A DNA stretch of 64,000 bases, taken from contig JAQWPZ010000095.1 of assembly GCA_029245125.1 (NCBI GenBank), positions 1-64,000 on the forward strand. Direction: 5' to 3'. Made by a program: the position numbers and the translations under genes. This stretch comes from Rubripirellula sp. (GTDB taxonomy: Bacteria; Planctomycetota; Planctomycetia; Pirellulales; Pirellulaceae). The notes under the pieces are model-generated. The model did no database searches and was not told the DNA's origin. It saw nothing but the letters and a program-made list of their open reading frames with translations. Shown here in pieces: positions 1 through 64,000 of this stretch (position 1 is its first letter; the number at the start of each line of letters is the position of its first letter).

Positions 1-906
1 CGAGTTTTCTCGAATACCGGTTTGATGCAAGTCTTCTGGAGTAAGGTCTAGCGTCGTAAAACGCCTCACGCGATCTTGATAAAACTGTCGGCCACGTGGC
101 AAAGACGCAGCGCCGATCTGTCCTCGACAGGCTGGTAAATATTCCTTTTTCAAGAACTCAGCGAAGCGACCGTAGGCGGGAATCACGCTACTTTCAATTG
201 CCTCGATGATTTCTTTCTCAATCGCCGGCCACTGATCCCCCAGTCCGCGACGTGATTCTTCAGACACATTGGTCAACAACAAAGAATCGCTTGGGTTCTT
301 CACCACATGCGCTTCGGCTTGGCCGGGTGAATCTCGCATGATAATTGCCGGTTGGGTAAGTCCGGCGCGAATGCCGCCACGCAGCAGCTCGATTTGCTGG
401 TCGGTATAGCGTGAAAAATCTCGAAGTCGTGAAAGGTAGTTCGCAAAATCCTGTTCAGATTTCGGATTCATCTCGCGCGGTAGTTCCGGAAAGCTGATGT
501 GAAAGCCTTCGCGATTGTTAATCGGCATTAGATGCGTTTGGAAATCATCATCGGCTAATTGGCGTTCCAGACGCAGCCGCAACATCTCAAAATCAATCTG
601 CTTAATCGCGGACAGAGAATCAAAATCGATTTCCTTGAGCTGCTTTAAAAAGTCAGCCCGTTGCTCAGTTCGTCGCTGAATCGCCTCCAAACTGACATCG
701 GCCAATCTGTCTTGTCCCCGGGGATCGCCGATATTGGTCGCCAACATGGGAGACTCCGTTAGTTCGAAGTCCCATACCTGATCGAGCAATTCAGATAATT
801 TTGCCTCGTTAGCTGGCGGAGCCGCAGTCAGGTTGCCAACCACCATTGATAGGATGACAAACGCTGCAAAAAACCGGGTCGCTGAAAGTCTTGAAGTACT
901 GAACAT
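1..906 (-). CDS. DUF885 family secreted protein (3' end outside window)
   Basis: The first 302 codons are present and the gene runs off the left edge of the window. The N-terminus has a hydrophobic signal-like stretch (FFAAFVILSMVVGNLTAA). The body matches the DUF885 pattern: an N-terminal 'DFELTESPMLAT' stretch, then 'ALPRGRQFYQDRVRRFTTL' and 'LTPEDLH', a signature I associate with this family. Some DUF885 members are described as putative metallopeptidases, but the C-terminal part where an HExxH motif would lie is outside the window, so the activity is not shown. It is divergent from pncA, with 115 bases between the starts. Export is inferred from the signal sequence. The ATG at 906 is the natural start because it puts the signal at the very N-terminus. 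Confidence 0.8.
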   Translation of the reverse strand, partial: MFSTSRLSATRFFAAFVILSMVVGNLTAAPPANEAKLSELLDQVWDFELTESPMLATNIGDPRGQDRLADVSLEAIQRRTEQRADFLKQLKEIDFDSLSAIKQIDFEMLRLRLERQLADDDFQTHLMPINNREGFHISFPELPREMNPKSEQDFANYLSRLRDFSRYTDQQIELLRGGIRAGLTQPAIIMRDSPGQAEAHVVKNPSDSLLLTNVSEESRRGLGDQWPAIEKEIIEAIESSVIPAYGRFAEFLKKEYLPACRGQIGAASLPRGRQFYQDRVRRFTTLDLTPEDLHQTGIRENS

Positions 907-1021
907 GCGATCAAAAGGGCAAAGGTGGGGAAGGACAAAAGCACGTGACTGAGACATTTTAACCGGAGCAGGCGGTGGGTCGGACCGCGCGAATCGTAGC
1001 AAGAAACTGTAAGCTACTTAG

Positions 1022-1639
1022 ATGCACGCACTGATCCTAATCGATATCCAAAATGATTTTCTGCCCAACGGCCCGCTGGCGGTGCCGGAGGGGGACCAAG
1101 TGATCGCCGTTGCGAACCTGGAAATGCAGCGGGCTGACTATGTGGTCGCGACTCAGGATTGGCACCCAGCGAACCACGGAAGCTTTGCGAGCCAACAAGC
1201 GGATGTCGAAATCGGTGACCAGTTTCAGCTGGACGGGCTGACGCAAGTTGCCTGGCCGGATCATTGCATCCAAGGAACCCGCGGTGCTGAATTGGCGACA
1301 GAACTCAATCTAGATCGCATTGACCACATCGTGCAGAAAGGGACCTGCCCGACAATCGACAGTTACAGCGGTTTTTTCGACAACGGTCAACGCCAGGTCA
1401 CCGGTTTAGATGACCACCTGCGGAGTATTGGGGTTCGCCATCTGAGTGTCATGGGTTTAGCAACCGATTATTGTGTCAAATTCAGCGTTCTCGATGCATT
1501 GCAATTAGAGTATCCGACACGCGTCTTGTTGGATGGCTGCCGTGGCATCAACCTATCTCCAAACGATATCGACGACGCCGTCGCAGCTATGCGATTAGCC
1601 GGCGCCGAGATCATAGAACCCTACGATTTCTCTATCTAA
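1022..1639 (+). CDS. pncA: Nicotinamidase (PncA)
   Basis: This cytoplasmic amidase of the isochorismatase fold hydrolyses nicotinamide to nicotinate and ammonia in NAD salvage. At 205 aa it has the normal length. The catalytic triad is visible as D8 (LILIDIQNDF), K106 (VQKGT) and C151 (MGLATDYCVK). The metal site is D46, H48 and H52 in DWHPANHGSF, plus H81 (WPDHC). The GLATDYCVKFSVLDA stretch is diagnostic of bacterial PncA. Two bases separate it from the downstream hydrolase gene, so the two are probably co-transcribed. The start follows 'cttag' with no clear Shine-Dalgarno sequence. Confidence 0.96.
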   Translation: MHALILIDIQNDFLPNGPLAVPEGDQVIAVANLEMQRADYVVATQDWHPANHGSFASQQADVEIGDQFQLDGLTQVAWPDHCIQGTRGAELATELNLDRIDHIVQKGTCPTIDSYSGFFDNGQRQVTGLDDHLRSIGVRHLSVMGLATDYCVKFSVLDALQLEYPTRVLLDGCRGINLSPNDIDDAVAAMRLAGAEIIEPYDFSI

Positions 1640-1641
1640 GC

Positions 1642-2442
1642 ATGAAACAAGTAATTCGAACCCGAATCTTTTTCGGTTTGGCATTCCTATTCATTGGCAC
1701 CAATCTGGCCTCCGGCCAAACAGCCGATCAGTTAGACGAATCGTTTTTGGATTCCTATCGTGAAGCTGCAGTCGAGCGTTGGGAAAAAGAGATCCAGCGA
1801 CTCGAGAAGTTAAACGAATCAGAAACTCATCCCGAAGATGCCATCCTGTTCCTGGGCAGCAGCAGCATCCGCCGATGGGACAAGATCGCCACCGACATGG
1901 CCCCCTACCATCCAATTCAACGGGGCTATGGTGGTTCAAAATACAGCAACGTGGCAATCTTTTCGAAGCGGCTAATCCGTCCTCACGCTTATCGAGCCGT
2001 CGTGATCTTTGTTGGCAATGACATTTCAGGAAAAACCACCGACAACACGCCCGATCAAGTTGAACAATTCATTCGCCACGTCATCGCAGTGTCCAAGGCT
2101 CACCAACCCGACGCCCCCGTGCTACTGATCGAAGTGACTCCTACCGCCAAGCGTTGGGCGGTCTGGCCAAAAATCCGCGAGCTGAACGCTCGTATTCGAG
2201 AGATTGCCCTCTCTACGCCACACACTTACTTCATCGCCACAGCAGAGCAATACTTAGGTCCCGACTCGCAACCTCGGACAGATTTATTCGTATCCGATGA
2301 ATTGCACTTAAATGACGAGGGTTATCAGCTGTGGTCATCGATCATTCGTCGTCGGCTAGACGAAGTACTGCAAATGGAAACTGAGTATCAGGCTCGACAA
2401 GCGGTCGAAGATAACGCTGGTGATTCTTCAGATCAAAAATAA
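1642..2442 (+). CDS. Secreted SGNH/GDSL-type hydrolase
   Basis: This 266-aa lipase/esterase-type hydrolase has an N-terminal signal peptide (IFFGLAFLFIGTNLASGQ) and should act outside the cytoplasm. All four SGNH blocks can be seen: the nucleophile in ILFLGSSSIRRW (about S74), the oxyanion Gly in RGYGGSK (about residue 97), the Asn in FVGNDISG (N126), and the D219/H222 pair in SDELHLNDEGY. The reading frame is open further upstream inside pncA. The ATG at 1642 was chosen because it sits two bases after the pncA stop and gives a proper signal peptide. The family includes acyl and carbohydrate esterases, so the substrate is unknown. Confidence 0.87.
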   Translation: MKQVIRTRIFFGLAFLFIGTNLASGQTADQLDESFLDSYREAAVERWEKEIQRLEKLNESETHPEDAILFLGSSSIRRWDKIATDMAPYHPIQRGYGGSKYSNVAIFSKRLIRPHAYRAVVIFVGNDISGKTTDNTPDQVEQFIRHVIAVSKAHQPDAPVLLIEVTPTAKRWAVWPKIRELNARIREIALSTPHTYFIATAEQYLGPDSQPRTDLFVSDELHLNDEGYQLWSSIIRRRLDEVLQMETEYQARQAVEDNAGDSSDQK

Positions 2443-2608
2443 TTTTGCGGATGACAGCACTCGTTTGCTGAACGCACAAATAGACTTGGCTGATCCATTC
2501 AAGTCAGCTGCCTATCGCAGCTGCAGGTGCAATGAGTACCCCCAGACCCATTCAGGACAGCTGGTGTTTCAGCGCTGGGAATCCACATGCCGGGTCCGAT
2601 CCTCCGTA

Positions 2609-2950
2609 TTACGCGGCGTGAATCACATCCATCGGGCCCTTTGATTGGTCTGGTTTGATCGACTCGAAAGCCACTGAAGGCGTCTCTGCAGCAAGTCTCC
2701 GCTTCTCTTCGGGGAGTCCCTGCTTTTGCTCTGGCTCGTCCTCCATTTTGCTCAGCTCGATTTCCAAGATCAGTTTCACGGCATAAATCCTCCGTTCCAC
2801 GCGATTTTCCGGCCTCTGAAGCCCCGATTCGCGGTTGTGATCTGCGGATTTCTCTTCGTAGACTCCGGCCGCTGCTCCAATTCGGACCAGCGACTCTAAG
2901 TGGAGGGATTCGACACCTTTGGTCGGCAAACAAGCCACCTCGAAACGCAT
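2609..2950 (-). CDS. Possible small hypothetical protein (113 aa)
   Basis: This open frame lies in the 509-base spacer between the SGNH hydrolase and the LptD-like gene. The product is rich in Glu and Lys with a helical centre (RIYAVKLILEIELSKMEDE) and no motif I recognise. Its codon choice looks like that of neighbouring genes, which argues for coding. Against this, its ATG would lie one base from the divergent start of the LptD-like gene, no Shine-Dalgarno sequence precedes it, and there is no family match. I see nothing else in this spacer. Confidence 0.3.
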   Translation of the reverse strand: MRFEVACLPTKGVESLHLESLVRIGAAAGVYEEKSADHNRESGLQRPENRVERRIYAVKLILEIELSKMEDEPEQKQGLPEEKRRLAAETPSVAFESIKPDQSKGPMDVIHAA

Positions 2951-2951
2951 C

Positions 2952-5900
2952 GTGAGCAGAGATCGCCACGGCTATCGATCTTTGCCGTTTGCCGCTGCGC
3001 TCGTCGCGTCACTTGTTCTGTCACTCATTTGCACTTGGTTGTCAGCTCAATCACCGGCTTCCCCCGCACCTGTCTTAAATGCGTCTGCTAGCCCCGAGAT
3101 CCAATTCAGCGGGAACGCCATCAATCGCTGGCAGCTAGGAGATGCGGAAGCATCCTTGCTGCAAGGTGACGCGGTGATCCAACAGGGTGATCGCCAAATC
3201 CGAGGTGACTCGATCCTGGTGGTCGTCGATGGACCGCCGGGCAAGGTTCGATCGCGAGTCGTCATCGAACGCGGATCCAATCCGCCCCAGGCGTTCACAT
3301 TGGTCAGCCCAGCTGATCCGAGCTTTCAAGCTCCGCAATTTCGCGGCCCACCGAAACAATCACCCCGACTGCTGCAGCATCTGCCGACGGAGCAAAATGC
3401 AGCGATGGTACAAACGGTTCAGTTCAGTGAAACGGTTCCACCGCCCGTTCCAGATAGTGCAACCAACGCGATCCCCAGCCTGAACACGCTGCCGAGTCCT
3501 ACCGGCCCCAGCAACACAACTACCTCACCGGCGATCACACTTTCGGATGGTGCCACAACAGGCGGTTTTCAATTTTTCACTGGCGGTGGTTCCAGGAGCG
3601 TCGAAATTTTGGCTCGTGGCGCTTCGATGCCTCCGACCATCGAAACGATTAACCGTCCTGAACTTGGCGAAACAGTCGTACTAGCGCGTGGCGGTGTTAC
3701 CGTCTTGGTTCGAGATGTGACCGCACAGCTGCCCGGCGGCGGTTTGATGGAGCTGGGCACCATTTCGCTATCTGCCGATCGCGTTGTTGGATGGCTACCA
3801 TTGGTCACAGATCTATTCAACGGAACAGGTGACTTATCGCAAGCTGATGGCGAACTGTATCTCGAAGGCGACATTGTTTTTCGCCAAGGCGAGCGGATCA
3901 TCTATGCGGAGTCGATGTATTACAACATCACGTCACAACAAGGCATGGTGCTCAATGCCGAAGCGATCACGACGATACCCGAGTACCAAGGAGTCGTCCG
4001 ATTGAAAGCGGACGTCTTGCAGCAAGTTTCCAATGGCAACTTCATCGCCTTCGACGCGGCGGTGACCAGCAGCCGAATGGGAGTTCCGAGATATTGGTTA
4101 CAAAGTGAGCGTCTACGCCTGACCGACCGGCAGCGAACCAGCTTGGATCCTGTGACCGGCCAACCTCGGATCGATCGCGAGCCGTTTGTCGAGAGCAACG
4201 ATAACTTCGTCTACATTTCCGGCGTTCCCCTGCTGTACTGGCCGACGTTCTCGACCAGCTTGGAGCGGCCCGGATATTACGTCTCGGGAATCAAAGTCAA
4301 GAATGATGACACCTTTGGGACGCAATTCTTTCTTGACCTCGATCTGTTGCAATTGCTTGGGATCGACGATGCGCCCCCGGGTCTCGACTGGGATCTCTCA
4401 CTTGATTATCTCAGCGATCGGGGACCAGCTGCTGGCACGACGCTCCAGTATTCGGTGCCTGGTTTCTGTGGCTTAGCGGGACCAACCAAGGGACTCTTCG
4501 ATACTTGGATTATCAAGGACGACGGTTTGGATCGCTTAGGTCGGGACCGAATGTTCTTGAAACCGGAAACAACAACGCGAGGTCGATCGCTGCTGCAGCA
4601 TCGGCAAAAATTCTGGAGCGGATATGAACTGATTGCTGAAATCGGCTGGATCAGTGATCGCAACTTCATGGAACAGTACCTCGAAAATGAATGGGATCAG
4701 CAAGTTGACGCGAGAACGGCGCTGCAGTTGCGTCGCTACTACCGCAATCAACTGTTTGATTTATCAGCGAATGTCCAGGTCAACGATTTTTTCATGGAAA
4801 CGGAACACCTGCCGCAACTGGACCACTACTTGCTTGGCGGATCATTGCTGAACGACTGGTTGACGTGGAATACCCATAGCAAAGCTGGCTACCAGAGATT
4901 GAATGTCGCCACTCTGCCGACCGACCCCGCCGAGGCCGCTGAATACTCACCCTTGCCTGGTGAAATTCAGAGCGAGGGCGTGGTCGCCTCGACGCGACAA
5001 GAATTGACCATGCCGATCCAACTTGGCCCAGTTAAAATTATCCCCAATGCATCCGGCGAGGTGGCTCATTACGGACAAGCCGCCGATGGCGAACCATTGA
5101 CGCGTTTGCTTGGACAAGCAGGCGTGCAAGCGAGTTTGTCGGCGTGGCGAGTCGATCCAACTGTTCAAAGCAGCCTGTTGAATATCCGTGGACTGGCCCA
5201 CAAAGTTGAATGGACAGCCGAGTATCTTTACGCCGACAGTGATGCCGGATTGGATGATCTGCCGTTGTATGACGCCCTGGATGATAATGCTCAAGAACAA
5301 TTCCGCCGACGATTCATTCAAGACACCTTTGGCGGTGTGCTGCCGCCCCAGTTCGACCCTCGAACTTATGCCTTCCGGCAAGGCTTTCAGCGACTGGTCA
5401 CCAACCCCAGTGACGTCATTGCTGATGACCTCGAACAGTTTCGTTTTGGATTGCATCAGCGATGGCAAACCAAACGAGGTCTTCCCGGACGGGAACGCAT
5501 CGTCGATCTGCTACAACTCGATTTTGACTTATTGGTATTCCCGAACGCGATGCGAGACAATTTTGGCGAAACCTTGGGGCCCGCCACATTTGATGCTCGA
5601 TATCACGTCGGCGACCGCGTCACCCTCCTCAGTGATGGCTACGTTGACTTCTTCCCCAACGGTTTAAAATCTGTCAGTGCTGGTGTTCGAAGTAGTCGCC
5701 CCGGTGTGGGTGACGTTTATGTAGGGGTCTTGGCATTGGATGGCCCAATCAGCAGCACGGTCCTACGAAGCACGCTCGACTACCGATTGAATGAGAAGTG
5801 GATCGCATCAGCAGGAACCACTTATGACTTTGGGAGCACCGGAAACATCGGTCAATCACTCGGATTGACGCGTGTCGGTGAATCAGCACTGCTTCGCTTC

Positions 5901-6035
5901 GGCGTCAATGTTGATCCGGGGCGAGACAATGTCAGCTTTGGGTTCGGTATCGAACCGCGATTCTGGCCGCGACCACGACTGGGTCGCGTCGGTGGCCAGC
6001 TGATCCCACCGCCCGGCGTGGAAGGCTTGGAATAG
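2952..6035 (+). CDS. lptD: LptD/OstA-like outer-membrane LPS assembly protein
   Basis: The protein is about 1,027 aa. It starts with a signal peptide (LPFAAALVASLVLSLICTWLSAQ), then a linker rich in Pro, Ser and Thr. An OstA-type region follows, with repeating 'EGDIVFRQGERIIYAESMYY' style strands at about residues 295-335. A long C-terminal half of alternating polar/hydrophobic strands ends near an aromatic-rich barrel (for example DNVSFGFGIEPRFWPRPR). In Gram-negative bacteria LptD inserts lipopolysaccharide into the outer leaflet. The GTG at 2952 is preferred to the TTG at 2919 because it puts the signal peptide at the N-terminus. It is two bases from dgkA, suggesting an envelope-lipid operon. 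The assignment rests on architecture and OstA-like repeats, not an alignment. Confidence 0.7.
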   Translation: MSRDRHGYRSLPFAAALVASLVLSLICTWLSAQSPASPAPVLNASASPEIQFSGNAINRWQLGDAEASLLQGDAVIQQGDRQIRGDSILVVVDGPPGKVRSRVVIERGSNPPQAFTLVSPADPSFQAPQFRGPPKQSPRLLQHLPTEQNAAMVQTVQFSETVPPPVPDSATNAIPSLNTLPSPTGPSNTTTSPAITLSDGATTGGFQFFTGGGSRSVEILARGASMPPTIETINRPELGETVVLARGGVTVLVRDVTAQLPGGGLMELGTISLSADRVVGWLPLVTDLFNGTGDLSQADGELYLEGDIVFRQGERIIYAESMYYNITSQQGMVLNAEAITTIPEYQGVVRLKADVLQQVSNGNFIAFDAAVTSSRMGVPRYWLQSERLRLTDRQRTSLDPVTGQPRIDREPFVESNDNFVYISGVPLLYWPTFSTSLERPGYYVSGIKVKNDDTFGTQFFLDLDLLQLLGIDDAPPGLDWDLSLDYLSDRGPAAGTTLQYSVPGFCGLAGPTKGLFDTWIIKDDGLDRLGRDRMFLKPETTTRGRSLLQHRQKFWSGYELIAEIGWISDRNFMEQYLENEWDQQVDARTALQLRRYYRNQLFDLSANVQVNDFFMETEHLPQLDHYLLGGSLLNDWLTWNTHSKAGYQRLNVATLPTDPAEAAEYSPLPGEIQSEGVVASTRQELTMPIQLGPVKIIPNASGEVAHYGQAADGEPLTRLLGQAGVQASLSAWRVDPTVQSSLLNIRGLAHKVEWTAEYLYADSDAGLDDLPLYDALDDNAQEQFRRRFIQDTFGGVLPPQFDPRTYAFRQGFQRLVTNPSDVIADDLEQFRFGLHQRWQTKRGLPGRERIVDLLQLDFDLLVFPNAMRDNFGETLGPATFDARYHVGDRVTLLSDGYVDFFPNGLKSVSAGVRSSRPGVGDVYVGVLALDGPISSTVLRSTLDYRLNEKWIASAGTTYDFGSTGNIGQSLGLTRVGESALLRFGVNVDPGRDNVSFGFGIEPRFWPRPRLGRVGGQLIPPPGVEGLE

Positions 6036-6037
6036 AA

Positions 6038-6427
6038 GTGAGTGATGCGAGGAAGCCCGCCGCTCCGGTCGTCCGAAAATTTGCCGTCGCGATGGCTGGC
6101 ATCCTTCACGCGTTCAAACACCAGAACAGTTTTCTGGTTCACCTACCGATGGCGACCGTCGTTGTTATTCTGGGGCTCTGGTTACAGCTGGAAAGCTGGC
6201 GTTGGGTGGCAGTCACCTTTTGCGTCACTCTAGTGATCTCGGCCGAGCTGCTAAATACTGCGATTGAAGAACTGGTAGCAGTGCTCCACCCCCAGCATGA
6301 CGTTCGAATCGGCCATGTCCTTGATATCGCTTCGGGTGCCGTGCTCGTCGCTGCCACTGGAGCCGTCGTTGCGGGTTTGCTCACGTTGGCGATGCCATTG
6401 TGGGAGGCAATTACAACGCATTTCTAG
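6038..6427 (+). CDS. dgkA: Diacylglycerol kinase (prokaryotic DgkA type)
   Basis: This integral membrane kinase of 129 aa phosphorylates diacylglycerol or undecaprenol and recycles lipid from envelope synthesis. The family signature is visible: an N-terminal amphipathic region (GILHAFKHQNSFLVHL), three membrane segments, and the active-site stretch SAELLNTAIEELVAVL followed by IGHVLDIASGAVLVAA. The Glu of AELLNTAIE corresponds to the catalytic Glu. It starts at a GTG two bases after the LptD-like stop, so translation is probably coupled. It converges with cutA. Confidence 0.9.
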   Translation: MSDARKPAAPVVRKFAVAMAGILHAFKHQNSFLVHLPMATVVVILGLWLQLESWRWVAVTFCVTLVISAELLNTAIEELVAVLHPQHDVRIGHVLDIASGAVLVAATGAVVAGLLTLAMPLWEAITTHF

Positions 6428-6447
6428 TTCGCTGCCTGTTTCGCAAA

Positions 6448-6768
6448 TCACATTGTTTGCCCGAGCACCCAGGCCTGGTAACCCTGACTGGCTGATTCGA
6501 CCGGCAACAGGATGATTTCGGGTTCATCGTAGGGATGCTGTTCGGAGAGTGCTGCACTCAGTTTCGGCCACTCCGAGGCGGCTACTTTGATCGTCATTCG
6601 ATACTCATTCGCTCGCTGGAGCTTTCCTTCCCAACGATAATGGCTGACAATCGGGCCATCGATCTGAATACAGGCAGCCAAACGCTGCTCCAACAAATCC
6701 GCGGCGAGCCGATTGGCATCATCAATCGATTCAACCGTGGTCAGCACGATCGCGATGGAATCACTCAT
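6448..6768 (-). CDS. cutA: CutA family divalent-cation tolerance protein
   Basis: This small trimeric PII-like protein of 106 aa is linked in the literature to copper tolerance, though its true function is unsettled. Recognisable blocks are IVLTTVES (first strand), LLEQRLAACIQI, HYRWEGKL and the closing HPYDEPEI. The frame is open 17 codons further upstream. The ATG at 6768 is chosen because it begins the family's first strand directly. It is convergent with dgkA, with only 20 bases between the stops. The spacer between it and the ABC permease at 7060 shows no further gene. Confidence 0.92.
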   Translation of the reverse strand: MSDSIAIVLTTVESIDDANRLAADLLEQRLAACIQIDGPIVSHYRWEGKLQRANEYRMTIKVAASEWPKLSAALSEQHPYDEPEIILLPVESASQGYQAWVLGQTM

Positions 6769-7059
6769 ACAATTCAACCTGTTTTGAGAGCGAACAGCCC
6801 TCCCCCACGAGAACAACAACAGAGCAGAAAACAGAATGGCAACGATCTATATCCCGCGAGTCGCTGGGTAGAAATCGCCTATTCGTCGCCTGTTACCTTG
6901 GCCCACTTTCACTATCGTATCGAGTTCAGTCGAACGACCAACCTGGAGCATCACCAAGGCTCCGCGGTCGCTAACCGTTGCGTCACCGCTCGGGTTGACT
7001 TGCCCAACGATTTCGCACCGATACCACTAAACTGACTTTTTTCAATCATTGCGGTTCCG

Positions 7060-10000
7060 ATGGCCCAATCCAATATTTCGCTCAGTCTCTCCCGCATGGT
7101 CGCCTCTACGATTCGGTATTGGTGGCGGGTGTCGTTGTCGGTGGCATTTGGGGTCGCAGTCGCGACCGCCGTGATCGTCGGCGCACTGCTGGTTGGTGAT
7201 TCGATGCGTGGCAGCCTGCGGCAGCTGACCATCGAACGACTCGGAAACACAGAAGTCGTGATTTTGCCAGGTGGTTTCTTTTCGGCTGAGAACATTACTG
7301 CCGACGAAATCGACCCGGTCGCTCTGATCCTCTTTGACAGTGCTGTCGTCGAAACTCGCCGCGAAGATGGAACAATTCGACGGGCAGGTTCGGTCCAGGT
7401 GATTGGCAGCGACGCCAATTTCTGGGATCTCGATGTGAGTGACGTTCGACCGGAGCAGTTGCCGAGCGACGATGAAGTTGTTTTGAATTCTTCCGCGGCA
7501 AAAGAACTAGGAGTGAAAGTCGGCGACTTAGTAACCGTTCGTCTGCCCGTCGAACAAGCGGTTCCTGCCGACAGCCCTCTCGGTCGCCGTGATATTCAAA
7601 CCGAGGGTTTGCCTCGGATGAAAGTCGTCGCCATCGTGCCCGATCGAGGCCTTGGTCGGTTCTCGCTGGCTGCGAACCAAGCCGCTCCAAAAAATGTGTA
7701 CATGGACCGAAAGTTAATTGGCGAGGTACTCGAACGGGACAATCAAGCAAACGCACTCCTGGTGGCACAATCAATTTCGCAAGACGATCTTCGTGTTGAT
7801 CTCGATGATCTCGGCTTGAACGTCGATCAAATCCGTCGTGAATACACACGCGAGGATGGCACGAAAGAGACGATTTACGACTATTTCTGGATAACCAGCG
7901 ATCGCTTGCTGGTACCAGAGTTGGTGGCCCAAAAACTCGTCGATGCCTTCCCTGGCTCCGAAGTTTCCGTGACCAGCACCTACCTTGCCAACGCAATTGA
8001 AAAGCTTGATGAAGCAGGCGATGTCATCGCCACCGTTCCCTATAGCACCATCACTGCGATCGACTCGAGTGAGTACCTGCCACTCGGTTTTCGTCAACCA
8101 ATCAGTGACGAAGAGAACCCCAAGATCCCGTTCGTACTGAACAGCTGGGCGGCCGAACGATTGGGAGCCCAAGTGGGAACGCCGCTACGTGTCGCCTACT
8201 ACGAACCAGAAGTCGAAAATGGAAAAGAGATCGAACGGTATTTCGACGTGGTCGTGTCAGGCATTGTGCCCGTCACCAAGCCGGCCACACCCTATCGCCG
8301 GCGACGCGAGGCGACGTTTGATTCTCCTCCGACGATTTACAACGATCCAGATCTCACTCCCACAGTGCCAGGCGTTACCGATCAAGATTCGATCAGCGAC
8401 TGGGATTTGCCCTTCAAGCTTGATCGTGAAATCAGCAAAGAGGATGACGAATATTGGAACGAGTACCGACTCACCCCCAAGGCATTCCTGCCATTGGAAG
8501 ATGGCCAGGAATTGTTTGGAAGTCGATTTGGCAAAACGACCGGCGTCCGCTTATCTTCCCGGATCGCCGCAGATGAAGAGGAAGTGAAATCGGTCCTGCG
8601 GGATCTGTTAGCTGATGACTTGGCAGAGCTGGGATGGGTAATTCGGCCGCTGAAACAGCAGCAATTATCTGCATCGAAGGGCACCACACCTTTCGATGGA
8701 TTGTTTCTGGCGCTCAGTTTTTTCGTAATCCTCGCAGCAGTGATTCTGATCGCAATGTTGTTTCGGCTTGGCCTGACGGAGCGCATGCAGCAATACGGAA
8801 CCCTGTTGGCCGTCGGATGGCCGCCCCGCCGCGTCGCTTCGTTAGCACTGCGTGAAGGGTTGGTGATTGCGACGTTTGGTGTGCTGATCGGCCTGGGTGG
8901 CGGCTGGCTGTATGCCAAAGTCGTTTTGTGGGCCTTGCGATCTTGGTGGGTTGGCGCTGTGACAGTTCCGTTTCTTACGTTTCACTGGCAAACCCAAAGT
9001 TTAATCATCGGCGCCGTTTCCGGCTGGATCGTTGCCGCCCTCACACTCATGATCACGACTCGCTGGTTGACACGCGAGAACGCACAAACGCTGCTCTCTC
9101 GTCGCGATCTCGACACCGGCATTCCAGGTCGGGAACCAAAGACCCGTCTCAAATGGGTGGCTGTCCTGGTTGGAATAGCCGCCCTCGGATTAGCCGCTCT
9201 CGGTGCGGCGATGGGTGGGCAGGCAGCGGCGGGAGCATTCGTTGGCAGCGGCATGATGTTGTTGTTCGCTGCATTGATCATGATCTTCGTTCGTTTGCGA
9301 CAACCAAGTCGTATCGCCAACAATCAACGGGGAGGCAGCTATTCGATTGGTATCTTGGCGGCACGCAACGCCTCCCGACATCCATTGCGAAGCACCCTGA
9401 CAATCGGGCTAATGGCGACAGCCGCTTTTTTGATCATCGCAATCACAGCGTTTCGTCTGGAACCCACCGAAAGCGGAACCGGTGGATTCAACCTCATTGG
9501 CCAATCCGCGCAGCCAATTTATCGCGACCTCAGCGAACCCGAGGTTCAATCGGACCTGTTTGGACCTGACGCCCAGCAACTTGACCAAACTCTTATCTCA
9601 TCCTTCCGTGTCAAAGCGGGCCAAGATGCGAGTTGCAACAACTTGTACCGAGCAACCCGACCGACTGTCTTGGGTGTCCCGGAATCATTCGGTCAAAGGT
9701 TTGCCACGGCGAATGGATTGGCTGGCTTTGATTGGGCCGCCACCATCGATATCGGCGATGCGAAATCACCTTGGGATGCCTTGAATCAGTCCGCCAGCGG
9801 CACAGAAGAAGATCCAATTCCCGTCGTGATCGACCAGAACACTGCCATGTGGAGCCTGCAGATGACGGGTGGAATTGGCGAGAAACAGACATTCGAATAC
9901 GAGGAAGGCAAACCGATTACCTTTCAAGTCGTTGGCTTGTTGTCTAATTCCCTGCTGCAAGGAAAGCTGCTCATTGGAAACCGCAATTTCGAACAGACAT

Positions 10001-10536
10001 TCGAAAACATCAGTGGCTACCAATTTTTCTTAATCGCTTGCGAAGCAGATCAGTCAGAGGCCGTTGCCACAATTTTGGAAAATCGCCTGGGTGATGTTGG
10101 CATGGACCTCTCGAGTGCCAGCGAAGTGCTCTCAAGTATGCTCGCGGTGCAGAACACGTACTTGCGAACCTTTCAAAGCCTTGGTGCCCTCGGGCTGTTG
10201 CTAGGGACGATTGGCTTAGCAGTCGCACAGCTACGTAGTGTCCTGGAACGCCGACAAGAACTCGCTGTGATGCGGGCGATCGGCTTTACTGGCAAACGAT
10301 TGGCAACGGTAGTCCTCGCTGAAAATGCCTCCCTTCTGCTGATGGGGATCGGCTGCGGTGTCGCCTGTGCGATCCTGGCGGTGTTGCCACATGCGATCAT
10401 CGGTGGATTGGCACCGCCAATCATCGAACCGTTGCTCATTGTGGCGGGAATCATTTTGTTCGGCATGTTGGCGGGCCTGATCGCTGTTCGCCGTGTTACC
10501 CGCATGCCCTTACTGGAATCACTACGAGCCGATTGA
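7060..10536 (+). CDS. Large FtsX-domain ABC transporter permease
   Basis: The protein has 1,158 aa, about twice a typical FtsX/MacB permease. A membrane helix near residues 20-45 is followed by a long extracytoplasmic region of about 500 residues. Three helices lie at about 545-680 with the FtsX-like stretch MQQYGTLLAVGWPPRRVASL, and two more at about 700-750. A second half begins at about 776 (LRSTLTIGLMATAAFLIIA). The C-terminal three-helix FtsX unit is at about 1037-1150, with RQELAVMRAIGFTGKRLA. This duplicated plan resembles LolC/MacB-type or lipoprotein-exporter permeases. No ATPase gene lies beside it, unlike the exporter at 13-17 kb. Substrate unknown. Confidence 0.85.
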   Translation: MAQSNISLSLSRMVASTIRYWWRVSLSVAFGVAVATAVIVGALLVGDSMRGSLRQLTIERLGNTEVVILPGGFFSAENITADEIDPVALILFDSAVVETRREDGTIRRAGSVQVIGSDANFWDLDVSDVRPEQLPSDDEVVLNSSAAKELGVKVGDLVTVRLPVEQAVPADSPLGRRDIQTEGLPRMKVVAIVPDRGLGRFSLAANQAAPKNVYMDRKLIGEVLERDNQANALLVAQSISQDDLRVDLDDLGLNVDQIRREYTREDGTKETIYDYFWITSDRLLVPELVAQKLVDAFPGSEVSVTSTYLANAIEKLDEAGDVIATVPYSTITAIDSSEYLPLGFRQPISDEENPKIPFVLNSWAAERLGAQVGTPLRVAYYEPEVENGKEIERYFDVVVSGIVPVTKPATPYRRRREATFDSPPTIYNDPDLTPTVPGVTDQDSISDWDLPFKLDREISKEDDEYWNEYRLTPKAFLPLEDGQELFGSRFGKTTGVRLSSRIAADEEEVKSVLRDLLADDLAELGWVIRPLKQQQLSASKGTTPFDGLFLALSFFVILAAVILIAMLFRLGLTERMQQYGTLLAVGWPPRRVASLALREGLVIATFGVLIGLGGGWLYAKVVLWALRSWWVGAVTVPFLTFHWQTQSLIIGAVSGWIVAALTLMITTRWLTRENAQTLLSRRDLDTGIPGREPKTRLKWVAVLVGIAALGLAALGAAMGGQAAAGAFVGSGMMLLFAALIMIFVRLRQPSRIANNQRGGSYSIGILAARNASRHPLRSTLTIGLMATAAFLIIAITAFRLEPTESGTGGFNLIGQSAQPIYRDLSEPEVQSDLFGPDAQQLDQTLISSFRVKAGQDASCNNLYRATRPTVLGVPESFGQRFATANGLAGFDWAATIDIGDAKSPWDALNQSASGTEEDPIPVVIDQNTAMWSLQMTGGIGEKQTFEYEEGKPITFQVVGLLSNSLLQGKLLIGNRNFEQTFENISGYQFFLIACEADQSEAVATILENRLGDVGMDLSSASEVLSSMLAVQNTYLRTFQSLGALGLLLGTIGLAVAQLRSVLERRQELAVMRAIGFTGKRLATVVLAENASLLLMGIGCGVACAILAVLPHAIIGGLAPPIIEPLLIVAGIILFGMLAGLIAVRRVTRMPLLESLRAD

Positions 10537-10694
10537 GGTTCAGCATTGGCAACTGCAGCAAACAGTTTGGGAAAATCGCCTTCCACAATTGTTGGGCACA
10601 AGCTTTCGGTGTGCTCGGATCACAGGCAACAACCTTCCGCTAACATCGTTCACTCGATCTCCGTTCCTACTCCTGTTTGCCGACTTACCGATCG

Positions 10695-11414
10695 ATGCAA
10701 CAAATCACCGACAACTTTATCGATCCTGCCGACCATTTAGCATTGGACGAAGCGTTGTTGTTGGCAGCGGACGAAGGTGAGATTGGAGAGAGCATTCGAT
10801 TTTGGGAGTTTTCGGCTCCGGCAGTCGTTGCCGGTCGCTCCACGCGGATTGACGACGAAATCGATCTCCAATATTGCAAAAGGCACGCCATCCCGGTGCT
10901 GCGAAGATGTAGTGGCGGCGCCACTGTTGTTGGTGGACCGGGGTGCCTGATGTATAGCGTCGTTCTCTCCCTCGCTGGCGATGATTCATTGCGAAAGATC
11001 GACATCGCGCACAAATTTGTCATGAGTCGCATCTTGGCAGCGTTGCAATCTCAAGTCATCGAAACAGAATGGCAAGGGATCTGTGATCTGACGTGGCAAA
11101 ATCGAAAATGCTCAGGGAACAGCCTGAAGATTTCGAGAAATCACTTGCTGTACCACGGCACCATCCTGTACGGGATGGAACTGGACACGATGGTCTGTGC
11201 TTTGCAGTTTGCACCTCGCCAGCCTGACTACCGTGCGGGTCGGGACCATCGTGATTTCGTCACCAACCTGCCGATTGATCCGAAGCAATTCAGTGAAGAC
11301 GTCAAAACGGCATTTCAGGTAACGGGTTCTGCTAACTGCGAGTTTTTGAAAACCCGCATCGGTTTGCTCCGCCAGCAGCGATACGATGACCCACAATGGC
11401 ATTTTCGACATTAA
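10695..11414 (+). CDS. Lipoate-protein ligase A-like (BPL/LplA/LipB fold)
   Basis: This 240-aa protein of the biotin/lipoate ligase fold is likely to act in protein lipoylation or octanoyl transfer. Visible blocks are DHLALDEALLL (residues 13-23), the ligand loop LRRCSGGATVVGG (69-81), CSGNSLKISR (139-148), LLYHGTILYG (151-160) and GRDHRDFVTNLP (182-193). The frame is open from a TTG at 10677, but the ATG at 10695 is preferred. By hand alignment on the HGT motif, Arg148 falls where LplA and LipM have the catalytic Lys, with Lys145 three residues earlier. This makes the exact reaction uncertain. The neighbours do not help. Confidence 0.8.
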   Translation: MQQITDNFIDPADHLALDEALLLAADEGEIGESIRFWEFSAPAVVAGRSTRIDDEIDLQYCKRHAIPVLRRCSGGATVVGGPGCLMYSVVLSLAGDDSLRKIDIAHKFVMSRILAALQSQVIETEWQGICDLTWQNRKCSGNSLKISRNHLLYHGTILYGMELDTMVCALQFAPRQPDYRAGRDHRDFVTNLPIDPKQFSEDVKTAFQVTGSANCEFLKTRIGLLRQQRYDDPQWHFRH

Positions 11415-11488
11415 CAAATCAACTCGCGATTGGCGAAGGGTTCGCTCGCCTTCCAACGCCACCAAACGTTTCAAGACAGGATTGAACA

Positions 11489-12913
11489 ATGCCTGACCAA
11501 AATGAGAAGTTCGACGAACTTCACAACCGGCTGAAGGCTCACCAACAAGAGCATGTGCTTCGGTTTTGGGATGAGATTTCTGACTCGCAACGGAAACAAC
11601 TTGCGACGCAGATCGAGGAGGTTGATCTTGTTCAGCTGGACGCGTTGATTGCTGGTCAGGATGCCGAGCAAGATTTTGCAGCGATGGCCAAAGCAGCGGC
11701 TCCACCTCCGTCGGTCAATGCCGAGGGAAGTGGTGCAAATTGGACGGTGGCCGAGGCTCGCCAGCGAGGCGAACAGGCCATTCGCGACGGGCAGGTAGGA
11801 GCCGTAATCGTCGCGGGCGGCCAAGGAACACGCCTGGGCTTTCCGCAACCCAAGGGAATGTTTCCGATTGGCCCAGTTTCGAACCGCACGTTGTTCCAGT
11901 TCTTTGCCGACCGCCTGATTGCAATCCAGCAAGCTTACTCAGTGAAAATCCCACTCTTCGTGATGACGAGTGAAGCGACTGATGACGAAACTCACGCTTA
12001 TTTTAAAGAACACGATTACCTTGGCTTGTCACCGAATGATGTCGTCATTTTCAAACAGGGAACGATGCCAGCTGTCGATGCCGAAACCGGCAAGCTATTG
12101 CTGGCAGAAAAAGACTCGTTAGCTCTCAGCCCCGATGGGCATGGTGGCACCGTCGCAGCATTGCAACGGAGCGGCTGCTTACAGGAAGCCAAAGATCGCG
12201 GCGTTCGCCAACTAGCCTACATCCAGGTCGACAATCCCCTCGCCCATTTGTGTGATCCAACCCTCCTGGGACATCACTTGATGGCCGAAAGCGAGATGAC
12301 CACCCAAGTCATCCGCAAGCGATACGCCACCGAACGGGTCGGCAACGTGGTCAGTATCGATGGGCAAGTTCAGATCATTGAGTACAGCGATTTGCCCGAT
12401 TCGGCTGCCGAGGCGACGGATCAGGAGGGTCAATTGCGTCTTTGGGCAGGAAATATCGCGGTTCACATCATCGACGTCGATTTCCTGCAGCGGGCCAGCG
12501 ATTCATCCGACGCCCTGCCCTTTCATCGAGCTCGTAAGAAAGTGCCGTATCTGGATGCAGCCGGTCTCGTGCACGATCCAGCACAACCCAACGCTACTAA
12601 ATTTGAGCGATTCATCTTCGATCTCTTGCCTCAAGCTAAAAATGCTTTCGTGGCCGAAGTTCTGCCGTGTCAGGGATTTGCGCCGGTTAAGAACGCTGAG
12701 GGTGCAGCGACCGACACAGCCAGCCTTGCTCGTCAGGCAATTTCGGAGCTTCACCAAAGCTGGATCGAGTCTTCCGGCGGCGTGGTAGATTCGGGGGTTC
12801 AGGTCGAGATTAACCCCCTGTTCGCGATAAACCCGGAAGAGCTTTCCGGTAAGATCTCTCCGAAAATGCAGGTGCAAACCGATCGCTATTTTGACACGCT
12901 GAGTAGACTGTAG
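11489..12913 (+). CDS. UDP-sugar pyrophosphorylase, UAP1-like
   Basis: This 474-aa cytoplasmic nucleotidyltransferase of the UDPGP family resembles UDP-N-acetylglucosamine pyrophosphorylase. It would make a UDP-sugar from UTP and a sugar 1-phosphate. The nucleotide-binding loop VIVAGGQGTRLGFPQPKG spans residues 106-123. Other family blocks are YIQVDNPLAHLCDP, WAGNIAVHIIDVDFL and LPFHRARKKVPYLD, the last two matching eukaryotic-type UAP1 better than bacterial GlmU or GalU. The N-terminal 100 residues are a helical extension usual for UAP1. The ATG at 11489 has a weak purine-rich stretch ahead of it. Confidence 0.88.
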   Translation: MPDQNEKFDELHNRLKAHQQEHVLRFWDEISDSQRKQLATQIEEVDLVQLDALIAGQDAEQDFAAMAKAAAPPPSVNAEGSGANWTVAEARQRGEQAIRDGQVGAVIVAGGQGTRLGFPQPKGMFPIGPVSNRTLFQFFADRLIAIQQAYSVKIPLFVMTSEATDDETHAYFKEHDYLGLSPNDVVIFKQGTMPAVDAETGKLLLAEKDSLALSPDGHGGTVAALQRSGCLQEAKDRGVRQLAYIQVDNPLAHLCDPTLLGHHLMAESEMTTQVIRKRYATERVGNVVSIDGQVQIIEYSDLPDSAAEATDQEGQLRLWAGNIAVHIIDVDFLQRASDSSDALPFHRARKKVPYLDAAGLVHDPAQPNATKFERFIFDLLPQAKNAFVAEVLPCQGFAPVKNAEGAATDTASLARQAISELHQSWIESSGGVVDSGVQVEINPLFAINPEELSGKISPKMQVQTDRYFDTLSRL

Positions 12914-13061
12914 TGTCCATTCGCTTTCAGAATCCCCGTTTCCCCACCCTGATTCTGCGATTTGGAGTCGAAAAAGATTCCGAAACTCCAAAACCTGTCG
13001 AGGGTTCTTCAAATAGCTCTCTTCGCGTTCCCGCCAGCCCTCCATTTCACCCCAATTCCCA

Positions 13062-14987
13062 ATGAAACACGAGTTGCTTTCTCGGACTCAGCGTCCCCAT
13101 CGCCCAAATTTTGATCGCCACGGTGGTTTAGTTGGCGCTTTGCTGGCTTGCTTGATTCTGGTCGGCGTTGTTGGTGCCATCGGATACAAGGTCATTTACC
13201 GGGAAACTGGTTTTGCCGAAGGAGAGCTGATCACCGCAGTCGCCTCAAAAGGTGCATTCGATCACATCGTGCTCGAGCAGGGCGAGATCGAAAGCAGCAG
13301 CAATATCAACGTCACCTGTCAGGTGCAATCGCGGGGAATGGGCGGTGTCACCATCCTGTGGGTGATCGATGAGGGAGCGAAAGTCAAAGAGGGTGACAAG
13401 TTAGTTGAAATCGACTCATCCGAACTTGAGCTGCAGCTGAAGGAAAAGAGGATCCGCGTGATCTCTGCGGAGGCTGCCGTGACCACCGCGGAAGCGAACG
13501 TCGAGCAAGCGAAAATCGCACGACAAGAATATTTAGACGGCGTCTACCAAACTCAGCGCAAAGAAATTTTGGGCGATCAAGCGATCGCGGAGCAAGATCT
13601 GCGAAAGAATCAACTAGTTAGCGAAAGCAGTGAGCGACTCGTCGCCAAAGGACTGCTCAAGTCCTTGCAACTTGAGGCGGACCGATACGCGGTCGCCAAC
13701 GCCCAGAACAGGCTCGATTCAACGACGCAAAAGTTGATGGTGCTAGAGACCTTAACGAAGAAGAAAATGCTCGTTGGGTTTGACAGTGATATTGAAGCCG
13801 CTGATGCAAACCTTTCCGCTGCCCGAGCAGAACTGGTCGAAGAAGAGACCGAACTAGCCGAGATTGAAGAGCAAGTCTCCAAATGCATCATGTACGCTCC
13901 AGCAGACGGAGTTGTCGTGCATGCGAACCGCTACAGCAGTCGTGGTGGGAGCGCGGAGTTCGTTGTGGAAGCTGGGTCACAAGTTCGAGACCGCCACGAC
14001 ATTATCAAGCGGCCAGATCCAACAGCGAGGCAGGTCAAGTGCAAAATCAACGAGTCGAGGATCACGGTGGTCCGCGAGGGCCTGGCCGCTCGCATCTCGG
14101 TAGATGCGATTCCCGGACTGACGTTGACTGGCCGAGTCAAAAAGGTAAACCGCTACGCGGAACCGAGCAGTTTCTTCAGTTCGTCCATCAAAGAGTACGC
14201 GACCATCGTCGAGATCATTAATCCACCGGAGAGCATTCGGACCGGAATGACAGCCGAGGTTCAAATCTTTGTTGAACAACTCGATAATGCGTTGCAGGTT
14301 CCAATCCAGGCCCTGTACGAGCACGGCGACGATATGTACGTGCTGAGCAAAGATGGCCCCGCAGAATTCGCAACGTTGAAAGTAAAAATCGGCGCCACCA
14401 ACGACACGATGGCAAGTATTGAAGAGGGCATCGAAGAAAATGGCGTGGTCGTGCTGAACTTGCGTGACCACTTGTCCCTAATGGATCTTCCGGAAATCGT
14501 GCGGCAAGACAACAGTGACATGCGAGATGTCGCGTCGGAGGTCGCTGCCGCAGAAGGACGTAAGACACCGGCCGCCGGTGGACGACCAGGTGGCGGCGGT
14601 GGAAGACCCGGTGCCGGTGGTGGAAGACCAGGTGGCGGCGGTGGACGACCAGGTGCCGGTGGTGGACGACCGGGTGCCGGCGGTGGAGGTCCAGGTGCCG
14701 GCGGTGGAGGTCCAGGTGGTGGAAGTTTTGATATGGATTCGATCGTCACTCGGATCATGGAGGGCAGCGACACCGACGGAGATGGTGTAATCAGCGCAGA
14801 AGAGCTGAAAGCAATGGACCCCAACCGATCGTCAATGGTGAAGATGGCCGACAGCAACGGTGACGGCAATGTGAGCCGTGCTGAGATGAAAAAGGCGATG
14901 AGCTCCCGGATGGGCTCGGGTGGTCGGCCAGGAGGAGGAGGAGGAGGAGGATTCGGCGGGGGTGCTGGTGGTGGAGGGCCCCGATAA
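13062..14987 (+). CDS. HlyD/MacA-type adaptor with Gly-Arg-Pro linker and EF-hand pair
   Basis: This periplasmic adaptor subunit of an efflux system has 641 aa. One membrane helix lies at about residues 22-46, followed by a biotinyl-lipoyl-like strand region, a long helical hairpin at about 125-270 (alternating Ala/Glu/Leu), and the second lipoyl half and beta-barrel to about 480. A tail unusual for this family follows. It has a Gly-rich repeat of GGRPGAGG type (about 502-556), then two canonical calcium loops, DTDGDGVISAEE (about 570) and DSNGDGNVSRAE (about 596), and a final Gly-rich run. The stop overlaps the next gene's ATG (TAATG), so synthesis with the ATPase is coupled. Confidence 0.88.
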   Translation: MKHELLSRTQRPHRPNFDRHGGLVGALLACLILVGVVGAIGYKVIYRETGFAEGELITAVASKGAFDHIVLEQGEIESSSNINVTCQVQSRGMGGVTILWVIDEGAKVKEGDKLVEIDSSELELQLKEKRIRVISAEAAVTTAEANVEQAKIARQEYLDGVYQTQRKEILGDQAIAEQDLRKNQLVSESSERLVAKGLLKSLQLEADRYAVANAQNRLDSTTQKLMVLETLTKKKMLVGFDSDIEAADANLSAARAELVEEETELAEIEEQVSKCIMYAPADGVVVHANRYSSRGGSAEFVVEAGSQVRDRHDIIKRPDPTARQVKCKINESRITVVREGLAARISVDAIPGLTLTGRVKKVNRYAEPSSFFSSSIKEYATIVEIINPPESIRTGMTAEVQIFVEQLDNALQVPIQALYEHGDDMYVLSKDGPAEFATLKVKIGATNDTMASIEEGIEENGVVVLNLRDHLSLMDLPEIVRQDNSDMRDVASEVAAAEGRKTPAAGGRPGGGGGRPGAGGGRPGGGGGRPGAGGGRPGAGGGGPGAGGGGPGGGSFDMDSIVTRIMEGSDTDGDGVISAEELKAMDPNRSSMVKMADSNGDGNVSRAEMKKAMSSRMGSGGRPGGGGGGGFGGGAGGGGPR

Positions 14988-15802
14988 TGAGCATGACTGA
15001 CGCCTACGGATCGCCAACCGCAGATGCCACTTCCGAACCGAGTGGACCACGCCGCCTAGCATGTTCGATTCGAGATCTGACAAAAGACTATGTCCTCAAA
15101 AGTGAGACCGTTCACGCGCTTCGTGGCGTCTCGTTTGATGTCCCAGAGGGTGATTACGCTGCCATCATGGGACCTTCCGGGAGTGGGAAAAGTACGCTCC
15201 TCAACTTGCTGGGGTGTTTAGATCAACCGTCCGGTGGAAGCCTGTTTTTGGGAGAGGACGACATCTCAACCATGACGGACGACGAACTGGCCGAAATTCG
15301 AAGCCAAAGAATTGGATTCGTCTTTCAGTCATACAACCTGATTCAACAGTTGACGGTTGTGGAAAACATCCAAGTGCCACTTTACTACCAAGGTCGGCTC
15401 GGCTTGAAGGAACGCAAGCGTGTCATTGATTTGGCCGAACGAGTCGGTTTGGGAGATCGCCTGGATCACCGTCCACAACAACTTTCGGGTGGCCAGCAAC
15501 AGCGAGTTGCCATCGCCCGCTCCTTGGTCAATGATCCGCTGTTTGTGCTGGCCGATGAGTCGACTGGAAACCTCGATTCCGCAACGACCGCCGAAATCTT
15601 GGCGATTTTTGATGAACTGAACGAAGAGGGCCGAACCATTATCTTGGTGACTCACGAAGATGATGTCGCCGAGCGGGCCAAACGGATCGTGAGACTGAAA
15701 GACGGCATGCTGCACACCGATGAAGTTGTGAGCGAAGAACGACGGACCGCCGCGAAAAACCTGCAACTGCAAGCGGTCGAAGAGTTGTTGGCAAGACAAT
15801 AA
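14987..15802 (+). CDS. MacB-type ABC transporter ATP-binding protein
   Basis: This 271-aa cytoplasmic ATPase powers the exporter formed with the flanking adaptor and permease. Walker A is GPSGSGKST (62-70), the Q-loop is FVFQSYNLIQQL, the signature is LSGGQQQR (about 166-173), and Walker B is LFVLADES with the catalytic Glu. The switch His is in ILVTHEDD. The ATG overlaps the preceding stop by one base. The first 25 residues are a non-conserved Ser/Pro-rich extension, and the conserved domain starts at about residue 27. Confidence 0.95.
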   Translation: MSMTDAYGSPTADATSEPSGPRRLACSIRDLTKDYVLKSETVHALRGVSFDVPEGDYAAIMGPSGSGKSTLLNLLGCLDQPSGGSLFLGEDDISTMTDDELAEIRSQRIGFVFQSYNLIQQLTVVENIQVPLYYQGRLGLKERKRVIDLAERVGLGDRLDHRPQQLSGGQQQRVAIARSLVNDPLFVLADESTGNLDSATTAEILAIFDELNEEGRTIILVTHEDDVAERAKRIVRLKDGMLHTDEVVSEERRTAAKNLQLQAVEELLARQ

Positions 15803-15820
15803 CCCACCCACGACAAATTT

Positions 15821-17152
15821 ATGATCTGGCTCAGAACCTGGAAACTTGGAATCAAGAGCTTAGCTCTGCACCCGTTGCGCACCATCTTGACGATGTTGGG
15901 CATCATGATTGGCGTGTGGGCAGTCATCGTGTTGACCGCCATCAGCCAAGGGGCCAGCAACCAAGTCCAAAAGCAAATTGAATCACTCGGCTCGACGACA
16001 ATCATCGTTCGCAGTCAAAAGCCACCAGAAGAAAAGTTGGCTGGATCTCGGGTTTCCGAATATGGATTGCTGCGGAGTGATTTAGACCGAATCTTATCGA
16101 ACGTGCCGACCATCGAATCGGCGATACCGATCCGCGAAATCCGTCGCCAATTCACTTATCGTGACGAAACCGTAGACGGCCGCCTCGTTGGCTGTACGCC
16201 CGCTTACGCCGAAGTGAATCAACTCGTGATTCGATCCGGCGGCGGTCGATTCTTGTCAGATGCTGATGAACTGCAAGCTGACACGGTCTGCGTCATCTCG
16301 GCTGGCGTAGCCGAAAAACTGTTCCCCTACGAAGAACCCATCGGCAAACGCGTCACGATCCCGGAGCACACCGACAAGTACAAAGTGGTTGGGGTGTTGG
16401 AGCATCGCAACCCATCGGCAGCGATTGGCGGATCGCTCGACTCGCAAGATTTCAGCAAAGACATCTACATCCCGATGCGCACGTTGCGGAAACGCATCGG
16501 CGACATGATCGTGACCCGTCGCAGCGGTCAATTCCAAACCGAAATCATGGAATTGAATCAGATTACACTCCAGGCGAAAAACCAGGACGACGTGAAACCG
16601 GCGGCCGCTTTGATCGAATCTTTGCTGGCAGCGAATCATGCAGAAATGAGCGACACAGCAGTAGTCGTCCCGCTGGAACTGCTTGAGCAGGCTCGGAATA
16701 TGAAATTGATGTTCCTCGGGATCGGGATCCTGATCGCGTGTATCTCGTTGGTGGTCGGTGGCATCGGCATCATGAACATCATGCTGGCGAGCGTCACGGA
16801 AAGGACCCGCGAAATTGGCGTCCGTCGTGCTCTCGGAGCGAAGCAAAAAGATATCACACGACAGTTTTTAGTCGAAACTATCGTTTTGAGCTTCGCTGGA
16901 GCAATCATGGGTATCGTCTTCGGATTGCTTAGCTTGCCAATTTATCGCCTGTTGAACTGGTTCGCCAAAAACACCATGGAAGACAAGTTTGCTGCCTTGC
17001 CCGAAGCAATTCGTGAAGCGGAACCTGCCATCGTGTTATGGACAATCCCCTTAGCAGTGATGATTGCTGTCGGTGTCGGTTTGCTCAGCGGGCTGTACCC
17101 GGCTATTCGAGCGGCCAAAATGAACCCGATTGAAGCACTCCGCCACGAGTAA
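15821..17152 (+). CDS. MacB-type ABC transporter permease
   Basis: This 443-aa inner-membrane permease has one N-terminal helix (LRTILTMLGIMIGVWAVIVLTAI, about residues 20-45), a MacB periplasmic core domain to about 280, and three C-terminal helices with the FtsX unit. The stretch SVTERTREIGVRRALGAK is a hallmark of MacB/YknZ-type proteins. It lies 18 bases after the ATPase and completes the adaptor-ATPase-permease operon. Such systems export macrolides, peptides or lipoproteins, and no substrate gene is adjacent. No outer-membrane TolC-like gene is in the window. Confidence 0.93.
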   Translation: MIWLRTWKLGIKSLALHPLRTILTMLGIMIGVWAVIVLTAISQGASNQVQKQIESLGSTTIIVRSQKPPEEKLAGSRVSEYGLLRSDLDRILSNVPTIESAIPIREIRRQFTYRDETVDGRLVGCTPAYAEVNQLVIRSGGGRFLSDADELQADTVCVISAGVAEKLFPYEEPIGKRVTIPEHTDKYKVVGVLEHRNPSAAIGGSLDSQDFSKDIYIPMRTLRKRIGDMIVTRRSGQFQTEIMELNQITLQAKNQDDVKPAAALIESLLAANHAEMSDTAVVVPLELLEQARNMKLMFLGIGILIACISLVVGGIGIMNIMLASVTERTREIGVRRALGAKQKDITRQFLVETIVLSFAGAIMGIVFGLLSLPIYRLLNWFAKNTMEDKFAALPEAIREAEPAIVLWTIPLAVMIAVGVGLLSGLYPAIRAAKMNPIEALRHE

Positions 17153-17227
17153 ACATTGGACGGCCGATCCGATCTACACTCGACATGCGGGCCGTTTACC
17201 GATCCCGATGTTCTCTTTCAAAGACCC

Positions 17228-17278
17228 GTGCCTTGGATAAGACAGTGCCTTGGATAAGACAGTGTCTTGGACAAGGCT
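17228..17278. repeat. 17-base tandem repeat, three copies
   Basis: Two identical copies of gtgccttggataagaca are at 17228-17244 and 17245-17261, and a third diverged copy is at 17262-17278. They lie in the 335-base spacer between the MacB permease and the EEP hydrolase, where I see no gene. Part of the run reads through as an open frame but has no coding character. Confidence 0.85.
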
Positions 17279-17487
17279 GTGTCTCGCAAAAAGCCCGGAC
17301 CCATTGAGAACGTGACCGGAGCAATGGCGTCGACTGAAACGCCCCCTCGCCGTGGCAGCTTGGCAATTGCTCGCGCCAGACGAAATCGGTCGGCGATTGA
17401 CAGTACTTTACGGAAGAGCGATTTTCACCGACTGGCCGGAAAGAAGCTTTTCGGGTGGCAGACTAACGCCGATGGACAAAAATTATC

Positions 17488-18339
17488 ATGCTTCGACTTT
17501 TGCTGTTACAAATTGTGTTCTTGTCGGCGGCATCTTCCTTTGCTGTCGAGCCATTGAAAATCGTCACTTACAACATTCGCTGCATGAATCGAAGTGACGG
17601 CGAGGACTATTGGCCCAAACGCATCGAAGCCGTCACCAACTTCCTTGACGACTATGACCTGATCGGATTGCAAGAGGTCACAAAACCACAGTTTGACCAA
17701 CTAAGGAAAAGGTTGACCGATTTCGACTCGTACGGATTGGGCCGCAGCGACGGAAAAAGTGGCGGGGAACATGCTGCGATCTTCTTTCGACGCGATCTGC
17801 TGGAAATGTCGTCCCAGGGGACCTTCTGGTTGAGTGAGACTCCTGACCAAGTCGGGACAAAAGGCTGGGATGCTGACCTGCCCCGCACGTGCACCTGGAT
17901 GGTTCTGAAACGGCGCGATAGCGAGGCACAGGTTTGGGTGGCCAATACACATTTTGACCACCGTGGAGTTCAAGCTCGAACCGAGAGTGCGAAGCTGATC
18001 CGGCGGATGGCTCACCAGCTTGGCGAAGGCCTCCCCACGATTGTGATGGGTGACTTCAATTGCCTCCCCGGTTCTGATCCCTATCAGGCGCTAACGACAT
18101 TGGAGGTTACCGATTCAAATCCACTGACAGACGCGCGGAAAGCCAGTGAGCAAGAGCCGATTGGTCCAGGCAGTACTTGGAATGGGTTCTCTCAGATCAT
18201 CCCTGATCGCATCATTGACCATCTATTCGTGGAAGGGCCGGTAACCGTTCGCACTGTTGAAGTGCTCGATCCGCGGACACAATCGGGGCGTTTCGCTAGC
18301 GATCATTTGCCGGTCACCGCATCAATTGAATTGAAATGA
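17488..18339 (+). CDS. Secreted endonuclease/exonuclease/phosphatase (EEP) family hydrolase
   Basis: This 283-aa hydrolase of the EEP fold (DNase I, exonuclease III, sphingomyelinase, inositol phosphatase superfamily) has a signal peptide (MLRLLLLQIVFLSAASSFA). Catalytic blocks are VTYNIRCMN (Asn29), LIGLQEV (Glu62), NTHFDHRG, MGDFNCLPGSDPY, DRIIDHLFV and SDHLPV with the general-base His. The KGWDADLPRTCTW stretch is typical of the secreted phosphodiesterase-like subgroup. Substrate unknown. The stop overlaps the next ATG (ATGA). Confidence 0.9.
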   Translation: MLRLLLLQIVFLSAASSFAVEPLKIVTYNIRCMNRSDGEDYWPKRIEAVTNFLDDYDLIGLQEVTKPQFDQLRKRLTDFDSYGLGRSDGKSGGEHAAIFFRRDLLEMSSQGTFWLSETPDQVGTKGWDADLPRTCTWMVLKRRDSEAQVWVANTHFDHRGVQARTESAKLIRRMAHQLGEGLPTIVMGDFNCLPGSDPYQALTTLEVTDSNPLTDARKASEQEPIGPGSTWNGFSQIIPDRIIDHLFVEGPVTVRTVEVLDPRTQSGRFASDHLPVTASIELK

Positions 18340-19256
18340 AAGGATTATCAAGTCGGGATCGATCACGATTGCTAGTCGTCGTCGCTTCGCTGCTGTGGAG
18401 CACGAGCGGATTTTACGCCAAAGCTCCCTGGTTCGACGATTGGCCAATCGAGACGCGGGGTGTCGCGCTGACTTTTTGGCGGGCGGTGTTCGCTGCCCTG
18501 ACCGTCCTGCCGTTCGTCCGCCGACCGCAATTTCGGCTGGCGATGATTCCGATGTCACTTTCATTCACAGCGATGACCTACTCGTTTCTGGTGGCGATGG
18601 TGGGTGGATCAGAAACGACAACGATCTGGCTTCAGTACGTCGGCCCGTCTTGGGTGGCGGTGGCAGGATTGCTGGGACTGGGTGATCGCCCGCGACATCG
18701 AGACTGGGTGATGATTGCGTTATCGCTGATCGGGATCAGCGTGATCGTGACGATGGAATCCCGGGTCGCGACCGATTCACTGGCAACCGGACCAATCGGC
18801 TTAGCCTTATTCTCGGGGCTGATGTACGCCGGGGTGGTTTTATCGATTCGATCTCTACGCGGCGTGGACGTTGCCTGGATCGGATTGGTCAACCACGGTG
18901 TCTCAGTGCTCTGTTTGTGGCCACTCGTGATAGGTCAGACCCCGATGCCACACGGGATCCAATGGGTCGCTCTATTTGGATTGGGAGCGGTACAACTGGC
19001 GATTCCCTATATGATTTTTGCTTATGCGGTTCGCGAGGTGGAGAGTAACGAGGCAGGATTGATCACCCTGCTGGAGCCACTGGCGGTGCCGCTCTGGACG
19101 TTTCTCGCATGGCGGCACTTGGCCAGCTACGAACCTCCCAAATGGTGGACTCTCACCGGAGCAGCCTTCATTGCGACGGGATTTATTTGGAGGTATGGCC
19201 CGGCTGCCTGGCGGGGATGGCAGGACCGAAACGGGCGGAAAAAAGAAGGTTCTTGA
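18336..19256 (+). CDS. EamA/DMT-family transporter
   Basis: This 306-aa integral membrane protein has about ten hydrophobic segments arranged as two EamA repeats. The first repeat has a WSTSGFYAK motif after helix 1 and the second ends in LITLLEPLAVPLWTFLAW, the typical 'E-P' block of drug/metabolite transporters. Members export metabolites or amino acids, and the substrate cannot be told here. The ATG overlaps the EEP hydrolase stop, so the two are translationally coupled. Confidence 0.9.
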   Translation: MKGLSSRDRSRLLVVVASLLWSTSGFYAKAPWFDDWPIETRGVALTFWRAVFAALTVLPFVRRPQFRLAMIPMSLSFTAMTYSFLVAMVGGSETTTIWLQYVGPSWVAVAGLLGLGDRPRHRDWVMIALSLIGISVIVTMESRVATDSLATGPIGLALFSGLMYAGVVLSIRSLRGVDVAWIGLVNHGVSVLCLWPLVIGQTPMPHGIQWVALFGLGAVQLAIPYMIFAYAVREVESNEAGLITLLEPLAVPLWTFLAWRHLASYEPPKWWTLTGAAFIATGFIWRYGPAAWRGWQDRNGRKKEGS

Positions 19257-19421
19257 GAGCCATCCGCCCGAAAATCTGGTCGCATCCACTTTGGCGACAA
19301 GGGCAAGTTTGCCGCCATCGAAATAAACTTGACCTTCCAGCGGCTTCGACAGTCACCGATTTTCTGCTATTCTCGACGGCAATTTGCACTCACTTGCCTC
19401 CCCCCGCTGGAATCGATAAAC

Positions 19422-22400
19422 GTGCCTCGCCGCGATGACATTCACAAGATTTTGATTATCGGAAGCGGTCCAATCGTGATCGGTCAAGCCTGTGAGTTTG
19501 ACTATTCCGGCACCCAAGCCTGCAAAGCGCTCCGAGAGGAGGGATATGAGGTCGTGCTGGTCAACAGCAATCCAGCGACCATCATGACTGATCCCGCCAC
19601 AGCGGACCGCACATACATTGAACCGCTCAGCTGGCAAATGATCGAAAAGATCATTGACAAGGAACGGCCCGATGTCTTGTTGCCCACGCTCGGTGGCCAG
19701 ACCGGACTGAATTGCGCCATGGACCTCGAAGCCAACGGTGTACTGGAAAAGTACGGCGTGGAGATGATCGGCGCGAATGCGGCCGTCATCGCGAAGGCGG
19801 AAGAACGCGATCAGTTCAAGGTCGCCATGGAAAAAATCGGACTGGACGTCTGCACAGGCTTCACCGTCCACACGCTCGAGGAGGCTCGAAAAGCCCTCAG
19901 TGAAGTCGGTTTGCCTGCAGTCGTGCGTCCCAGCTTTACCATGGGCGGAAGCGGCAGTGCCATCGCGTACAACAAAGACGAGTTCGACTCGCTGGTCCAG
20001 AATGGACTCGACCAATCACCCGTGACCGAAGTCCTGATCGAAGAATCGATCATCGGATGGAAGGAATACGAGATGGAGGTGATGCGCGACAAAGATGACA
20101 ACGTCGTCATCATTTGCAGCATCGAGAACTTCGACGCAATGGGCGTGCATACCGGTGACTCCATTACCGTCGCCCCGGCTCAAACCCTGACGGACAAAGA
20201 ATATCAGCGGATGCGAGATGCCTCGCTCGCCGTGATTCGTGAAATCGGTGTCGAAACGGGTGGCAGTAACATCCAATTTGCGATCGAGCCCAACAGCGGT
20301 CGCATGATTGTGATCGAGATGAATCCACGGGTCAGTCGCTCCAGCGCGCTGGCCAGCAAAGCAACCGGTTTCCCAATCGCCAAAATCGCAGCCAAATTGG
20401 CCGTTGGTTATCGGCTGTGGGAATTGCCCAATGACATCACCAAAAAAACCAAGGCCTGCTTCGAACCAACCATCGATTACGTGGTCACGAAGATGCCAAG
20501 GTTTGCTTTCGAGAAGTTTCCGGAAGCCGACGCCACACTAACGACCCAAATGAAAAGCGTCGGCGAAACGATGGCCATCGGTCGGACTTTCCGAGAATCG
20601 CTACAAAAGGCCATGCGGGGACTGGAAGTCGGCGCCTTTGGTTTGGGAAGTGACAATCGGGACGCATGGGGAACTGAATCCCAACCCGATATGGACGAAA
20701 TCAAAGCCAAGTTGGGCACCCCCGGAGCCGAACGCATCTTCTACATCCGTTATGCCATGAAGGCGGGGATGTCGATTGATGAGATCTTCGATCTGACCAA
20801 TATTGACGTCTGGTTCCTCGATCACATGTCGCAAATTGTGGAGGAGGAAAATCGCTTAACAAAACTTGAATCCCTCGACGAAATGACGCGAGAGGAAATG
20901 TGGCATGCCAAACGCAACGGCTTCTCGGACCGCCAACTGGCACACATCGTCGGCAGCGTTGAATCTTCCGTTCGAGCGAAACGCTTGGAAATGGGAATCC
21001 GACCCGTTTACAAGAGCGTCGATACCTGTGCCGCCGAATTTGAAGCCTACACGCCCTATTACTACAGCACCTACGAACAAGAAGACGAATTACCGCCGAA
21101 AGGAGATCGAAAACGCATCATGATCCTCGGCGGCGGACCCAATCGGATTGGCCAGGGAATCGAATTTGATTACTGCTGCTGCCATGCCAGTTTTGCGCTC
21201 CGCGAAATTGGCATCGAAAGTGTCATGGTGAACAGTAACCCAGAAACGGTCAGCACCGATTACGACACCTCTGACATCCTGTTTTTTGAACCGCTGACAA
21301 TCGAAGATGTGCTGAATATCTGTGACGCCATCCAACCCGATGGAGTGATCGTTCAGTTCGGTGGACAGACACCGCTGAATCTTGCCCGCGGGCTAAAAGA
21401 ATCGGGTGTGCCGATCATTGGAACGAGCGTCGAAACCATCGAAATGGCAGAAGATCGCGAACTGTTCCAGCAGCTGATTAACGAACTCGAACTGCGGCAA
21501 CCACCCAGCGGTACGGCCTGCAACATGGCGGAAGCCCGCTTGGAGGCCAAGAAAATTGGCTACCCAGCATTGGTTCGTCCCAGCTTTGTTTTGGGTGGTC
21601 GCGCCATGGAAATTTGCTACGACCAATCCCAGTTCGAACGATATGTCGCGGAAGCCTTTGTGGTCGCCGATGGTAAACCTGTCTTGATCGACCGCTTCCT
21701 AGAAGATGCGACCGAAGTCGATGTTGATGCGATCGCCGACGGGCAGGAATGCGTCGTGATGGGCATCATGGAACACATCGAAGAAGCGGGCGTCCACTCA
21801 GGTGACTCGGCCTGTGCGATTCCTACGTTCAGTCTGACCCCAGAAATCCTGGATGAGATTCGCGAAGCGACAAAGAAATTGGCGAAACGGTTGAACGTGA
21901 TCGGTTTGATGAATATCCAATTCGCCATCAAACAAGACGAGCAAGGTCCACTGGTCTACGTACTGGAGGTCAATCCTCGGGCGAGCCGAACTGCACCGTT
22001 TGTCTCCAAAGCAACTGGCGTCCCCGTTGCCAACATCGCCACGAAAGTCATGGCAGGCATTACGCTTCGAGAACTCGGAATCGTCGACGAACCGATTCCA
22101 CGACATGTTTCGATCAAAGAAAGTGTCTTCCCTTTCCGAAAATTTGCCGGCGTCGACATCGTATTGGGCCCAGAAATGCGAAGCACCGGCGAAGTGATGG
22201 GAATCAGCGAGGAGTTTCCACTAGCCTTCGCCAAGAGTCAGATCGCTGCTGGAAGCGTGTTGCCCGAATCAGGAAAAATCTTCATCAGCTTGACCTCCCG
22301 ACATAAGGATGCAGCAGTCGCAATCGGGCAGCGTTTAGCTGCCATGGGATTCGATCTGCTAGCCACGTCGGGCACCGCGGCGCGGCTCGAAGAAGGGGGC

Positions 22401-22676
22401 GTCAAAGTCACGCGGGTGAAGAAGATCGCCGAAGGTCATCCCAACCTGATTGACTATCTCAAAAACGATGATGTTCAGTTGATTCTCAATACTCCCAACG
22501 GCAAGGGAGCAAGGACTGATGAAGGACGCATCCGGGCAGCCGCTGTCCAGCATGGGGTTCCTTGCATTACGACCTTGGCTGCCGCCGAAGCAGCGGTGGG
22601 GGCTATGCAAGCCAGTCGCGAGGCACCGATGGAGGTTGAATCGCTCCAAGTTCGTTATGCAGAATCGGTGACTTAA
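19422..22676 (+). CDS. carB: Carbamoyl-phosphate synthase large subunit
   Basis: This 1,084-aa enzyme makes carbamoyl phosphate for arginine and pyrimidine synthesis. It has two ATP-grasp halves, beginning at [22 protein letters not shown] and [20 protein letters not shown]. An oligomerisation domain lies between them and a C-terminal MGS-like allosteric domain covers the last 140 residues. The ATP-grasp loops [12 protein letters not shown] and [12 protein letters not shown] are intact. The frame is open from a TTG at 19329, but the GTG at 19422 starts right at the conserved '[16 protein letters not shown]'. No carA is in the window, so the small subunit is encoded elsewhere. Confidence 0.97.
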
Positions 22677-22704
22677 TTTCGCCAGTTGAACTAGCAGAGT
22701 CGTG

Positions 22705-24180
22705 ATGCCTTTATTCCCAATCGTATTCAATGCTTGCCCAGCCGCTGACAGCGGAGGTACGTCAGGCACCAGCTTGAAGTCGCTCGATTTCGACCTCTCG
22801 CAATTGAAACTTCTGGTCGTCGATAACGAAGCCGCTCATGCGCGAGCGATGACCGAGAGTCTCGAGAAAGTTGGATACACCTGCGAGGTTGCAACCAGCG
22901 GCCCCGAGGCGGCAAAGCTAATCGAGCAAGATACCTTCGATATCATCGTCACCGATATGGTGATGAATGATGTTGATGGAATGAAAATTCTGAACCTCGC
23001 CAAGCAACGGCTTCCCGATTGCGAAGTGGTGATGGTCACCGGCCACGCCACGGTGCCGATTGCTGTCGAAGCGATGCAGAAAGGCGCCTTTAACTTTCTC
23101 GAAAAACCGATCACCCCCAATCGATTGCGGGCGATTACCGAAAAGGCCGCCGAAGCAGTCGCGTTGAAGCGACGGAATACGGAACTCCTGCAACGGCTGG
23201 ACGAAAAGTTTGGATTCGAAGGCATCATCTACGCCAGTAAGAAGATGCAAAATGTGATCGATCGCATCCGTCGTATCGCCGCCACAGATGCCACGGTATT
23301 GATCACTGGTGAAAATGGAACGGGCAAGGAAGTGATTGCGCAAGCGATTCACCAAAACAGCCCACGACGGAACAAACGAATTGTTGCGATCAATACTGGC
23401 GCAATCGCTGAAAACCTAGTCGAGAGTGAGCTCTTCGGCCATGTAAAAGGCTCCTTCACTGATGCAGTCTCTGATCGCGAGGGAGCGTTTCAATACGCCA
23501 ACGGGGGTACGTTATTCCTCGATGAAATTGGTGACATGCCAGCCAACACGCAAATTAAATTGCTGCGAGTGCTGGAAGACAACCAAATCACTCGTGTTGG
23601 TGACAACAAGACGATCAAGGTCAACGTACGGCTGATTTCGGCGACGAATCGCCCCTTGGAAGAACTCATCGCAGCAGGACAATTCCGCAGCGATTTGTAC
23701 CACCGGCTGAAAGTCGTCACCGTCGAATTGCCCCCCTTGCGCGACCGATTGGAAGATGTCGTTCCGCTGATGGACCATTTCCGAAAACACTTTCTTCGAC
23801 GACACGATAAACCGGCGGCCCATTTTACCCCCGCTGTGACCAAGCGATTCTTTAGTTATGACTGGCCCGGAAACGTTCGGGAGTTACGCAACTTCGTCGA
23901 AACAATGGTCGTCTTGGACACCGACAGCAAGCTGGACATTGATGACTTGCCACCGGAACTCGCTGATGGTGACGAAACAATCGACATGGAACCGGTCTTG
24001 GCACTAGAAGGACAGTCCGATTTGGTTGGGCAACCATTAGCAGTGGTCGAGCGTTGGGCCATCGAAGAAACGCTGAAACTGACCAACGACAATCGCGAAG
24101 AAGCAGCCAAGATCCTTCAGATAGGCGCGAGAACACTGTACCGCCGCCTGGACCAATACAAAAAAGAAGACGAGTCGTAG
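22705..24180 (+). CDS. Sigma-54-dependent response regulator (NtrC family)
   Basis: This 491-aa two-component activator has a receiver domain at about 34-150, with phospho-acceptor D84 (IIVTDMVM) and K134 (FLEKPI). The AAA+ domain has Walker A GENGTGKE (202-209) and Walker B TLFLDEIGDMP (269-279). A Fis-type helix-turn-helix lies at the C-terminus (NREEAAKILQIGARTLYRR). The sigma-54 contact loop reads GSFTDA (249-254) instead of the usual GAFTGA, keeping the key Phe-Thr pair. No histidine kinase gene is adjacent, so its partner is unknown. The window holds two sigma-54-type promoters that such a protein could act on. Confidence 0.94.
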   Translation: MPLFPIVFNACPAADSGGTSGTSLKSLDFDLSQLKLLVVDNEAAHARAMTESLEKVGYTCEVATSGPEAAKLIEQDTFDIIVTDMVMNDVDGMKILNLAKQRLPDCEVVMVTGHATVPIAVEAMQKGAFNFLEKPITPNRLRAITEKAAEAVALKRRNTELLQRLDEKFGFEGIIYASKKMQNVIDRIRRIAATDATVLITGENGTGKEVIAQAIHQNSPRRNKRIVAINTGAIAENLVESELFGHVKGSFTDAVSDREGAFQYANGGTLFLDEIGDMPANTQIKLLRVLEDNQITRVGDNKTIKVNVRLISATNRPLEELIAAGQFRSDLYHRLKVVTVELPPLRDRLEDVVPLMDHFRKHFLRRHDKPAAHFTPAVTKRFFSYDWPGNVRELRNFVETMVVLDTDSKLDIDDLPPELADGDETIDMEPVLALEGQSDLVGQPLAVVERWAIEETLKLTNDNREEAAKILQIGARTLYRRLDQYKKEDES

Positions 24181-24254
24181 GCTATCCCTGTTCAAGGAAG
24201 TCCAACGCCGCGAGACCAAATCGCTTGTCCCCTGCGAATCGCTGACAGTTCGAA

Positions 24255-25358
24255 TCAGCACTCTGTTTGGACGCCATGAATCTCACTGGGAACATAGCGA
24301 CCAGGTGCATCTTGTTGATAGAACTGCGCGAGCACTGCTTCCAGTTCTGCTTTCGTCTTCAGCCGAACAATGGCGGCGCGGACCGTTTCATATTGAGGAT
24401 GGCTGTGTGAGTACTTAATGCAAAACTTACGCATTAAACGGGGCGCACGGTCCGGCCCATAGGTTTTCTGACAAAGCTCAAAGTGCTCACGAATCACTGC
24501 CGCTTGCCGGTGTAGTGTCGGCGGCAATGGCAACGGTTCCCCGGCACCCAAAGCGCGAGCCTGCTCGAAAATCCATGGGTTGCCAATCGCTCCGCGAGCA
24601 ACTGTGACGCCGTCGACTCCCGTCTGTTCCATCATCGCGAAACAATCCTGAGCGGTGAACAAGTCTCCGCTTCCTAACAGGGTGAGCGAATCACCAACAT
24701 GCTCTTTCACCTCACGCAAGAATTGCCATCGACTGGGGCCGATATATCGCTGTTGGACGGTGCGTCCGTGAACAGTCGCGGCGGCCAGTCCTGCATCAAT
24801 GGCGCCGTCAAGAATCTGAAAAAAGCGGTCGCGTGATTCCTCGCTGTCATCGATACCGCGGCGCATTTTAACCGTCACAGGAATATGCGCTGGGACGACA
24901 TCCCGGGTTCGCCGCAGGATCTCAATGGCGACCTCCGGCTGTGACAAATGGAATCCACCCCGACATCGACCCAGCACTTTCTTCACCGGACAGCCGAAAT
25001 TGACATCGATCACATCGAATCCAGCCTCTGCTAACTTCTTTGCGCCGGCGGAAAATTGTTCCGGCTCCGCTCCCATCAACTGACCACCAACCGGCGGTTC
25101 ATCAGGATGGATCTCCAGAAAATGCTTGGTTTTTTGACGCTTGGTTAGTGCCACCAAGAACTGATCCAGCATCACCTCGCAAAGCGTATAACTGGCACCA
25201 TGCCGCCGCGCCACCACGCGCATCGGTAAATCGCTGTAGCCGGACAACGCGGCTTGGACAATCGGAAATCCAATGGACAGATTCCCAATCCGTAACGGTT
25301 TGAACGCGGTGCTGGTGGTCACGAGTGATGGATCCACAAAAATTTTAGGGACAGGCAA
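24255..25358 (-). CDS. dus: tRNA-dihydrouridine synthase
   Basis: This FMN-dependent enzyme of 367 aa reduces uridines in tRNA D-loops. The TIM-barrel core is visible: FPIVQAALSGYSDLPMR (FMN-binding start), VDVNFGCPVKKVLGR with the catalytic Cys at about 123, PVTVKMRRGI, ATVHGRTVQQRY and LLGSGDLFTAQDC, then GVTVARGAIGNPWIFEQ. The usual Gly-rich 'GAG' after KV is replaced by GRCRGG. The longest frame starts at a TTG, and GTG codons 7 and 12 residues on are alternatives. It converges with the sigma-54 regulator and is divergent from galM. Confidence 0.9.
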   Translation of the reverse strand: MPVPKIFVDPSLVTTSTAFKPLRIGNLSIGFPIVQAALSGYSDLPMRVVARRHGASYTLCEVMLDQFLVALTKRQKTKHFLEIHPDEPPVGGQLMGAEPEQFSAGAKKLAEAGFDVIDVNFGCPVKKVLGRCRGGFHLSQPEVAIEILRRTRDVVPAHIPVTVKMRRGIDDSEESRDRFFQILDGAIDAGLAAATVHGRTVQQRYIGPSRWQFLREVKEHVGDSLTLLGSGDLFTAQDCFAMMEQTGVDGVTVARGAIGNPWIFEQARALGAGEPLPLPPTLHRQAAVIREHFELCQKTYGPDRAPRLMRKFCIKYSHSHPQYETVRAAIVRLKTKAELEAVLAQFYQQDAPGRYVPSEIHGVQTEC

Positions 25359-25516
25359 ACAATCGCGATCCGGTGGTTCTGTTCACCGAAAAGCCAAAGA
25401 TCAGGTCGGTTAAGCTGTAGGAATGGTGGTACGCCGGGAGGATACAGGCGGCCAAGTCAGGACGCAGGCAGCTGACACCCGTCGATGTCCGGTACACGAA
25501 CTTCGGAAAACCCGTC

Positions 25517-26638
25517 ATGATGCTTCCCCGATGTGCTGTTACAAGTCTGATTTTGACCTGTATTGTTCCTTTTGCCAACGCGATTGCCCACTCGAACACG
25601 ATGAAGATCGAAACCAAGTCACTCGGCGAGACTCCCGACGGACAGCCGGTTACGCAATATACGCTCACAAATTCCCACGGCCACAGCCTGTCAGTGATGA
25701 ATTGGGGTGCCACGTTGATGGATGTCAACGTACCCGATCGAGATGGGAAACGAGCGAATGTCAATCTGGCCTTCGATTCGCTGCAGCCCTACCTGAAAGG
25801 GCATCCGTATTTCGGCAGCACGGTCGGCCGTTTCTGCAATCGCATCGGTGAAGGAAAATTCACCATCGATGGCAAGGAACACCAGGTCACGATCAACCAC
25901 GGCAAGCACCACCTGCACGGCGGCAATACCAATTTCACCTACCAGTATTGGGCGGGTGAGAGCTACCAGGATAAAGATTGTGTTGGTGTTCGGTTTCATC
26001 TGACCAGCCCCGATGGCCAAGAAGGCTTTCCCGGAACGGTCGAGGCAACTGTTGACTACAGTTGGAACGACAACAACGAATTGACGATCGGATTCACGGC
26101 CACCACCGATGCTCCAACTCACATCAATTTGACCAATCACAGCTATTGGAATTTGGGTGGATTCGGCAGCGGTACCGTCCGTAATCACGTCGCTGTGATC
26201 GAAGCCGACCAATGGTTAGATGTCGATGAGGACCTGATTCCCACCGGCAAGTTAAACGATGTCGAAAGCACACCGCTTGATTTTCGACAGCCGATGAACT
26301 TGGGAGCTCGAATCGACCAATTAGAAGCAACCAAGGGCTACGACCACTGTTATGTCGTTCGCGGCGAGAGCGGAGACCAACGGTTGGCGGCCCGCGTGGT
26401 CGACCCCGACAGTGGGCGGGTGCTGGAAATCGAGACGACTCAGCCGGGTGTGCAGCTATACACGGCGAATCACTTGCCCGGCAACGAACATTCGGCGGGA
26501 CACGGGCAACATGAAGCGTTTTGTCTGGAAACGCAGCACTATCCCAACGCGCCAAATCGGGAAACATTTCCGTCCACCCTACTACGGCCCGGGGCGAAAC
26601 TGCACGAAGTGACCGTGCACCGTTTTTCAACGGAGTGA
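25517..26638 (+). CDS. galM: Aldose 1-epimerase, exported
   Basis: This 373-aa mutarotase interconverts alpha and beta anomers of hexoses. Family blocks are GRFCNRIGEGKFTIDGKEH, NHGKHHLHGG with a catalytic-type His, NLTNHSYWNLGG with the second His, and FCLETQHYPNAPNRE with the catalytic Glu. The N-terminal 25 residues (VTSLILTCIVPFANAIAHS) look like a signal peptide, so it probably works in the periplasm, where sugar polymers would be degraded. It starts at the ATG at 25517. Confidence 0.92.
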   Translation: MMLPRCAVTSLILTCIVPFANAIAHSNTMKIETKSLGETPDGQPVTQYTLTNSHGHSLSVMNWGATLMDVNVPDRDGKRANVNLAFDSLQPYLKGHPYFGSTVGRFCNRIGEGKFTIDGKEHQVTINHGKHHLHGGNTNFTYQYWAGESYQDKDCVGVRFHLTSPDGQEGFPGTVEATVDYSWNDNNELTIGFTATTDAPTHINLTNHSYWNLGGFGSGTVRNHVAVIEADQWLDVDEDLIPTGKLNDVESTPLDFRQPMNLGARIDQLEATKGYDHCYVVRGESGDQRLAARVVDPDSGRVLEIETTQPGVQLYTANHLPGNEHSAGHGQHEAFCLETQHYPNAPNRETFPSTLLRPGAKLHEVTVHRFSTE

Positions 26639-26757
26639 GCGGCACCCGGCCACCCTCGACAAACATTTCTGTAACTCTTTGTCGCCAGCCAGAGCGAACA
26701 CTGCTCAGCTTTGGCAACCGATGCGTAAACCACCTTCGGCTACCTATGTTTGGACGC

Positions 26758-26782
26758 GCTAGCCGGTTCGACGCTGGCTAGC
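26758..26782. repeat. Inverted repeat, 7-bp perfect arms
   Basis: Arms GCTAGCC (26758-26764) and GGCTAGC (26776-26782) can pair, with an 11-base loop. The hairpin lies 120 bases after galM. No T-run follows, so it is not a clear intrinsic terminator. Confidence 0.6.
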
Positions 26783-26862
26783 TTGGTACGGCACCAGCGA
26801 ACTCAATCCGACTCGGCGAACAGAACCGCATCGACGTCTAATCTTGATCTGAAAACAACAAA

Positions 26863-26883
26863 ATGTTAATCCTTTGTTAACAT
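26863..26883. promoter_or_regulatory. Palindrome ATGTTAA-N7-TTAACAT ahead of the C39-like gene
   Basis: Perfect 7-bp arms with a 7-base spacer end 23 bases before the start at 26907, in an AT-rich patch. The size and symmetry fit a dimeric repressor operator. A hairpin around the translation start is the other possibility. The regulator is unknown. Confidence 0.45.
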
Positions 26884-26906
26884 TGATGGTTTGAGGTTCG
26901 GGAGAT

Positions 26907-27782
26907 TTGGATTTGTTTGTGGCGTCGTTTGCCGAGTTCTACGTCATTGGTCTGCTTGCCGTGCTGGCTCTCGCTGTTGGGAACTGGACCAGCCAGCGTC
27001 TAGATCGAGCGCGTCCCTACGCATTGGCAGCGTGCTTAATCTGCTCGCTCGGCTACGCCTGGATTTTCTCGGGCAGACTCGGTTGGTTTGCCACCTTGCC
27101 CGCTGCAACAGTCGTGTTGTGGTCGAATCTGATGCCCATTTTATTGTCGTTCACCGCTGGACTTGCCTGCCGGTCGCAACGATTGCCTGGCTGGCGTCGC
27201 CCGATCACGATCGGGCTATTCGCGATGCTAGCGGTGGCGTTCATCGTCACTCCGCTAATCCGCGTTACGCTGACACCATTGAAGCTCGACTCGCAATCAA
27301 CCTGGCACGACGGGGTTTGTCTGCAAAGCCATCCGGCATCCTGTGGACCTGCTGCTGGTTCCACGTTGATGCAGCTGCATGGAATTCACTCCACCGAGCG
27401 GACCTTGGCGAAGCTTTGTTACACCAGTCAGCAGGGGACCGAACCGCTCAGACTATTCAGTGGATTGATGGCGGCATCCCGCAGCCAATCAGTCTTGCCC
27501 GCAGTCGCGTCGACCAACCCACATCACTGGGCTGTACTCAAGCAGCTTCCCAACATCGCACTAGTTCAATTTGAACCATTCCAATCGGCACGACCAAGCT
27601 CAAGTCAACCGATCTATCGACTGCTTGGTCCGCGAGGCGAGGGACACGCAGTCGTCGTTTTGGGCCGAACAAAAAGTGGCAACTGGCTGATTGCCGATCC
27701 GGCCTTTGGGAAAACAACGTGGACCAGCGAACAGTTTCGAAATCGGTTCACCGGCGATGCCATCTATCTGGCACCGCAGTAA
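26907..27782 (+). CDS. Membrane protein with C39-peptidase-like domain
   Basis: The protein has 291 aa. Four hydrophobic segments fill residues 8-120, followed by a papain-like C39-type domain at about 133-291. The expected catalytic residues are in order: Gln140 (oxyanion) and Cys146 in CLQSHPASCGPAAG, His247 in GEGHAVVVLG, and Asp264 in WLIADPAFGKTTW. Bacteriocin exporters carry C39 domains that cut double-glycine leaders, but here there is no ABC domain, so the substrate is open. An upstream in-frame stop limits the start to the TTG at 26907 or a later codon. It converges with an oxidoreductase gene. Confidence 0.75.
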   Translation: MDLFVASFAEFYVIGLLAVLALAVGNWTSQRLDRARPYALAACLICSLGYAWIFSGRLGWFATLPAATVVLWSNLMPILLSFTAGLACRSQRLPGWRRPITIGLFAMLAVAFIVTPLIRVTLTPLKLDSQSTWHDGVCLQSHPASCGPAAGSTLMQLHGIHSTERTLAKLCYTSQQGTEPLRLFSGLMAASRSQSVLPAVASTNPHHWAVLKQLPNIALVQFEPFQSARPSSSQPIYRLLGPRGEGHAVVVLGRTKSGNWLIADPAFGKTTWTSEQFRNRFTGDAIYLAPQ

Positions 27783-27897
27783 ATCTGCTGCTCGCTGAAG
27801 GCCCGGTTTGGTCTGAACACGTTTGGTAACCATCCAGCATGAACGTTGATCAGATTGGCAGCATCGGTCAAATGCCCGCATAGCGACAATATTCTCT

Positions 27898-29346
27898 TTA
27901 TGCACTCTCGACGTATTGGGGCACTTCGAATCCTGCACGGTAGTCGCGCGTCAGATACGGATTGGCAGTCTCAGCTCCTGAGCCGACAAATCGTTGTGAC
28001 TTGTCGTCCATTTCCAACACAGTACTGAGCCGGATCTGGCGATCATCCAACTGAAGGTCATGGGATTTGAGGTGTTGATCCATTTCGCCGACCAATGCCT
28101 GCCAATACTCGTTGTCGATTTCAGCGACTTGGCGACGCGAAAAATCGACTCCCGCACGAACAGCGACATTCGCCAAGTTGCACCAACCAGTACTATCGTT
28201 GCCAACTTCCACTTCTGCATTCAGAAGTGACCGGTCTTGTTGACGTACGGCATCAATGAAGTTCTCTTGGTGACGAACATTGCCACTTCCGCTGAATTTA
28301 CGAATCACCTTCCCGTCATTGTCATAAGCGGTCGCCCTTCCCCGTTGGCCCTCGAATCGCCCCCCTTCGCAATAGACGACATACCCGCTGCTGGGGCCCG
28401 GATGCTTGGGGCTTTTCTTGCCGCCGGGCGAAGCAGGCAAATTGGACAGCCCAATCACAACAGGAATCGAACCGGTGTCAAAGTACGCGAAGTGAACGTT
28501 GGGCGTCTGACCGGCATCATTTAGCGCAACACGCCCGCCGCCTGCGATGATTCGCTTGGGAAGCGTGCACGAATCTTGTAAGACGTTGTTGCGAACATCA
28601 TCCAACACATGGACTCCCCAGTTTCCCATTTCGCCTGATCCTGTGTTCCAATCCCAGTGCCAATCGTAATGCAACTTCTCGCGAAAGATCGGCAAATCCT
28701 GGGCGGGGCCAAGCCACATGTCGTAAGCAACATTTTTGTCAATTGGGAGCGGCGTGGATCGCTTCCCAATCGAAGGACGGATACCGTATCGATTGACACG
28801 GGCCGTGATGATTTCACCCAAGCCCTGTTCTTGATGCAAGAACTTCTTGATCTCCGCCTGCATCGGATCTGATCGCTGTTGGGTTCCGAGTTGACAAATT
28901 CGATTGTGCTTACGAGCCGCGGCGACAGTTTGCTGACCTTCCCATTGACTGTGGGAAAGTGGTTTTTCGACATACACATCTTTGCCCGCTTCGAGCGCCC
29001 AGATCGTTGCCAGGCAATGCCAGTGGTTGCAGGTTGAAACGACCACCACGTCAATGTTGTCGGATTCAATCAGTCCACGCAGATCAGTCCATGTTTCTGC
29101 CTCAGGGAACCGTTTTTTCGCCATCGCGAGACGATTTTCGTCGACATCACACAAGCCAGTCACGCGGACGCCGTCCACTTTTCCAAACTGCCCCATCAAC
29201 TGCCCCGCTCGTCCTCCACAACTGACGAAACCAAGCCGGACCTCATCATTGGCGGCGGCGGCCCACAACGAGCGAGCTGGCAACGATGACATCACCCCAA
29301 TAGTCGTTGCGGTGTTCAGGAACTGGCGACGGTTAAAACGATTCAT
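27898..29346 (-). CDS. Gfo/Idh/MocA family oxidoreductase with Tat signal
   Basis: This 482-aa NAD(P)-dependent dehydrogenase-like protein begins with a twin-arginine leader (FNRRQFLNTATTIGVMSSLPA), so it is probably folded with its cofactor and then exported. The Rossmann part starts at VRLGFVSCGGRAGQLM. The family motif KDVYVEKPLSHSQWEG and the NHWHCLATIWAL stretch follow. The C-terminal half is the usual alpha/beta dimer domain (WDWNTGSGEMGNWGVHVLDD). Such proteins are expanded in planctomycetes and act on sugars or inositols, but the substrate is unknown. Confidence 0.9.
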   Translation of the reverse strand: MNRFNRRQFLNTATTIGVMSSLPARSLWAAAANDEVRLGFVSCGGRAGQLMGQFGKVDGVRVTGLCDVDENRLAMAKKRFPEAETWTDLRGLIESDNIDVVVVSTCNHWHCLATIWALEAGKDVYVEKPLSHSQWEGQQTVAAARKHNRICQLGTQQRSDPMQAEIKKFLHQEQGLGEIITARVNRYGIRPSIGKRSTPLPIDKNVAYDMWLGPAQDLPIFREKLHYDWHWDWNTGSGEMGNWGVHVLDDVRNNVLQDSCTLPKRIIAGGGRVALNDAGQTPNVHFAYFDTGSIPVVIGLSNLPASPGGKKSPKHPGPSSGYVVYCEGGRFEGQRGRATAYDNDGKVIRKFSGSGNVRHQENFIDAVRQQDRSLLNAEVEVGNDSTGWCNLANVAVRAGVDFSRRQVAEIDNEYWQALVGEMDQHLKSHDLQLDDRQIRLSTVLEMDDKSQRFVGSGAETANPYLTRDYRAGFEVPQYVESA

Positions 29347-29591
29347 AGCGGGAACCGGTGGAAAGGGTTTTTAGCGGGTGAAAGCGTTCATTGTCGTCTC
29401 AAGCGGTGAGCAAAGCGACCCAAGGAATCTTGGAAACAAAAAAGTGCGTCCTTGTCACACGCGATGGGGTAGAACGACACACCATCCGCAGCAAAAAGGA
29501 AAGCACTTCGCCAGATTTTTATTTCAGAAATCACGCGTTTTTCAGAGTCAAAGAGCAAGCAAGACAAGTTGCGAATCGCCTTCACCCGATT
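29347..29591. other. Spacer with no gene seen
   Basis: This stretch upstream of the sigma-54-type site separates a minus-strand oxidoreductase from the small membrane protein gene. Short open frames exist, but none has coding character. Any enhancer site for a sigma-54 activator would be expected here. I saw no clear palindrome. Confidence 0.5.
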
Positions 29592-29606
29592 TGGCACGGA
29601 CTATGC
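29592..29606 (+). promoter_or_regulatory. Sigma-54-type promoter (TGGCACG-N4-ATGC)
   Basis: The -24 element TGGCACG matches the consensus exactly and the GG-N10-GC spacing is right. The -12 element is ATGCC where the consensus is TTGCA. The expected start of transcription is near 29618, leaving a 5' leader of about 38 bases before the ATG at 29656. The site is intergenic and in the right orientation. Confidence 0.6.
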
Positions 29607-29655
29607 CCCATGAAGAGCTGTCGAATGATTGTTTGGTACGTGCAAGGACAATTCC

Positions 29656-29781
29656 ATGAGCCAATTACGAAAACTACACGAACTGCATGAGAAACACGAA
29701 AACCTGTGGTGGATTCTACTCGCCGTGATCGCTGCAATCGGACTGCTTTTATTCTCGAGCAGCGTCATCGGTATCGTCTAA
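29656..29781 (+). CDS. Small single-pass membrane protein (41 aa)
   Basis: This gene is too short for usual gene calling. The product has a charged, His-rich N-terminal half (residues 1-16, including RKLHELHEKHEN), then one hydrophobic helix of about 24 residues starting at WWILLAVIAAIGLLLF. It has no Cys and no signal-peptidase site, so it should remain as an inner-membrane anchor. Support for expression comes from a good Shine-Dalgarno sequence (aagga, 29644-29648) seven bases before the ATG and a sigma-54-type promoter 50 bases upstream. I recognise no family. A stress-linked membrane peptide is the simplest guess. Confidence 0.65.
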   Translation: MSQLRKLHELHEKHENLWWILLAVIAAIGLLLFSSSVIGIV

Positions 29782-30328
29782 AGGGCGTCTCCTGCTTCGA
29801 CCTTGGCGAACGGTATTTCTGATGAATGCGGTGACCTTGGAACGTTGTGCTCCATTGGCCAAGATGTAGCACCCGTTGGATTTGGTTGACCTTCCGAAAT
29901 CGTCAACCGGAAAGGACGAGTTGTTGGTGCGGGTGCATGCCAGAGGAGGCTGACCTCGCGAATCCAACGAAACAGAGGGGCGGCTTCGACTGCCGATGTT
30001 GCTTGGCCACAAGACCACCGACGGAAAATATCGGGGATTACCCTAGCAGGACGAAAATTTCGCCAAAGCGGTCGAATGAAGCCTTGATAAACCTGGGAGC
30101 AGGAGGCATCGAATGCGCGAACCGCTTGATGATGTGATCGTTGTCTCACCCTGAATCGTTGACTCGTCCTGAACAGTCTCGATCGAGCTAAACCGGAAAG
30201 TATTCATCAAAATCGTCCTTCGCCGACTCACGAGATGATCAGAAGAATAGCGATCGATGGAATGCACCTCACCATCTGTTTATGATGGAGTTGATAACGC
30301 CACTCCTGTGACCCGAAAGGTACGATCC
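29782..30328. other. 547-base spacer, no convincing gene
   Basis: Between the 41-residue membrane protein and the next oxidoreductase I find only weak overlapping open frames on both strands. A minus-strand frame of 123 codons (29778-30149) overlaps the stop codon of the small gene and lacks any motif. No terminator hairpin with a T-run is evident. Confidence 0.5.
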
Positions 30329-31699
30329 ATGCAAAATCCTCGCCCATTCAACCGACGTCGTTTCATTCAGGGGGCGACTGCCGCAGGTGCTTGTGGGTTG
30401 TTTCATGGATCGACTCGAGTCGCTTTAGGCCAAGACTCGCCAAATGATCGCCCCACCTTCGCCACAATCGGTCTTCGCAATCAGGGTTGGGCAATCACTT
30501 CCAAGTCGTTCAAGTTTGCCGACTTTGCGGCGATGGCGGATGTGGACACCAACGTGCTAGGTGCGAATCTCGAAAAAGCCAAAGCGAGCCAGGGAAAGAA
30601 GCCGGACGGCTACGGAGACTATCGAAAAATCCTTGATCGTCAGGACATTGACGCCGTCATGATCGCGACACCCGATCATTGGCACACCAAGATTGCTTTA
30701 GAAGCGATGAGTGCTGGCAAGGATGTTTACTGTGAGAAACCGCTAACACTAACAATCGCCGAAGGCAAACTGATTGAACAAGCAGTGAAAGCAACCGGAC
30801 GTGTCTTTCAAGTTGGCACGATGCAACGGAGCGAATCTGGTCAGCGATTTCTTCAAGCAGTCGCTCTAGTCAATCATGGACGAATTGGCACAGTGAAGCG
30901 GGTGACATGCGGGATCAATGGTATGGCAGCGTCACCTGTAATCCCGGTTGTCGATGTACCGCAGGGGTTGGACTGGGATACTTGGCTGGGACCAGCTCCC
31001 AAGGTTCCATACCGTGCATTGCCGGAAATGCGGAAAGGGTATGGTGGCGGAGTTCCGTTGTACAGCAATTGTCATTACGCGTTCCGAAACTGGCATGAAT
31101 ACTCCGGCGGCAAACTGACGGACTGGGGTGCACACCATGTCGACATCGCATGCTGGGCACTCGGTGCAAGCGATACGGGACCGAGCAAAGTAACACCGCT
31201 AGAGTTTTCGTTACCCGTTGAATACAAGGATGGGAACCCTGTCGTTCAAGATCAGTACAACGCGGCCACGCAATTCAAGATCCAAGTCGATATGCCGAAC
31301 AACGTCGAACTGATCATCACCAGTGAGGGCGATAACGGAATCATGTTCGAGGGCACCAAAGGCCGCTTCTTTGTCAACCGTGGCAAGATTGCCGGCAAAC
31401 CAGTGGAAGATCTTGCTGATAATCCACTGCCTGATGGAGCGATTGAGGAAGTCTATGGTGGCAAAGTCAGCGCGAACCACACCGCGAACTTCATCGAAGC
31501 AATGCAGGCCCGAAAACAACCCATCTCGGACGTTTGGACCCACAACCGAATGCTTGAGATCTGCCACCTTTCCAACATCGCAATGCGTTTGAACCGAGCC
31601 TTAAAATGGGATCCCACGAAACGGGAAATCATCGGCGACGCACAAGCGAACTCGTTCCTGGCACGCAAGAATCGCAAAGGCTTCGAAATCGATGCCTGA
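30329..31699 (+). CDS. Gfo/Idh/MocA family oxidoreductase with Tat signal
   Basis: This 456-aa protein has the same plan as the protein at 27898-29346. A twin-arginine leader (FNRRRFIQGATAAGACGLF) is followed by a Rossmann domain (TFATIGLRNQGWAI), IATPDHWHTKIALEAM, KDVYCEKPLTLTIAEGK and the C-terminal alpha/beta domain with LTDWGAHHVDIACWAL. The frame is open from 30257. The ATG at 30329 was chosen because gaaagg (30315-30320) lies eight bases before it and the Tat motif then falls at residue 8. Likely a periplasmic sugar-modifying enzyme. Confidence 0.9.
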   Translation: MQNPRPFNRRRFIQGATAAGACGLFHGSTRVALGQDSPNDRPTFATIGLRNQGWAITSKSFKFADFAAMADVDTNVLGANLEKAKASQGKKPDGYGDYRKILDRQDIDAVMIATPDHWHTKIALEAMSAGKDVYCEKPLTLTIAEGKLIEQAVKATGRVFQVGTMQRSESGQRFLQAVALVNHGRIGTVKRVTCGINGMAASPVIPVVDVPQGLDWDTWLGPAPKVPYRALPEMRKGYGGGVPLYSNCHYAFRNWHEYSGGKLTDWGAHHVDIACWALGASDTGPSKVTPLEFSLPVEYKDGNPVVQDQYNAATQFKIQVDMPNNVELIITSEGDNGIMFEGTKGRFFVNRGKIAGKPVEDLADNPLPDGAIEEVYGGKVSANHTANFIEAMQARKQPISDVWTHNRMLEICHLSNIAMRLNRALKWDPTKREIIGDAQANSFLARKNRKGFEIDA

Positions 31700-32241
31700 C
31701 TTGGCCTGCGTTTCAGTCTGACGTTCGAGGGCCAGTATTCTCCAATTGTCTCGAGCGACGGTCGCCCATCATCGCGGCCTGTCGAGGGTGTTGCGTGCCC
31801 AGAGCAAGCCCGGCAATCGAGCAAGCCCGGCAATCGAGCAAGCCCGGCAATCGAGCAAGCCCGTCGGCAGAACTGCGTTGATGAATCGGTGCAGCTGCGA
31901 TCAGGTTCATCGTGACAACCGAAAAAGAAGGCTAGGCGTTGCGAGGCAGCTCGCGAGGCACTCATCATTTCATGTCTCACTTGATCGATGTGTCACCGAC
32001 CGTGGGGGAATTTGAACTTTGGTGTGGTGCCACCTCGTCGATTGAATCTCTGCTTCGCGTTTTCCGCTGACATCTCACTCCCGTTCCAAAAGCGTGCCCT
32101 GCCCTGCTCTCTGCTTTCCTCTTTGCTCGGCTCTCTGATCTGCTCAACTCTTTTTGATGCCCGGGGCACACGCGTAGCACACCAATCCGTGACAAAGCGG
32201 TCGAACTGTGCGATAACGCGCACTTGCTCGTGGTGATAGCC
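31700..32241. other. Long regulatory spacer before the stress operon
   Basis: No convincing gene is seen in the 634 bases between the oxidoreductase and the first universal stress protein. The left part carries a 17-base tandem repeat. The middle (about 32095-32157) is a C/T-rich run. An imperfect palindrome gtgcg-N6-cgcac lies at 32208-32223, about 50 bases before the sigma-54 site. The right end holds the promoter itself. Confidence 0.5.
31804..31863. repeat. 17-base tandem repeat, 3.5 copies
   Basis: Three perfect copies of gcaagcccggcaatcga occupy 31804-31854, followed by nine bases of a fourth. The unit length equals that of the repeat at 17228, but the sequence is unrelated. Confidence 0.9.
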
Positions 32242-32298
32242 GATTCTGTTCGTGGAATCGACTCTGGCACTGCGATTGCATCAGAACACAACAGAATC
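32242..32298. repeat. 9-bp inverted repeat bracketing the sigma-54 promoter
   Basis: GATTCTGTT at 32242-32250 and its exact reverse complement AACAGAATC at 32290-32298 flank the promoter at 32265-32280, with the right arm over the predicted start of transcription. They could be two half-sites of a regulator, or chance. Confidence 0.5.
32265..32280 (+). promoter_or_regulatory. Sigma-54-type promoter (TGGCACT-N4-TTGCA)
   Basis: The sequence reads TGGCAC, five bases, TTGCA. It matches 6 of 7 at -24 and 5 of 5 at -12, with exact GG-N10-GC spacing. The predicted start of transcription is near 32291, about 43 bases before the ATG at 32334. This is the best promoter match seen in the window and heads the stress-protein genes. 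Confidence 0.75.
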
Positions 32299-32333
32299 AT
32301 TTTGCACAGATTGAAATGGGGAGAGACTTAGCT

Positions 32334-33248
32334 ATGAGACGCATCGTGATCGCATCGGATGGTTCGATAGGTGCCGAGGAAGCCGCTTGGTTGCTCTCCC
32401 ACCTGCCGCATCGGGAACAGATCGAGGTGTTCGTACTGACAGTTCTGCAGATCCCCACGGTTTACGCTCACGGATCTCCCGGCTCGATGTCCGAATCGGT
32501 CGATCGCGAACGCCAAGCAGCCCAGCGAGCCTATGAGCATATCGCCGGGATGTTTGAGGGTGCCAACGCATCAATCGAACACATCATCCGCGAGGGGCAT
32601 CGAGGTAAGGCTATTGTTGATGCTGCTCGCGAACACAACGCTGATCTGATTGTCTTGGGAGCACGTGGTCAATCGACCGTGCGGCGATTACTGCTGGGAA
32701 GCATCAGTGACTACGTTGCCACCCATGCGCACTGTAGTGTGTTGGTCGTGCGTCCCACCGGGATTCGCGAACAAAAGCGACCGATTCGAATCGCGATCGG
32801 CTACGAGAACGGTGGCCCTGCGGAGGCATCGTTACGAGAATTCTGTAACACACCATGGGGTGGTCAATCAGAAGTTCACACCGTTTCGGTTGTCTCTTAT
32901 GTTTCCGCGTTTCTGAATGAAATCGTGGTCGAAACAGACGAGACCAAAGCCGCCGCAACATCCGCGTTAGAAGCTGCGACAGAACAGGTGCGAACCTCAG
33001 CACCTAACGTTCAATCGCACCTCGTAGAATGCGACCACATCGGCGAAGGCCTGATCGAATTCATTGAAGAGCACGGAATTGATTTGGTCGTCGTTGGAGA
33101 ATCTCAGCATTCAGCATTAGGTCGAGTGCTGTTAGGTAGTGTCTCACAATTCGTCTTGCGGCATGCTGCTTGCAGTGTTTGGGTGACGCGGAACCAAGCG
33201 GTGAGTGAAACAGTCGATGACCCACCGCCAACAGGTGCTGATCAATGA
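32334..33248 (+). CDS. Universal stress protein, two-domain
   Basis: This 304-aa cytoplasmic protein has two Usp folds. The first (1-140) ends in the ATP-binding pattern GARGQSTVRRLLLGSISDYV followed by HCSVLVV. The second (150-290) has GESQHSALGRVLLGSVSQFV, where the second Gly of the G-2x-G-9x-G pattern is Gln, so nucleotide binding there may be weakened. An in-frame ATG at 32316 exists, but 32334 is preferred because the gggga run lies ahead of it. First gene behind a sigma-54-type promoter. Its stop overlaps the next start. Confidence 0.92.
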   Translation: MRRIVIASDGSIGAEEAAWLLSHLPHREQIEVFVLTVLQIPTVYAHGSPGSMSESVDRERQAAQRAYEHIAGMFEGANASIEHIIREGHRGKAIVDAAREHNADLIVLGARGQSTVRRLLLGSISDYVATHAHCSVLVVRPTGIREQKRPIRIAIGYENGGPAEASLREFCNTPWGGQSEVHTVSVVSYVSAFLNEIVVETDETKAAATSALEAATEQVRTSAPNVQSHLVECDHIGEGLIEFIEEHGIDLVVVGESQHSALGRVLLGSVSQFVLRHAACSVWVTRNQAVSETVDDPPPTGADQ

Positions 33249-34198
33249 AACGCTTCAAACACATCCTCATGTACGCGGGCACCGAGAGAACCGAGGCTGC
33301 TATCGCTCGAGCCGTAACATTGGCAATTGAGAACGATGCTCGATTGACATTAATGGATGTGGTGAAACGAGTTCCGCGGGCCTTGAGTGTGCTCAGTGAT
33401 GCCACTGGGCCAGAAGAAATTGAACAGCTCTTGTGTCAGGATCACCAGCAAAAGCTGTTAAAAATTGCGAGCGAATATATCGACACGGATGTGTCGATCG
33501 ATACCGTGGTGACTGTCGGCGACCCAGCGACAGAAATCGTCCAACGCGTCTTGTCAGACCAATATGACTTGGTGATCAAATGCGCTGATGGGATGTCCTC
33601 CGCCGGTCGTCTATTCGGAAGCGTCGCGCGGTCCCTGTTGAGGATATGTCCTTGTCCGCTGTGGATTCTCAAACCTGAGATTCATGGTGAATTTGACCGA
33701 GTGCTGGCCGCGGTCGACATGGAATCCCATGATCAGGCACATGCAAACCTGAATCGCGAGATCTTCGGCTTGGCAGCGTCGATCGCCACCCGAGAAAACG
33801 CACAATTGGATGTCGTGACCGCCTGGGATGTCTGGATGGAAAATGCCTTACGGCGACGCTCTGGGGATACAGAGATTGACACGTTGGTGCATCAACACGA
33901 ACAACAAGTCCGCAATCGTCTTCATGAACTATTGCAGACTTCTGAGAATTCAGTTCCGGAATCTCAATGCCACGTTTATCGCGGACATGCAGCCGGTGTG
34001 GTCCGGTCGGTGGCTGATCGTCTGGAAGCAGACTTATTGGTCATGGGAACGGTTTGTCGAACCGGCGCCGCTGGATTCCTGATCGGCAACACAGCTGAAA
34101 CTGTCTTGGCCGATATCACCTGTTCGATTCTTGCCTTGAAACCTGAGGGTTTCATCTCGCCGATCGAGATGGCCACTGACACCAACCCACCTAACTGA
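33245..34198 (+). CDS. Universal stress protein, UspE-like
   Basis: This 317-aa tandem Usp protein starts with KRFKHILMYAGTERTEAAIARAV and has VIKCADGMSSAGRLFGSVARSLLRICPCPLWIL in the first half. The second half ends in LLVMGTVCRTGAAGFLIGNTAETVLADITCSILALKPEGF. This 'GTVxRTGxxGxLIGNTAE' block is typical of UspE proteins linked to stress, motility and anaerobic growth. It is coupled to the preceding gene by an ATGA overlap and is 28 bases before the cytochrome gene. Confidence 0.92.
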   Translation: MKRFKHILMYAGTERTEAAIARAVTLAIENDARLTLMDVVKRVPRALSVLSDATGPEEIEQLLCQDHQQKLLKIASEYIDTDVSIDTVVTVGDPATEIVQRVLSDQYDLVIKCADGMSSAGRLFGSVARSLLRICPCPLWILKPEIHGEFDRVLAAVDMESHDQAHANLNREIFGLAASIATRENAQLDVVTAWDVWMENALRRRSGDTEIDTLVHQHEQQVRNRLHELLQTSENSVPESQCHVYRGHAAGVVRSVADRLEADLLVMGTVCRTGAAGFLIGNTAETVLADITCSILALKPEGFISPIEMATDTNPPN

Positions 34199-34226
34199 AA
34201 AGTTCATACCCCAGAAAGGCTACCCG

Positions 34227-34736
34227 ATGAAACGATTCATTATCCCACTCGCCGCCTTGTTAACTGCCCTCGTTGCCGGCTCTGCACAAAGCGACCCACC
34301 ACTGGTTGCGCAACAGGCAACCGTCGCTCAGAAAGCGGTCGAAAAGTCGGCTGAGAATTCAAAGCCCGCCAAAGTGCTGCCACTGATGCAGCTCAAATTA
34401 GAGAAATCGAAAAAGATCCTCGAGGGTTTGGCCTTGGAAGATTACGACATGATCGGCAAACATGCTCGATCCCTCAAACTGCTGAGCTTGGAGGCGGGTT
34501 GGAATGTAATCCAAACGGAAGAGTACGCGATCCAAAGCCGTGACTTTCGCCGCACGTGCGATCTGATCGCGAAAGCGGCGAAAGAAAAAGAGATCGGCCG
34601 AGCCGCTTTAGGATACGTGGCATTGACTGTCCGTTGCGTCGAATGCCATGCCTACATGCGAGAACACAAGGTCGATGTCGCTCGAGCACCCGCCCTTGAG
34701 ACAAAGCCATCCCTCGATGTAACGCAAGCCAAATAA
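34227..34736 (+). CDS. Periplasmic c-type cytochrome
   Basis: This 169-aa protein has a signal peptide (IIPLAALLTALVAGSAQS) and a single haem-binding CVECH motif at 137-141, near the C-terminus. The preceding region is helical (residues 51-130), as in the four-helix class II cytochrome c-prime fold, which also keeps its CxxCH near the end. A Shine-Dalgarno-like gaaagg lies ahead of the ATG. Its place after two universal stress proteins suggests a role in respiration or redox defence under low oxygen or stress, which is inference. Confidence 0.8.
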   Translation: MKRFIIPLAALLTALVAGSAQSDPPLVAQQATVAQKAVEKSAENSKPAKVLPLMQLKLEKSKKILEGLALEDYDMIGKHARSLKLLSLEAGWNVIQTEEYAIQSRDFRRTCDLIAKAAKEKEIGRAALGYVALTVRCVECHAYMREHKVDVARAPALETKPSLDVTQAK

Positions 34737-34795
34737 TTCGCTTGCAAATCGACTGACAGATCGATTAACCAACCATGGGCTGAAGGACCACTTCC

Positions 34796-36358
34796 GTGGC
34801 TGCTCATCTGCAAACCAGTGTGAATCCGCTTTCCAGTTCTGAACTGATCGCGGACCTGCAGTCGGCCAAGGCTTATCCCCAGCAGTTCAATGACCCCATC
34901 GTGTTGCATGAGACACACGTCTCGTGGGTCCTGCTGGCAGGTGAGTTCGCTTACAAGATCAAGAAGCCTCTGAAAATCAGCTTTCTAGATTACTCGACAC
35001 AGGCTCTGCGCGAACAATTCTGTCACGAAGAAATCCGTTTGGATCGTCGCTACACGTCTGATCTCTACCTCGGTGTCGTACCCATCACCATGATCAATGG
35101 GCACGCGAAAATCGAGGGAGCCGGTTCGCCAATCGAGTTTGCCGTCAAAATGAGGCGTTTCCCTGAAGATGCCTTGCTGAGCCATCGCATCGAACTTGGA
35201 CTGTTATCTTCTGCTGATGTTAACCAGTTGGCCGGTTCAATTGCAGCGTTCCACCACACTGCCGATCGTTGGAAAGAATCCCGTTCATTTGCGACCACAA
35301 CTCAAGTTGCCAAGGATTTTCACGACTGCTTGGATGATCTCGCCATCAGCGTGGTAGCGGACCAAACGACCAGCAGTCGCAACCGTCTGAAAGCTTGGGC
35401 GACCGAGTTCATGGCCGACCACGGCCACCAATTTGAAACTCGAATCAGTGACGGTTTCATCCGAGAATGCCATGGTGATCTCCACTTGGACAACGTTGTT
35501 CGAGTGGGTGATCGGTTGGTACCCTTCGATGGTATCGAATTCAACGACTCATTCCGGTGGATTGATGTCTTAAACGACGCCGCATTTCTAGTGATGGACT
35601 TCGCTGCCCATAACCAGCCGAATTTTGGTCTGCAATTCTTGAATGCGTACCTGGAACAAACTGGCGATTACGAATCGTTAATGTTGATGAGATGGTACTT
35701 GGTTTATCGTGCACTGGTACGCGCAAAAGTGGCCGCGATTCGTGCCGCACAAGAACCAGGCCATGACTCAATCGCACAGCGCGACTGCGCGGAGCATATT
35801 AGTCTCGCTGAGCAATTCGCGCATCCCAAACCTGTGACACTGTGGATCACGCATGGTCTGAGTGGCAGTGGTAAAACAACCATCAGCAGTATCTACACCA
35901 CCCACCACGGTGCCATTCGGTTGCGGTCTGATCTAGAACGGAAGCGTCTGTTTCAGCTCGCCACAACAACGCGGACGAGTTACGACCAGCGTGACAAGAT
36001 CTACAGCTCGGACGCGACTGAGCGGAACTACAAGCGACTGCTCGATTTGGCTGACAAGATCCTGAGAAGTGGATTCTCGGTAATCGTCGATGCGACATTC
36101 TTAAAGCAGACTCATCGTGCTGCGTTCCATGATTTGGCCAAACGACTCAACATCGCTTGGGGAATTTTGAATTGCGAGCAGAAGGTCGATGTCCTACGGA
36201 ACCGAATTACCGCACGCTTGACCGCCGAACGCGACGCATCGGAGGCGGATCTCAGCGTCCTAGAGCATCAAATGGACACCCGGGAACCACTGACTCCGAT
36301 CGAACGCCAGTCAATCGTGCCCCACCTGCCTGACACGTCAGATCGAATCAAACGCTAG
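34796..36358 (+). CDS. APH-like kinase fused to a P-loop kinase domain
   Basis: This 520-aa cytoplasmic protein has an N-terminal aminoglycoside-phosphotransferase-like domain with CHGDLHLDNV (225-234) and PFDGIEFN (243-250). The Lys of FAYKIKKP would bind ATP. The C-terminal gluconate-kinase-like P-loop domain has Walker A GLSGSGKT (about 354-361) and VIVDATFLK. This two-kinase fusion is known in stress-regulated gene sets of proteobacteria beside universal stress proteins, but its substrate is not established. The GTG at 34796 follows the cytochrome gene by 59 bases, so it is probably the last gene of the sigma-54 operon. Confidence 0.85.
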   Translation: MAAHLQTSVNPLSSSELIADLQSAKAYPQQFNDPIVLHETHVSWVLLAGEFAYKIKKPLKISFLDYSTQALREQFCHEEIRLDRRYTSDLYLGVVPITMINGHAKIEGAGSPIEFAVKMRRFPEDALLSHRIELGLLSSADVNQLAGSIAAFHHTADRWKESRSFATTTQVAKDFHDCLDDLAISVVADQTTSSRNRLKAWATEFMADHGHQFETRISDGFIRECHGDLHLDNVVRVGDRLVPFDGIEFNDSFRWIDVLNDAAFLVMDFAAHNQPNFGLQFLNAYLEQTGDYESLMLMRWYLVYRALVRAKVAAIRAAQEPGHDSIAQRDCAEHISLAEQFAHPKPVTLWITHGLSGSGKTTISSIYTTHHGAIRLRSDLERKRLFQLATTTRTSYDQRDKIYSSDATERNYKRLLDLADKILRSGFSVIVDATFLKQTHRAAFHDLAKRLNIAWGILNCEQKVDVLRNRITARLTAERDASEADLSVLEHQMDTREPLTPIERQSIVPHLPDTSDRIKR

Positions 36359-36631
36359 GCTGGACCGGAATTGTGGCCCGGAACTCATCTCGTCTCCTTG
36401 ATTGAGATGCAATGTCGACCCCATGAGAGCCAAGAATCAGCGTCAAGAGCGGTTCCTTGGATAACCCTTGCACATGACCCTACCAACGGGCCACAGTCAT
36501 CAAGACTCCTTGTCTGGAATCCTGCACCAAACCTTTTCGAATGCGTTACCGGCCTAAACCAATCACAACGTGGGTGAAATCTCGGCCGTCTAGCTTGTTT
36601 GGTCAGGAATGTCAGCCAAAATGAAGAGCGG

Positions 36632-37861
36632 ATGAACGAACCGATATCTCAAACTGAACCAAGCTGGCCATTTCCGCGCTGGTGGGCCGCATTCGTGATC
36701 GCCTTGATGGCCGTCACGTGGAAGTTGTGGTTCACTTGGTCTGTGGCAGCGTATCCAACTGTTGCTCTGTTGGGACCGGACACTCCGGTTCCGACAAAGG
36801 TGGGCATCGCTGCATCGATCGTTCTGGTCGGCAGCCTGATCGGGATCGTGATCAGCCCGCAAAAATGGCGGGCTCTCTGGTGGTTGGTCTCCACCGCGTT
36901 GCTCATCTCGTTTGTGACGGATCAACATCGATTGCAACCTTGGGCATATCAGACGGCGATTTATGCCATCGTATTTGCCACCCTGGAGAGACGATCTGCA
37001 CAACGCTTTTTGGTTTTGATTGGGGCCAGTGTCTACATTTACAGCGCGATGGGAAAAATTGACTATCAATTTCTCCACACAGTGGGACAAGACTTCTTGG
37101 GTGTATTGGCGACCCCATTGGGCGGTTTGCCAGATGGTTGGGAACTCGCTGATCGGGCCAAAATTGCGATTCTGTTTCCAGCGACTGAGCTGTTGATTGG
37201 TTTTGGGCTGTTGGTTCCTTTCACCCGCCGCATCGCTGCGATTGCCGTGATGGGAATGCACATTGTGTTGCTTGTGATTCTGGGACCTTGGGGTTTAAAC
37301 CACAGCACCGGTGTTCTGATGTGGAATTTGTGTTTGCTGGTCCAAGCTTATCTACTCTTTTTCCAACGCCCGAATGCCTCACCTTCAAGTCCCGTCACGG
37401 AGCCCCGCAAGAGCTTGCTGTGGCTGAATGCCACACTTACAGCGTGCGTGACGTTAGCACCTCTGCTGGAAAGGAGCGGCTATTGGGACCATTGGCTCTC
37501 CTGGTCGCTCTATTCGCCTCACACGAGCCGTTTGGAGCTTGATGTGCATGAATCTGCGATTGGCCAACTTGGGCCGGAGATCCAGCCACACGTCGAACCA
37601 GACACTGATGGTGATCGCTGGCACCGTTTGGCTTTGGACCGCTGGTCGCTAACGGATCGCGGTGTCCCGCTGTACCCACAAGCGCGTTACCAGCTTGGCT
37701 TGGCGGTGAAAATCGCATCCCGTCACGGGCTGCGTGATGACATTCGTGGCCGACTTCGGGGTGTGTCGAACCGATGGACAGGAAAACGCGACGAGCAGCG
37801 TCTACTTGGACTGCAGGAACTCCGTGCTCAGGCAAAATCCTATTGGCTTTCGTGGCCATGA
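36632..37861 (+). CDS. Polytopic membrane protein, DoxX/MauE/HTTM-like
   Basis: This 409-aa protein has about eight hydrophobic segments in its first 300 residues and a soluble C-terminal tail of about 110 residues. The block SAMGKIDYQFLHTVGQDFL followed by LLIGFGLLVPFTRRIAAIAVMGMH resembles the DoxX/MauE and HTTM families, which are quinone- or thiol-linked membrane proteins. I cannot place it more precisely. The start at 36632 has gaagagcgg just ahead. An upstream TTG at 36599 is less likely. The 270-base spacer before it holds nothing clear. Confidence 0.7.
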   Translation: MNEPISQTEPSWPFPRWWAAFVIALMAVTWKLWFTWSVAAYPTVALLGPDTPVPTKVGIAASIVLVGSLIGIVISPQKWRALWWLVSTALLISFVTDQHRLQPWAYQTAIYAIVFATLERRSAQRFLVLIGASVYIYSAMGKIDYQFLHTVGQDFLGVLATPLGGLPDGWELADRAKIAILFPATELLIGFGLLVPFTRRIAAIAVMGMHIVLLVILGPWGLNHSTGVLMWNLCLLVQAYLLFFQRPNASPSSPVTEPRKSLLWLNATLTACVTLAPLLERSGYWDHWLSWSLYSPHTSRLELDVHESAIGQLGPEIQPHVEPDTDGDRWHRLALDRWSLTDRGVPLYPQARYQLGLAVKIASRHGLRDDIRGRLRGVSNRWTGKRDEQRLLGLQELRAQAKSYWLSWP

Positions 37862-38036
37862 CATTGGCTTGGTCTCAGCACCGCTCGTCTGGTCTCAGCC
37901 GGAGCGAAGCGATACGGAACGCACCCGTATCATTTTCAGGCCGGTTACCCGCGTGCTCGGTCAACAATGATCTAACTGGCAAGTCTCCACGGTCCCGAAC
38001 CGATATCGAATGCAAGCTGGATTCGCAGAGGACGCA

Positions 38037-38297
38037 TTAGATCCCCATCTGCTGCAGAATATCGGCGATTCGCCCAAGCCGCGTGGTTAACACGGGATGC
38101 GATTCTTCAAACCGCTGTGCAGAATGGGCGACCCTTTCGCTCAGGCTCTCTCCATCTTCACTTTGTCGCTCCAACGCTGATTGAATCTCAGTCATCGTGT
38201 CGCGCAAATTTCCCACATCCGTCGGATCCAGGTGATCCGCATCGGCGAGTTGTTGATGCACTGCTTCAAGTGCATCGGCGAGTTCTCGGTCCGTCAT
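38037..38297 (-). CDS. DUF4404 family small protein
   Basis: This acidic, helical 86-aa protein begins MTDRELADALEAVHQQL and ends SHPVLTTRLGRIADILQQMGI. That closing block, with 'RFEESHP' before it, is how I recognise DUF4404. No signal sequence or Cys is present. Function unknown. It is 23 bases after the oxidoreductase gene and may be read on the same transcript. The ATG at 38297 is preferred to an upstream frame extension of 13 codons that overlaps that gene. Confidence 0.75.
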   Translation of the reverse strand: MTDRELADALEAVHQQLADADHLDPTDVGNLRDTMTEIQSALERQSEDGESLSERVAHSAQRFEESHPVLTTRLGRIADILQQMGI

Positions 38298-38320
38298 CTT
38301 GGTGCCTCTGCTAACCTTTC

Positions 38321-39460
38321 TCAGACTTGCTTCCAACTGCCATCACGCCCGCTGGCGAGTACGGCCTCGCAAACCTTTTGCGTTTCTTGGGCATCCGCAA
38401 ATGTTGGATGGCAAGGTTTATCTTCATCAACGCTTTTCAGAAAATCTGCGACTTGGTGAACGAATGTGTGTTCGTAACCAATTTGCAATCCAGGAACCCA
38501 CCACTTGTCCATGTAGGGGTGTTCCCCACCGTGATCGGTGACGTGAATCGAACGCCAACCTCGCAGGCGACCCTCGTCATGGTGTTCGAAATACTCCAAG
38601 CGATGAAGATCGTGCAGATCCCATCGGATGGAAGCATTCTCACCATTAATCTCAAAAGTGTAGAGTGCCTTGTGACCGCGAGCGTAACGCGTCGATTCAA
38701 ACAGGCCGAGCGAACCGTTGTCAAAGCGACACAGGAAAGCACAGGCATCGTCGATACCAACTTTTTCCATCTTGCCAGTCTCGGTGTGCATCCGCTCTTT
38801 CACGAACGTTTCGGTCACGGCGGTAACATTATCGATAGACCCGTTCAACCAGAGCGCGGTATCGATACAGTGTGCCAGCAGGTCGCCGGTCACGCCGGAA
38901 CCAGCGGCGTTCACATCCAACCGCCAGAGCGCCGCGCCGCCTTGAGGCACGTCTTCAGAGATCGTCCAATCCTGCAGGAAGTTAGCGCGATAATGGAAAA
39001 TCCGCCCCAGCTTTCCTTCGTCAATCAGTTGCTTGGCCAATGTCACGGCGGGAACCCGTCGATAGTTGTACCAAACTGTATTTCGAACACCGGCCTTCTC
39101 GACCGCTTCCACCATCGTCGCTCCTTCTTCAGGATTGAGAGCGAGTGGTTTTTCGCAGAGGATCATCTTTCCAGCTTCAGCAGCTGCGATGGCGATTTCA
39201 GCATGCGAATTATTGGGCGTGCAAATATCGATCGCATCGATGTCATCACGCTCGATGACTTTTCGCCAATCGGTTTCGATTGACTCGTATTGCCACTGAT
39301 CAGCGAACGCTTGTGCGTTCTCTGCGTTCCGCCCACAGACGCACTTCAGCACTGGCCGATGTTGCAGCTCTGGGAAAAAATCATTCACTCGTTTGTACCC
39401 ATTGCTGTGGGTACGGCCCATGAATCCGTAGCCGATCAATCCGATATTGAGGGGTTTCAT
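38321..39460 (-). CDS. Gfo/Idh/MocA family oxidoreductase, cytoplasmic
   Basis: This 379-aa protein has a clean N-terminal Rossmann motif ([19 protein letters not shown]) and no leader. The motifs [17 protein letters not shown] and [16 protein letters not shown] follow, then the C-terminal domain with [14 protein letters not shown]. The [16 protein letters not shown] start resembles dehydrogenases of inositol and related sugars. It lies downstream of a xylose-isomerase-like TIM barrel gene on the same strand, a pairing typical of inositol or keto-sugar breakdown. The ATG at 39460 was chosen over a long upstream open frame. Confidence 0.93.
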
Positions 39461-39538
39461 GCTGTTGGACTGTTCTTCGGGAAGGTTGTAAAAACGGGAG
39501 AGAAGCAGATCGGCGTGAGGCCGACAGCGGGCCAAAAA

Positions 39539-40594
39539 TTATTCGGACCAGCCATGAGCGTCTTGGACTGACAACATCGCTTCGAGAATACTGTTCCAGG
39601 TCTCGGGCTTGTGCATCACGTCATTCGGGAACATACATCCATCCCAGCAAATGTGACGGCAAGTTTGCAGCACATCGCCATGCTCATCGCGAAGCCAGAA
39701 ACCGGCATCGTGCGAGATGTCGAGCTTGCCATTCGGATCTTGGGGTAAACAATGCCGACCCGTTTTATCATGACTGCCGGTACCGTGAACGGTCGCATCA
39801 TTCTGGGCGACATGGAAATCGATGGTCCATGGTCGTAGTGCGTGAGTTAATTCCTTCAACGCTGCATTCTTTTTCTCGACATCGCTCCAATCGTAATCTT
39901 CTGGAAGCATTGCATCTTCAGGAGCGTTGTAGCCAAGCAAGTACAACAGCGTGTGTGCCATGTCGGCTTGGAATCCAAGTCTTTCGGGATGGCCGACTCG
40001 ATCGAGAAGATCGACCATTTTGCGCCAGCTTTGCATGCCACCCCAACAGATCTCACCCTCGGCTGCCAACCGCTCGTCAAATTCCTCAGCGATGTCACAG
40101 GCAGCCTTGAACGTGTCGGCAATTTTGCTTTGATTGACTTCTGGGTCGCCAATCCAGTCTCCGACCGAACAAGCGCTGTCGATTCGCACCACGCCGTAAG
40201 GGCGAACACCAAGTTGGCGAAGCTTCTTGGCGATCGTGCAACCTTTGCGAACTTGTGTCAGAAACGCCTCGATCTGTTCAGTGCTTCCTGCGGCTGACCC
40301 ACCACCGGTCGGCTCCCAAACTGGTGCGACAACACTGCCGATGACTAGATTGCGACTGCGTACATGTTCCGCCAACTTTTCCAGATCTTCGTCAGTTGCA
40401 TCGATCGAAACGTGGGGATCGAACAAGAACAGGTCGACCCCATCAAATTTCCGCCCATCGACTTCTGCAGCCGCGGTCAGATCGAGCATCGTTTCCAAGG
40501 GGATTGGCGGATCATTGCCCTCGCCACCTTTACCAACCACACCTGGCCATGCTGCGTTATGAAGCTTGGGGAAATTATTGGGATGATCAGACAT
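39539..40594 (-). CDS. Xylose isomerase-like TIM barrel protein
   Basis: This 351-aa protein of the AP endonuclease 2/IolE/xylose isomerase superfamily has metal-ligand style residues in AAEGEICWGGMQSW, LGFQADMAHTLLYLLG and WTIDFHVAQND. The Asp and His in the second and third blocks fit the usual divalent-metal site. It has no signal peptide. With the Gfo/Idh/MocA gene 78 bases downstream it forms a two-enzyme set that probably converts a sugar or cyclitol. The exact substrate cannot be read from sequence. Confidence 0.85.
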   Translation of the reverse strand: MSDHPNNFPKLHNAAWPGVVGKGGEGNDPPIPLETMLDLTAAAEVDGRKFDGVDLFLFDPHVSIDATDEDLEKLAEHVRSRNLVIGSVVAPVWEPTGGGSAAGSTEQIEAFLTQVRKGCTIAKKLRQLGVRPYGVVRIDSACSVGDWIGDPEVNQSKIADTFKAACDIAEEFDERLAAEGEICWGGMQSWRKMVDLLDRVGHPERLGFQADMAHTLLYLLGYNAPEDAMLPEDYDWSDVEKKNAALKELTHALRPWTIDFHVAQNDATVHGTGSHDKTGRHCLPQDPNGKLDISHDAGFWLRDEHGDVLQTCRHICWDGCMFPNDVMHKPETWNSILEAMLSVQDAHGWSE

Positions 40595-40664
40595 AGCATC
40601 GCAGAGGTAGGAGGAGGAGGATTAACTGTCCGCAGGACATTGAAGGGTTTAAATTCGTCAGGAA

Positions 40665-41091
40665 TCAGCCGCCGACAAAAGGAAAGTCATGGTGAGTATT
40701 GTGTCCAAAGTATCGCAGCCCGAACAATAGCTCGGTACCCGTATTCTCGATTTCGACGCCCGAAGTCGCAGCCCGGTAAGAGATAAAGACCTCATCAGTC
40801 GTATTCTCATCAGCTCGAATCATCACACACGTTTGCAAATCCGTACTGCCCATCGGGTTCCGACCCTGAACGGTGATCCAGCTGCTCGCACCCAGACTCT
40901 TCAATTTTACACTTCACACTCGGTTGCAGGGTCAGCTCCGTGGCCTTCGACAGCTGCCGTCCATTAACCGCGTCATACACGATCCGTCAGTCTTCGTTAC
41001 CCATCGCTGAATCCAATAATTGAGCTACGCTATCGGCCTTTATCAGCCCTTCGTCCAACGCGACGTTACGCATGCAGGATCGCAATACGTA
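40665..41091 (-). pseudogene. Decayed gene: in-frame stop plus frameshift
   Basis: Read on the minus strand, a protein-like stretch from 41091 (MRNVALDEGLIKADSVAQLL) reaches a TGA at 40987-40989. It continues in the same frame (RIVYDAVNGRQLSKATELTL) to about 40905, then resumes in another frame with SLGASSWITVQGRNPMGS and ends at 40665 (LLFGLRYFGHNTHHDFPF). One stop and one frameshift thus break a single gene of unknown family. The rest of the spacer up to 41287 holds a short tandem repeat and no other gene. A TGG-to-TGA change would explain the stop. Confidence 0.5.
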
Positions 41092-41220
41092 GAAACTCGA
41101 TCAGAAAAATGGCTGAAAAAATCCGCTCGGTAGTCAGCCCTGGCGGTAAATGTTTTATTAGCTGACCAGACGCGGTACAAGAACGGCCAACAAAACGCGG
41201 GATTTTACTGAGTCCCCCAG

Positions 41221-41250
41221 CGGCCATCAGCGGCCATCAGCGGCCATCAG
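41221..41250. repeat. 10-base tandem repeat, three copies
   Basis: Three perfect copies of cggccatcag stand side by side, with 'cag' before and 'cg' after continuing the pattern. They end 38 bases before the DUF4432 gene. Confidence 0.9.
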
Positions 41251-41287
41251 CGTCCCAACACCCTGCATCAAAACCTGACGATTCAAG

Positions 41288-42466
41288 ATGACGACGAAAA
41301 CGGCTTCGCTCCGATCCATTGACGATTCTCAACCGAATATTGTTTGGGATTCGGCTGCCCCTTTGACCATGTCAGTCGAAACCCGCTCCGGTGTCATCCA
41401 CACACGCTATGGCCGGTTCTCCGGCGGTGCCAGCGACCAAGTCGAGGTCGTGGAGGTCGATACCGGCGCGGTCCGCGTCCTGATTCTACCAACTCGGGGC
41501 ATGTCCATTTGGGAGCTTGATTCCGCTGGACACCGGTTCGGCTGGCAATCTCCCGTCGCGGGCCCCGTCCACCCATCGCAAGTCCCCCTCTTTGAACCGA
41601 GTGGCCTGGGCTGGCTAGAAGGTTTTGACGAACTTCTGGTGCGATGTGGGCTGGAAAGTAATGGAGCGCCTGAGAATGACGCTCAGGGAAATCTTCTTCA
41701 TCCACTTCACGGCCGGATTGGTAATCTTCCCGCCAGCTCGTTGTCAATCGAATTCGACGAAGCATCGGGGAGACTGGAACTGATTGGTGAAGTATTGGAA
41801 TCGCGATTGTTCTTTAAACGTTTGCGACTTCGAAGCCGAATCCGATTTCAAGCTGGCAGCCCGGATATCGAGTTGCTGGATGATGTCACCAATGATCTTT
41901 CCAAGCCGACGACAATCCAAATGCTGTATCACATCAACCTGGGTGCACCAATTTTGGGTGAAGGCGCGGTGCTGGAAGCGCCGGTCGAAACGCTAGCGCC
42001 AAAAGATGCGCTGTCGGCCAGCGAAATCGATCAATGGAATCAATTTGGACCACCCGAAGAAGGCTACGCCGAACGAGTCTATTTTGCCAAACTTCGGGCC
42101 GACGAATCACAGTTGACCTCTGCCATGCTCCGGGCAGCAGAAGGCGACTTGGGGTTTGCCGTCAGCTTCCACACGGGCGGCCTGCCGCGGTTTGTCCTTT
42201 GGAAAAATACTGCCGCCGAGAGTGATGGCTACGTGACTGGGATTGAACCGGCGACAAATTATCCCAATCAACGAAGCTACGAAGAAAAACAGGGACGGGT
42301 GGTCGATTTGGAGGCAGGTCAAACCAAGTCATTTCGCGTGACTCTGCATCCACTGACCAATGCCAAAGCGGTTGCCGAAATGTCACAGCGAATCACCGAT
42401 ATCCAAGGCGAGCACCAACCCGATATTCATTCGACACCACGCCCCGGTTGGTCGCCCGGCGCCTGA
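41288..42466 (+). CDS. DUF4432 family aldose epimerase-like protein
   Basis: This 392-aa protein of the galactose mutarotase-like fold has typical blocks: VRVLILPTRGMSIWELDSAGHRFGW, FEPSGLGWLEGFDELLVRCGLESNG, LHPLHGRIGNLPA, LLDDVTNDLSKPTTIQMLYHINLG and GIEPATNYPNQR. The His residues in LHPLHGRI and YHINLG and the Glu in GIEPATN line up with epimerase-type catalytic positions. No signal peptide is seen, unlike the galM product at 25517. Likely role in sugar catabolism, with the substrate unknown. Confidence 0.88.
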   Translation: MTTKTASLRSIDDSQPNIVWDSAAPLTMSVETRSGVIHTRYGRFSGGASDQVEVVEVDTGAVRVLILPTRGMSIWELDSAGHRFGWQSPVAGPVHPSQVPLFEPSGLGWLEGFDELLVRCGLESNGAPENDAQGNLLHPLHGRIGNLPASSLSIEFDEASGRLELIGEVLESRLFFKRLRLRSRIRFQAGSPDIELLDDVTNDLSKPTTIQMLYHINLGAPILGEGAVLEAPVETLAPKDALSASEIDQWNQFGPPEEGYAERVYFAKLRADESQLTSAMLRAAEGDLGFAVSFHTGGLPRFVLWKNTAAESDGYVTGIEPATNYPNQRSYEEKQGRVVDLEAGQTKSFRVTLHPLTNAKAVAEMSQRITDIQGEHQPDIHSTPRPGWSPGA

Positions 42467-42510
42467 TCGAAATCGCATCGGATCGAAATCGCGCCGGATC
42501 GAATTCACCG
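42465..42510. repeat. 16-base tandem repeat, about 2.9 copies
   Basis: Units gatcgaaatcgcatcg (42465-42480) and gatcgaaatcgcgccg (42481-42496) are followed by a shorter third copy. The run starts within the stop codon of the DUF4432 gene. The spacer up to 42764 has no other visible feature. Confidence 0.7.
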
Positions 42511-42764
42511 AATCGGCTCTGTCATTCAAAATCGCGGCGCTAACAAAGTCTCTGTGCGGTTCGAGTCATTCAATGATGCCGCAGCAACTGGTTTCGTTGC
42601 ACAAACCAAGGTCTCGCGCCAATTTCTGGCCGGGATCACCGACTTCGACTCTCGTGGGCAACTGCTCATATGACCTTCGTCGTGAATCGATCGACTTGCT
42701 GTCGAGGATCGATATGACGCAATCTTGTGATGCTTGAAATCACGCTTGGCCCAAATCAATGCAT

Positions 42765-42804
42765 GGCCAACGGACCGTTCAACGCAAGGCCAACGGATCG
42801 TTCA
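42765..42804. repeat. 17-base direct repeat with 6-base spacer
   Basis: ggccaacggaccgttca (42765-42781) recurs at 42788-42804 with one change. The second copy contains the stop codon of the minus-strand DUF3299 gene. Confidence 0.75.
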
Positions 42805-43347
42805 CTTGACCCGCAATCCAGCGATTTTGAAAATCGCAAAGTGGCTGGCACCTTTTGGTCCCGCACCGCCCGGATACTTGTAGGACTCGGTATCAATTTT
42901 GAATTGGCCTTCGACGGTGACCGGTCGCGTCACGAAATCGGTCGTTTGCCCTGGCACCATTTCAACAATCACACAATCGAACAAAGCAGCACCTGGCCCG
43001 AAGCAGCATTCCTGGTTGTCGCGAACCAAGACAAACTGGTCGATGCCAGTTTCTTTGTACAAAGTGCTGGGCAAGATGTATCCCCGCAGCTTGACCTTCT
43101 TACCGTTTAAGCTTTTCACCACGCTGTTTAAGCTGCCGTCACGGAAAGGCTGATCTTTTTCGATCTCGAATTGCAGATCATCAAAGTTGATCTCACCTTT
43201 GGCTCTGCGTGCGGAAGCCTCTTCCTTACTCTCCTTCGGCGCTGTCGCCGCCGAGTTTCGATTCGGCGTGTCCTGTGCTCCAGCAAACGAAGCGGTCGCG
43301 ACCGAAAATAGAACGATCAACGCTGCGAGCTTGGATTCAAAACGCAT
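42802..43347 (-). CDS. Secreted DUF3299-type protein with CCFG motif
   Basis: This 181-aa protein has a signal peptide (LAALIVLFSVATASFAGAQ), a charged linker, and a beta-rich domain. Its blocks include KVKLRGYILPSTLYKETGI, FVLVRDNQECCFGPGAAL and TTDFVTRPVTVEGQF. The paired Cys in QECCFGPG are the only Cys apart from one in ALFDCVIVEM, and could bind a metal or form a disulfide. It is the last of three minus-strand genes, 33 bases after a membrane protein sharing the same CCFG block. Function unknown; periplasmic location inferred. Confidence 0.8.
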   Translation of the reverse strand: MRFESKLAALIVLFSVATASFAGAQDTPNRNSAATAPKESKEEASARRAKGEINFDDLQFEIEKDQPFRDGSLNSVVKSLNGKKVKLRGYILPSTLYKETGIDQFVLVRDNQECCFGPGAALFDCVIVEMVPGQTTDFVTRPVTVEGQFKIDTESYKYPGGAGPKGASHFAIFKIAGLRVK

Positions 43348-43380
43348 AGTCGGTCATTCCTTGGTCAAAGCGCGGTAGGG

Positions 43381-44052
43381 TCAACGGATAATGTCGACCT
43401 GCATCTGATAGAAGACCGCATTATCAAAATCAGTCACGCTTTGTGGTGCCCGGTTCAAAACGAATGTACCGGCTAGCTTCTTCTTTGTCAGACCTGCTTT
43501 GGTCGTATCACCACCCACCAGCGTCACTTCAATCATATCACTACTCTTTGGTTGACCGCCAAAGCAACAGGTTCCCAAGTCCGGAACAAGAATGAATCGC
43601 TTCAGAAGCCCACTCCCAGAGGCAGGGTGGATGTAACCTTTCAGAAAAATCGCCTCGCCGTCAATTTCCAAAGCCTTGGGGGTCGGCTGATCCATCTCAC
43701 CTTTCTGCTGTAGTTCGTAAAAACGGACACGCGTGTAGCCTTCGGGCACCTCTGTCAGATAGGTGTACGTGTGCATACCACCGCCGGCCAGCATGATCAC
43801 CAGATTCAAGACCACGCCGGCGATTGCGAGCGTTTTTCCGTCGAATTCTTCGGGATATCGCGTCGTCTTGCGAATCCCGGCCAGCCCTAGCAGGATGCCG
43901 ATGACACAGAGACCCAACATTGGCGGAAAGAACACGCCGGACAGCAATCCGATCACAGCAAGAATGATCGATGCGATCGCACTGGTACTCATTGCGCGAT
44001 AAGGAAACTCGACGTCATCCCCCGCGGCGGTCAATTGAATCTCGGCAGACAT
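43381..44052 (-). CDS. Membrane protein with DUF4190-like helices and CCFG domain
   Basis: This 223-aa protein has three hydrophobic segments between about residues 25 and 100, with a typical DUF4190 pattern (ASIILAVIGLLSGVFFPPML, LAIAGVVLNLVIMLAGGG). A soluble C-terminal domain contains GEAIFLKGYIHPASGSG, FILVPDLGTCCFGGQPK and LAGTFVLNR. This second half is a relative of the neighbouring DUF3299 protein, so the two probably act together, one anchored and one free. The start is the ATG at 44052, 47 bases after the upstream gene's stop. Confidence 0.78.
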   Translation of the reverse strand: MSAEIQLTAAGDDVEFPYRAMSTSAIASIILAVIGLLSGVFFPPMLGLCVIGILLGLAGIRKTTRYPEEFDGKTLAIAGVVLNLVIMLAGGGMHTYTYLTEVPEGYTRVRFYELQQKGEMDQPTPKALEIDGEAIFLKGYIHPASGSGLLKRFILVPDLGTCCFGGQPKSSDMIEVTLVGGDTTKAGLTKKKLAGTFVLNRAPQSVTDFDNAVFYQMQVDIIR

Positions 44053-44099
44053 CTTTCAAATTCTTATCGGGAAACTCGCTCGACCGCATTGCCGCAGGA

Positions 44100-45536
44100 C
44101 TATCTCCGATTCGAGATAGCTCGCTCTGGGATCGGTTGAGTGCCCCCAGACAGCAGCAAAAACTGGCCGATCATGATGGTGATCAATGCGAGAGACAGTA
44201 CGTACGCCATCCGCCATGGGTTCGCTGCCGCAAGGCTGGCGGGGGGTACCCCAATGGCTGGAACAGGAGCTAGACCTGCGGTCGGACCCTCCGGTAACCG
44301 ACGATTGACGTCGGATCCGATCGCCGCCGCCACCTGGTGATCGGAATCAGCATCCGAATCGTTAGGCTCCCAGCTAGACGAGTCTGATTTGGTATCTCGA
44401 GCAGGAACAGGAATGGAGAAGAAAGTGTTGGCACGGCGAACGCTCTCCGCATCGATCTCCTCTAATTTTGTCAGTGCCTCTTTGGCTTCTGGCAGGGGAC
44501 ACGCTCGCAGATAATTGACGACCGGCACCCGCACCCAGTTATTTTCTGGATCGGCATCGGTGAACAACTTCACTAAACGATTGATCTGACTCCAATCACT
44601 CCACCGCGCAAGGTCGGGAATCACCAAATCGGCAAGATCCTTGCGGTCCAACACATGATGCAGCGATTCCACCAACGCTGTCCGAGGGATCACGTCACCT
44701 TCGGTGCCATGAAAGCGAACCGCCATGATAGCCGCATAAGTATCAGCGTAAGGTGCTTGTTTATTGGCCAAGAACAGCTCGTTGACGACTCCTAAACCAT
44801 CTTCTCCGGACAAAGTCAGGTAACAGGCGATGAGGGCGTCGAGTCCACCCCGAGTACTTTTCTGGGTGCTTCGTAACATTTTCTCTAGCAGCGGCAGATC
44901 CTTCTCGTCGCCGCTGACACCAAGCATGGTCAAATACAGGCGTTTGCGGTCAGTCGCCATCTCGGGGTCGCTGAGCCACTCTACCAATTGATCATGATCC
45001 ATTTCCGGCCCCAGCTTCTTGACCGCATCATAGGGAGCGATCGCGAATTCATCGTACGCATCGCGGGCTAGCATCGACTCTTTGTCTTGGAGATACGCAT
45101 GATAAAAGCGAAGCCGCTCGAGTGGATCGTCCTCTAGCTGAGTGATCTTAGAGACGTACTTTTCTGCCCGCTCGCTGATCGGCAAGCAAGACCACTGCAT
45201 TTCCGGTGGATCGACACCTGACAACATGAACCGTCGTCCAACGGTCACATCACCGTAGTAAACCGCGTTGACCTCCTGGCCAGCCCGGACCAACTCTCCG
45301 CCTTTGAGTACTTTTTCGACTTTCATCAGCACGGCGCCAGATTCTTTATCGCGATCGGAATCGCTTTGGATCGCAGTGGCGATCACAACCGCATCCATGG
45401 CGGCCATCTCTTGCCGCAGCGTTTGAGAAACAGCATTGCAGAATGGGCAAGCCATCACTCGATCGGGAACCAACATCACCGCAGCGACGAGCGTGAGGAT
45501 CAAAACATTGAACGGTCGGCGACGGGAAATCCGCAT
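44100..45536 (-). CDS. Exported CPFC-motif protein with C-terminal anchor
   Basis: This 478-aa protein has a signal peptide (FNVLILTLVAAVMLVPDRVMA) followed at once by CPFCNAVSQTLRQEMAAMDAV, a thioredoxin-like CxxC setting. A small beta-rich region (VLMKVEKVLKGGELVRAGQEV) and then alpha-helical HEAT-like repeats at about 140-370 follow. A Ser/Asp/Pro-rich linker leads to one membrane helix near the end (MAYVLSLALITIMIGQFLLL). First gene of the three-gene set with the two CCFG proteins. Metal handling or thiol exchange in the periplasm is a guess from the Cys motifs only. Confidence 0.75.
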   Translation of the reverse strand: MRISRRRPFNVLILTLVAAVMLVPDRVMACPFCNAVSQTLRQEMAAMDAVVIATAIQSDSDRDKESGAVLMKVEKVLKGGELVRAGQEVNAVYYGDVTVGRRFMLSGVDPPEMQWSCLPISERAEKYVSKITQLEDDPLERLRFYHAYLQDKESMLARDAYDEFAIAPYDAVKKLGPEMDHDQLVEWLSDPEMATDRKRLYLTMLGVSGDEKDLPLLEKMLRSTQKSTRGGLDALIACYLTLSGEDGLGVVNELFLANKQAPYADTYAAIMAVRFHGTEGDVIPRTALVESLHHVLDRKDLADLVIPDLARWSDWSQINRLVKLFTDADPENNWVRVPVVNYLRACPLPEAKEALTKLEEIDAESVRRANTFFSIPVPARDTKSDSSSWEPNDSDADSDHQVAAAIGSDVNRRLPEGPTAGLAPVPAIGVPPASLAAANPWRMAYVLSLALITIMIGQFLLLSGGTQPIPERAISNRR

Positions 45537-45816
45537 CTGAACTACCGATGTCTGAAGGGTGAGTAAAAGTGTTCAGGGCGGATTCACGATTAAAATCGGA
45601 AGATATCCCCCCCTAGGTTCTACCGAGTCTACCCGGCGAGGCGGCTGACCACCAATGGTTAATCATAGGTGGCCCAAACCACCGGTGAGAAGTGATTGCT
45701 GGGAAGTCGTTTGGAGGCCTTTGTGATTTTCACGGCAAAATCCCACCCTGAACGACTCAACCGATGGTCTCGGATGTGCCGATAGTGACGGTAAGCAGGT
45801 TCTAGGCGGTCGATTG
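45537..45816. other. Divergent regulatory spacer, no gene seen
   Basis: This region lies between the start of the CPFC-protein gene (minus) and the small secreted protein gene (plus). It has a short C-run near 45610 and no clear promoter consensus or open frame. The hairpin at 45817 is described separately. Confidence 0.5.
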
Positions 45817-45841
45817 CTGCGCGCGGTTCAGCCGCGTGCAG
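45817..45841 (+). promoter_or_regulatory. GC-rich hairpin in the leader of the small secreted protein
   Basis: Left arm CTGCGCGCGG (45817-45826) can pair with CCGCGTGCAG (45832-45841) over ten base pairs, including one G-U, with a five-base loop. It lies about 100 bases before the start codon at 45943. No T-run follows, so a leader structure is likelier than a terminator. Confidence 0.5.
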
Positions 45842-45942
45842 GCAACCCCCGGAGCCAGCTACGACCCAGAATTTGGCATACCTTTACACGATTGGCTGCT
45901 CCCGTGGGCAGTCCATCGTTCGTCTCGAGGGGGGACGCTGTG

Positions 45943-46266
45943 ATGCTTCGTCATCTTTTAGTTGCCGCCGTGCTGTCCTGCAGCTACGTCGCTATTTCCG
46001 ACCAGGCTTCGGCGGACCAACGAGCCTATGGCCGCGCTTGGGGTGGGCAAGCCGATTCCCGTGATTGGAATCGGTTTTACCACTATCCGTACGTTTACTA
46101 TCCCCAGAATTTCTGGGGGCAGGAATACTTTCGCAGCAGCGACAGTATGTATCACCGATATCCGTCAGAAATGCGGATTCCGGTCTACAACAAGCAGTGG
46201 CACAACTACTATCCAAGCCCGCGGCGATTTCACTCCGGCCACCACTTTAAGCTGGATGTCTTTTAG
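45943..46266 (+). CDS. Small secreted aromatic-rich protein (107 aa)
   Basis: The protein has a signal peptide (LRHLLVAAVLSCSYVAISDQASA) and a mature part of about 84 residues packed with Tyr, Phe, Trp, His, Arg and Asn, for example YHYPYVYYPQNFWGQ and WHNYYPSPRRFHSGHH. No Cys is in the mature part. I recognise no established family. Relatives of this type are, to my memory, common small exported proteins in planctomycetes. The ATG at 45943 is chosen because a strong purine run (gaggggggac) sits eight bases before it and the signal peptide then starts at residue 1. Confidence 0.75.
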   Translation: MLRHLLVAAVLSCSYVAISDQASADQRAYGRAWGGQADSRDWNRFYHYPYVYYPQNFWGQEYFRSSDSMYHRYPSEMRIPVYNKQWHNYYPSPRRFHSGHHFKLDVF

Positions 46267-46388
46267 GCCGGCCCGAAGAGTGGATTGGTCGCTTCTGTGC
46301 TCGATCGCAACCCGCCCTGGCGTGATTTCTCCAGGGCCGGGTTAGAATCCGGTTGTGATTAACAGAAAATCGGCCAGGAAACCCGTTG

Positions 46389-47780
46389 ATGGCAAGCGGC
46401 ACCCAAACCCGACCGTTCCTGCGGCTACTCGAAGCATCGGGCAGCCCGCTGTACGTGATCGGACCGCAGGGAGACTTGGTCTACCTGTCGGCTGGGTGCG
46501 CGGATTGGCTGGGCGTCGATTTGAACCTGTTGTTGAATCGGCGTTGCATTGCCGGATCGCCGGTGTCGGATGAGCCGTACGATCGGCTTGCCGCTGCGCT
46601 GTCTCCGCCAACCGGGCTTTCCCAGCGCGGAACAGCGTCGCTGCGGATTCAGCCTCCGACGATTGGCGACATCCGTCCCGACGTGATCGAAGTTCGCTTC
46701 ACGCGAGCCGGACATCACGACAAAGCAATCACTATCGCCGTTGGTGGTAAGTTTGATGATCGAGTCATCGATCAAGAACTACGCGACGCCGTTGCGATTC
46801 GGAGCCAACTCGATCGCTGGCGAAAAAAACATGCGGATTTCACGAACCTCGTGACCGCTGGGCAATCACCCGCCGTCCGAAGGCTTCGCCGAAGACTCCG
46901 TGTAGCAAGCTCCACTCGCACCGACCTTTGTCTTTGTGGACCACGCGGAAGCGGCAGCGAGTCTATTGCTAGAAGCGTCCACCAAGCGTCTTCAGCCAAC
47001 GAGCCTTTCATGGCAGTGGATGGGTCGTTGATGGATCCAGAATTGCTCGACGCTGTCCTGGCGCCGATCATTCATCCACTCACCGAGTCACCGCAATCAT
47101 TGGCGACCACCTTGGTGCGTGGCTTGGACGAGATGCCGCCTGAAGCACAACGAAGACTTGTCGAGATCTGGCAAACATTCGGCGGGCGATTGCGAATCAT
47201 CGGACTCTGTGGCACACAGCCCGCGGTTCTGTCTGGAACTGACAAGGCCAAAAACGAGCTCGCTCCTTCACTTATCATCGATGAAATCTCCCCCGAGGGC
47301 ATCAGCGTTGACCTATGGGAAATTCTGGCAGCCTTGACCGTGACGGTCGAGCCTTTGTCGGAACGAGTCGAGGACTTACCGTTATTAGCAGCAGCCATTC
47401 TGGATAAACGGCGGGCTCTCGGAGAAGGCACGGCAGAACGCTTCAGCCGTGCAGCCCTTGATGCGTTTGTGATTTATCCGTGGCCCGGAGACTACCAAGA
47501 ACTCGATGAAGCGATCCGCCACGCGATCCGCACCTCGCGTAGTGAAACCATCGGAATTGAACAGTTGCCATTGGCAATCCGTTCCTACCGTCCTGGATCT
47601 GGCTCGGTCGCTGCCAAGCGGCTAAATATCTCGTTGGATGACGCCTTGAGTCGATTTGAACTGCGAATGATTCAGCAGGCACTGGAGGCGACGAACGGAA
47701 ACCGCGCTGAAGCCGCTCGTCGACTCGGCATCAGTCGCGCTCGCTTGCTGAGACGAATTGACCCACCAAAAGCAGATTGA
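46389..47780 (+). CDS. Degenerate sigma-54 activator-like protein
   Basis: This 463-aa protein has an N-terminal PAS-like segment (SPLYVIGPQGDLVYLSAGCADWLG, residues 19-42), a region aligned with the AAA+ domain of NtrC proteins, and a C-terminal Fis-type helix-turn-helix (ATNGNRAEAARRLGISRARL). The Walker A site reads CGPRGSGSES (183-192), with Ser where the essential Lys should be. No GAFTGA loop is present, and the usual Walker B Asp-Glu is not seen. It should not hydrolyse ATP or open sigma-54 promoters and may be a DNA-binding repressor or co-regulator. It begins at the ATG at 46389. Confidence 0.75.
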   Translation: MASGTQTRPFLRLLEASGSPLYVIGPQGDLVYLSAGCADWLGVDLNLLLNRRCIAGSPVSDEPYDRLAAALSPPTGLSQRGTASLRIQPPTIGDIRPDVIEVRFTRAGHHDKAITIAVGGKFDDRVIDQELRDAVAIRSQLDRWRKKHADFTNLVTAGQSPAVRRLRRRLRVASSTRTDLCLCGPRGSGSESIARSVHQASSANEPFMAVDGSLMDPELLDAVLAPIIHPLTESPQSLATTLVRGLDEMPPEAQRRLVEIWQTFGGRLRIIGLCGTQPAVLSGTDKAKNELAPSLIIDEISPEGISVDLWEILAALTVTVEPLSERVEDLPLLAAAILDKRRALGEGTAERFSRAALDAFVIYPWPGDYQELDEAIRHAIRTSRSETIGIEQLPLAIRSYRPGSGSVAAKRLNISLDDALSRFELRMIQQALEATNGNRAEAARRLGISRARLLRRIDPPKAD

Positions 47781-47834
47781 AGCCCGTAAGCACCAATTCC
47801 AAACGTCCAAGAAAGTCCTTGAAAGTGATGCAAC

Positions 47835-48242
47835 ATGCTGGATTCTGACATTCGGCGTTGGGCTATCTGCGAACGAGACCAACGCTGGCACCGCGCGATT
47901 CGAAGGTTCGGACCGGCCATGACCCCCCATCCACTCGTTTTGGACGTGGTCGAATCAGATACCTCCTCGATCGTCGATTTACTGATTCCAGGCCTGCCCG
48001 CAGTTGTGCTTTGGGAAGTCGAGCCTGGTTCGTTGCGAGAAGCTGCACATCAGTTCATCAAAACGAATGACAGGTTCCCGCTCGCCCTGCAGCTGGTGGC
48101 TGATCGCGGGCTGTCGGTCCGCGAGCGAATGCTGCTGGCCGAATTTCCGGTCGCTGTGTTGTTAAAGCAACCTGAGCAATTGCCGAAGATTAGGCCACTG
48201 ATTGAGGGCCACTTCGCATCTGCCGCACAACCCGTAGACTGA
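47835..48242 (+). CDS. Hypothetical protein (135 aa)
   Basis: This protein has no signal peptide or membrane segment. A Leu/Val-rich alternating pattern (LVLDVVESDTSSIVDLLIPG, ALQLVADRGLSVRERMLLAE, FPVAVLLKQPEQL) suggests a small alpha/beta domain. That layout is vaguely receiver-like, but no phospho-acceptor cluster can be assigned. It follows the degenerate activator gene by 54 bases on the same strand, so the two may work together. I recognise no family. Confidence 0.65.
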   Translation: MLDSDIRRWAICERDQRWHRAIRRFGPAMTPHPLVLDVVESDTSSIVDLLIPGLPAVVLWEVEPGSLREAAHQFIKTNDRFPLALQLVADRGLSVRERMLLAEFPVAVLLKQPEQLPKIRPLIEGHFASAAQPVD

Positions 48243-48348
48243 TTGCTTGCCGCGATTCGGGTTCGGATTCGTCAATTTTTTGCCCGCATTCCAGGCGTTC
48301 AATTCCAGGCATCCAGCCAAGCACTGATTTTAGAAAAAACGCTGATCC

Positions 48349-49428
48349 ATGAGCACGCAGAACATCGAAACCATTGAAAAGATTGTCGGTGAATATCCTG
48401 ACCCCGAAACCGGCCGTGCCCTTCGCTCGATGGGCCAAGTCAAGGAGGTTTCGGTAGATGGTTCCACCGTCATCGTCACGATCGCCCTGACTACTCATTC
48501 AATGCCGATTCGTGAAGACGTTGCCGAAGCAATCGAATCACGAATCGTCGCTGCCGTACCTGGCAGCCAAGTTCAACTGAAGTTCGTGACTCACGAACGA
48601 CCGCCAGCAAGAATCGGTCAAATTGGCTTGCGAGCCAAAAGTGTCATCGCAGTGGGCAGCGGTAAAGGTGGCGTTGGGAAAAGCACCGTCGCCGCCTCGA
48701 TCGCACTCACGCTGCGACGCTACGGTGCCAAAGTGGGATTGATGGATGCTGATGTTTACGGCCCCAGCATTCCTCACTTGCTGGGACTTTCCGGACGCCC
48801 AGCCATCTCCGCATCCAAACGGATTGAACCGATCAAGCTTGGCGATGATATGCCCGTGATGTCGATGGGTTTTTTGGTGGAACCCGACCAAGCCGTGATT
48901 TGGCGCGGACCGATGCTGCATGGATCGATCAACCAGTTCCTGGGTGAAACGGAATGGGGCGAACTTGATTACCTGATCATTGATATGCCACCAGGAACTG
49001 GTGATGTGGCACTAACGCTTTCGCAAGCCCTGCCGCTGGCTGGCGCAGTCGTCGTCTGTACGCCGCAAGAAGTTGCACTCCTGGATGCGATTAAAGCCAT
49101 CAGCATGTTTCGAAAAGTGAATATTCCGGTACTCGGAATGGTCGAGAACATGAGTGGTTTCCGCTGTCCTGATTGCAACAAGACGTTCGACATTTTTGGA
49201 CGTGGCGGAGCACGAGAAAAAGCCGAAGAACTAGCGGTGCCATTCCTGGGCGCACTGCCAATCGAGATCGCACTTCGTACCGCAGGCGATGAGGGACGGT
49301 TAGCCGAAGTCATCGAATCGGATGCCACCGCGCGGGCATCGATGGATGCAGTGACCCAAGCGTTGGTGAGAAATCTGGCTGCGAAGGCAACTGCCAGCCC
49401 ACCCAAAGCATCCTTACCGACCCTCTAA
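48349..49428 (+). CDS. Mrp/NBP35-type Fe-S carrier ATPase (ApbC)
   Basis: This 359-aa cytoplasmic P-loop protein carries Fe-S clusters to target enzymes. The N-terminal MIP18/DUF59 domain covers about residues 5-80. The deviant Walker A GSGKGGVGKST spans 103-113, IIDMPPGTGDVALT carries Walker B, and the cluster-binding pair is C273/C276 in GFRCPDCNK. The ATG at 48349 gives the family's usual N-terminus. A cysteine desulfurase gene lies at 61046 in the same window but is not adjacent. Confidence 0.95.
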   Translation: MSTQNIETIEKIVGEYPDPETGRALRSMGQVKEVSVDGSTVIVTIALTTHSMPIREDVAEAIESRIVAAVPGSQVQLKFVTHERPPARIGQIGLRAKSVIAVGSGKGGVGKSTVAASIALTLRRYGAKVGLMDADVYGPSIPHLLGLSGRPAISASKRIEPIKLGDDMPVMSMGFLVEPDQAVIWRGPMLHGSINQFLGETEWGELDYLIIDMPPGTGDVALTLSQALPLAGAVVVCTPQEVALLDAIKAISMFRKVNIPVLGMVENMSGFRCPDCNKTFDIFGRGGAREKAEELAVPFLGALPIEIALRTAGDEGRLAEVIESDATARASMDAVTQALVRNLAAKATASPPKASLPTL

Positions 49429-49831
49429 ACGACCGTCTTGATGTGACGAAAGTTTCGGTCGCGATAAAGCGAGCTCCGATAAAACGGCGATTTCGGAATC
49501 GCCGTTGCCAGGCACCGTGAAAAAGCTGGCTGTGCCTGTCTCCAGGTTTGGCTTTGCTTGTATTCAAGTAATGTTGGCTGCACTTGATCGTCCGACCCAC
49601 GCCAAAACGTTCTCATTGCCCTTCTTGCCGTCACTCTGGTTTCAAGCCGATTTTGTAGCGAGATACAAGCGAGTGAGTGCACGGGCTGAATAGACCGACA
49701 AGTGCTTGCATTCGGCTGCTGCCGGCGTTTTTGAATCGCTGCTGCTGAACGTCGAGGGGATTACGAATCGGCTGAGCGAACCTTGCAGCGAGTTCTCCGG
49801 GCAAATTTCGTGGCAGAAGGACTGATTGGAC
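49429..49831. other. Spacer between Mrp and the histone-like gene, no gene seen
   Basis: Convergent spacer with only short open frames of no coding character on either strand. No terminator with a T-run is seen for the Mrp gene. The right end holds the terminator of the lysine-rich protein gene. Confidence 0.5.
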
Positions 49832-49875
49832 AAAAAAAAAGCCGCACTGGAGACGAATCCCCAATACGGCTTTTT
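49832..49875 (-). terminator. Intrinsic terminator of the lysine-rich protein gene
   Basis: In the minus-strand transcript, GCCGUAUUGG pairs with CCAGUGCGGC (ten pairs, two of them G-U), extended by an A/U helix and followed by nine U. It lies 40 bases after the stop at 49916. The A-run on the left arm could let it act for the opposite strand too. Confidence 0.85.
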
Positions 49876-49915
49876 GTTTATTAATTCAGTCTCGAAAGAC
49901 CAAACGGTTGGCAAC

Positions 49916-50158
49916 CTAGCGACGCTTCTTAGCGGCTTTTTTCTTGGTCGAACGCTTCTTAGTAGCCTTCTTCTTGGTTGCTTTCTTCTTAACAGCCTTT
50001 TTCTTGGTTGCTTTCTTCTTGACGGCTTTCTTCTTAGTCGAACGCTTCTTAGTAGCTTTCTTCTTAGTCGAACGCTTCTTAGTAGCCTTCTTCTTAGTCG
50101 AACGCTTCTTAGTAGCCTTCTTCTTAGTCGCCTTCTTTTTTGCTTTCTTCTTGGCCAC
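49916..50158 (-). CDS. Lysine-rich histone H1-like protein (80 aa)
   Basis: The protein is built almost wholly of Lys, Ala, Thr, Arg, Ser and a few Val, in repeats of the form KKATKKRST and KKAVKKKATK. It resembles the tails of eukaryotic H1 and bacterial Hc1/AlgP-type proteins, which coat and condense DNA or RNA by charge. No folded domain is expected. The start is a GTG with a strong GGAGG six bases before it, and a clear terminator follows the stop. The DNA is itself repetitive (units of about 30 bases), so copy number may vary between strains. Confidence 0.85.
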   Translation of the reverse strand: MAKKKAKKKATKKKATKKRSTKKKATKKRSTKKKATKKRSTKKKAVKKKATKKKAVKKKATKKKATKKRSTKKKAAKKRR

Positions 50159-50685
50159 GTTTTTCCTCCGCTGAGAAAGGAAACGCTGGCGAGTCCTCGT
50201 GACTTTTAAAGCGCCGCTTTAGAAGCCATCGGCCACGGCTCACCAACCGTTGTTGTGGTTGAGTCTTGAAGCTTTGATGTCCAACATCTATCCGTACTTC
50301 GCCTCACAACCGTAAAAAACTGCGGGTAACTTTACGCGCTTCTACAGATTCCGCAACATCTTTTTCCAAAAAAAAGTGCTTGCGTGGAAAAAAATTTTTG
50401 ATATGCGCTATCCAATATCACCTTGAATCTGCCCATTTACTCCGTAGATACACATTCAAATTGCGCGCGAAGCGATGCAATTTGAATGTGAACATCGCTT
50501 TACGAACGATGCGTTTTGAAGATCGTCACGAGAACAAACAGGTCAACTGTCGCTCTTCATTTTTGGCATGACCATAGCGCAGAAAGGTGATTGCATGATG
50601 ACCTGCTATGTATCAAATCGTTATAGAAACAACGTTTTTTCCGGGGCTTATGCGACTTTTACAAAACGCTCCCCCATGCACGTCG
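50159..50685. other. AT-rich spacer with strong inverted repeat
   Basis: This region between two minus-strand genes (site-2 protease and lysine-rich protein) is markedly richer in A and T than its surroundings, with A- and T-runs near 50368-50400. It holds a perfect 14-bp inverted repeat. I find no convincing protein gene. A 37-codon plus-strand frame at 50595 overlaps the protease gene end. An unannotated small RNA is possible. Confidence 0.5.
50451..50490. repeat. Perfect 14-bp inverted repeat
   Basis: CACATTCAAATTGC (50451-50464) and GCAATTTGAATGTG (50477-50490) are exact reverse complements around the 12-base loop gcgcgaagcgat. A weaker catcg-N9-cgatg pair follows at 50493-50511. No T-run follows on either side. 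Confidence 0.85.
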
Positions 50686-51489
50686 CTATCCGTATCGTGA
50701 TCCTTTGATCTGGTCGATCGCTTGGTAACTAGACACACCGAGCATCACGAACATGAAGCCTAAGAATTGCTGCCCGTTCGAGAATCCGTAGAACGCCATG
50801 AAGCCGGCGACGATCACACTGACCCACAAAGCTTGAACAACATTTCCACCATTCAATAAAATTGAAGATCTCATGATATGACCCCCATCAAGCGGCCAAA
50901 CGGGAATTAAATTCAACAACGCCCATAAGACACTGGGGAACATGTAGAACGTCACCAACGCGAAGAGTCCCGGAGAATCTAGCGCAAGTTCTTTGCCTTC
51001 TAGAGTCCCAGGGATGCTTGCGAAGGGTCCAGGCATCCACTCGAGCACGGTCAACCGATAGCCCATCAAAACGACAACACCGCCAAGCACCGCCGCCGAC
51101 AACAATTGGGCCAGTGGGCCAGCGAAGGAAACCCAAATATCTTGTTTGGGGTTCAATCCGCCTGATCCACGCGACGAATACGAGCCGGTCGGAATCGCCA
51201 AACCGCCAAGATAGTAAAGGACAATTGAGGCTCGGATCCCATTCTGGCGAAATGCCAGGGCGTGCCCGAGTTCATGAATCAGAATCGATACGAAAAGACA
51301 GGCTGTCCATAGCAACAACAGCGGAAGAACCCCCGGGCTGAGTACGGCGAGCAGGTTGTCGAGAGTTTGAACCAATCCGTATCCAAATACCAAAGAAGCG
51401 GCCCAAAATGTCCAAGCCACACGGACTGGAAAACCAAGCAGCTCAAAACGCAAATCGTACGGCGATTGCCCTGGTTCTTGAATCAACAT
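50686..51489 (-). CDS. Site-2 protease family (M50) membrane metalloprotease
   Basis: This 267-aa polytopic protein has the zinc motif HELGH at 72-76 and the third-ligand block NLIPVWPLDGG at 193-203 (Asp201), both inside hydrophobic segments. This is the compact Rip/SpoIVFB-like form without PDZ or CBS domains. Such enzymes cut membrane-bound anti-sigma factors or clear signal-peptide remnants. The ATG at 51489 is preferred to a TTG three codons upstream. The gene lies 53 bases after the prolyl oligopeptidase on the same strand and may share its transcript. Confidence 0.9.
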   Translation of the reverse strand: MLIQEPGQSPYDLRFELLGFPVRVAWTFWAASLVFGYGLVQTLDNLLAVLSPGVLPLLLLWTACLFVSILIHELGHALAFRQNGIRASIVLYYLGGLAIPTGSYSSRGSGGLNPKQDIWVSFAGPLAQLLSAAVLGGVVVLMGYRLTVLEWMPGPFASIPGTLEGKELALDSPGLFALVTFYMFPSVLWALLNLIPVWPLDGGHIMRSSILLNGGNVVQALWVSVIVAGFMAFYGFSNGQQFLGFMFVMLGVSSYQAIDQIKGSRYG

Positions 51490-51542
51490 ACGGCACAAAG
51501 TCTCAAGGTATTTGTCAAGTTTCCACCAGAGCGAAAGCCCTG

Positions 51543-53726
51543 CTAGTTTAAGTTAGCGATCAGAAAAGCCCACAAATCGGCGTACTCATCGATCCTTTTG
51601 CTGACGGGCGTTCCCGCTCCATGACCGGCGCGAGTTTCGATCCGAATCAGCGTGGGATTTTCACATCCTTGCGCCGCCTGCAACGCAGCAGCAAATTTGA
51701 AACTGTGACCCGGCACCACCCGATCATCCCGATCCGCTGTGGTCACCAAAGTCGCTGGATAGCATGTCCCCGCTTTAAGATTGTGCAAAGGAGAGTAGGA
51801 GAGCAAGTTGTCGATCTGATCCTCTTCATCACTGCTGCCATACTCGGTCGCCCAGGCCCAACCAATCGTGAATTTATGATACCGCAGCATATCCATCACA
51901 CCGACTGCGGGCAGACAGGCTCCGAACAAGTCGGGACGCTGTGTCATCACTGCACCGACCAGCAAGCCCCCATTACTTCGCCCTTGCAACGCTAATCGAG
52001 ATGGTCGTGTGTAATCTTTCTCGATCAAATACTCTGCAGCGGCAATGCAATCATTAAAAACATTCTGCTTCTGCAATCGCATGCCGGCCTCATGCCACTC
52101 GCGACCATATTCGCCACCGCCTCGCAAATTGGCGACCGCATAGACACCACCATTGGCAACCCAAGCAGCGGTTGCAGGTGAAAATCCGGGAGTGATCGAA
52201 ATATTGAAACCACCATACCCATACAACAGTGTCTGATTGGATCCATCCAACTTTGAATCTCGGCGACGAGTCACGATGATTGGAATTTTTGTTCCATCGG
52301 CACTTTCGCAAAACAGTTGCTCAGTAACGAATTGGTCAATGTCTAAATCAATTTCCGGTTGTCGCCACAAGGAGAACTCACCGTTGGTCAGGTCGATCCG
52401 ATAAATCGATGTGGGGGTCACGTAATTGGAAAACGAAAAGAAGGTTTCGCTGGCGTCTTGTCGCCCACCAAATCCGCTGACGGTGCCAACGCCCGGAAGA
52501 ACCAATTCGTCTCGCAATTCACCGTTGATCTCGTGGCGAGTGACTTTGGCTCGTGCATCTTTTAACCAACTGGCGTAAAACGTTTCGCCGAACAGACTGA
52601 TGGACTCGAGGACATCCTGGGTCTCGGCAATGACCTCGCGCCACACATCGCGGGTTTCGTCTCCCGCCTTGACGGCGATCAGCCGACGTTTGGGGGCTTC
52701 ATTGTCGGTCACGAAGTACAACGTTTCCCCCACCGACGCGACCCATTCATATTCGGCGTCGAAGCCGGTAATCAGCGGAACAACATCTGATTCGGGATCG
52801 CGTAGGTCTTTGATGAAAATTTGAGCCTTTGGCTCACTGCCCTTCCAGATTTGAACGACCAAGTAACGGCCATCGTCGGTCACGATCGGTGAGAAACCCC
52901 ACTTGGGATGATCAGGACGCTCAAGAATCAATTCATCTTCGCTTTGTGGTGTTCCCACACGGTGAAAATACAGACGCTGATTTTCGTTTGTCCCGGTCAA
53001 TTCCTCGCCTTCTTGTGGCTCGGCATAACGCCCGTAAAAAAATCCGCTGCCGTCTGGTTTCCAAGCAATCCCACTGAACTTGACCCACTCGACAACATCT
53101 GACAGGTCTTTTCCGGTACTCACATCACGGATTTTCCAGGTCCGCCAATCGCTACCCCCATCAGCGATTCCATAGGCAAGTAATCGGCCATCTTGACTGA
53201 CTGCTGTTCCCGCCAAGGCGATCGTCCCGTCTTGGCTTAGTTGATTTGGGTCGAGCAAGACGGATCGTGGCGCGTCCAACGATTTTGCTTTGTAGAGCAC
53301 ACTTTGGTTCTGCAGTCCGTCGTTGTGTGTGTAAAAGTAATTCGCTCCTTTGTGGCTTGGCATTCCATAACGCTCATAATTCCACAAACGTTCCAATCGC
53401 TCGTGCATCGCTCGTCGTTCAGGAATCGATTCCAAGAATGCTTGCGTCACCTCATTCTGGGCTTCGATCCAAGCCGCTGTCTGTTCACTTTCGGTGTTTT
53501 CGAGCCAGCGATAGGGATCGGCAACCTTGCGTCCTTGGTAGTCATCGACGACAGCAACTTTTTCAGTGGTGGGGTACTTCATTACGACGGGCCGAGCGGT
53601 CGGCGAATTGTCCTGTGCTAGCAATTGATGGGGCATTCCAAAGCAGGCCAAAGCAGTCAGCAGTGACATCGGCAGGCGAAAACTTTGTAGATTCACTGAT
53701 TCATCCTTCTGCAAGGGCGGTGGCAT
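51543..53726 (-). CDS. Prolyl oligopeptidase (S9A), exported
   Basis: This 727-aa serine peptidase cleaves short peptides after proline. An N-terminal signal-like helix (SLLTALACFGMPHQLLA) is followed by the seven-blade propeller beginning KVADPYRWLENTESEQT. The alpha/beta hydrolase domain has the nucleophile S584 in GRSNGGLLVGA, an Asp in TADRDDRVVP, and His702 in RAGHGAGTP. The length fits the family. A GTG 10 codons after the ATG would give a tighter signal peptide and is a possible true start. It is divergent from the ComEC gene. Confidence 0.95.
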   Translation of the reverse strand: MPPPLQKDESVNLQSFRLPMSLLTALACFGMPHQLLAQDNSPTARPVVMKYPTTEKVAVVDDYQGRKVADPYRWLENTESEQTAAWIEAQNEVTQAFLESIPERRAMHERLERLWNYERYGMPSHKGANYFYTHNDGLQNQSVLYKAKSLDAPRSVLLDPNQLSQDGTIALAGTAVSQDGRLLAYGIADGGSDWRTWKIRDVSTGKDLSDVVEWVKFSGIAWKPDGSGFFYGRYAEPQEGEELTGTNENQRLYFHRVGTPQSEDELILERPDHPKWGFSPIVTDDGRYLVVQIWKGSEPKAQIFIKDLRDPESDVVPLITGFDAEYEWVASVGETLYFVTDNEAPKRRLIAVKAGDETRDVWREVIAETQDVLESISLFGETFYASWLKDARAKVTRHEINGELRDELVLPGVGTVSGFGGRQDASETFFSFSNYVTPTSIYRIDLTNGEFSLWRQPEIDLDIDQFVTEQLFCESADGTKIPIIVTRRRDSKLDGSNQTLLYGYGGFNISITPGFSPATAAWVANGGVYAVANLRGGGEYGREWHEAGMRLQKQNVFNDCIAAAEYLIEKDYTRPSRLALQGRSNGGLLVGAVMTQRPDLFGACLPAVGVMDMLRYHKFTIGWAWATEYGSSDEEDQIDNLLSYSPLHNLKAGTCYPATLVTTADRDDRVVPGHSFKFAAALQAAQGCENPTLIRIETRAGHGAGTPVSKRIDEYADLWAFLIANLN

Positions 53727-53843
53727 ATCGATTGAGTCGCGTCGAGCACGACAACACTCAAGATACCCGAGTTGAGGAAAAAGAACGCGTTGTTAGGGGC
53801 ACAAAATTCTCGCGTGACTGAGATCCACTGGATCACTCGGTCA

Positions 53844-56384
53844 ATGGATTCGTTGTGGCTGCGTAGTCCGCTAGCTCCAGTCGCGGCGGCTTGCATCACG
53901 GGCGTATTCGCCGACGCGGTGGTCTGCCGTGGACTGCTGAGCCCGCAACTCTGGTTCATGGCGTGGACCAGCTTAGGGATTGGGCTTTGTATCGGCGTGG
54001 GACTTCGGCTGGGGCTCGTGAGGTCCGTTGGCCAACCGCAGGCAAGTGGGCTAACCCGTGTGATGATTGGGTTGCTATTCGTGGCGGTCGGCGGCACCGC
54101 ACAGCGACTTTCTGACTTGCGGTATGACCGTGCTGCCATCATCTCACTGCTATCGGATGTCCCGCAACCAGTGGTAGTAGAGGGGATCATTGAACAACCG
54201 AACTCTCTTCGGCGGCACGCCTTTTCGCATCGTCGCGGTCAGGACCCTTGGCAAACACTCATCGGATTGAAATTGAGTCAAATTCGCGTTGGTCAAGACT
54301 TTCGGGCCTGTGATGGCCGACTGCGGGTGACGATCAACGGTCGCTGCGACCAGCTTACCCCTGGCGATTCCATCCGCCTGCTTGGAACGTTGAGTGGGCC
54401 GAGCGCTGCTTCGAATCCTGGCATGGTCGATCTACGAGAGGTGGATCGCCGACGCAACATTCATGCTCAACTCGAGGTTGCCTCGATCGATCATGTGGAG
54501 CTGCTGCATCGCGAGCGAGCGTTTTTCAGTCGAATGGTGGCGATGCTCGCTACCCATGGCCGAAATCAGTTGCTTCGCGCGACCGGTCCACAAACGGGTC
54601 CGCTGGCTGTCGCTTTGGTGGTCGGGCAGCGTGATCTCGTTGACAACACGACTCGCGATCTGCTTTTGGTCACCGGTACTGCTCATTTGCTTTCCGTCAG
54701 CGGTTTGCATTTGGCGATCGTCGTACTGCTCACTCATTGGATCACGATTTTGCTGCGGTTGCCGGCAGTACCAAAGCTGTTGACTGTGCTGGTTGTTTGT
54801 CTGCTGTATACCGCGATCACGGGGGCGCGACCGCCCGTACTCCGCGCTGCTGTACTGGTCGGATTCTTATTGCTGGCGAACTGGATGCGGCGTCCCATTC
54901 AACCACTTAACACTCTGTCACTGGCCGCGATCTTATTGACTCTATTGAATCCCGAACTGGTGTTCAGCATCGGTGTGCATTTGTCTTTTTTGGCGGTAGC
55001 AACGCTATTGATTTGCGGGCAGCGGGACTCTGGACAAACGACCGCCGTGCAAGAAACGCTCGATCGGGAACGGCAGTTAGCGGCACTGGTGAATGCCGAG
55101 CAACCAAGACTGCGACGTGTTACTGGTGCTTTACTCAGTCGATTTCTAAAACTGTTTTGGCTGAGCGGTTGCGTCGCAGTGATCACCTTGCCACTGGTCT
55201 GGTATCACTTTCACGTCATCCCGCTGATTAGCGTCGTCAGTAATGTTCTGCTGGCACCTTTGTTATTTGTCGCCCTGGCATCAGGAATTGCATTGATCAT
55301 TACGGGATGGGTTTGGTGGCCCTTGGCAACTTGTTTTGGTTTGACTTGCCATGTCGCCCTATTGACCATTCGTTGGGTAATTGAGACCTCAGCACAAATC
55401 CCCTGCAGTCATTTTTGGCTGCCATCGCCACCGGGTTGGTGGGTGGCGGGATTCTACCTGATCATCGCGGGATCTTTCTTGCTGCGCAGAGGTTACCGTG
55501 CCTCGACGTTAAGGTATGTGTGGATCGCGTCTTGGATCACCTCCGCGATGCTGCTGGCGATGCAACCGACACCTCTGAACAAGGGAACGCTGGAAGCGAC
55601 GTTTGTGGATGTGGGTCATGGCACAAGTGTGGTGATCCGTCTCTCCCCAACTGACGTTTGGCTGTACGACTGTGGTCGGTTGGGAAATGATCACCACAGT
55701 AGTCGAGGGATTGATTCAACCCTTTGGTCATTGGGGGTTACCCACCTGCGTGGGATCTTCTTGTCGCATGCGGATGCCGATCATTTCAATGCTTTACCGG
55801 GATTGCTCCGTCGGTTTACAGTTGACGAAATCATGACGCCGCCAGGCATGCTGCAAGAAGACGAATCGGCCCTGGAAGCCATTACTCGGGCGATTGACGT
55901 CGCAGAGGTGCCAGTTCGTGAATTGTCAGCAGGAATGACGGTGCGTTGCGGCGGCAAGCGCCTTGACATTCTGCATCCGCCAGCCAAGCGGATTGCGGGG
56001 AGTGACAATGCGAACAGCTTAGTGATCCGAATGGATGTAGCTGGACGGTCACTGATTCTGCCAGGCGATTTGGAGGAACCGGGAATCGCGTATCTGATCA
56101 ACCAACCACGGCCGGCGGTTGGCGGATTGTTGATGGCCCCGCACCACGGCAGTTTGACGGTCGATGCCCGCATCGTTTTGCATTGGGCAAGACCACGAGA
56201 GACGGTGGTTAGTGGTGGCCGTCGGGCTCGTCGTCCAGAAGTCGTGGAAATGCTCCGGGCGACCGGGTCGAATGTCCACCTCACCACCACAAATGGCGCA
56301 ATTCGAATCCGTGTTGATCACCGAGGGAAGATTGAAACAAGATGTTGGCTCAATTCGCCTTGGCAAACGGGACCGCTGCGCTGA
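53844..56384 (+). CDS. ComEC/Rec2 family DNA-uptake channel protein
   Basis: This 846-aa protein has the full ComEC plan: an N-terminal soluble domain (DUF4131-like, about 75-230), a polytopic Competence domain at about 260-580 with LLSVSGLHLAIVVLL and VLRAAVLVGFLLLANW, and a C-terminal metallo-beta-lactamase fold. The last begins at ATFVDVGHGTSVVI and has SHADADHFNALPG at about 641. ComEC moves single-stranded DNA across the inner membrane, and the C-terminal domain may degrade the other strand. An upstream frame extension to 53772 exists. No other competence gene is nearby. Confidence 0.92.
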   Translation: MDSLWLRSPLAPVAAACITGVFADAVVCRGLLSPQLWFMAWTSLGIGLCIGVGLRLGLVRSVGQPQASGLTRVMIGLLFVAVGGTAQRLSDLRYDRAAIISLLSDVPQPVVVEGIIEQPNSLRRHAFSHRRGQDPWQTLIGLKLSQIRVGQDFRACDGRLRVTINGRCDQLTPGDSIRLLGTLSGPSAASNPGMVDLREVDRRRNIHAQLEVASIDHVELLHRERAFFSRMVAMLATHGRNQLLRATGPQTGPLAVALVVGQRDLVDNTTRDLLLVTGTAHLLSVSGLHLAIVVLLTHWITILLRLPAVPKLLTVLVVCLLYTAITGARPPVLRAAVLVGFLLLANWMRRPIQPLNTLSLAAILLTLLNPELVFSIGVHLSFLAVATLLICGQRDSGQTTAVQETLDRERQLAALVNAEQPRLRRVTGALLSRFLKLFWLSGCVAVITLPLVWYHFHVIPLISVVSNVLLAPLLFVALASGIALIITGWVWWPLATCFGLTCHVALLTIRWVIETSAQIPCSHFWLPSPPGWWVAGFYLIIAGSFLLRRGYRASTLRYVWIASWITSAMLLAMQPTPLNKGTLEATFVDVGHGTSVVIRLSPTDVWLYDCGRLGNDHHSSRGIDSTLWSLGVTHLRGIFLSHADADHFNALPGLLRRFTVDEIMTPPGMLQEDESALEAITRAIDVAEVPVRELSAGMTVRCGGKRLDILHPPAKRIAGSDNANSLVIRMDVAGRSLILPGDLEEPGIAYLINQPRPAVGGLLMAPHHGSLTVDARIVLHWARPRETVVSGGRRARRPEVVEMLRATGSNVHLTTTNGAIRIRVDHRGKIETRCWLNSPWQTGPLR

Positions 56385-56425
56385 CATTTTTTGAAGAATG
56401 TGTAAGATTGAGGGTAGCGAGCGGG

Positions 56426-56635
56426 TCATTCATCTATGGTGTACAAGTCTCCGGGCAGATGTCCGAGTGCTTGGATCGGTTGGTCTCCCACACGGGACAG
56501 ACCACATGGAACCAGATATGTGCCGGAACGGACACCCAAAACCCAAACGTCACAGCCTCCATGTGCGAATGGGGGGTGATGGATACTTAAGTTTGCAGCC
56601 TGCTCCCGAATGAGTTTCAAAACACTCTCCCCCAC
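56426..56635 (-). CDS. Possible small hypothetical protein (69 aa)
   Basis: This GTG-started frame fills the 257-base spacer between two plus-strand genes. The product contains GGCDVWVLGVRSGTYLVPCG and ALGHLPGDLYTIDE, which read like a folded beta-strand protein, and its codon choice is ordinary for the region. Against it, two plus-strand frames are also open across the same bases, and no Shine-Dalgarno sequence precedes the GTG. No family recognised. Confidence 0.28.
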   Translation of the reverse strand: MGESVLKLIREQAANLSIHHPPFAHGGCDVWVLGVRSGTYLVPCGLSRVGDQPIQALGHLPGDLYTIDE

Positions 56636-56641
56636 ACGTTC

Positions 56642-57655
56642 ATGCTAGCCATCCTTCGCGAAATCTCCATCGCCTGTTTTCTCAGCAGCTACTTGGTAGT
56701 TTTGGTGTTGGAATTGTTGCGGTTGGCCGGCCGCATCCCCGGTCGCGGTTTGCTGGTCATCGTCATGATGGTGATGGGACTTTTTACCCATGTTTGTTAC
56801 CTCTTGTTGCAGGCCACCGCCGGCGGAATACAGGGCGACGGGAATGAAGTCGGACTCTGGGCAACGTGGTCAGACTGGTCGTTGCTGGTAGCGTTGGGAT
56901 TAGCCGTATGTTTCTTCGTCGCGTACCTACGTCGGCCTGACACAATCGTCAGCTTTTTCTTCTTACCGGCCGTGCTGGCAATGATTGGATTCGCTATCGC
57001 GGTCTCGGATCTCGCACCCTTCTCACGCAACGAAGCGGTGGAGGTTTGGCGTCGTGTGCACGCCTTGGCAATGATGATTGGATCGGGTGCCGTTTTGACT
57101 GGTTTCATCGCAGGTGTGATGTATCTCGTTCAGTGTCGCCGGTTGAAACAGAAACGGGCCGGTTCAGCGTTTCGTCTGCCTACCTTGGAATCTCTGGGAA
57201 GGTTGAATCGGAGATGTTTGATTATCAGCACGTCGGCTGTTGGTCTTGGCTTGCTGGCAGGAGTCGTCATGAATCTGAACCAGTGGGGACAAGTCGGGCT
57301 GGCAGATCGCGGCGTTCTATTCTCGTTGCTGTTACTGTTGTGGCTCTGCGGTGCGACCTGCATGGACTACTTTTATGAACCAGCCAGCCACGGTCGAAAA
57401 GCGGTTTATTTAACACTCGCAAGTCTCGGGTTTTTAATTCTGGCGATGATTGGTGTGCTGACCACGCCACACGGTCAGAACCCGAATGAACAGTCAAAGC
57501 CCCCTGCCCCGTCAGCAACCGAAGCAGCCCCGTCAGCAACCGAAGCTGCGTTGCCGGCACATTATCCTGTCCTGGCGACAAATCTCTCTGGGCACTCCGT
57601 AATCGATTCGATGTTGGTCAATCGTCTGCCCAAGACAAAAGGGGCAAGCGAATGA
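56642..57655 (+). CDS. CcsA/HemX-type membrane protein
   Basis: This 337-aa protein with eight hydrophobic segments has the CcsA/ResC/HemX layout, including WRRVHALAMMIGSGAVLTGFIAGVMYL with a conserved His. Its C-terminal 60 residues are a soluble Pro/Ala/Ser-rich tail containing a direct repeat (PSATEAA twice). It overlaps hemA by four bases (ATGA), the same neighbourhood as HemX in Gram-positive bacteria, where HemX affects the level of glutamyl-tRNA reductase. The WxWD haem-handling motif of true CcsA is not obvious, favouring the HemX reading. Confidence 0.82.
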   Translation: MLAILREISIACFLSSYLVVLVLELLRLAGRIPGRGLLVIVMMVMGLFTHVCYLLLQATAGGIQGDGNEVGLWATWSDWSLLVALGLAVCFFVAYLRRPDTIVSFFFLPAVLAMIGFAIAVSDLAPFSRNEAVEVWRRVHALAMMIGSGAVLTGFIAGVMYLVQCRRLKQKRAGSAFRLPTLESLGRLNRRCLIISTSAVGLGLLAGVVMNLNQWGQVGLADRGVLFSLLLLLWLCGATCMDYFYEPASHGRKAVYLTLASLGFLILAMIGVLTTPHGQNPNEQSKPPAPSATEAAPSATEAALPAHYPVLATNLSGHSVIDSMLVNRLPKTKGASE

Positions 57656-58932
57656 AACTGCAAATGATCGGCTGCAGCCATCACGACGCGGCGGTCGAAT
57701 TTCGTGAAAAGATCTCATTCTCTGCCGATGAGGTCAGCGCAGCCTTGGTTACCTTTCGCGAAAAGTATCCCTCAGCCGAACTGGTACTCCTGAGTACTTG
57801 CAACCGGATCGAGTTGTACGCGACCGGCGGAAATGATTTCCATGTGGACCAAGATGCGGTGGTTGGCTTCCTGGCAGACCAACAGCAACTGCGGCCTGAT
57901 GAAGTCGTCGAGCAGATGATTTATCGGGTGGGTTCGGACGCCGTCGAGCATCTGTTCACCGTCGCGGCAAGTTTAGACAGCATGGTTGTGGGGGAAGCCC
58001 AGATTTTGTCGCAGGTCAAACAGGCTTACGACTTGGCTTGTAACAGTGGAGCAGCGGGCCCACTCACCCACAGCGTGTTCCAAGCTGCCAATCGGGCCGC
58101 CAAACGTGTCCAACATGAAACATCGATTCATCGACGTCGAGTGAGCGTTCCCAGTGTGGCGGTTGGAGAAGTTGCTGCGGAAGTATTTGACACGCTTAGC
58201 AACAAGCGGGTGGTACTCTGCGGCGCTGGGGAGATGGGAGAAGAAACGCTTCGATACCTGAAACAGGCGGGTGCGAGTGATCTTTGTGTATTGAATCGAA
58301 CGTACGAACGAGCCGTCGCACTGGCGACTGCATTCGGTGCCGAATCCGCCCCGTGGGAAACACTCACCGAACAGATCGTCGACGCTGATTTAATCATTGG
58401 GACGACATCTGCGGCGGATCCTATCCTGACCGAGGCAACTTTCCGCCCCTTGCAACTCAAACGTCGAAACCGAGAGTTGTTGATCCTAGATCTGGCCGTG
58501 CCGCGTGATTTCGAGGCATCGATCGGCGATCTACCCAGCGTGTACTTGTACGGGATCGACGATTTGCAGACGGCCTGTGAACGAAACCGCCGCGAGCGGA
58601 AAAAAGAATGGCCAAAGGCAAAACAGATCATCACCGAGGAGACCGAGCGATTCATGCAGGCGATCAATCACCGAGCCACTGGGCCAGTGATCCGTCGCCT
58701 TCGTGATCAGGCTCAAGAGATCAAGAGTGATGAACTAGACCGTCTAATCAACAAGTTGCAGTTAACCAACGGCGATGACGTGGCCCGAAAAGAGATCGAA
58801 AAGTCTTTCGACCGATTGATCAACAAGCTCTTGCATCCGCCGCTGTCTTCACTTCGTGACGATGCCGCGGATGGACACAAACGTGGTTTGGTCGAAGCAC
58901 TCCGGCAACTGTTTCAGTTGGGCGAGGATTGA
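57652..58932 (+). CDS. hemA: Glutamyl-tRNA reductase
   Basis: This 426-aa enzyme is the first committed step of tetrapyrrole synthesis by the C5 route, reducing glutamyl-tRNA to glutamate semialdehyde with NADPH. The catalytic C50 lies in LLSTCNRIELY. The EHLFTVAASLDSMVVGEAQILSQVK block is diagnostic, and the NADPH domain contains VVLCGAGEMGEETLRYL. A C-terminal helical dimerisation domain ends at HKRGLVEALRQLFQL. The N-terminus MKLQMIGCSHHDAAVEFREK is canonical. Coupled to the CcsA/HemX gene. Confidence 0.97.
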   Translation: MKLQMIGCSHHDAAVEFREKISFSADEVSAALVTFREKYPSAELVLLSTCNRIELYATGGNDFHVDQDAVVGFLADQQQLRPDEVVEQMIYRVGSDAVEHLFTVAASLDSMVVGEAQILSQVKQAYDLACNSGAAGPLTHSVFQAANRAAKRVQHETSIHRRRVSVPSVAVGEVAAEVFDTLSNKRVVLCGAGEMGEETLRYLKQAGASDLCVLNRTYERAVALATAFGAESAPWETLTEQIVDADLIIGTTSAADPILTEATFRPLQLKRRNRELLILDLAVPRDFEASIGDLPSVYLYGIDDLQTACERNRRERKKEWPKAKQIITEETERFMQAINHRATGPVIRRLRDQAQEIKSDELDRLINKLQLTNGDDVARKEIEKSFDRLINKLLHPPLSSLRDDAADGHKRGLVEALRQLFQLGED

Positions 58933-58942
58933 ACAGGACTCG

Positions 58943-60169
58943 TCAATCCCAAGCCTCGTCGTCATCGTCGTCGAGCTCATCATCGTCATCATCCCAGTCG
59001 TCGTCGTCGTCATCGTCGTCGAGCTTGTCATCGTCGTCATCCCAGTCGTCGTCTCCATCGTCGTCGACTTCTTTCCAATCTTCTTCGACTAGATTGTCGT
59101 CATCTTTGCTGTCGGTCTCGTCATCGTCATCGTCATCGTCGCCATCATCATCTTGTTCATCTGGGTCGTCGTCGTCGTCCCAATCATCGTCTTCCCAGTC
59201 ATTTCCTTCTCCAGCGTCGTCGTCGCCGTCTTCATCCTCGTCGTAGAGGTCGTCATCATCGACGGCGGCTGGCTGACCAGCGTCAGCGGGCGCATCAGTG
59301 GGTGTTGCAATGCACTCGATGGCACTTTGCACTTGAAAATCAGTATCGGCGAGAACTGGCGCGATGGTCGTGCTCACGACAGGCTCCTTCGTGGATGTCG
59401 ACAAATCATCAGGGGTTGTAACGGAATCTTCGGGAATCGGATCCTCGCGTAGCGTTTGCCACTGGATCGAAGGCAAAGCATCTACATTCGGCAATCCAAA
59501 GAGTTGTAAGAAACGTTTGGTGGTGCCGTAAAGATAGGGACGCCCCAACTCTTCGCCACGACCGACAATTCGAATCAATTCTCTTTCCATCAGCTGGCGT
59601 AACAGTTCGCCACAAGCCACGCCACGAATCGCCTCGGCATTGGCTCTGGAAACCGGTTGACGGTAAGCGATCACCGCCAATGTTTCCAGCATAGGTGTTG
59701 ATAATCTCAGCGGCGCCGGGACGTGACCAAGTCTGGCAAGCCAGGGGGCCAATTCTGGGCGTGTCAGCAGCCGGAAACCACCGGCCACATGCTCGACTCG
59801 CAACGCCCGTCCGAGCGTGTCGTAAACGTGGTTAAGTTGGCGGACAAGTGTACGGGCCTCGGTGGCGTCCGCCAAGTGAGCCAATTGCGCAAGTTTCCGT
59901 GGGTTGAGCGGTGTTTTTGCCAGCAGCAGTACCGCTTCGACCCGCATCCGAGCGAGCCGTGGATCCTCCTCCGCCTCCGCTTGCGGTAAGGTCCGAATCG
60001 GATCGCTGAGACCGAGTCGCGTGACGCGGTAAGGGCGCAATGCCCGATTAAAACGGCCCAATGGTGGTGCACAACCAGTCCATCGGTCTCGATTCGATAA
60101 CACCAACATCGAGCTACGTTGCCACGCGGCCCGACCAGGATTTCTCGCAGGGGACGAATTTTGCTTCAT
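58943..60169 (-). CDS. scpB: Segregation and condensation protein B with long acidic tail
   Basis: This 408-aa protein is about twice a typical ScpB. The winged-helix core spans about residues 68-240: VEAVLLLAKTPLNPRKLAQL, LSTPMLETLAVIAYRQPVSR, and GRPYLYGTTKRFLQLFGL. ScpB joins ScpA and SMC to organise the chromosome. Extra parts are a basic N-terminal extension of about 65 residues and a tail from about 302 to the end made almost wholly of Asp, with Glu, Trp and a few Lys (repeated DDDWDDDD units). No scpA lies in the window. It is convergent with hemA, with ten bases between. Confidence 0.88.
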   Translation of the reverse strand: MKQNSSPARNPGRAAWQRSSMLVLSNRDRWTGCAPPLGRFNRALRPYRVTRLGLSDPIRTLPQAEAEEDPRLARMRVEAVLLLAKTPLNPRKLAQLAHLADATEARTLVRQLNHVYDTLGRALRVEHVAGGFRLLTRPELAPWLARLGHVPAPLRLSTPMLETLAVIAYRQPVSRANAEAIRGVACGELLRQLMERELIRIVGRGEELGRPYLYGTTKRFLQLFGLPNVDALPSIQWQTLREDPIPEDSVTTPDDLSTSTKEPVVSTTIAPVLADTDFQVQSAIECIATPTDAPADAGQPAAVDDDDLYDEDEDGDDDAGEGNDWEDDDWDDDDDPDEQDDDGDDDDDDDETDSKDDDNLVEEDWKEVDDDGDDDWDDDDDKLDDDDDDDDWDDDDDELDDDDDEAWD

Positions 60170-60258
60170 GCCTTAAACTACTTGGGGTATACACCGCTAT
60201 CTTGATGATCCGAAACGGCGATTCAGCGTCACGACTCTCGATACCTTTTTAGTCGCCA

Positions 60259-61032
60259 GTGGGCAGCAGAAGGGTTACGATTGTTCCGGCAAGATCACTT
60301 AACCTTGTAGCTGTGTCCACCTCGGTTTCACTCCTCCACCCTCTGCGTCGATCAGTGACAAGAAAAAATCGTACGGTCAAACGCTGGTTCGTGGGGATCT
60401 CTTCTCTCGTTGTGATCGTAGTGGTCTTCTTCGTGATTCGCGGGCAGGGTTACGTCGAAGGGGTCGAATTTTCGCCGACTCACTTCCAAAAACGCAACTT
60501 CAGCTTCTATGAGATCCCACTCATACACAGCCAAATTACACCGATCATACGCACCAGTGCGACACCAAGAACAGCCACTTACGTGCGACAAACTGGCCTA
60601 ATTCCAGCCGCCTACGGCCCCACTGATTGGCACTTGGTTTCGATCTCATGGGGACTCTCGGCTTCCAAGCCCGCTGATGCTCAACTTCTTGTCGACCAAC
60701 TCGAACTTCAGGCTGGATCTTCCGATTACTGGCGGGACTGGAGCAAAGATCATCCCCAACAAGCGAAGATTTTTTGGCCTACTATCCAGAAACTGGCGAT
60801 TCGAGAGCTTTATATGTTGATGCCGCCATTGTTCGAAATCGCACAAAACGATCAGTCGGCCGAAGACCTCGACAAAGCGATCAAGGAAAGGCTGCAAGAA
60901 GACTATTTCCAGCTGATTCAGGACATGCGTGGAGCAAACAAGCCGGAACTCGCCCGAGAACTGCTTTTAGAGGCACTCAGCGACTTCCCTGGTAACCAAC
61001 CGCTTCAGAGTTTGCAGCAACCAGCAGACTGA
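60259..61032 (+). CDS. Membrane-anchored hypothetical protein
   Basis: The protein has one hydrophobic helix (FVGISSLVVIVVVFFVIRGQG) with basic residues before it, then an extracytoplasmic region of about 180 residues with a central TPIIRTSATPRTATYVRQ segment and a helical C-terminal half rich in Gln, Glu and Asp. No family recognised. Three GTG codons (60259, 60313, 60355) could start it, and the last two put the helix closer to the N-terminus, so the start is uncertain. It is followed 13 bases later by the cysteine desulfurase gene. Confidence 0.65.
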   Translation: MGSRRVTIVPARSLNLVAVSTSVSLLHPLRRSVTRKNRTVKRWFVGISSLVVIVVVFFVIRGQGYVEGVEFSPTHFQKRNFSFYEIPLIHSQITPIIRTSATPRTATYVRQTGLIPAAYGPTDWHLVSISWGLSASKPADAQLLVDQLELQAGSSDYWRDWSKDHPQQAKIFWPTIQKLAIRELYMLMPPLFEIAQNDQSAEDLDKAIKERLQEDYFQLIQDMRGANKPELARELLLEALSDFPGNQPLQSLQQPAD

Positions 61033-61045
61033 ACTGGGACGATCT

Positions 61046-62209
61046 GTGGCGATTTATCTCGATAATAACGCGACCACAGCGGTCGATCCCCGCGTCGCCA
61101 AAGCGATGATGGAGATTCTCTGCGAGGGTCCAGCAAATCCCGCCAGTCAACACTCGCTGGGACGGTCGGCGCGTGATCGGGTGGAAGATGCGTTAACCAC
61201 CATCGGACGCTCCCTCGACACACAGTTCGATGAACCAGGTGGACCTCGGTTGATATTCACCAGTGGCGGCACCGAGTCCAATAACTTGGCGGTGACCGGG
61301 ATTTGTCCCGATGGGCCACTTGTCCTTGGTCGGTTCGAACACGCAAGCTTGATCGAACCTGCCGAAGCGTTACAAAAAGCTGGTCGAACGGTTCGCTGGG
61401 TCGAAATTGATTCCAGCGGTGAGATCTGCCTTTCCTCTCTTGAGCAAGCGATCGATGCTGATGGGCAAACCGCTTCGTTGGTCACCGTCATGTCCGCCAA
61501 CAATGAAACAGGAGTCCTGCAGCCCGTTGAGCAGGTTGCCCGAATTTGCCAACAGCGAGGTGTACCGTTACACGTTGATGCTACCCAATCGATTGGAAAA
61601 GTGCCCATCTCCTTGAAACAACTGGGAGCAGCGGCAGTGACCTTTACCGCCCACAAATTCCATGGCCCGGCGGGAATTGGCGGCTTGTGGCTCAACTCGG
61701 GTGTTCAGCTCAGACCACTGTTTCATGGGGGCCAGCAACAACTCGAATCGCGGCCTGGAACCGAGCCGACCGCTCTAATCGTTGCAATGGCGCGGGCGTT
61801 GCAGTTGGCAACTGAGGAAATGACCCAATCGGCCACACAGTGTCGAGATCTTCGTGATCGATTCGAATCCTCGCTCGTTGCCCAACACCCTGAATTAGTC
61901 ATCCAGGGAGCTGCCAAAAATCGCTTGCCCACAACAAGTTGTCTTTCTTTTTGCGGCATTGACCGGCAAACCCTGCTAATGGCCCTCGATTTGGCAGGGA
62001 TCGCCTGCAGCAGTGGCTCAGCGTGCAGCAGTGGCAGCAGTCCACCGAGCCACGTGTTGTTGGCCATGGGTTGCCCCGATGAACAGGTCCGGTCGGCCCT
62101 CCGATTTGGATTGTCCAAGTTTTCCACCGCTGATGAAATAGAATATTCAATCGAACTTATCTCCAATCACTTCAAGCGTTTACGGAAAATATCGGACGTG
62201 GATAACTGA
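61046..62209 (+). CDS. Cysteine desulfurase (NifS/IscS family)
   Basis: This 387-aa PLP enzyme takes sulfur from cysteine for Fe-S clusters and thiolation. Blocks are IYLDNNATTAVDPRV, TSGGTESNNLAV, VMSANNETGVLQPV, HVDATQSIGK, and the PLP-lysine in FTAHKFHGPAGIGGL. The sulfur-carrying Cys is in the flexible loop ACSSGSACSSGSSPPSHVL, where the motif is doubled. The GTG at 61046 is the start. It lies just upstream of dnaA. No IscU or SufU scaffold gene is in the window. Confidence 0.94.
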   Translation: MAIYLDNNATTAVDPRVAKAMMEILCEGPANPASQHSLGRSARDRVEDALTTIGRSLDTQFDEPGGPRLIFTSGGTESNNLAVTGICPDGPLVLGRFEHASLIEPAEALQKAGRTVRWVEIDSSGEICLSSLEQAIDADGQTASLVTVMSANNETGVLQPVEQVARICQQRGVPLHVDATQSIGKVPISLKQLGAAAVTFTAHKFHGPAGIGGLWLNSGVQLRPLFHGGQQQLESRPGTEPTALIVAMARALQLATEEMTQSATQCRDLRDRFESSLVAQHPELVIQGAAKNRLPTTSCLSFCGIDRQTLLMALDLAGIACSSGSACSSGSSPPSHVLLAMGCPDEQVRSALRFGLSKFSTADEIEYSIELISNHFKRLRKISDVDN

Positions 62210-62271
62210 TACGTTTTTGTTCGCTTTTCCGCTCAGACGGGTTACAATGACGAGCGTTCTGAAAACGAGCC

Positions 62272-62291
62272 CCTAGCCCATTTTCGCTAGG
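62272..62291 (+). promoter_or_regulatory. Hairpin directly upstream of dnaA start
   Basis: CCTAGC (62272-62277) pairs with GCTAGG (62286-62291) over an eight-base loop, ending two bases before the dnaA ATG, where a ribosome binding site would be. A -10-like TACAAT lies at 62243-62248. The structure could limit DnaA translation; this is inference. Confidence 0.4.
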
Positions 62292-62293
62292 CG

Positions 62294-63451
62294 ATGTCCC
62301 CCGCTGAATTTGATCAACCCATTGTGCTTAGCCCTTCCGCTACAGCTGCTCCTCGCGAAGTCACCGATCCACCGGAGTTGATGTCGTTCCCGCTGGAACG
62401 TCCCCCACTTCGAGGGCGGAAGCGCGGTCTGCACGTTGGGCCGAGTGCCTTGCCCTATTTCCTTTGCGGTGAAGAGAACCGTCTTGCAGGATATCTAGCG
62501 ACTGCCGATGTTCCGCTTTTTGAGCTCGGAAACCCACTCCTGTTAGTTGGACCGACTGGATCTGGAAAGACAGCGATCGCCATGCATTTAGCAGCCCGCT
62601 GGGTCGCTGCTGCAAATCGTCCGGACCCGCCCACCGTGCTGTATCAAACCTCGGTAGATTTTGCCCGACAATTTGCCGAGGCCGTTGCGTCGGATGATCT
62701 ACCACACCTCCAACAGCAACTTTCCGAGCCGGAAGTGCTGATTCTAGATGACTTGCATCTGATTGCTGACAAACCAGCCGCCCAGGAAGAATTGGCGCTG
62801 CGTGTAGAAAATCGCTGCCAAGCGGCCCTTTCGACCATTTTGACCTGTCGCCGCTTGCCTTCAGAAGTGCGTGGGATGCGGCCCTTGTTGATCAGCCGGG
62901 TGTTGCCTGGTTTGACGGTTCCCTTGGACCTGCCGAGTGCGCAAACCCGCTGTCAACTTCTTCGCGAACTCGCTGACCATTATCAACTCCAGATGAGTGA
63001 AACGTTACTCTCGGAATTGAATGCTGGCCTCGAATCAGACTTGCCTTGCCGCGCCCTGGAAGCAGCGGTGAAACAGATATCACTATGGCGTCGAATGCGT
63101 GATTTACCCGTCAATTCTGAGGCCATTCGGAGTGCGATCGAAGTTATCGGGCAATCACAAGATCTAACACCCGCGATGATCGCTGGTGCGGTTGCAAAGC
63201 GTTTCCGACTGAAATTATCCGATCTGAGGAGTGGATCTCGGAAACAACACTTGGTGCGTGCCCGGTCATTGGCGATGACTTTATCGCGACAAATGACTCC
63301 CTTGAGCATGCATCAAATCGGTGATTATTTCGGCGGCCGCGACCATACAACGGTGTTGCACGCGATTCGAAAAACGGAATCTTTGCTTGAGCAAGACGCT
63401 GAATTACGCCGGATGGCCGATGATGTCAGAGAAAAACTCTCCACATCGTAG
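62294..63451 (+). CDS. dnaA: Chromosomal replication initiator DnaA, short form
   Basis: This 385-aa AAA+ initiator has Walker A GPTGSGKT (86-93), Walker B VLILDDLH (149-156), and the C-terminal DNA-binding domain IV. That domain holds LVRARSLAMTLSRQMTPLSM and the family signature GGRDHTTVLHAIRK (about 346-359). The N-terminus is only about 55 non-conserved residues before the AAA+ fold. The usual DnaA_N domain I, which binds DnaB and DiaA-type partners, is not recognisable. Full DnaA proteins are typically 440-470 residues. dnaN follows, the classic origin order. Confidence 0.93.
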   Translation: MSPAEFDQPIVLSPSATAAPREVTDPPELMSFPLERPPLRGRKRGLHVGPSALPYFLCGEENRLAGYLATADVPLFELGNPLLLVGPTGSGKTAIAMHLAARWVAAANRPDPPTVLYQTSVDFARQFAEAVASDDLPHLQQQLSEPEVLILDDLHLIADKPAAQEELALRVENRCQAALSTILTCRRLPSEVRGMRPLLISRVLPGLTVPLDLPSAQTRCQLLRELADHYQLQMSETLLSELNAGLESDLPCRALEAAVKQISLWRRMRDLPVNSEAIRSAIEVIGQSQDLTPAMIAGAVAKRFRLKLSDLRSGSRKQHLVRARSLAMTLSRQMTPLSMHQIGDYFGGRDHTTVLHAIRKTESLLEQDAELRRMADDVREKLSTS

Positions 63452-63860
63452 TTTTTTTTGACCTGAATAACCTGTCGCTGTCATGTCACTTGTTGGTGCA
63501 TTCCGGCGACTAGTTTGTCTTCGGTCACTCGGTGACGTCAGAGTACGTCGCAAAAAGAAACGCTTTACAACACGCTTGAAACGCTGACTCGACAGGTATT
63601 CCACACCCATCAGGTTTACTTAACTCTTTGCGATACAGCACTTTAAGGCCATTGAAATCAAGTTATCGACGATTATTCCAATCGCATTACGATGACGACG
63701 GTAAATAAATATTACTATCTCTTAACAGATCCCCACCGAACGATCGAACTGTCACACTTAAGGGGCATGCAGTGCAGTTCATCAGACGGTAAAACATGCG
63801 ACTCCCCTTCCATGCAATCTGGAATGGAAAGTTCATCCTTTGGATCTCGCTGAAGCAACC
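63452..63860. other. dnaA-dnaN spacer, candidate replication origin
   Basis: This 409-base gene-free region has an AT-rich stretch at about 63699-63727 that could be an unwinding element. I see no perfect DnaA box (TTATCCACA). The nearest are TTATCGACG at 63663-63671 and CTCTCCACA at 63437-63445 in the end of dnaA, each matching seven of nine. A run of eight T follows the dnaA stop without a strong hairpin. Origin function is inferred from gene order alone. Confidence 0.4.
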
Positions 63861-64000
63861 ATGAAAATCACCTGCCAACGAGAATCACTCACCAACGCGT
63901 TTGCGTTGGCTGCCAGCATCGCTCCCGCACGGTCACCCAAAGAAATCCTGCAGAATGTCAAAGTGACGGCAGCAGGTGGAAAGATCACACTCACCGCGAC
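63861..64000 (+). CDS. dnaN: DNA polymerase III beta clamp (5' part)
   Basis: The first 46 codons are visible and the gene runs off the right edge. The N-terminus MKITCQRESLTNAFALAASI followed by APARSPKEILQNVKV matches the start of the sliding clamp ('MKFTVxRExL', then 'RxTxPILxNVLL'), with Lys-Glu in place of the usual Pro. Its position after dnaA supports the call. Confidence 0.92.
   Translation, partial: MKITCQRESLTNAFALAASIAPARSPKEILQNVKVTAAGGKITLTA

Follow-up and report, generated by a model that had tools for sequence, protein, structure and literature searches.

In the 64,000-nucleotide stretch of DNA analysed here (the window), a reading frame of 41 codons lies behind a match to the sigma-54 promoter consensus. 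The questions are whether this frame is a genuine gene, whether sigma-54 polymerase would transcribe it, and what such a small protein could do. Three features define the locus:

29592-29606, forward strand: sigma-54-type promoter TGGCACGGACTATGC (-24/-12), matching the consensus at 9 of 10 bases; transcription is expected to start near 29618
29644-29648, forward strand: Shine-Dalgarno-like AAGGA, 7-nt spacer before the ATG, read from the sequence
29656-29781 (stop included), forward strand: gene for a predicted 41-residue single-pass membrane protein, supported by relatives of 93, 72 and 71% identity, dN/dS and AlphaFold2

The small gene and its conservation

The frame begins with ATG and translates to MSQLRKLHELHEKHENLWWILLAVIAAIGLLLFSSSVIGIV. 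The closest relative carries GAGGA at the position matching the AAGGA of the window. At 123 nt, the coding sequence is longer than the minimum gene length in common gene finders. Residues 20-38 have a mean Kyte-Doolittle hydropathy of 2.67, and the AlphaFold2 model contains one helix spanning residues 3-38, with a mean pLDDT of 80. By hydropathy and AlphaFold2, the product belongs to the class of small proteins with fewer than 50 residues and one membrane helix. Both the gene with its Shine-Dalgarno sequence and the single long hydrophobic helix proposed in the earlier note stand, with the frame kept in relatives. The charged, His-rich stretch that it described is present as HELHEKHE, but it is restricted to the protein's own subfamily.

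Sequence searches of Pfam, NCBIfam, PHROGs and PDB with the small protein gave no significant match, and Rfam gave none in the region of the gene (29350-30350), which argues against a structured RNA family there.

At the genus level, we searched one genome per species and found the small gene in four of 22 genomes at E<1e-13, window genome included. The same-genus loci come from metagenome-assembled genomes labelled Rubripirellula or Rhodopirellula. The frame is free of stops in all three relatives. An antisense or other-frame gene was considered and rejected, since none of the five other frames stays open throughout the four relatives. Against the closest relative (G016), dN/dS is 0.12 and third-position changes dominate; the remaining two relatives show saturation at synonymous sites, with dN of 0.19 and 0.30. 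Judged from these codon comparisons, the peptide is under purifying selection. The comparisons confirm 29656-29781 as a genuine conserved gene for a predicted single-helix membrane protein. A family member of any subfamily occurs in only 5 of the 22 genus genomes (G001 among them), so the small gene is dispensable.

The promoter

The -24 half of TGGCACGGACTATGC is perfect, as the earlier note had claimed, and the -12 half has one mismatch (ATGC vs. TTGC). The site has the core of such promoters, that is, GG at -24 and GC at -12 with the fixed spacing, near TGGCACN5TTGC. It ends 49 nt before the ATG. When the upstream 160 nt were shuffled 1000 times, 3 shuffles contained an equally good match.

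Both frame and promoter are kept together in the three same-genus genomes besides the window genome, which was the joint conservation to look for. The distance from the -12 box to the ATG is 46-49 nt in all four genomes, and 46-47 nt in the two distant ones among them, L025 and L026. In these two, the promoter's surroundings bear no relation to those in the window, with 28-32% identity once the site itself is set aside, and yet 8-9 of the 10 promoter bases match. Across seven sequences, GGCA and TGC are invariant, compared with none of the 85 flanking columns. Because the presence of GG and GC had been the criterion for selecting the sites compared, these four bases are not independent evidence; the remaining core bases, C, A and T, are the better evidence. 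Taken together, the sequence evidence indicates that the small gene is most likely transcribed by sigma-54 polymerase.

No convincing shared motif for an activator-binding site was found in the 230 nt upstream of the small genes; the dyads and common 8-mers considered as candidates were at chance level only. No sigma-70-like promoter was recognised on either strand of 29350-30350, where planctomycete promoters may differ from the pattern searched.

Neighbours in the window

The surroundings of the small gene contain further genes that bear on its regulation:

22702-24180, forward strand: NtrC-type response regulator with receiver, sigma-54 activator and Fis HTH domains (PF00072, PF00158, PF02954)
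32265-32279, forward strand: second sigma-54-type promoter, perfect TGGCACTGCGATTGC, kept before the orthologous universal stress protein gene in L024, L025 and L026
32316-33248, forward strand: universal stress protein (USP), two Usp domains (PF00582, E 1.9e-46)
33245-34198, forward strand: second USP, two Usp domains (PF00582, E 3.8e-37)
34227-34736, forward strand: cytochrome c'-like protein, probably exported, with a CVECH haem motif and a four-helix bundle; CxxCH in 9 of 9 homologues
34796-36358, forward strand: APH-like and AAA_33 kinase-like protein (PF13671, E 4.3e-32; PF01636 below cut-off)

The USP pair lies 2.7 kb downstream of the small gene, and TGGCACTGCGATTGC stands 36 nt before the first USP reading frame. 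With this separate promoter in front of the USP genes, the small gene is outside their operon. For the cytochrome c'-like protein there was no significant family match; its best sequence and fold matches, all weak, are mostly cytochromes c' and a small soluble cytochrome c. In other genera its homologues are again found next to the small gene, and several of them follow a sigma-54-type site. The kinase-like gene also recurs in the cluster, with homologues in L024-L026, L156 and L163. The NtrC-type regulator, 5.5 kb upstream, shares 37% identity with the NtrC-type gene that adjoins the small gene in g14, and it is only a candidate for the activator of the small gene.

As a separate observation, at L024:3354-5006 (also in L002) a tandem VTRP repeat with a masked run lies close to the start of the GFO/IDH/MocA gene; the unit is single in the window, near 30310.

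Related proteins in Pirellulaceae

Profile searches detected related proteins of 36-42 residues elsewhere in the family, in no fewer than five other genera and tentatively in three more. They share a basic N-terminus, mostly E-x-x-(F/W)-W, and one helix. A second subfamily, in g37 (MSRINWKDSPHEKIFWISVIVIAIMSLLIFAKTVAG), was reached at E about 1e-4 with a profile of four sequences that did not yet include any g37 member, and most proteins of this subfamily have a sigma-54-type site of their own. Widened profiles added members in g14, g97, g38, g24, g90, g11 and g7, plus G001 of the same genus. Homology to the family is tentative for the most distant members (g7, g38 and g11), because between subfamilies it is read from short sequences and shared context. 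These diverged relatives, together with the same-genus ones, carry the conservation of the frame well past the species, the limit at which the earlier note would have given up its reading.

Across 17 family sequences, E15, W19, A26 and G39 are invariant. The conservation is carried by one face of the helix (permutation P 0.022), and the N-terminus is the least conserved part between subfamilies. Sigma-54-type sites precede the related tiny genes in g37 and g14, and weaker ones precede those of G057 and G222, where the tiny gene lies before PEP synthase; the g7 members have a TATAAT-like box and no sigma-54-type site.

When 268 genomes of the class were searched by profile, full-length matches were found only inside family f1, which gives no support to a spread beyond it. 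Partial hits, and weak ones within long frames, were discarded (L020, L021, L022, L091, L093 and others). A combined search for the promoter and the pattern E-[KN]-x-[FW]-W in 392 genomes of the phylum returned the window locus and five background-like hits elsewhere. This family of tiny planctomycete proteins is apparently undescribed so far.

Gene neighbourhoods and a shared regulon

The recurring neighbours of the small gene are USPs, cytochrome c'-like proteins, group-3b-type hydrogenase, zinc alcohol dehydrogenase, PEP synthase and an NtrC-type regulator. In L025 and L026, the small gene is followed directly by the zinc alcohol dehydrogenase and then by the same USP pair; upstream, L025 carries group-3b-type hydrogenase genes and a USP, and hydrogenase genes of this type are also near the small gene in L165. 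In g14 it sits between a USP and an NtrC-type regulator, and in g24 and g90 directly before a USP. The genomes hold 7-11 USP genes in 7-11 Mb, yet the USP is a direct neighbour in these three groups. In g97, a cytochrome c'-like gene lies just upstream (0.2-0.6 kb, as in G001), with PEP synthase downstream in two of the three loci. No USP is nearby in g7, g38 and the WKDSP subfamily of g37. The window genome and G016 lack the alcohol dehydrogenase and keep the small gene with its promoter, so the small gene is independent of this neighbour.

Moreover, several clusters have sigma-54-type sites, none with more than one mismatch, ahead of USP, cytochrome c'-like and Crp/hydrogenase-type genes (the Crp-type genes being named from their own sequence rather than by family search). 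The shared regulon that the earlier note had suggested from the second site is therefore supported by sites in several genomes. In the window's own genome, perfect TGGCACN5TTGC sites precede hsp20 (Hsp20-like), groES and dnaK, so named from their sequences, at L049, L062 and L067. The small-gene cluster resembles a low-oxygen or energy-stress regulon.

Two further loci differ. At L046:884-1504 (G012), a different, larger membrane protein is encoded between a sigma-54-type site and the alcohol dehydrogenase. In L166, four copies of CGGCACATACTTTGC lie on the minus strand between 4.7 and 5.7 kb upstream of the small gene, at a spacing of about 275-350 bp.

Proposed role and alternatives

The content of the cluster resembles DosR-type low-oxygen programmes, so a stress-induced, partner-modulating, single-pass role is the most likely one. 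We propose that sigma-54 polymerase would transcribe the small gene once an NtrC-type activator switches it on, with low oxygen or energy stress as the presumed stimulus. By the positive-inside rule, the charged N-terminus LHELHEKHEN would most likely be cytoplasmic, and one helix (about 18-38) would cross the inner membrane. Its conserved face (E15, W19, L22, A26, G29/L30, F33 and V37) may dock on a membrane protein or on itself, and the docked protein may then adjust the bound complex during stress. USPs, cytochrome c'-like proteins, alcohol dehydrogenase, PEP synthase and group-3b-type hydrogenase would be co-regulated with it across Pirellulaceae.

That the gene is genuine and belongs to the regulon is highly probable. 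The explanation as a whole, a stress-induced single-pass protein acting via its conserved helix face on a membrane partner, we regard as likely, and the partner-modulating mechanism on its own falls somewhat short of probable. More tentatively still, this sigma-54-controlled single-helix family could be a dedicated effector of a planctomycete low-oxygen or energy-stress regulon, similar to that of DosR and run by sigma-54 and an NtrC-type activator.

The main rival of docking is a direct, YohP-like action on the membrane. A dormancy peptide of the YohP/TisB kind would insert, lower the proton motive force and quiet metabolism with no specific partner. Size, single helix and stress regulon all fit, and YohP, a protein of 27 aa, lowers the membrane potential and silences metabolism (PMC12719787). 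However, the four invariant residues and the conserved face suggest a specific partner, and the opposite strand offers no sigma-70-like promoter for an antisense RNA antitoxin. We consider this action unlikely.

Less likely again, and about equal to each other, are two readings drawn from the neighbours. The protein might recruit a USP to the membrane through its cytoplasmic N-terminus, as the USP genes directly beside it in g14, g24 and g90, and close by in g1, would suggest; against this, most g37, g7 and g38 loci are without a nearby USP, and the part that would bind one varies most between subfamilies. Alternatively, it might be an accessory subunit of a respiratory or redox enzyme, hydrogenase- or cytochrome-linked for example, as CydX is of cytochrome bd. 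The cytochrome c'-like genes of g97 and G001 and the hydrogenase genes of L025 and L165 are consistent with this, but no oxidase was recognised beside the small gene, the protein matches no known small-subunit family, and group 3b hydrogenases are soluble enzymes.

A leader peptide that regulates the alcohol dehydrogenase downstream of it by being translated would suit the close spacing in L025 and L026, but it is very improbable given a peptide sequence under purifying selection and the genomes that lack the dehydrogenase. Finally, a chance frame beside a chance promoter match, suggested by sigma-54-like matches (≤2 mismatches) only slightly above chance in the window and by 23 perfect matches in the genome vs. 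15 for the reversed pattern, is refuted by the conservation of frame and promoter at large divergence.

The tie of a conserved planctomycete family to a sigma-54 regulon with USPs and redox enzymes provides testable genes, residues and promoters, and it marks planctomycete genes that probably respond together. Small membrane proteins induced by stress are still little understood, and E. coli is the organism in which they are best known.

Comparison with known systems

CydX/YbgT of cytochrome bd is likewise a tiny single-helix membrane protein. Its family model was not among the Pfam or NCBIfam hits of the small protein, and cydAB was not recognised in the window neighbourhood, the flanking reading frames of relatives being annotated in part. 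For type I toxins (TisB, Hok), neither a sigma-70-like promoter for the antisense antitoxin nor an Rfam match was found in 29350-30350, a region where planctomycete promoters may look different.

YohP and other stress-induced single-pass proteins of E. coli likewise have fewer than 50 residues, one helix and a link to stress, which here would follow from promoter and neighbours. No sequence relation to them is shown; the present family has a sigma-54-type promoter and a conserved helix face, and it is confined to one planctomycete family.

In the accessible part of a survey of Planctomycetia (PMC12316311), USP and chaperone COGs are enriched behind sigma-54 promoters, in line with the sites at 32265 and elsewhere here. 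That part mentions no tiny membrane protein, so the present family would add to the regulon.

Finally, the DosR regulon of mycobacteria contains USPs, and the NiFe hydrogenase Hyd3 of M. smegmatis is induced under limited oxygen (PMC2799521, PMC2914252). The likeness is one of gene content (USPs, NiFe hydrogenase), from which an oxygen response may be expected here. The transcription machinery differs, sigma-54 with an NtrC-type activator being predicted in Pirellulaceae, and we claim a parallel in regulon content, not homology of the regulators.
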